This document shows positions 1 through 15,092 of a DNA stretch of 15,092 nt, one piece after another. How positions within the stretch are numbered: position 1 is the stretch's first letter; every line of letters starts with the position of its first letter. The notes under the pieces were generated by a model. That model did no database searches. It was not told the origin of the DNA and saw nothing but the letters and a program-made list of their open reading frames with translations. This stretch comes from Phycisphaerae bacterium (GTDB taxonomy: Bacteria; Planctomycetota; Phycisphaerae; Sedimentisphaerales; Anaerobacaceae). The stretch is from contig DAOVNI010000010.1 of NCBI GenBank assembly GCA_030630315.1, forward strand, positions 1 through 15,092, given 5' to 3'. The translations under genes and the position numbers were made by a program.

Positions 1-1247
1 AAGAACGGCTTATCGTAAGCGTCAACGCCCATTGCCTCCCGCATCACGTCCGCCCACCAGGTGAAGCGGCCCAGATAGCTATGGCTGTAGCTGATACCCT
101 CGTGCCACCCGCCGTCGTTGTCGCTCCAGACCGGATAAACATTGTAAAAGACATTCATAGCGAACCATACCCAGTCCTCGGTGCCCTCGACCTCACCCAG
201 AAAGGCAATACCAACCTCGCCCAGGAAGTGCCACGCCCGGTTCGCGTGACTCCCGTAAGGCCGCCACAGGTGACGCGGGCAGAGGTGATTATACATCTCG
301 TCACCGCGGACCTTCATCACACCCCGGCAGATTTTCTTCTCCTCCTCGCTAAGCAGGTCGTTGACGAACGTGTACGCCCGGGAGAAATAATAGGCGTAGG
401 GCATCCCCGCCTCATCGTTATAGCGATAACCGGTACTACCCTTGGGGTCCCACCTGGCGCAGTCTAACAAGATTCTTTTGGCCTCAAGGCCGTATTTTTC
501 CTTACCGCCGAGCAGCCGCGTAAACGCCAGAGTCGCCGCACTATTGAGCGCCCTGATTGTGTACGTCCGGTTGCCCCACCACACTTTCCTCCACGCCTCG
601 CTGCCGCGCACCATACCTTTCGGATACTTCGGCGGCTCCTTAGTCGAAGGCGGCCGCGCCAAGAGTCTCTCACATTCTCTCACGAGTTTGTCATACGCGT
701 CCTTCATTTCACCCCGCGCCAGTTTCCGCAGCCGCTTGAGGTTCTCGGGACGAACGAACAGCCGAGGGTGGCTTTTTGGTATCCGCGAAATCAAGTCATC
801 TCGCTTCGGCATCGGCATAGTTGCCATATCGTCGGCGATCGTGAACCGCCGAGGCTGGCTCCACTTTGTGTATCGCCCCTTACGGTCCTTCCCCCGGTAT
901 CGCCACTCGTACGTGCCGCGGTGGAAGGTCCTGGCCGGGCAATGCACGTTGAACTCGATGTCCGACGCGCGGTAAGCGGCTTGCTTGACGGTCGCGATAC
1001 CAACGCAGTGTATCTCCCAGCGCATACCCTCCTGTGGACGCCAGCTAAAGCTCGGCGGATTCACCGCAGACACCGCGCCATCAGCGGGCCGATACCCCCA
1101 TTCACCGGCAGCGGAGACTCTTTCATCCAGCTCCGGCTTCTGCACTCCCGCCGGCCCCGGAACAACCAGCAACAACACAACCACATTCACCGCCGCAAGC
1201 AGTTTGAGCAGGACCTTCTCCTTACTATACTTCTTATTGGTCATCAT
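1..1247 (-). CDS. Exported heparinase II/III-type polysaccharide lyase with DUF4962-like N-terminus (3' end outside window)
   Basis: One frame stays open on the minus strand from an ATG at 1247 to the left edge, about 415 codons. A GGAGG at 1252-1256 serves either ATG 1247 (4-base gap) or the adjacent in-frame ATG 1244 (7-base gap, better). Residues about 10-35 form a Lys-rich start plus a long hydrophobic stretch (signal peptide or membrane anchor). About residues 45-135 look like a fibronectin/Ig-type domain (motifs WRPQEGMRWEI, YEWRYRGKDRKGRYTKW). Then comes HPRLFVRPENLKRLRK, typical of the entry to DUF4962/heparinase toroids, followed by helical segments with YGSHANRAWHFLGE and GGWHEGISYSHSYLGRF, resembling the Asn/His/Tyr-rich catalytic cleft of alginate/heparin-type lyases. 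Inferred role: cleavage of uronic-acid polysaccharide in the periplasm or outside the cell. The substrate cannot be read from the sequence, and the C-terminal beta-sheet domain is not visible. It is the last visible gene of the run starting at the symporter. Confidence 0.82.
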   Translation of the reverse strand, partial: MMTNKKYSKEKVLLKLLAAVNVVVLLLVVPGPAGVQKPELDERVSAAGEWGYRPADGAVSAVNPPSFSWRPQEGMRWEIHCVGIATVKQAAYRASDIEFNVHCPARTFHRGTYEWRYRGKDRKGRYTKWSQPRRFTIADDMATMPMPKRDDLISRIPKSHPRLFVRPENLKRLRKLARGEMKDAYDKLVRECERLLARPPSTKEPPKYPKGMVRGSEAWRKVWWGNRTYTIRALNSAATLAFTRLLGGKEKYGLEAKRILLDCARWDPKGSTGYRYNDEAGMPYAYYFSRAYTFVNDLLSEEEKKICRGVMKVRGDEMYNHLCPRHLWRPYGSHANRAWHFLGEVGIAFLGEVEGTEDWVWFAMNVFYNVYPVWSDNDGGWHEGISYSHSYLGRFTWWADVMREAMGVDAYDKPF

Positions 1248-1268
1248 TCTTCCTCCAAAGTAAGCTAT

Positions 1269-1329
1269 CAATTCTTTGACATCCACTATTTTTTACGAAC
1301 GTAATATTTTTTATGCCTTCAATGATATT
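1269..1329 (-). repeat. Degenerate duplicate of the pyrD 3' end (direct repeat copy A)
   Basis: This stretch aligns with 2986-3048, the last part of pyrD, in the same orientation: by eye about 53 of 63 aligned positions match, with two 1-base gaps in homopolymer runs. On the minus strand it begins with codons for I-E-G-I-K, as in pyrD, and then loses frame. It therefore looks like a decaying relic. It supplies the stop codon (TGA, 1319-1321) of the upstream glycosidase gene and lies just before the lyase ribosome-binding site. Confidence 0.75.
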
Positions 1330-2923
1330 GGCCTGTGATGCGGCCAATGGTTTCCGACCGTGCAATCTCTTTACCGTTTGCAAACACCCGCAGACCCTTT
1401 CCCCTGTTGTATTTCTTGCCGGTTTTGTCCCATATAACCGTGATAATCCGGTTGTGGTACAGAACGTTGTCAAGGCAGAACCAGTCCCACGTATCAGCGC
1501 CAACCAGCGGATTGACCTCAACGATATCATCCGGCCGAGGCCGAAGGCCCACAAGCCCCGAAATTATCAAATCGCAATAGCCGGAGTGATTGTAATCCTT
1601 CCCGCGTTCTCTACCCCCTTTTCGCGGGTCCCATGTCCCGTCTTTCCACGTCTTTAATCGGCTGCGCGCAATCCAGTCGCCGGTATAAGGATTGAGGTTC
1701 TCATCAATCCAGGGAACGACCCGCCCGTCCTCTCGCTTCAGACGGTGACTTTTCGTATAGATTTTCAGCGTTTCAAAGTAGTCGCTCTTATCAATCACGG
1801 TCTGCTTATAATTATTCAGCACATTCGCCAACCCTACGAGGGTTTGCGTGGTGGCAAAAGGCCAGCTCGGCCCATTCCATTGGCACTGATGCCCTTTATA
1901 GGAAACGGCGAATCGAGCATGACGCTGTTCCGCAGTTGTCGGGCCGAACGGCGCATAAAATCCTTTCGGGTCCATCAACTGCTCCCACGCTTCTTCGTAT
2001 CCCTTGCCCACATCCGGCAAATTGAAGTACCAAGGCACATAGCCAAGCAGTTCGCGCACATCAACAAGATTCTCTCCTTTCCGAGGAAGCGTCTTGAAAA
2101 ACTTCGCCTTATCGTCCCAGAGTTTATCCATAACGAGTTGCCTGACTCTTTCTGCTTTAGCCTTATACTTTTCGGCAATGTCATCCCTGCCTGACAGCCC
2201 CGCGATCTTGGCGATAGCCACGGCGTCACCGTACATATAGGAATTGATCGTAGCACGCTTTCCGCTCCCACCTATGGAGACCTCCATACCGTCCCGGTCA
2301 TCGATTTGCCAGAATAAACCATCCGGCTCAAGTCTCGTTTTCTCCCACGCTTTGTAGTTGTTGCTCAAATCAGCAAGCAGGTCGGTAACGTGTTGCTTAT
2401 CCGCTGTTACCAAATACCTCGCCCACATTGCATCGGCAGCCCAGAAGCTGTAACTTCGCACGCTGCCACCTTTGCGGAACCAAAACACCGCATAATCGTC
2501 TAAGTATTTCCGATTGTGCAGCCAGCGACCCTCGTAAAAATGATGGCCGGCAGGGCAGTTAATGGTATTGTGCTTGCCCGACCATCCAACCTTCGGCAGA
2601 AACTCAGTGATTACGAATCCATCCGGCGTCAGCTTTATGTGTTTGCGATACGTCCACCACCTAAAGTAGTACGTCCGCTCCAAATCCTTGTCCGGACATT
2701 CAAACAGCGGAACATTCGCGCCGACAAACTCCCACGCCTTCTCATTGGAAATGTGCTGGACATATAGTTCCTCATCATTTTCGTTGAATGTGTCAATATA
2801 ATGCTTGAATGATTCTGCTTTCAACACGAATGTATTCCGTGTGTCGCTTGCTATCGCTGCATTCAACACAAAAGATGCGCACAGAAAGGCCGAAAGCATA
2901 ACTTTGATATGCAGACTTTTCAT
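1319..2923 (-). CDS. Exported GH63/MGH1-like (alpha/alpha)6-barrel glycoside hydrolase
   Basis: Start: two in-frame ATGs lie at 2929 and 2923. GAGG at 2930-2933 touches the first and is 6 bases from the second, so 2923 is chosen (534 aa). Residues 1-27 of the longer form are a classic signal peptide (basic start, hydrophobic core, A-I-A-S end), pointing to periplasmic or outside action. Numbering from 2929, DGLFWQIDDRDGMEVSIGG (203-221) and QCQWNGPSWPF (348-358) match the Gly/Trp-rich active-site loops of GH63/trehalase/MGH1-like six-hairpin glycosidases; the second resembles the family's WRGPxW motif. NHSGYCDLIISGLVGL (447-462) and a small C-terminal beta domain complete it. Length fits a single-domain enzyme. 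The sugar specificity is not deducible. It follows pyrD after 32-38 bases and its stop lies inside the pyrD-derived repeat, suggesting insertion or duplication. Fold confidence is good; substrate unknown. Confidence 0.8.
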   Translation of the reverse strand: MKSLHIKVMLSAFLCASFVLNAAIASDTRNTFVLKAESFKHYIDTFNENDEELYVQHISNEKAWEFVGANVPLFECPDKDLERTYYFRWWTYRKHIKLTPDGFVITEFLPKVGWSGKHNTINCPAGHHFYEGRWLHNRKYLDDYAVFWFRKGGSVRSYSFWAADAMWARYLVTADKQHVTDLLADLSNNYKAWEKTRLEPDGLFWQIDDRDGMEVSIGGSGKRATINSYMYGDAVAIAKIAGLSGRDDIAEKYKAKAERVRQLVMDKLWDDKAKFFKTLPRKGENLVDVRELLGYVPWYFNLPDVGKGYEEAWEQLMDPKGFYAPFGPTTAEQRHARFAVSYKGHQCQWNGPSWPFATTQTLVGLANVLNNYKQTVIDKSDYFETLKIYTKSHRLKREDGRVVPWIDENLNPYTGDWIARSRLKTWKDGTWDPRKGGRERGKDYNHSGYCDLIISGLVGLRPRPDDIVEVNPLVGADTWDWFCLDNVLYHNRIITVIWDKTGKKYNRGKGLRVFANGKEIARSETIGRITGQYH

Positions 2924-2961
2924 TCCCATCCTCGCTTTCTTAACGATATTAGCGACAAAGT

Positions 2962-3900
2962 CTAACTTACTTCAAGGGACCCGACCAATTCTTTGATATT
3001 TGCTATTTCTTTACGAGCGCAATATTTTTTTATGCCTTCAATAATTTTTATCGCGCATCCCGGCTCAATAAAATTCGCCGTACCAACCGCTACCGCCGAT
3101 GCCCCCGCGATGATAAATTCGATAGCATCCGAAGCGGTCCTGATTCCCCCCATTCCCAGAACCGGGATTCCAGAACCTTTGGCGACCTCATTATAAACCT
3201 TGTTAACTAAATAAACCGCTATCGGCTTTATTGCCGGCCCCGACAATCCGCCCGTCTTATTGGCCAGAACCGGCCTTCGGGTTTCGATATCGACAACCAT
3301 CGCCGTAAATGTATTTATCAAGCTAAGTGCGTTAGCACCGGCCTCAACCGCCGCTCGAGCAATTACGCTAATGTCCGTAACGGCAGGCGCCAGCTTCACC
3401 ATCAAAATCTTTTCACCGCTGACCTTTTTCACTGCCGAAGTAATCTCTGTTACCTGGGTCGGGTCAGTGCCAAAACTAATCCCGCCTTTCTCGACATTGG
3501 GACAGCTAACATTCAGCTCAAATCCCGCTATCGCTTTTTCATCAGCCAGCCGCTGCGCCACAGCCACGTATTCATCAATCGTCTCGCCCGCTATATTAAC
3601 GAACACGGCGCAGGACAGCTTCTCAAGAACAGGCAGTTTTTCTTCAACGAAAGCGTCCAACCCGATATTCGCCCACCCGATTGCGTTAAGCATCCCGGAA
3701 TCGGTCTCAACAATCCTCGGCGTCGCATTACCTTTTCTGGGTTTGAGCGTGATACTTTTGGTTATAAATCCGCCGAGCGAGTTTACATCCATAAAATCAG
3801 CTAACTCGTCAGCATATCCGGATGTCCCCGACGCCGTAAGCACCGGATTACTAAGCCGAATCCCCACAAAATCAACCGAAATGTCAACGTCTTTATTCAT
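2962..3900 (-). CDS. pyrD: Dihydroorotate dehydrogenase B (NAD+), catalytic subunit
   Basis: 312 aa, normal length for class 1B PyrD. It oxidises dihydroorotate to orotate on FMN in the cytoplasm, the fourth step of UMP synthesis, passing electrons to PyrK. Visible landmarks: ASGTSGYADE (23-32) at the FMN site, the lysine in TKSITL (K48), GMLNAIGWANIG (69-80), the substrate/catalytic loop NVSCPN (130-135) whose Cys133 is the class 1 catalytic base, KLAP (169-172), INTF (195-198), GGLSGPAIKP (217-226), GMGGI (249-253) and GTANF (273-277) for phosphate binding. It lies directly after pyrK, as in other PyrDB-PyrK pairs. No strong Shine-Dalgarno precedes the ATG. Its final ~60 bases recur in degenerate form at 1269-1329. 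Confidence 0.96.
   Translation of the reverse strand: MNKDVDISVDFVGIRLSNPVLTASGTSGYADELADFMDVNSLGGFITKSITLKPRKGNATPRIVETDSGMLNAIGWANIGLDAFVEEKLPVLEKLSCAVFVNIAGETIDEYVAVAQRLADEKAIAGFELNVSCPNVEKGGISFGTDPTQVTEITSAVKKVSGEKILMVKLAPAVTDISVIARAAVEAGANALSLINTFTAMVVDIETRRPVLANKTGGLSGPAIKPIAVYLVNKVYNEVAKGSGIPVLGMGGIRTASDAIEFIIAGASAVAVGTANFIEPGCAIKIIEGIKKYCARKEIANIKELVGSLEVS
2986..3048 (-). repeat. pyrD 3' end, intact copy of the direct repeat (copy B)
   Basis: This is the in-frame end of pyrD (about residues 284-304) and the partner of 1269-1329. The copies are about 1.72 kb apart in the same orientation and enclose the glycosidase gene. This copy has full coding sense; the other has frame-breaking 1-base losses, so this one is the original or the functional copy. 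Confidence 0.75.
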
Positions 3901-3957
3901 ACAAACTTTCTTTTGTCATTGCGAGGCCTGCGGTTAAAAAATCCGTGTAATCCGCGA
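3901..3957 (-). other. pyrK-pyrD spacer with fragments resembling dispersed repeats
   Basis: The spacer contains GTCATTGCGAGGCC (plus strand, about 3915-3928) and ATCCGTGTAATCCGCGATTA (about 3941-3960, plus strand). From general recollection these resemble short palindromic repeat families scattered through intergenic DNA of many environmental bacteria. No complete stem-loop can be drawn here, so they would be partial copies. They do not break the operon. Confidence 0.3.
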
Positions 3958-4902
3958 TTAAAAAACCACTTCTCTGCTCTCAAAAACAGGCCCATCCTCG
4001 CAGCACAACTTATAAACAGTTTCGTTTGAGCCGGCCACCCTGCACTCAACCGCACAACTCTGGCAGACCCCAATCCCGCAGGCCATCATTCGCTCCATAC
4101 TGACCTGACAATCGATTTTCTTATCTTTAGCAATTTCAGCCACCTGCGCAAGCATTTGCTCAGGCCCACAGCCATAGATAATCATATTCTCGCCGGCTAA
4201 ATCAGACTTTCCAAGCCATTCCGAAAGACAATCGGTTACAAGCCCGGCAAACCCCGCCGAGCCGTCATCCGTTGCCACCAGCGATTCTATGCCATACTTG
4301 GCAAACTCCCCTAAGGAAAACCCCAACTGTTGCGAAATCTCATCCAATCGCGCCTCAAAAGGCAGCTCTTTCACCGTCTTCGCACCGGCAAACGCAATCA
4401 CTTCCATATCAGGATAATCAGCCGTAAAAACCTTCGCCAGATGCTCTAATGGCCCAGCACCCATCCCGCCGACAACCAGAAGGGCCCTTTTCTTGCTCTC
4501 CGGCACCCAAAAACCGTTCCCTAAAGGCCCGATTATGCTGACCGAATCGCCCGCCGCTAACGTTGTCATTCGCAAAGTTGCAGGCCCGACAACACAGTAA
4601 AGAATCTCAACGAAAGTTTTATTTTTTTTGGCAGTAACATCGCAAAAACTAAAAGGCCTCCGCAGCAGTACCTTCCGCCCCGACACATCGACCAAATCTT
4701 CCGGTATGGCTTCCGCCGGCGGCAGGGCGGTCCCCGAAACATCCAATTCAACAAACTGACCCGGCTTAAAATTAGCGAATACTTCTGCGCCGGCCCCCGA
4801 AAATTCCAGCCCAAGCCGATAGAACCGCTGCCCAAGCTGCTTATTCGCACGGACAGCAGCACAGAAGATACCCTTATTTGCCGCTGAGCATTTTTCTGAC
4901 AT
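3958..4902 (-). CDS. pyrK: Dihydroorotate dehydrogenase B, electron-transfer subunit
   Basis: 314 aa, somewhat longer than the usual ~255-290. PyrK joins PyrD in a heterotetramer and carries electrons from FMN through a [2Fe-2S] cluster and FAD to NAD+. Visible: a ferredoxin-reductase-type FAD-binding barrel with RRPFSF (81-86), the nucleotide-binding start LLVVGGMGAGPL (141-152), IIYGCGPEQML (241-251), and a C-terminal cluster site with C275, C280, C283 and C301 (spacing CxxxxCxxC, then a Cys before EDGPVF), as in known PyrK proteins. Part of the extra length is an insertion around residues 56-78 before the FAD motif. It ends 57 bases before the pyrD start and begins 59 bases after the kinase, so shared transcription is likely. 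Confidence 0.95.
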   Translation of the reverse strand: MSEKCSAANKGIFCAAVRANKQLGQRFYRLGLEFSGAGAEVFANFKPGQFVELDVSGTALPPAEAIPEDLVDVSGRKVLLRRPFSFCDVTAKKNKTFVEILYCVVGPATLRMTTLAAGDSVSIIGPLGNGFWVPESKKRALLVVGGMGAGPLEHLAKVFTADYPDMEVIAFAGAKTVKELPFEARLDEISQQLGFSLGEFAKYGIESLVATDDGSAGFAGLVTDCLSEWLGKSDLAGENMIIYGCGPEQMLAQVAEIAKDKKIDCQVSMERMMACGIGVCQSCAVECRVAGSNETVYKLCCEDGPVFESREVVF

Positions 4903-4961
4903 AAATACCTGTTATAATAATGGCCTTACTAATAAAGATTTTGCACACATAGTTGTAACTA

Positions 4962-6206
4962 TTAAAGCGAACCTTCATAAACCCTGATACCATCCACAAC
5001 TTTGCAGATGTGAACGGCATATTTATCGGCAAACTCAGGGTGACTACGCGGATACGCTGTCTCAACTGCTTGTTGAACCGCTTCGACACTTTCAGCCCGA
5101 ACCAGTGCGCCCGATGCTCCCTTGTCACCACCGCCCAACATCCGCTCTCCTAAAACACCCGGCACCGTCCGAACAACATCACACATTGTCTCCAGTTCCG
5201 CCCCTGATATCTTATAATCATCTCGCAGCCCTATGCCGTCTTCCCTGAATATCTGACCCACCGTTTCAATGTCCCCGGCCTTCCAGGCTTCGAGCATTTT
5301 ATAGAACTGATTTTGCGCTCCAAAAATATACTTTAGCCGGTCGCACAAATCAGCGTAACTCTCACCGAATTCGGCCATAATCTTTTCATAGATTGCCTCG
5401 TCCTTTATATCCGCAAGGCACGATATATCGTAATTGGCTTTCTGTAATATCGAAACTAACTTCTCGCATTCTGCCCTGCGTATTTTATACGTTGACTTCT
5501 CAAGACCAGGCCGAACCGTCCCCGTATCAAGCACCACTATCCGAAAATCGGTGGCACCCGACCCAAGTTGGACGTAATCTACAGACCTCTTTGCCGGGTT
5601 ATAATAGGTCCCCATACCTTCTCGCCCGAACAATATCATAATCTGGTCGAGCTTCCCGCAGGGTGAGCCAATATAGTCGTTTTCGACGGCCTGGGCCAGA
5701 TCGACGACCGTCATCTTGTCTTCTATCTCGATGCCGTTCGCATCCAGCAGTGATAAAATCAAATTCAAGCTCAAAGACGCCGACCGGCTCATCCCGCCGC
5801 CGGGAATGTTCCCAAAGATAACACCGTCAATGCCTTGTGAAAGTGTGTAACCCTCTCTCCTTAAAATATACTCAACTCCATACGGAAAGCGCCCCCACGT
5901 CTCCGCTATAGTATCTGACTTCGGCTCAGGAACATCTCCTAACTTGAATTCAATAACCCCATCGTCCGGAAAATTTCCACTAAACAGTCTGACGCGATTT
6001 GTCCCATTCGGCTTATAGGCCAGCCAGATAAACCTGTCTGTTGCTACCCCGAACAGCTCAGTCCCGTTATAATCACCATGTTCAACGCCAAGACAGAAAC
6101 GAGATGACGTCCTTCTTATCTTCCCATCTTTGATGTTAATCCTGTTATCTTGGGACAATTGCAGGATTTTATCAATGGCTGCCTGGTCCTGGGCCGTTAG
6201 TTCCAT
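4962..6206 (-). CDS. GHMP-family sugar kinase, galactokinase-like
   Basis: 414 aa, close to typical galactokinase length. The three GHMP/galactokinase signatures are present but altered. Motif 1 is SRFCLGVEHGDYNG (35-48), keeping Arg36, Glu42, His43 and Asp45 at galactokinase spacing, with Gly where the family has Thr in EHTDYNG. Motif 2 is GGGMSRSASL (136-145), where galactokinases have GLSSSA. The catalytic-base region is CGKLDQIM (183-190) with Asp187. Motif 3 is GGGDKGASGAL (358-368), where galactokinases have GGGFGG. The likely reaction is ATP-dependent 1-phosphorylation of galactose or a close relative (galacturonate, arabinose, GalNAc); the altered motifs make the substrate uncertain, so no symbol is given. 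It follows the symporter by 70 bases, supporting a role in phosphorylating the imported sugar. Confidence 0.82.
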   Translation of the reverse strand: MELTAQDQAAIDKILQLSQDNRINIKDGKIRRTSSRFCLGVEHGDYNGTELFGVATDRFIWLAYKPNGTNRVRLFSGNFPDDGVIEFKLGDVPEPKSDTIAETWGRFPYGVEYILRREGYTLSQGIDGVIFGNIPGGGMSRSASLSLNLILSLLDANGIEIEDKMTVVDLAQAVENDYIGSPCGKLDQIMILFGREGMGTYYNPAKRSVDYVQLGSGATDFRIVVLDTGTVRPGLEKSTYKIRRAECEKLVSILQKANYDISCLADIKDEAIYEKIMAEFGESYADLCDRLKYIFGAQNQFYKMLEAWKAGDIETVGQIFREDGIGLRDDYKISGAELETMCDVVRTVPGVLGERMLGGGDKGASGALVRAESVEAVQQAVETAYPRSHPEFADKYAVHICKVVDGIRVYEGSL

Positions 6207-6276
6207 TTTCTAAAAACCCTTCATCAATCTAAAACACCTCAAAACGTTATCAACTCTTCTGCTCCATTACCATTCA

Positions 6277-7887
6277 TTACCAGAAGATGATGTAAAGACC
6301 GATGGTTACTGCTATCACTATTGCGCCTAACCACATAACCGATGGCGCCGGCCTCATATCAAACTCCTCTCGTACCGGCATGACTTTCGGCTCTGCAAGT
6401 GGCTTAAGTTTCGTGATAATTGCCATCGTAGCAATAATTATAATAAACGTAATTGCCATCCTGTTCAAAAACGCAATTTCACTAAACTGCCAATGCAAAA
6501 ATCCATAAACCGGAACGCTAAGAACCAGCCCAATCACGCCGCTCATCGGCGGGGCTTTCTTGAAAATCATACCGAACACAAACACCCCAAGTATCCCCGG
6601 CGAAATATAACCCTGGAACTCCTGGATGTACGTGAAGATGCCCATAAATCTCGGGTCTCCTAACATCGGCGCTATCAACATCCCGATAACCACGAACACA
6701 CCGGTCGCAATCCGGCCAGTCCATATAAGGCTCCTGTCCGACGCATCTTTCCTCAAGTGGCGCTTGACCAAATCCATAGTAAATATCGTCGAGGCTGAGT
6801 TCAGCATCGACGCTAATGAGCTTATTACCGCACCGCTGATGGCCGCGAATATAAACGCCCTTGCTCCCGGCCCTACAAGATGCCTTATCAAAAGTGGATA
6901 TGCCGCATCCGTCCCGCTATCGCCGGTCATCTTGTCACCAAAAAGCTGAAGGGACATAATACCTGGAAAGATGATGATAAACGGAATAATCAACTTTAAA
7001 GCCGCCGCAAAAATAACACCGAGCTGGCCTTGCTTGAGGGTCTTGGCAGCTAACGTTCTCTGGCAAATATACTGATTCAGACCCCAGTAGTAAAAGTTCG
7101 GTATCCAAAGACCAATAACCAGAGCCGTCCAGGGCAGCACTGAGTGGTCTTTGGGAAGTATCATATGCAGCTTGTCGGCGTTCTTTTCGCTGAACAATTG
7201 TATCCCATTTGATAGCGTACTGAATATACCGGCCCCGGCTTCAGTCGATGGATGTAGCTTGCCTATCGCAATAAAACCCAGGACCATCGTTATCGCGCCC
7301 CCGATTATCAGGGCCGAGCCCTGAAAAAGGTCCGCCCAGGCCACCGCCTTTAATCCACCCCAGATAGTGTATAGTCCTGCTATGCCTCCTATGACCAGGA
7401 TCCCATACAATAGATGTCTTGGATTGTCCAAGTCTCCAAATATTGTCTGTAGCGTCAGACCGCCGGAATAAATGACCGCCGCAATTGTAACCCCGATGTA
7501 TATCACCATTGTATAAAAGGCCATAATCGCTCGCGCCGCTGGATTGTAGCGATATTCCAGATACTCCGGAATTGTAAATATTCCGCTTCGTAGAAACCTC
7601 GGTAAGAAAAAAATGGCAACAAAAACCAACGTAATTGCCGCCATCCACTCGTAGCTTGCTATCGCCATCCCTGCGATACCGGCACCCTGGCCCGCCATTC
7701 CGACAAAGTGCTCGGTCGAAATATTCGCCGCTATCAGCGAAAGACCAATCAAAGGCCACACAAGACCGCGGCTGGCCAGGAAGAAATCCTCACTGGTTTC
7801 TTCTTTTCGGCTCTTGTACATGCTCACCCCGATTACTACGCCGAAAAATGCCAGAAATACGCTAACATCAAGCCAGCTTAGCTCCAT
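6277..7887 (-). CDS. Sodium/sugar symporter of the SSS family, vSGLT-like
   Basis: 536 aa with about 14 hydrophobic segments; an inner-membrane Na+-driven sugar importer. It resembles Vibrio parahaemolyticus vSGLT over long stretches: SLIAANIS (50-57), IASYEWMAAITL (76-87), GLNQYICQRTLAAK (269-282), ISSLASMLNSASTIFTMD (355-372), YIQEFQGYISPGIL (420-433). Comparison from memory with vSGLT galactose ligands gives N55 (vSGLT N64), E80 (E88), N271 (N260), K298 (K294) and Q422 (Q428) conserved, but H60 in place of Q69. The Na+-site serines S356/S357 match S364/S365. It is the first gene of the minus-strand run, preceded by a 424-base divergent region. Galactose or a related sugar is the most likely substrate given the kinase after it. 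Confidence 0.93.
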   Translation of the reverse strand: MELSWLDVSVFLAFFGVVIGVSMYKSRKEETSEDFFLASRGLVWPLIGLSLIAANISTEHFVGMAGQGAGIAGMAIASYEWMAAITLVFVAIFFLPRFLRSGIFTIPEYLEYRYNPAARAIMAFYTMVIYIGVTIAAVIYSGGLTLQTIFGDLDNPRHLLYGILVIGGIAGLYTIWGGLKAVAWADLFQGSALIIGGAITMVLGFIAIGKLHPSTEAGAGIFSTLSNGIQLFSEKNADKLHMILPKDHSVLPWTALVIGLWIPNFYYWGLNQYICQRTLAAKTLKQGQLGVIFAAALKLIIPFIIIFPGIMSLQLFGDKMTGDSGTDAAYPLLIRHLVGPGARAFIFAAISGAVISSLASMLNSASTIFTMDLVKRHLRKDASDRSLIWTGRIATGVFVVIGMLIAPMLGDPRFMGIFTYIQEFQGYISPGILGVFVFGMIFKKAPPMSGVIGLVLSVPVYGFLHWQFSEIAFLNRMAITFIIIIATMAIITKLKPLAEPKVMPVREEFDMRPAPSVMWLGAIVIAVTIGLYIIFW

Positions 7888-8001
7888 AATACATTCCTTT
7901 CTTTTTGCTTTACTTTTCTGCTATCTTGTTAGGCTTTCCATTTTGCAATACACCGCAAAAGGCAGGTCCCTACTTTAGTTAACCTCACCAGATTGCCCGC
8001 T

Positions 8002-8029
8002 ATTATATCTTCTCTCCCACCAACCGCAA
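8002..8029 (-). promoter_or_regulatory. Candidate promoter for the symporter/kinase/pyrKD run
   Basis: On the minus strand TATAAT (8007-8002) is a perfect -10 box, with TTGCGG (8029-8024) 16 bases upstream as a weak -35. It lies about 115 bases before the symporter ATG, leaving a leader. Based on sequence match only. Confidence 0.4.
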
Positions 8030-8151
8030 CAAAATAGAAACCTAAGGCGGAAATCCCCGAAAAATACCGTCAAATATCCGGCCTAATGGTTCAGATTGTC
8101 GAATTAAGTGCCACTGCTGATTGTCCGATATAACAACTGCCTGTATAGAAG

Positions 8152-8175
8152 CGAATGTCCCGTTAGAGACATTCG
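8152..8175. promoter_or_regulatory. Perfect spaced dyad, possible operator
   Basis: CGAATGTC (8152-8159) and GACATTCG (8168-8175) are exact reverse complements separated by 8 bases. The dyad lies in the divergent region about 120 bases upstream of the candidate symporter -35 and about 136 bases before the plus-strand gene. It is not followed by a T-run, so a terminator is unlikely; a binding site for a dimeric regulator is a reasonable guess. Confidence 0.4.
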
Positions 8176-8337
8176 TCACGCCCTTTTGCTGACAAAAATA
8201 ATGTATTGCGAGCTCCAAAATCAGGAATAGCCCTATATTATTGTTGTTCAGCTTTACCGATATCAGCAAATACAGGTAGAGAAATATTAACGGGGGGATT
8301 GGAAGCTATTAGTGGCTGAAAATCTTCCGATAACGGT

Positions 8338-8363
8338 GGGGGGTGGGCCCAGGGGGGCGGGGG
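8338..8363 (+). other. Potential G-quadruplex in the 5' coding region
   Basis: Four G-runs on the coding strand (G6 at 8338-8343, G3 at 8345-8347, G6 at 8352-8357, G5 at 8359-8363) have loops of 1, 4 and 1 bases, satisfying the G3+N1-7 pattern. They lie about 26 bases inside the start of the cysteine-cluster gene and encode its Gly-rich stretch. Confidence 0.5.
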
Positions 8364-8737
8364 ACAGTTCCGGCAGCGACACAAAGATTATCGATCTTGA
8401 GCTCGATATTCTCGGCAAAGAGGTGAATCTTCGTATTGGCGTTCGGCAGGGACAAGCACGTCTGGCAGATATTGTGCCGTTGGCACAGGTGGTTTGCACA
8501 AAAATTACCGATGCGGTACTCGAAAGGATACGCAGCGATGGAGGCCGCATTCCTTGTCGCAAAGGCTGCTCAGCTTGTTGTAGTTCTCTTGTGCCGCTGT
8601 CGGTTCCGGAAACACTTCGGCTGAGGGAGGCGATTCTTGCAATGCCTGAATCTCAGCGCAGGCTGGTGCAGCAATCCTGTCTTTTGGTCGCGCAGCCCAT
8701 CTTGAAACGAAAACCACCAAAGTCATTTGTAGGCCAA

Positions 8738-8745
8738 ACAACAGG
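8738..8745. repeat. 8-bp target-site duplication, left copy
   Basis: ACAACAGG lies directly before the element's GTAACC end and is repeated exactly at 11079-11086. An 8-bp duplication is the hallmark of IS66-family transposition, and the perfect match implies a fairly recent insertion. Confidence 0.93.
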
Positions 8746-8820
8746 GTAACCGTTCACGGGTATTTTGAACGCATCGGGCAACGCGCCCGGTTGCAAAACG
8801 TCAATTCTCGCTGATTATAC
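8746..8820 (+). repeat. Outer left end (L1) of the element, with hairpin and promoter-like boxes
   Basis: It starts with GTAACCGTTCA and matches L2 (10518-10594) almost perfectly for about 43 bases, more loosely to about 75. It includes a stem-loop at about 8772-8790 (CGGGC and GCCCG arms, loop AACGC) and promoter-like TTGCAA (8791-8796), 18 bases, TTATAC (8815-8820). Confidence 0.85.
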
Positions 8821-8849
8821 TCGTTTACGGCCCTTTCGTTTTTAGCTGT

Positions 8850-10484
8850 TCAGCAACAGTGACAGAAATGAGGCTTGTCGTCGTTCATCGACAGTATCGG
8901 TGCCCCCGGCTCGCCCGGAGCCTTCACTCGCACAACGGGACTGATCTTGACGCCGGCCAGTTGCCCGAAGGCGTCGAAACGCTCGCGCATGTCGCCGAGG
9001 ACGTAACTGCTGTGGAACCGAAGTCTCTGGCCTGGGCGGTAGGTATGGGTATCCCAGTCATCCAGCCCATCCACTTTCAACTCAACCGCCGTTCGGCACA
9101 GGAAGGCGGGCGGTTGGGCAATATTCGACACCACGCTGCCCGTTCCCACGGCATATTCCCTATTGTATCTCATGGTCAGCGGCGTAATGAACGTCACTTT
9201 CTCACCCTCCGGCCAGAAAACTTGGGGCACGCAAGCCGGTCGCCCATGGAAATCTCGCAATTGGAACGGCGCTCGATACTCGTCCTTAGGTCCACGGAGT
9301 TTCGTGGGCGAATAGCAATGGGAGATGACCATCGTGTTCGTGGCGGTGAGGTGTCCGCAGTTTCCCATCACCGACGGCCGTCCGCATATCATGTGCGATA
9401 CCAGGTTTGCCACGCAGAAGTCCGGGTCTCCTTCGCAAGTTCCCGCGAACCCTTCGTCGTTCAGGCGTGATATCGCCACGCAGGCCGGTCCCGGATCGCC
9501 CGGGGCCCCAATGCAGGCGGAGCCGCTGACGACGACGCCCTGGCAATTGTTCTTCCGAATCAGATCTCGCAAGACGACGTAGTGCTTTACCGCGTTGAGG
9601 ATCGCCTTTTTCTCCGGCTCAATAACTTTCTTGGCGGTCTTTTCATAAAAGTCGGCCAACTGCCGCATCTCGTCGCTCGCTTCGTACTCGTGGTAGATCG
9701 CAAGGTAGTCAGGGAAATTAACGAATCCCGGCCCCAGCAGGTGATTGCTGCTGACATCATGGATGCGATTCACTTCATAGACTTCTCTGGGTTTTGGTGA
9801 GGCATACACCAATTTCGCCTGCTTCAGCCGCTGGGGAGCGCTCACCAGCCGCAGGGACGTTTCCAGCCAGCTTACGTCCGGTGCCGTGCACGTATAGGTG
9901 TAGGCCTTGCCGTAGCGAACGGGAGGTCCCCGATGGTGCTCTATATTGGGCAGATTGAAGAAGACCACGGTTGGAATATCGCCGCGGCCGTCAACGATCG
10001 CCTGGAATGGATTCCACCATGTTCCCCGAGACAACTGGTCGTTCCAGTTCCAGGTATGAAGCGTGTGGCCAGTGAGAATCAGTCCCGCCGGCGGCGTTTT
10101 CTTCAGGCTTTCCAGCAAACCGGCGACCTCCGCGTCCGTGGTCACGGGATTGCGGAATCGTACTTTGACGCCAATCTCCTTGGCAGCCTTCTCCAATATC
10201 TCCTTGTAGAGATTCCGCTGATAGTTGTACGTATCTTTGCCGTATCCCCAGTCCATTCTCCCCATCTTCGCGTGGCCCTTGGGCCAGATTGACACTACGT
10301 CCACCACTGGCTTCACGGTGGTGGGACCGTCAGCCGGGATCGATTCGGCGGCAAAACACAGCATGTCGTCGAGCAGTTGCGATCCCACGACCGCGCCTGC
10401 CGCCACACCGGCGGTCCTGAGGAACCCACGTCGGCTGATCCCACTCGCACCATGACGGCCCTCGAAGTTTTCTTGACTGCCCAT
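8850..10484 (-). CDS. Tat-exported L-fucose/arabinose isomerase-like protein, cargo of the IS element
   Basis: 544 aa. AGGAG lies just upstream of ATG 10484. SRRGFLR (17-23) followed by a hydrophobic Ala/Gly/Val stretch is a Tat signal, so a folded, probably metal-bearing protein would be exported. Residues 60-180 read like the Rossmann-type N-terminal domain of fucose/arabinose isomerases (VVDVVSIWPKGH, GLILTGHTLHTWNW). The C-terminal domain has TCEGDPDFCVANLVSHMICGRP (349-370 region), NCGHLTATNTMVISHC (375-390) and a beta-rich tail, echoing the family's CEGD...GRP...HC pattern. The aspartate expected near the GRP-xxxGD position appears replaced (GNCG, 374-377), so sugar isomerase activity is uncertain. 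The last six residues are HFCHCC, an unusual possible metal site. It looks more GC-rich than the surrounding host genes. It lies between two left ends of the element. Confidence 0.85.
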   Translation of the reverse strand: MGSQENFEGRHGASGISRRGFLRTAGVAAGAVVGSQLLDDMLCFAAESIPADGPTTVKPVVDVVSIWPKGHAKMGRMDWGYGKDTYNYQRNLYKEILEKAAKEIGVKVRFRNPVTTDAEVAGLLESLKKTPPAGLILTGHTLHTWNWNDQLSRGTWWNPFQAIVDGRGDIPTVVFFNLPNIEHHRGPPVRYGKAYTYTCTAPDVSWLETSLRLVSAPQRLKQAKLVYASPKPREVYEVNRIHDVSSNHLLGPGFVNFPDYLAIYHEYEASDEMRQLADFYEKTAKKVIEPEKKAILNAVKHYVVLRDLIRKNNCQGVVVSGSACIGAPGDPGPACVAISRLNDEGFAGTCEGDPDFCVANLVSHMICGRPSVMGNCGHLTATNTMVISHCYSPTKLRGPKDEYRAPFQLRDFHGRPACVPQVFWPEGEKVTFITPLTMRYNREYAVGTGSVVSNIAQPPAFLCRTAVELKVDGLDDWDTHTYRPGQRLRFHSSYVLGDMRERFDAFGQLAGVKISPVVRVKAPGEPGAPILSMNDDKPHFCHCC

Positions 10485-10517
10485 CTTTCATCTCCTTTCC
10501 GCATCTGTTTTAGCGGA

Positions 10518-10594
10518 GTAACCGTTCACGGGTATTTTGAACGCATTGGGCAACGCGCCCAATGTTGAAATACTCAAGTTTCCTTTTATTATAC
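10518..10594 (+). repeat. Inner left end (L2) of the IS66-type relic
   Basis: GTAACCGTTCA at 10518-10528 and a following sequence almost identical to L1. The stem-loop arms are CATTGGGC and GCCCAATG around AACGC (about 10544-10564). The stem differs from L1 by a T-to-C and the matching A-to-G change, preserving pairing. L2 with the right end at 11078 would delimit a 561-bp internally deleted IS copy. Confidence 0.85.
10565..10594 (+). promoter_or_regulatory. Promoter-like boxes in L2, reading both ways
   Basis: Plus strand: TTGAAA (10565-10570), 18 bases, TTATAC (10589-10594), conserved in layout with L1 and placed to drive the transposase. Minus strand: a perfect TATAAT (10593-10588) points at the cargo gene, but its -35 is weak. 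The minus-strand transcript would carry the L2 hairpin in its leader. Confidence 0.35.
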
Positions 10595-10691
10595 ACTATA
10601 TCTCAAACTGTCAGTAAATTCAAATTATTTTTTTTCATGCGATTGGCCTCGTTCGCTTGATAATAACCATTATAAATATTGAGAGTAAAAA

Positions 10692-11061
10692 TTGACATCT
10701 AAACGAGAACAATTCTATAAGCGACGCATCGCAGAACTTGAAAAGCAAGTTGCCGCCGAAGTCGGCTGCGATTTCTAAACGCTTTCGCAAGCATGGAGAT
10801 GCGATGTTTCGGTTCCTGTTTGATAGTGCTGTGCCTCCAACTAACAACGCCGCTGAGCAGAGCCTTCGCCAGTCGATTATTGACCGACGGATTACACAGG
10901 GCAGCCGCTCCTTGACGGGCCGACAATGGAATGCGCGTATCTGGACGGTCCTGGCTACCTGCCGAAAGCAAGGCCGATCCAGTTGGCAATTCCTCCAAAA
11001 CGCCCTGTCTGCCCATTATTTCCAAACTCCTACTCCGTCGCTTCTACCTCAAATCAACTGA
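10692..11061 (+). pseudogene. IS66-type transposase, internally deleted remnant
   Basis: From TTG 10692 the frame reads TSKREQFYKRRIAELEKQVA, like the N-terminal coiled coil of IS66 TnpC/ISBst12-type transposases, then hits TAA after 15 codons. A second frame through 11061 reads RFRKHGDAMFRFLFDSAVPP, then TNNAAEQSLR, IIDRRITQGSRS and IWTVLATC, the family's C-terminal end with the presumed catalytic Glu in NNAAEQ. Normal length is about 450-530 aa, so some 300-400 codons in the middle, including the two catalytic Asp residues, are gone and the join is out of frame. It cannot be active. Confidence 0.87.
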
Positions 11062-11067
11062 AAGGTC

Positions 11068-11078
11068 TGAACGGTTAC
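11068..11078 (-). repeat. Right terminal inverted repeat of the element
   Basis: TGAACGGTTAC is the exact reverse complement of the first 11 bases of L1 and L2. Similarity to the left ends stops after this; no hairpin like that of L1/L2 is seen inside the right end. Confidence 0.9.
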
Positions 11079-11086
11079 ACAACAGG
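11079..11086. repeat. 8-bp target-site duplication, right copy
   Basis: ACAACAGG, identical to 8738-8745, directly after the right end. Confidence 0.93.
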
Positions 11087-11498
11087 AGCATCACCTGGCA
11101 GTCTCGCCGAGTGGAATATGGTAGCGAGCTGGTACACGAATCTGAAGCTTGCCTGTCCTTTCCACTACAAAGGCATCTGTACTATTTATGAGCAGAGGCC
11201 GCTGGCGTGCAGAGAGCATTTTGTAAAGGGTTCTGCCAGGGCCTGCAGAGGCGGACGCGGCACGGCAGAAGTGGTTCAGATGCCGGTACAAATGGTGGAT
11301 GCTCTTGCCCAGTTGGCGAGCGAGCTTGAGGGTACCGGCGTTGAGGCAGTGATGATGCCGTTGGTGCTGGTCTGGTACGAGGAAAATCCGAGGCGTGGCA
11401 GGTGGACCTGGCCTGCGGCGATGATGGCCCAGCGCTTTGTTGAGATTGTAAGGAAAATGGCGTCGAAAAATTCTACCGCAGTCGTTACGCAAACTTAG
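11087..11498 (+). pseudogene. YkgJ-type cysteine-cluster protein, 3' part
   Basis: Continuation of the gene begun at 8312. With the element and one duplication copy removed, the split codon GG|A reads Gly and the frame continues as ASPGSLAEWNMVASWYTNLK, then CPFHYKGICTIYEQRPLACR, the second cysteine group typical of YkgJ proteins, to a TAG at 11498. About 136 codons plus stop. The conserved motif and lack of stops show the gene was intact before insertion. It converges on lexA with a 40-base gap in which no clear terminator was seen. Confidence 0.88.
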
Positions 11499-11538
11499 CG
11501 AGAGCAGCAGATAATAGGCCACACACTATAAATCCGGA

Positions 11539-12198
11539 TTAAAATTTTCTTACCAATCCAATCACAACGCCCTCGATTCGGCAGTTGTCCGAATAAATTG
11601 GGTCGTAATCCGCATTCGCCGGCTCCAATCGAACTTGCGTCTTTTCCTTGTGGAATCTTTTTAGCGTTGCGTTTTCATTATCCACGATGGCAATAACCAG
11701 TTGGCCGTTGTTAGCTACGGGGGTGCGTCGGCAAATCACATAATCGCCGCTGCGAATATCGTCGTCAACCATACTGTCACCTCTCACCTCAAGGGCGAAT
11801 GTGTTATCATCTGCTGCGAAATGAGAGCTAAGGGACAGGAGCTCAATGTTTTCAATGGCCTCTATGGGTGAGCCGGCAGCAACTCTACCTACGAGCGGTA
11901 TTCCCAGGGGCGGCTGATAATAGGAGTCTGAGCCGTGGTTGGCCAGGCGGTTAAGCAATTCTTGCGCTTTTGAAGTTGGTTTCAAAGAGCGTGCCCTGCC
12001 CGCCGAAGCTGAGAGCAGACCTTTTTTTCGCAGCTCGCCGATATGCTCGAATACCGTGCTTCGGCTTATGCCCAGTTCGCACGCTAATTCGCCAATCGTC
12101 GGAGAATAGCATCGGCTCGCCTGAAAACCGGCTATCGTTTTTAATAACTGCAGTTGACGCGGGGTAAGCTGATTTATGGGCTTTGCTTTCAACGCCAT
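11539..12198 (-). CDS. lexA: LexA SOS repressor (self-cleaving)
   Basis: 219 aa. Residues 10-70 are the winged-helix DNA-binding domain (LTPRQLQLLKTIAGF; helix-turn-helix at SPTIGELACELGISRSTVFEHI, 32-53). A linker leads to the S24 peptidase-type domain: cleavage site Ala108-Gly109 in GRVAAGSP, catalytic Ser142 in RGDSMVDD, catalytic Lys180 in ATLKRF. RecA-stimulated self-cleavage would derepress DNA-damage genes. AAGGAG lies about 10 bases before the ATG, a slightly long spacing. No copy of the usual proteobacterial or Gram-positive LexA box was recognised upstream, so the operator here may differ. Confidence 0.95.
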   Translation of the reverse strand: MALKAKPINQLTPRQLQLLKTIAGFQASRCYSPTIGELACELGISRSTVFEHIGELRKKGLLSASAGRARSLKPTSKAQELLNRLANHGSDSYYQPPLGIPLVGRVAAGSPIEAIENIELLSLSSHFAADDNTFALEVRGDSMVDDDIRSGDYVICRRTPVANNGQLVIAIVDNENATLKRFHKEKTQVRLEPANADYDPIYSDNCRIEGVVIGLVRKF

Positions 12199-12691
12199 AT
12201 TCTAAGTTCTCCTTTGAAGCAGTATTGAGTTCTGAGCCAAGCAGGGTGCTTATTATTTCGCTTAGCGAAGTCAGCAGCTTGGTCAGACGATTCGTTGAGG
12301 GCCGGCGTGACTGTTGCGGTTCGCCCGGCCAAACAGAGACAAAATCCCCCCCAGGTCCGAATTTGCATACTGGCTCAATTTGGTTGTCTAAACGGCTTTC
12401 CATTTTTTCCCAATCCGTGCATCCCGACAATCGTTCGAGTTACAGAGTTTCGATAGTGCAGCAGCAAATACTTCTATCGGTAATGTGTGGTTAAAAACCC
12501 TAACAAAAACCGAACAAAAATCGGCGAAGTGAAATTTTTTTTCAGCCCCTCAACTTCTTGTTTGATACCGGCGATAATATAGGACGATTAGAACACTGGG
12601 AGAGTTGCTTGCTAAAACATCATCGAGAATTCGAAACAGAAACCTGAAAATTCAAGGCGGGTTCCATAATGCAACATTTCTAAAAGAATGT
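12199..12691 (-). other. 493-bp region between nnrD and lexA
   Basis: An open minus-strand frame at 12430-12199 continues 247 bases into lexA in another frame and matches nothing recognised. The region probably holds the lexA promoter and operator; TATTAT-like boxes occur near 12575, but no convincing pair was found. A short imperfect dyad CCGA-N7-TCGG (12510-12524) is the only palindrome noticed. Confidence 0.4.
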
Positions 12692-13564
12692 TTAACTTCT
12701 CGTAAAGGCCTTGCCCAATGCGTCGATTATATCGGTAGCCATCAGGCTGACCTGGCCGATTTTTTCCGCTGCGATGTTACCGGCTAAACCGTGAATATAA
12801 ACGCCCAGAACCGCGGCGTCAAAGTTGCTCAAGCCCTGGCCCATAAGTGCAGTTATAACGCCTGTTAAAACGTCGCCTGACCCGGCTGTGGCCATACCGG
12901 GATTGCCCGTTTTATTGACATAAACTTTTTCACCATCCGTAACGACCGTCCCCGCTCCTTTCAAGGCCACGATGCAATTGGTACGCTGCGCTAATTGTGC
13001 TGCCTGCTGTTTGCGTTCGCCCGGCCCGCCTATGGCGGATTCTCTAAAAAGGCCCGACCATAATCTTTTCATCTCGCCGGGATGAGGTGTCAAAATCAGC
13101 TCTGCCTTCAGTTTGGCAGACCAGTCTTTTATTTTGGTGAGGTTATTCAGGCCGTCGGCATCTATAATCAGCCGGAGCTGCTCCTGTTCGAGAAGTGCCT
13201 CGAGGACCGACTGAAGTGCGCCGCTGATACCAACACCAGGGCCGAACGCCACAGCATCATTTTCACTGACGGCGTCAAGGATAGTATTGATTGCCTTTGC
13301 GGATATTCGCCCGGCGCTGTCTTCGGGTAAGGCAATCGTAGTAAAGGACGGCTCTATTGAAGCAACTACTGGTAGAACACTTCTGGGCGTTGCCACTCGC
13401 ACAAGCCCGGCACCGGCTCGCAACGCAGACCTACCCGCAAGGGCGGCGGCTCCGCTCATACCTATACTGCCGGCTATGATACAGACCTTGCCAAAATCGC
13501 CCTTATGGGCATCAATCGCCCGCGGTTTTAATTTCGGAATTTGGTTTATTGTCTGTAATTTCAT
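12692..13564 (-). CDS. nnrD: ADP-dependent (S)-NAD(P)H-hydrate dehydratase
   Basis: 290 aa, usual for the stand-alone YjeF C-terminal/ribokinase-like enzyme. It repairs hydrated NADH or NADPH (NAD(P)HX) using ADP. Visible: HKGDFG (20-25) at the start of the fold, GAGLVRVAT, the GPGVG loop (108-112), DADGLN (135-140), TPHPGE (159-164), LKGAGTVV (201-208) and the C-terminal GSGDVLTG (228-235) with catalytic Asp231. No epimerase (NnrE) domain is fused at the N-terminus. Its ATG overlaps the larB stop (ATGA, 13561-13564), showing translational coupling. Confidence 0.95.
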   Translation of the reverse strand: MKLQTINQIPKLKPRAIDAHKGDFGKVCIIAGSIGMSGAAALAGRSALRAGAGLVRVATPRSVLPVVASIEPSFTTIALPEDSAGRISAKAINTILDAVSENDAVAFGPGVGISGALQSVLEALLEQEQLRLIIDADGLNNLTKIKDWSAKLKAELILTPHPGEMKRLWSGLFRESAIGGPGERKQQAAQLAQRTNCIVALKGAGTVVTDGEKVYVNKTGNPGMATAGSGDVLTGVITALMGQGLSNFDAAVLGVYIHGLAGNIAAEKIGQVSLMATDIIDALGKAFTRS

Positions 13565-14328
13565 TTGTTTGCTTCTATTTTTTTGTTTATCAGGGTGGCG
13601 GTAACGGCAGCAGAAAAACCGCCGTCGATATTAACGACGCTAACGCCGGCAGCACAGCTATTGAGCATTGTCAAAAGTGCTGACAGCCCTTCGAAGCTGG
13701 AGCCATAACCGACGCTGGTCGGCACGGCGATTACCGGACAACTAACCAGGCCGCCTATGACACTGGCTAACGCTCCTTCCATCCCCGCTACAACAATAAT
13801 CACATTGGCATTTTGCAGTTTTGGCAGATGTCCGAACAATCTGTGCAGGCCGGCCACCCCAACATCACAAATCAGCTCTGTCCGCTGGCCCATAATCTCG
13901 GCGGTAACTTTTGCCTCCGCTGCGACGGGCAAATCCGCGGTGCCGGCCGTAACTATCGGCAGCACAGTTTCACAGGCCGCCGGCTTCTTCTGCTCCAGAA
14001 CTATTGCCCTGGCTAATTCTTCGTATCGCGCCTGTGGGAATTTCTTTGTTTCAGCCAATGCGTCGAAAACCTGCTGTTCAGCCCTGGTCGCTAAAACATT
14101 ATTGCCTTTTGCAGCTAAGCTCGCGAAGATTTTAATTATTTGTTCGGTGGTTTTGCCGGGACAGTAAATAACCTCCGGAAAGCCCCGCCGAATTTGCCGA
14201 TGGTGGTCTATGCAGGCAAAGCCCAAATCCTCAAAGGGCAAATGCCGAAGTTTCTCAATCGCCTCATCGACACCTATTTCGCCGTTCTTAACTTGTTCTA
14301 ATAACTCTTTTAATTGTTCGGGCTGAAT
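13561..14328 (-). CDS. larB: LarB-type pyridinium-3,5-biscarboxylate mononucleotide synthase
   Basis: LarB carboxylates and cleaves nicotinic acid adenine dinucleotide in the first step of the nickel-pincer cofactor of lactate racemase and related enzymes. The C-terminal AIR-carboxylase (PurE-like) domain is clear: VTAGTADLPVAAEA, CDVGVAGLHR, VVAGMEGALASVIGGL, PVIAVPTSVGYGSSF. The family's N-terminal region (DHHRQIRRGFPEVIYCPGKT) is complete only if translation begins upstream of the TTG at 14241. The extra 29 codons to 14328 contain PEQLKELLEQVKNGEI, then EAIEKLRHLPFEDLG, typical of LarB starts. No ATG, GTG or TTG occurs there in frame; ATT 14328 follows AGGTAGGTG, so ATT is the likely start, giving 255 aa. 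No larA, larC or larE is visible. It follows tsaD and overlaps nnrD. Confidence 0.92.
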   Translation of the reverse strand: MQPEQLKELLEQVKNGEIGVDEAIEKLRHLPFEDLGFACIDHHRQIRRGFPEVIYCPGKTTEQIIKIFASLAAKGNNVLATRAEQQVFDALAETKKFPQARYEELARAIVLEQKKPAACETVLPIVTAGTADLPVAAEAKVTAEIMGQRTELICDVGVAGLHRLFGHLPKLQNANVIIVVAGMEGALASVIGGLVSCPVIAVPTSVGYGSSFEGLSALLTMLNSCAAGVSVVNIDGGFSAAVTATLINKKIEANK

Positions 14329-14342
14329 ATTTCACCTACCTT
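14326..14342 (-). promoter_or_regulatory. Ribosome-binding site and ATT start of larB
   Basis: On the minus strand AAGGTAGGTGA precedes ATT 14328-14326. AGGTG is 4 bases and AAGG about 9 bases from it. The frame has a stop three codon positions further up (TGA, 14334-14332), so no earlier start is possible. A GTG at 14335 is out of frame. Confidence 0.6.
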
Positions 14343-14344
14343 TT

Positions 14345-14386
14345 TAGTTCGCGCTTCGTAGTCTACGAACTCATAACTACGAACTA
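14345..14386. repeat. Nested inverted repeat between tsaD and larB
   Basis: Outer arms TAGTTCG (14345-14351) and CGAACTA (14380-14386); inside them TCGTAG-T-CTACGA (14356-14368) is a perfect palindrome. It fills most of the 60-base spacer downstream of the tsaD stop. No T-run follows on the minus strand, so it may be an mRNA-stabilising or processing stem rather than a terminator. Confidence 0.5.
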
Positions 14387-14388
14387 CA

Positions 14389-15092
14389 CTATGAACTACT
14401 CGCTTTTGGCTCAAGCGTTAAATCTGCAAAAAGTCCTGCCTTGAATTTATAGTACGCTAATGAAGCTACCATAACCGCATTGTCAGTGCAATATTGTTTT
14501 GGTGCAACGAGCAGTTTTTTCTGCGGCACAGCCGAGTCACACATCTTTTGTAAGGCGGTTCGCAGTTCATTATTAGCTGCTACTCCGCCGCCGAGCAGGA
14601 CAGTTTTCGCGCTTATTTTTTCAGCGGCCCGCTGTGTTTTTTTCACGAGCACATCAATCACCGCCGCCTGGAATGACGCTGCAATGTCGGCGATTTCCTG
14701 TTCGCTCATCGAATCGACCTTATCTTCGCCTTTCATATCCTGCCCGCGGCAATAATACAGCACGGCTGTTTTGATACCGCTGAAAGAAAAATCCAGCGAG
14801 TCCGGCCCGAGCATCGAACGCGGAAATTTGATTGCGTTTGAATTTCCTTTTCCCGCTGCTTCTTCAATAGCAGGCCCGCCGGGATAGGGCAGCTTCAGGA
14901 TACCTGCAACCTTATCAAAGGCCTCGCCGGCGGCATCGTCAATAGTAGAACCTAATAGCTTGGGCTCCAGTGGCGAGCGGTAATCATAAAGGCAGGTATG
15001 TCCCCCCGATACGATAAGGGCGACAGCGGGCAGCTGCAGATTTTCTTCAGCTAACATTGACCATTGCAGATGGGCGTGCAGGTGATTGATTG
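14389..15092 (-). CDS. tsaD: tRNA N6-adenosine threonylcarbamoyltransferase, C-terminal part (5' end outside window)
   Basis: The frame is open from the right edge to a TAG at 14389, about 234 codons of the usual ~340, so the N-terminal third is missing. TsaD transfers the threonylcarbamoyl group to A37 of ANN-decoding tRNAs with TsaB and TsaE. Visible: NHLHAH at the very edge (the two metal-binding His), VSGGHT, DDAAGEAFDKVA, YPGGPAIE, DFSFSGIKTA, LGGGVAANNELR and CTDNAVMVA with the metal-binding Asp. The ATG at 15057 is internal, not the start. It is probably co-transcribed with larB, 60 bases downstream. Confidence 0.95.
   Translation of the reverse strand, partial: INHLHAHLQWSMLAEENLQLPAVALIVSGGHTCLYDYRSPLEPKLLGSTIDDAAGEAFDKVAGILKLPYPGGPAIEEAAGKGNSNAIKFPRSMLGPDSLDFSFSGIKTAVLYYCRGQDMKGEDKVDSMSEQEIADIAASFQAAVIDVLVKKTQRAAEKISAKTVLLGGGVAANNELRTALQKMCDSAVPQKKLLVAPKQYCTDNAVMVASLAYYKFKAGLFADLTLEPKASSS

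Follow-up and report, generated by a model that had tools for sequence, protein, structure and literature searches.

A probable IS66-family cargo unit that carries an intact Tat-protein gene, with a promoter-like site in its internal left end, in a Phycisphaerae bacterium

In the 15,092-bp stretch of DNA analysed here (the window), which is contig C260 of the draft assembly G000 (1.81 Mb in 317 contigs, 69.4% complete), a 2,333-bp block is a single insertion into a host gene that entered through its two outermost ends, L1 and R. As summarized in Table 1, the block contains, in this order, the outer left end L1, an intact gene for a predicted Tat-exported protein, an inner left end L2, a relic of an IS66 transposase that has suffered an internal deletion, and the right end R. 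The block is probably a non-autonomous IS66-family cargo unit that has its own expression signal. According to the model that we propose, two copies of one IS subtype would have flanked an acquired gene; the outer copy would then have shrunk to its 46-bp end and the inner copy would have lost the core of its transposase, after which TnpC supplied in trans may have used L1 and R to move the block to its present position with the gene aboard. To judge from the pattern seen across the family of left ends, L2 probably drives the cargo gene by means of an outward promoter and a hairpin leader.

Table 1. Coordinates in the window of the inserted block, its components and the interrupted gene.
Feature	Position	Strand	Remark
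Inserted block, 2,333 bp	8746-11078		bounded by GTAACCGTTCA/TGAACGGTTAC
Target duplication ACAACAGG, left copy	8738-8745		single copy (ACAGCAGG) in the empty site of G001
Target duplication ACAACAGG, right copy	11079-11086
5′ part of interrupted CxxCxxCC (PF03692) gene	8312-8745	+
3′ part of interrupted CxxCxxCC (PF03692) gene	11087-11498	+	frame intact without the block and one target copy
Outer left end L1	8746-8791	+	46 bp; terminal repeat and hairpin, promoter part missing
Cargo: intact gene of a 544-codon, predicted Tat-exported protein	8850-10484	-	TIGR01409 twin-arginine signal
Cargo ribosome-binding site GGAGATG	10489-10495	-	four bases before the ATG
Inner left end L2, up to and including the promoter-like site	10518-10623	+	without target duplication
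Leader hairpin of L2	10544-10564		stem covaries across the left-end family
Outward promoter-like site TTGAAT-17-TATAGT, reading into the cargo gene	10595-10623	-	9/12; alternative -10 TATAAT at 10593-10588
Relic of IS66 TnpC: 5′ codons fused to C-terminal part by internal deletion	10692-11061	+
Right end R	11068-11078	-

The 11-bp inverted repeats, the transposase relic and the intact Tat-protein gene with its ribosome-binding site, which had been described in a first-pass annotation of this DNA, are all present. Exact copies of GTAACCGTTCA occur in the window at 8746-8756 (+), 10518-10528 (+) and 11068-11078 (-). When two or fewer mismatches are allowed, this 11-mer is not rarer in the window than chance would have it (4 seen, 3.16 expected), and in our judgement it is the three exact copies, the 43-bp match between the left ends and the duplication taken together that go beyond chance. 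In the whole assembly the exact 11-mer is found six times, three times in the block and three times on contig C93, and a reversed control is not found.

The block splits the gene of a CxxCxxCC protein and lies between two copies of ACAACAGG. Of the "perfect 8-bp duplications" of the first-pass annotation, one pair stands, around L1 and R; L2 has none, because the sequence preceding it, TTAGCGGA, differs at five of eight positions from that following R. The corresponding empty site is found in G001, a genome of the same genus, in which the counterparts of window positions 8061-8746 and 11079-12590 (89-90% identity) adjoin each other and the target, ACAGCAGG, is present once. A Tat gene at this same place without IS ends, which that annotation had held would speak against its reading, was looked for in G001, in which the target gene is intact in the same neighborhood and the empty site contains neither a Tat gene nor IS ends; at two or fewer mismatches, G001 has no match to the left end anywhere in its genome. 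For each of the nine relatives aligned (G001 and eight further), the alignment with the joined CxxCxxCC protein covers at least 265 residues and has no more than one gap position, and some match to this protein is found in 35 of 99 genomes (G000 included). Because the draft is fragmented, it could be supposed that an assembly artefact has joined unrelated contigs; this is very improbable, however, since contigs joined in error would not be expected to show a perfect 8-bp duplication, to keep the reading frame intact across the site and to be syntenic with G001 on either side.

The assignment to the IS66 family made earlier agrees with the 8-bp duplication and with the relic, the C-terminal portion of which (10738-11061) matches PF03050 at 34.4 bits, above the cut-off of 23.1; against NF033517 (NCBIfam) the relic scores 77.8 bits, below the cut-off of 180. 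At the deletion junction, relic bases 236 and 260 correspond to bases 232 and 1257 of a full-length element, L088. This element of 1,557 bp has no matching duplication and contains one transposase gene of 1,371 bp (456 codons), whose product is 86% identical to the relic across 105 C-terminal residues, and a second full-length element, L099 (1,647 bp), has a perfect duplication and one transposase gene of 1,440 bp (479 codons); the transposases of the full-length relatives match DDE_Tnp_IS66 (E 1.2e-41 and 3.1e-35). The first-pass annotation had proposed to look for a full-length transposase with the same ends; complete relatives of the transposase are found in other genera, and the search of the 69%-complete assembly itself gave three C-terminal fragments and no full-length transposase. 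Since relatives with a complete transposase occur in other genera, mobilization in trans is plausible.

Among 198 related genomes (G000 included), the 23-bp left end has 81 matches with two or fewer mismatches, in 32 genomes, and a relative of the transposase at E 1e-25 is present in 33. The 8-bp target duplication of the lineage is perfect in the window, in L099 and in the short derivative L058 (389 bp), and agrees at seven of eight positions in another short derivative, L072 (790 bp); a matching duplication is absent in L088, L074 and both left ends on C93. The full-length elements L088 and L099 leave no room for tnpA and tnpB beside tnpC, an argument that rests on element lengths because the ORF lists had a floor of 150 amino acids; these lengths fit the transposase-only branch of the IS66 family. 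No exact match to the 23-mer was found in viral contigs, and no match to the IS on plasmids.

The cargo gene looks foreign. Its GC content is 58.3% and its GC3 is 70.5%, compared with a GC3 of 50-59% in eight other genes of the window, and the protein is 81% identical across all 544 residues to the product of a gene in the Pirellulaceae MAG BS150m-G36 (L145). The similarity of the DNA to this gene covers window positions 8849-10476, in effect the coding sequence alone, and no exact or one-mismatch IS end is present in the 9.9 kb examined that contain the Pirellulaceae copy. Upstream of that copy are a 549-codon Tat gene and a gene which, from our reading of its translation, we take to be a relative of uroporphyrinogen decarboxylase. 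Between the two copies dN is 0.108 and dS is 0.436: the cargo protein is under constraint. Among the matches listed for the 198 relatives (G000 included), in searches that scored a limited number of candidates per genome, none exceeds 39%, and some match is found in 60 of them; among 392 genomes of the phylum (G000 included), searched in the same way, only two besides G000 reach E 1e-70, at 38-39%. Vertical inheritance of the Tat gene was considered and rejected, because no close relative is listed in either set.

The cargo protein had been called isomerase-like, a description that now appears weak. Its best match among PDB profiles is L-arabinose isomerase at E 0.0064, and PF24856 is found in 7 of 17 members of the cargo family and is absent in the cargo protein itself, so that the family is weakly related to L-arabinose isomerase. 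The predicted structure, made from an input of four sequences, has a mean pLDDT of 46.4 and is too poor for comparison of folds.

What the duplication demonstrates is the insertion of L1 and R at this site; carriage of the Tat gene in the same event is what we infer. The earlier notion of a mobilized cargo unit holds as far as the single insertion, the foreign-looking gene and the complete relatives that could act in trans are concerned, and carriage en bloc is probable. L1 and L2 have 43 bp in common with one mismatch, and L1 has no closer match than L2 in the 65 other left ends. L1 has kept its hairpin and lost the promoter (outward promoter score, 6/12). Two copies, decay of both and subsequent movement in trans would be the most economical history.

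The alternative is that the unit was assembled in place, a deleted IS consisting of L1, the relic and R having arrived first and the Tat gene and L2 having been added later through recombination between IS copies. The two relics of G000, compared over window positions 10518-11078 and L007 positions 1277-1843 (contig C93), are near-identical where they encode transposase, whereas their two ends have diverged. They are mosaic, with 83.7% identity in the left end, 66.2% in the leader, 82.5% in the right end and, for the transposase part, 100% and 95.5%, which suggests recombination or gene conversion between disabled copies. Because copies thus appear to recombine, later assembly in place would be possible, and the finding of the whole unit in a single copy in the assembly is in keeping with it. 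However, this course of events needs an extra illegitimate junction beside L1, and the difference between L1 and L2 is smaller than that between L1 and any other left end compared, in agreement with a gene flanked by two copies of the same subtype. Assembly in place is accordingly regarded as unlikely, and movement of an already formed unit as the preferred reading.

Contig C93 contains a second cluster, on the reverse strand of locus L007, which consists of a left end, a 5′ remnant of a transposase gene, a 330-codon Tat gene (aldo/keto reductase-like by our reading), a second left end, a 567-bp relic and a right end. The relic has the same internal deletion as that of the window, and since the two share this junction, it seems that an already deleted copy was duplicated to another site. 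Among the 198 genomes, with at most three candidates scored per genome, the 561-bp relic of the window is matched over its full length only twice, both times in G000. Further copies with the same or another cargo had been named in advance as support for a cargo unit: the layout recurs on C93 with another Tat gene between two left ends, and neither of these left ends forms a duplication with the right end. In G002, which belongs to the same genus, the nearest matching flanks of this stretch of approximately 4.2 kb are only 98 bp apart. Yet another Tat gene (515 codons from its ATG) has its first possible start at a distance of 10 bp from the outer left end on C93, and positions 5201-5450, after that gene, contain no end-like sequence with fewer than four mismatches.

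The 515-codon gene (L007:3693-5266) looks chimeric. From just before the ATG to approximately codon 44 its DNA is 88-89% identical to a native gene of the genus (G001, G002), and from residue 39 its protein is 82-88% identical to the products of genes in four other genomes of the family, which have different starts. The interval between the neighboring genes, which we take to be mnmG-like and acpS-like, is short in three genomes (G001, G003, G005) and longer in G002, with the greatest length in G000; it is a possible insertion hot spot.

For a wider search, 68 of 81 left ends were examined, namely those in 60 fetched regions and those on C260 and C93. Right ends with two or fewer mismatches were sought within 9 kb, 23 of the 68 left ends having less than 1,500 bp of inner sequence, and a second unit of the form L1-cargo-L2-R with a matching duplication was not found among them. 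The claim that the unit is spreading is consequently not borne out: the assembly holds one copy, and one of these 68 left ends belongs to a cargo unit with a perfect duplication. At L053 (295-3167, reverse strand), 2,872 bp separate a left end from a right end that has two mismatches, and the duplication is 6/8; this is a weak candidate for a cargo unit. At L070 of G122 (6078-6732), two left ends face each other 655 bp apart without a matching duplication, and on the outside each has a gene start no more than 30 bases away.

Two features of the left end, an outward promoter and a hairpin, had escaped the first-pass annotation and are new in the present analysis. Left ends of the lineage often bear, as judged from their sequences, an outward sigma70-like promoter and a covarying leader hairpin, the latter placed between the promoter and the end. 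The promoter was scanned for in the 60 left ends for which 135 bp of inner sequence were available. A match to 10 or more of its 12 bases was found outward in 18 and inward in one (shuffles, 2.7%), and a match to 9 or more outward in 24 and inward in seven (shuffles, 16%). G122 accounts for 10 of the 18 strong outward matches, in 10 of its 11 scanned left ends, five of them being exactly TTGACA-17-TATAAT; without G122 such a match is found in 8 of 49 left ends, still above the shuffles (binomial p 5e-5). The single inward match of 10/12 is that of the L2 of the window itself. The outward match of this L2 is modest and alone would not convince, since 16% of shuffles reach 9/12. With 21 left-end matches in its genome, G122 is well suited to a search for expression driven by the IS.

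The mean folding energy of the hairpin stretch in all 60 left ends is -15.4 kcal/mol, compared with -8.8 kcal/mol for base shuffles, although several do not fold in this way. For 35 left ends, chosen because they seemed to form a hairpin and because they differ from one another, pairing is seen in 97.1% of cells for the inner stem and in 75.4% for the outer stem, and one pair of the inner stem switches between G-C (19) and A-U (15). The covariation score of this set is 0.165 compared with 0.123 in shuffled alignments, and none of 500 shuffles is as high; the number of further pair types in the stem shows no excess (252 of 500 shuffles as high).

The position of the ends relative to genes was counted after loci that repeat a place or lack a usable end had been dropped. 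For 64 left ends, four with less than 600 bp of outer sequence being left out, the nearest outward gene is 5′-facing in 51 and 3′-facing in five, seven ends lie inside a gene and one has none; within 100 bp, 33 are 5′-facing and two 3′-facing. Counted by genome majority, 24 genomes are 5′-facing and three are not, with one tie. It is conceivable that insertion of the IS into upstream intergenic DNA is all that brings left ends close to gene starts, in which case L2 would not be the promoter of the cargo. This explanation could draw on the modest promoter score of L2 and on the behavior of the gene caller, which is crude and leans towards 5′-facing genes: at 1,500 random positions in the same loci the ratio is 609 to 261, and within 100 bp it is 367 to 56. 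In contrast, right ends do not show the bias (11 5′-facing, 14 3′-facing and three in genes for 28 of 29; three and five within 100 bp; Fisher p = 1.2e-5 against left ends, and 1.9e-4 without G000 and G122), and strong promoter matches point outward far more often than inward. Right ends, which were located via the transposase and so represent a wider set of elements, give 8 against 10 when only those with the exact 11-mer are used (p = 1e-4); those of L088 and L206 share an outer flank and are not independent.

Relative to random positions the bias of left ends remains (p = 3.7e-4; by genome majority, p 0.034), and right ends are below this baseline (p = 0.008). The share within 100 bp of a start is also greater for left ends (33/64 compared with 367/1,500, p = 6e-6), and the 5′-to-3′ ratio within that distance does not differ (33:2 compared with 367:56, p = 0.29). 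Insertion preference as the only cause is considered unlikely, and promoter activity of L2 remains the favored reading. Genes just downstream of left ends show a modest excess of products that look exported by a simple rule (26/34 compared with 116/224 control ORFs, p = 0.009).

More tentatively, the left end of this IS66 lineage might be a portable expression module, composed of an outward sigma70-type promoter and a structured leader, that, placed immediately upstream of gene starts and often of those of exported-protein genes, ties genes to itself and in this way turns neighbors into expressed mobile cargo, in which case the unit of the window and the cluster on C93 would be two of its products; we hold this to be possible rather than probable. 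Such a module would offer a testable route for the capture and switching-on of exported-protein genes in these bacteria, in which an IS end brings a promoter and a leader and the cargo stays attached to that end when it moves. If this is confirmed, genes that the IS has recently rewired could be located by means of left-end sequences.

The known systems with which the unit can be compared differ from it in distinct ways. Classical IS66 members have tnpA and tnpB beside tnpC, and ISBst12-like elements form a transposase-only branch of the family. The present lineage resembles this branch in its PF03050 transposase, 8-bp duplication and GTAA-type ends, and in the length of its two full-length relatives, which accommodates no more than a single transposase gene; the copy in the window differs in having no working transposase, a foreign-looking gene and a third, internal end, and left ends of the lineage differ in their frequent outward promoter and hairpin. 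In composite transposons a gene lies between two IS copies and is moved by the outermost ends. The gene in the window likewise lies between two IS copies, but neither copy is complete, the left one being 46 bp (L1) and the right one deleted to 561 bp. Mobile insertion cassettes such as MIC231 of the IS231 group have IS ends around a passenger gene and no working transposase, and are presumed to be mobilized in trans; the window unit likewise has IS ends around a passenger gene and no working transposase, and may be mobilized in trans, but it belongs to the IS66 family, retains a transposase relic and has a second left end inside it. ISEcp1 and ISAba1 are IS elements with outward promoters, one end of which supplies a promoter to a neighboring gene; unlike these, the present end belongs to the IS66 family, has a covarying stem-loop in its leader and is enclosed in a cargo unit. 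The best reading is that the unit in the window is an IS66 version of the known IS cargo units, the new feature of which is the promoter-bearing end.
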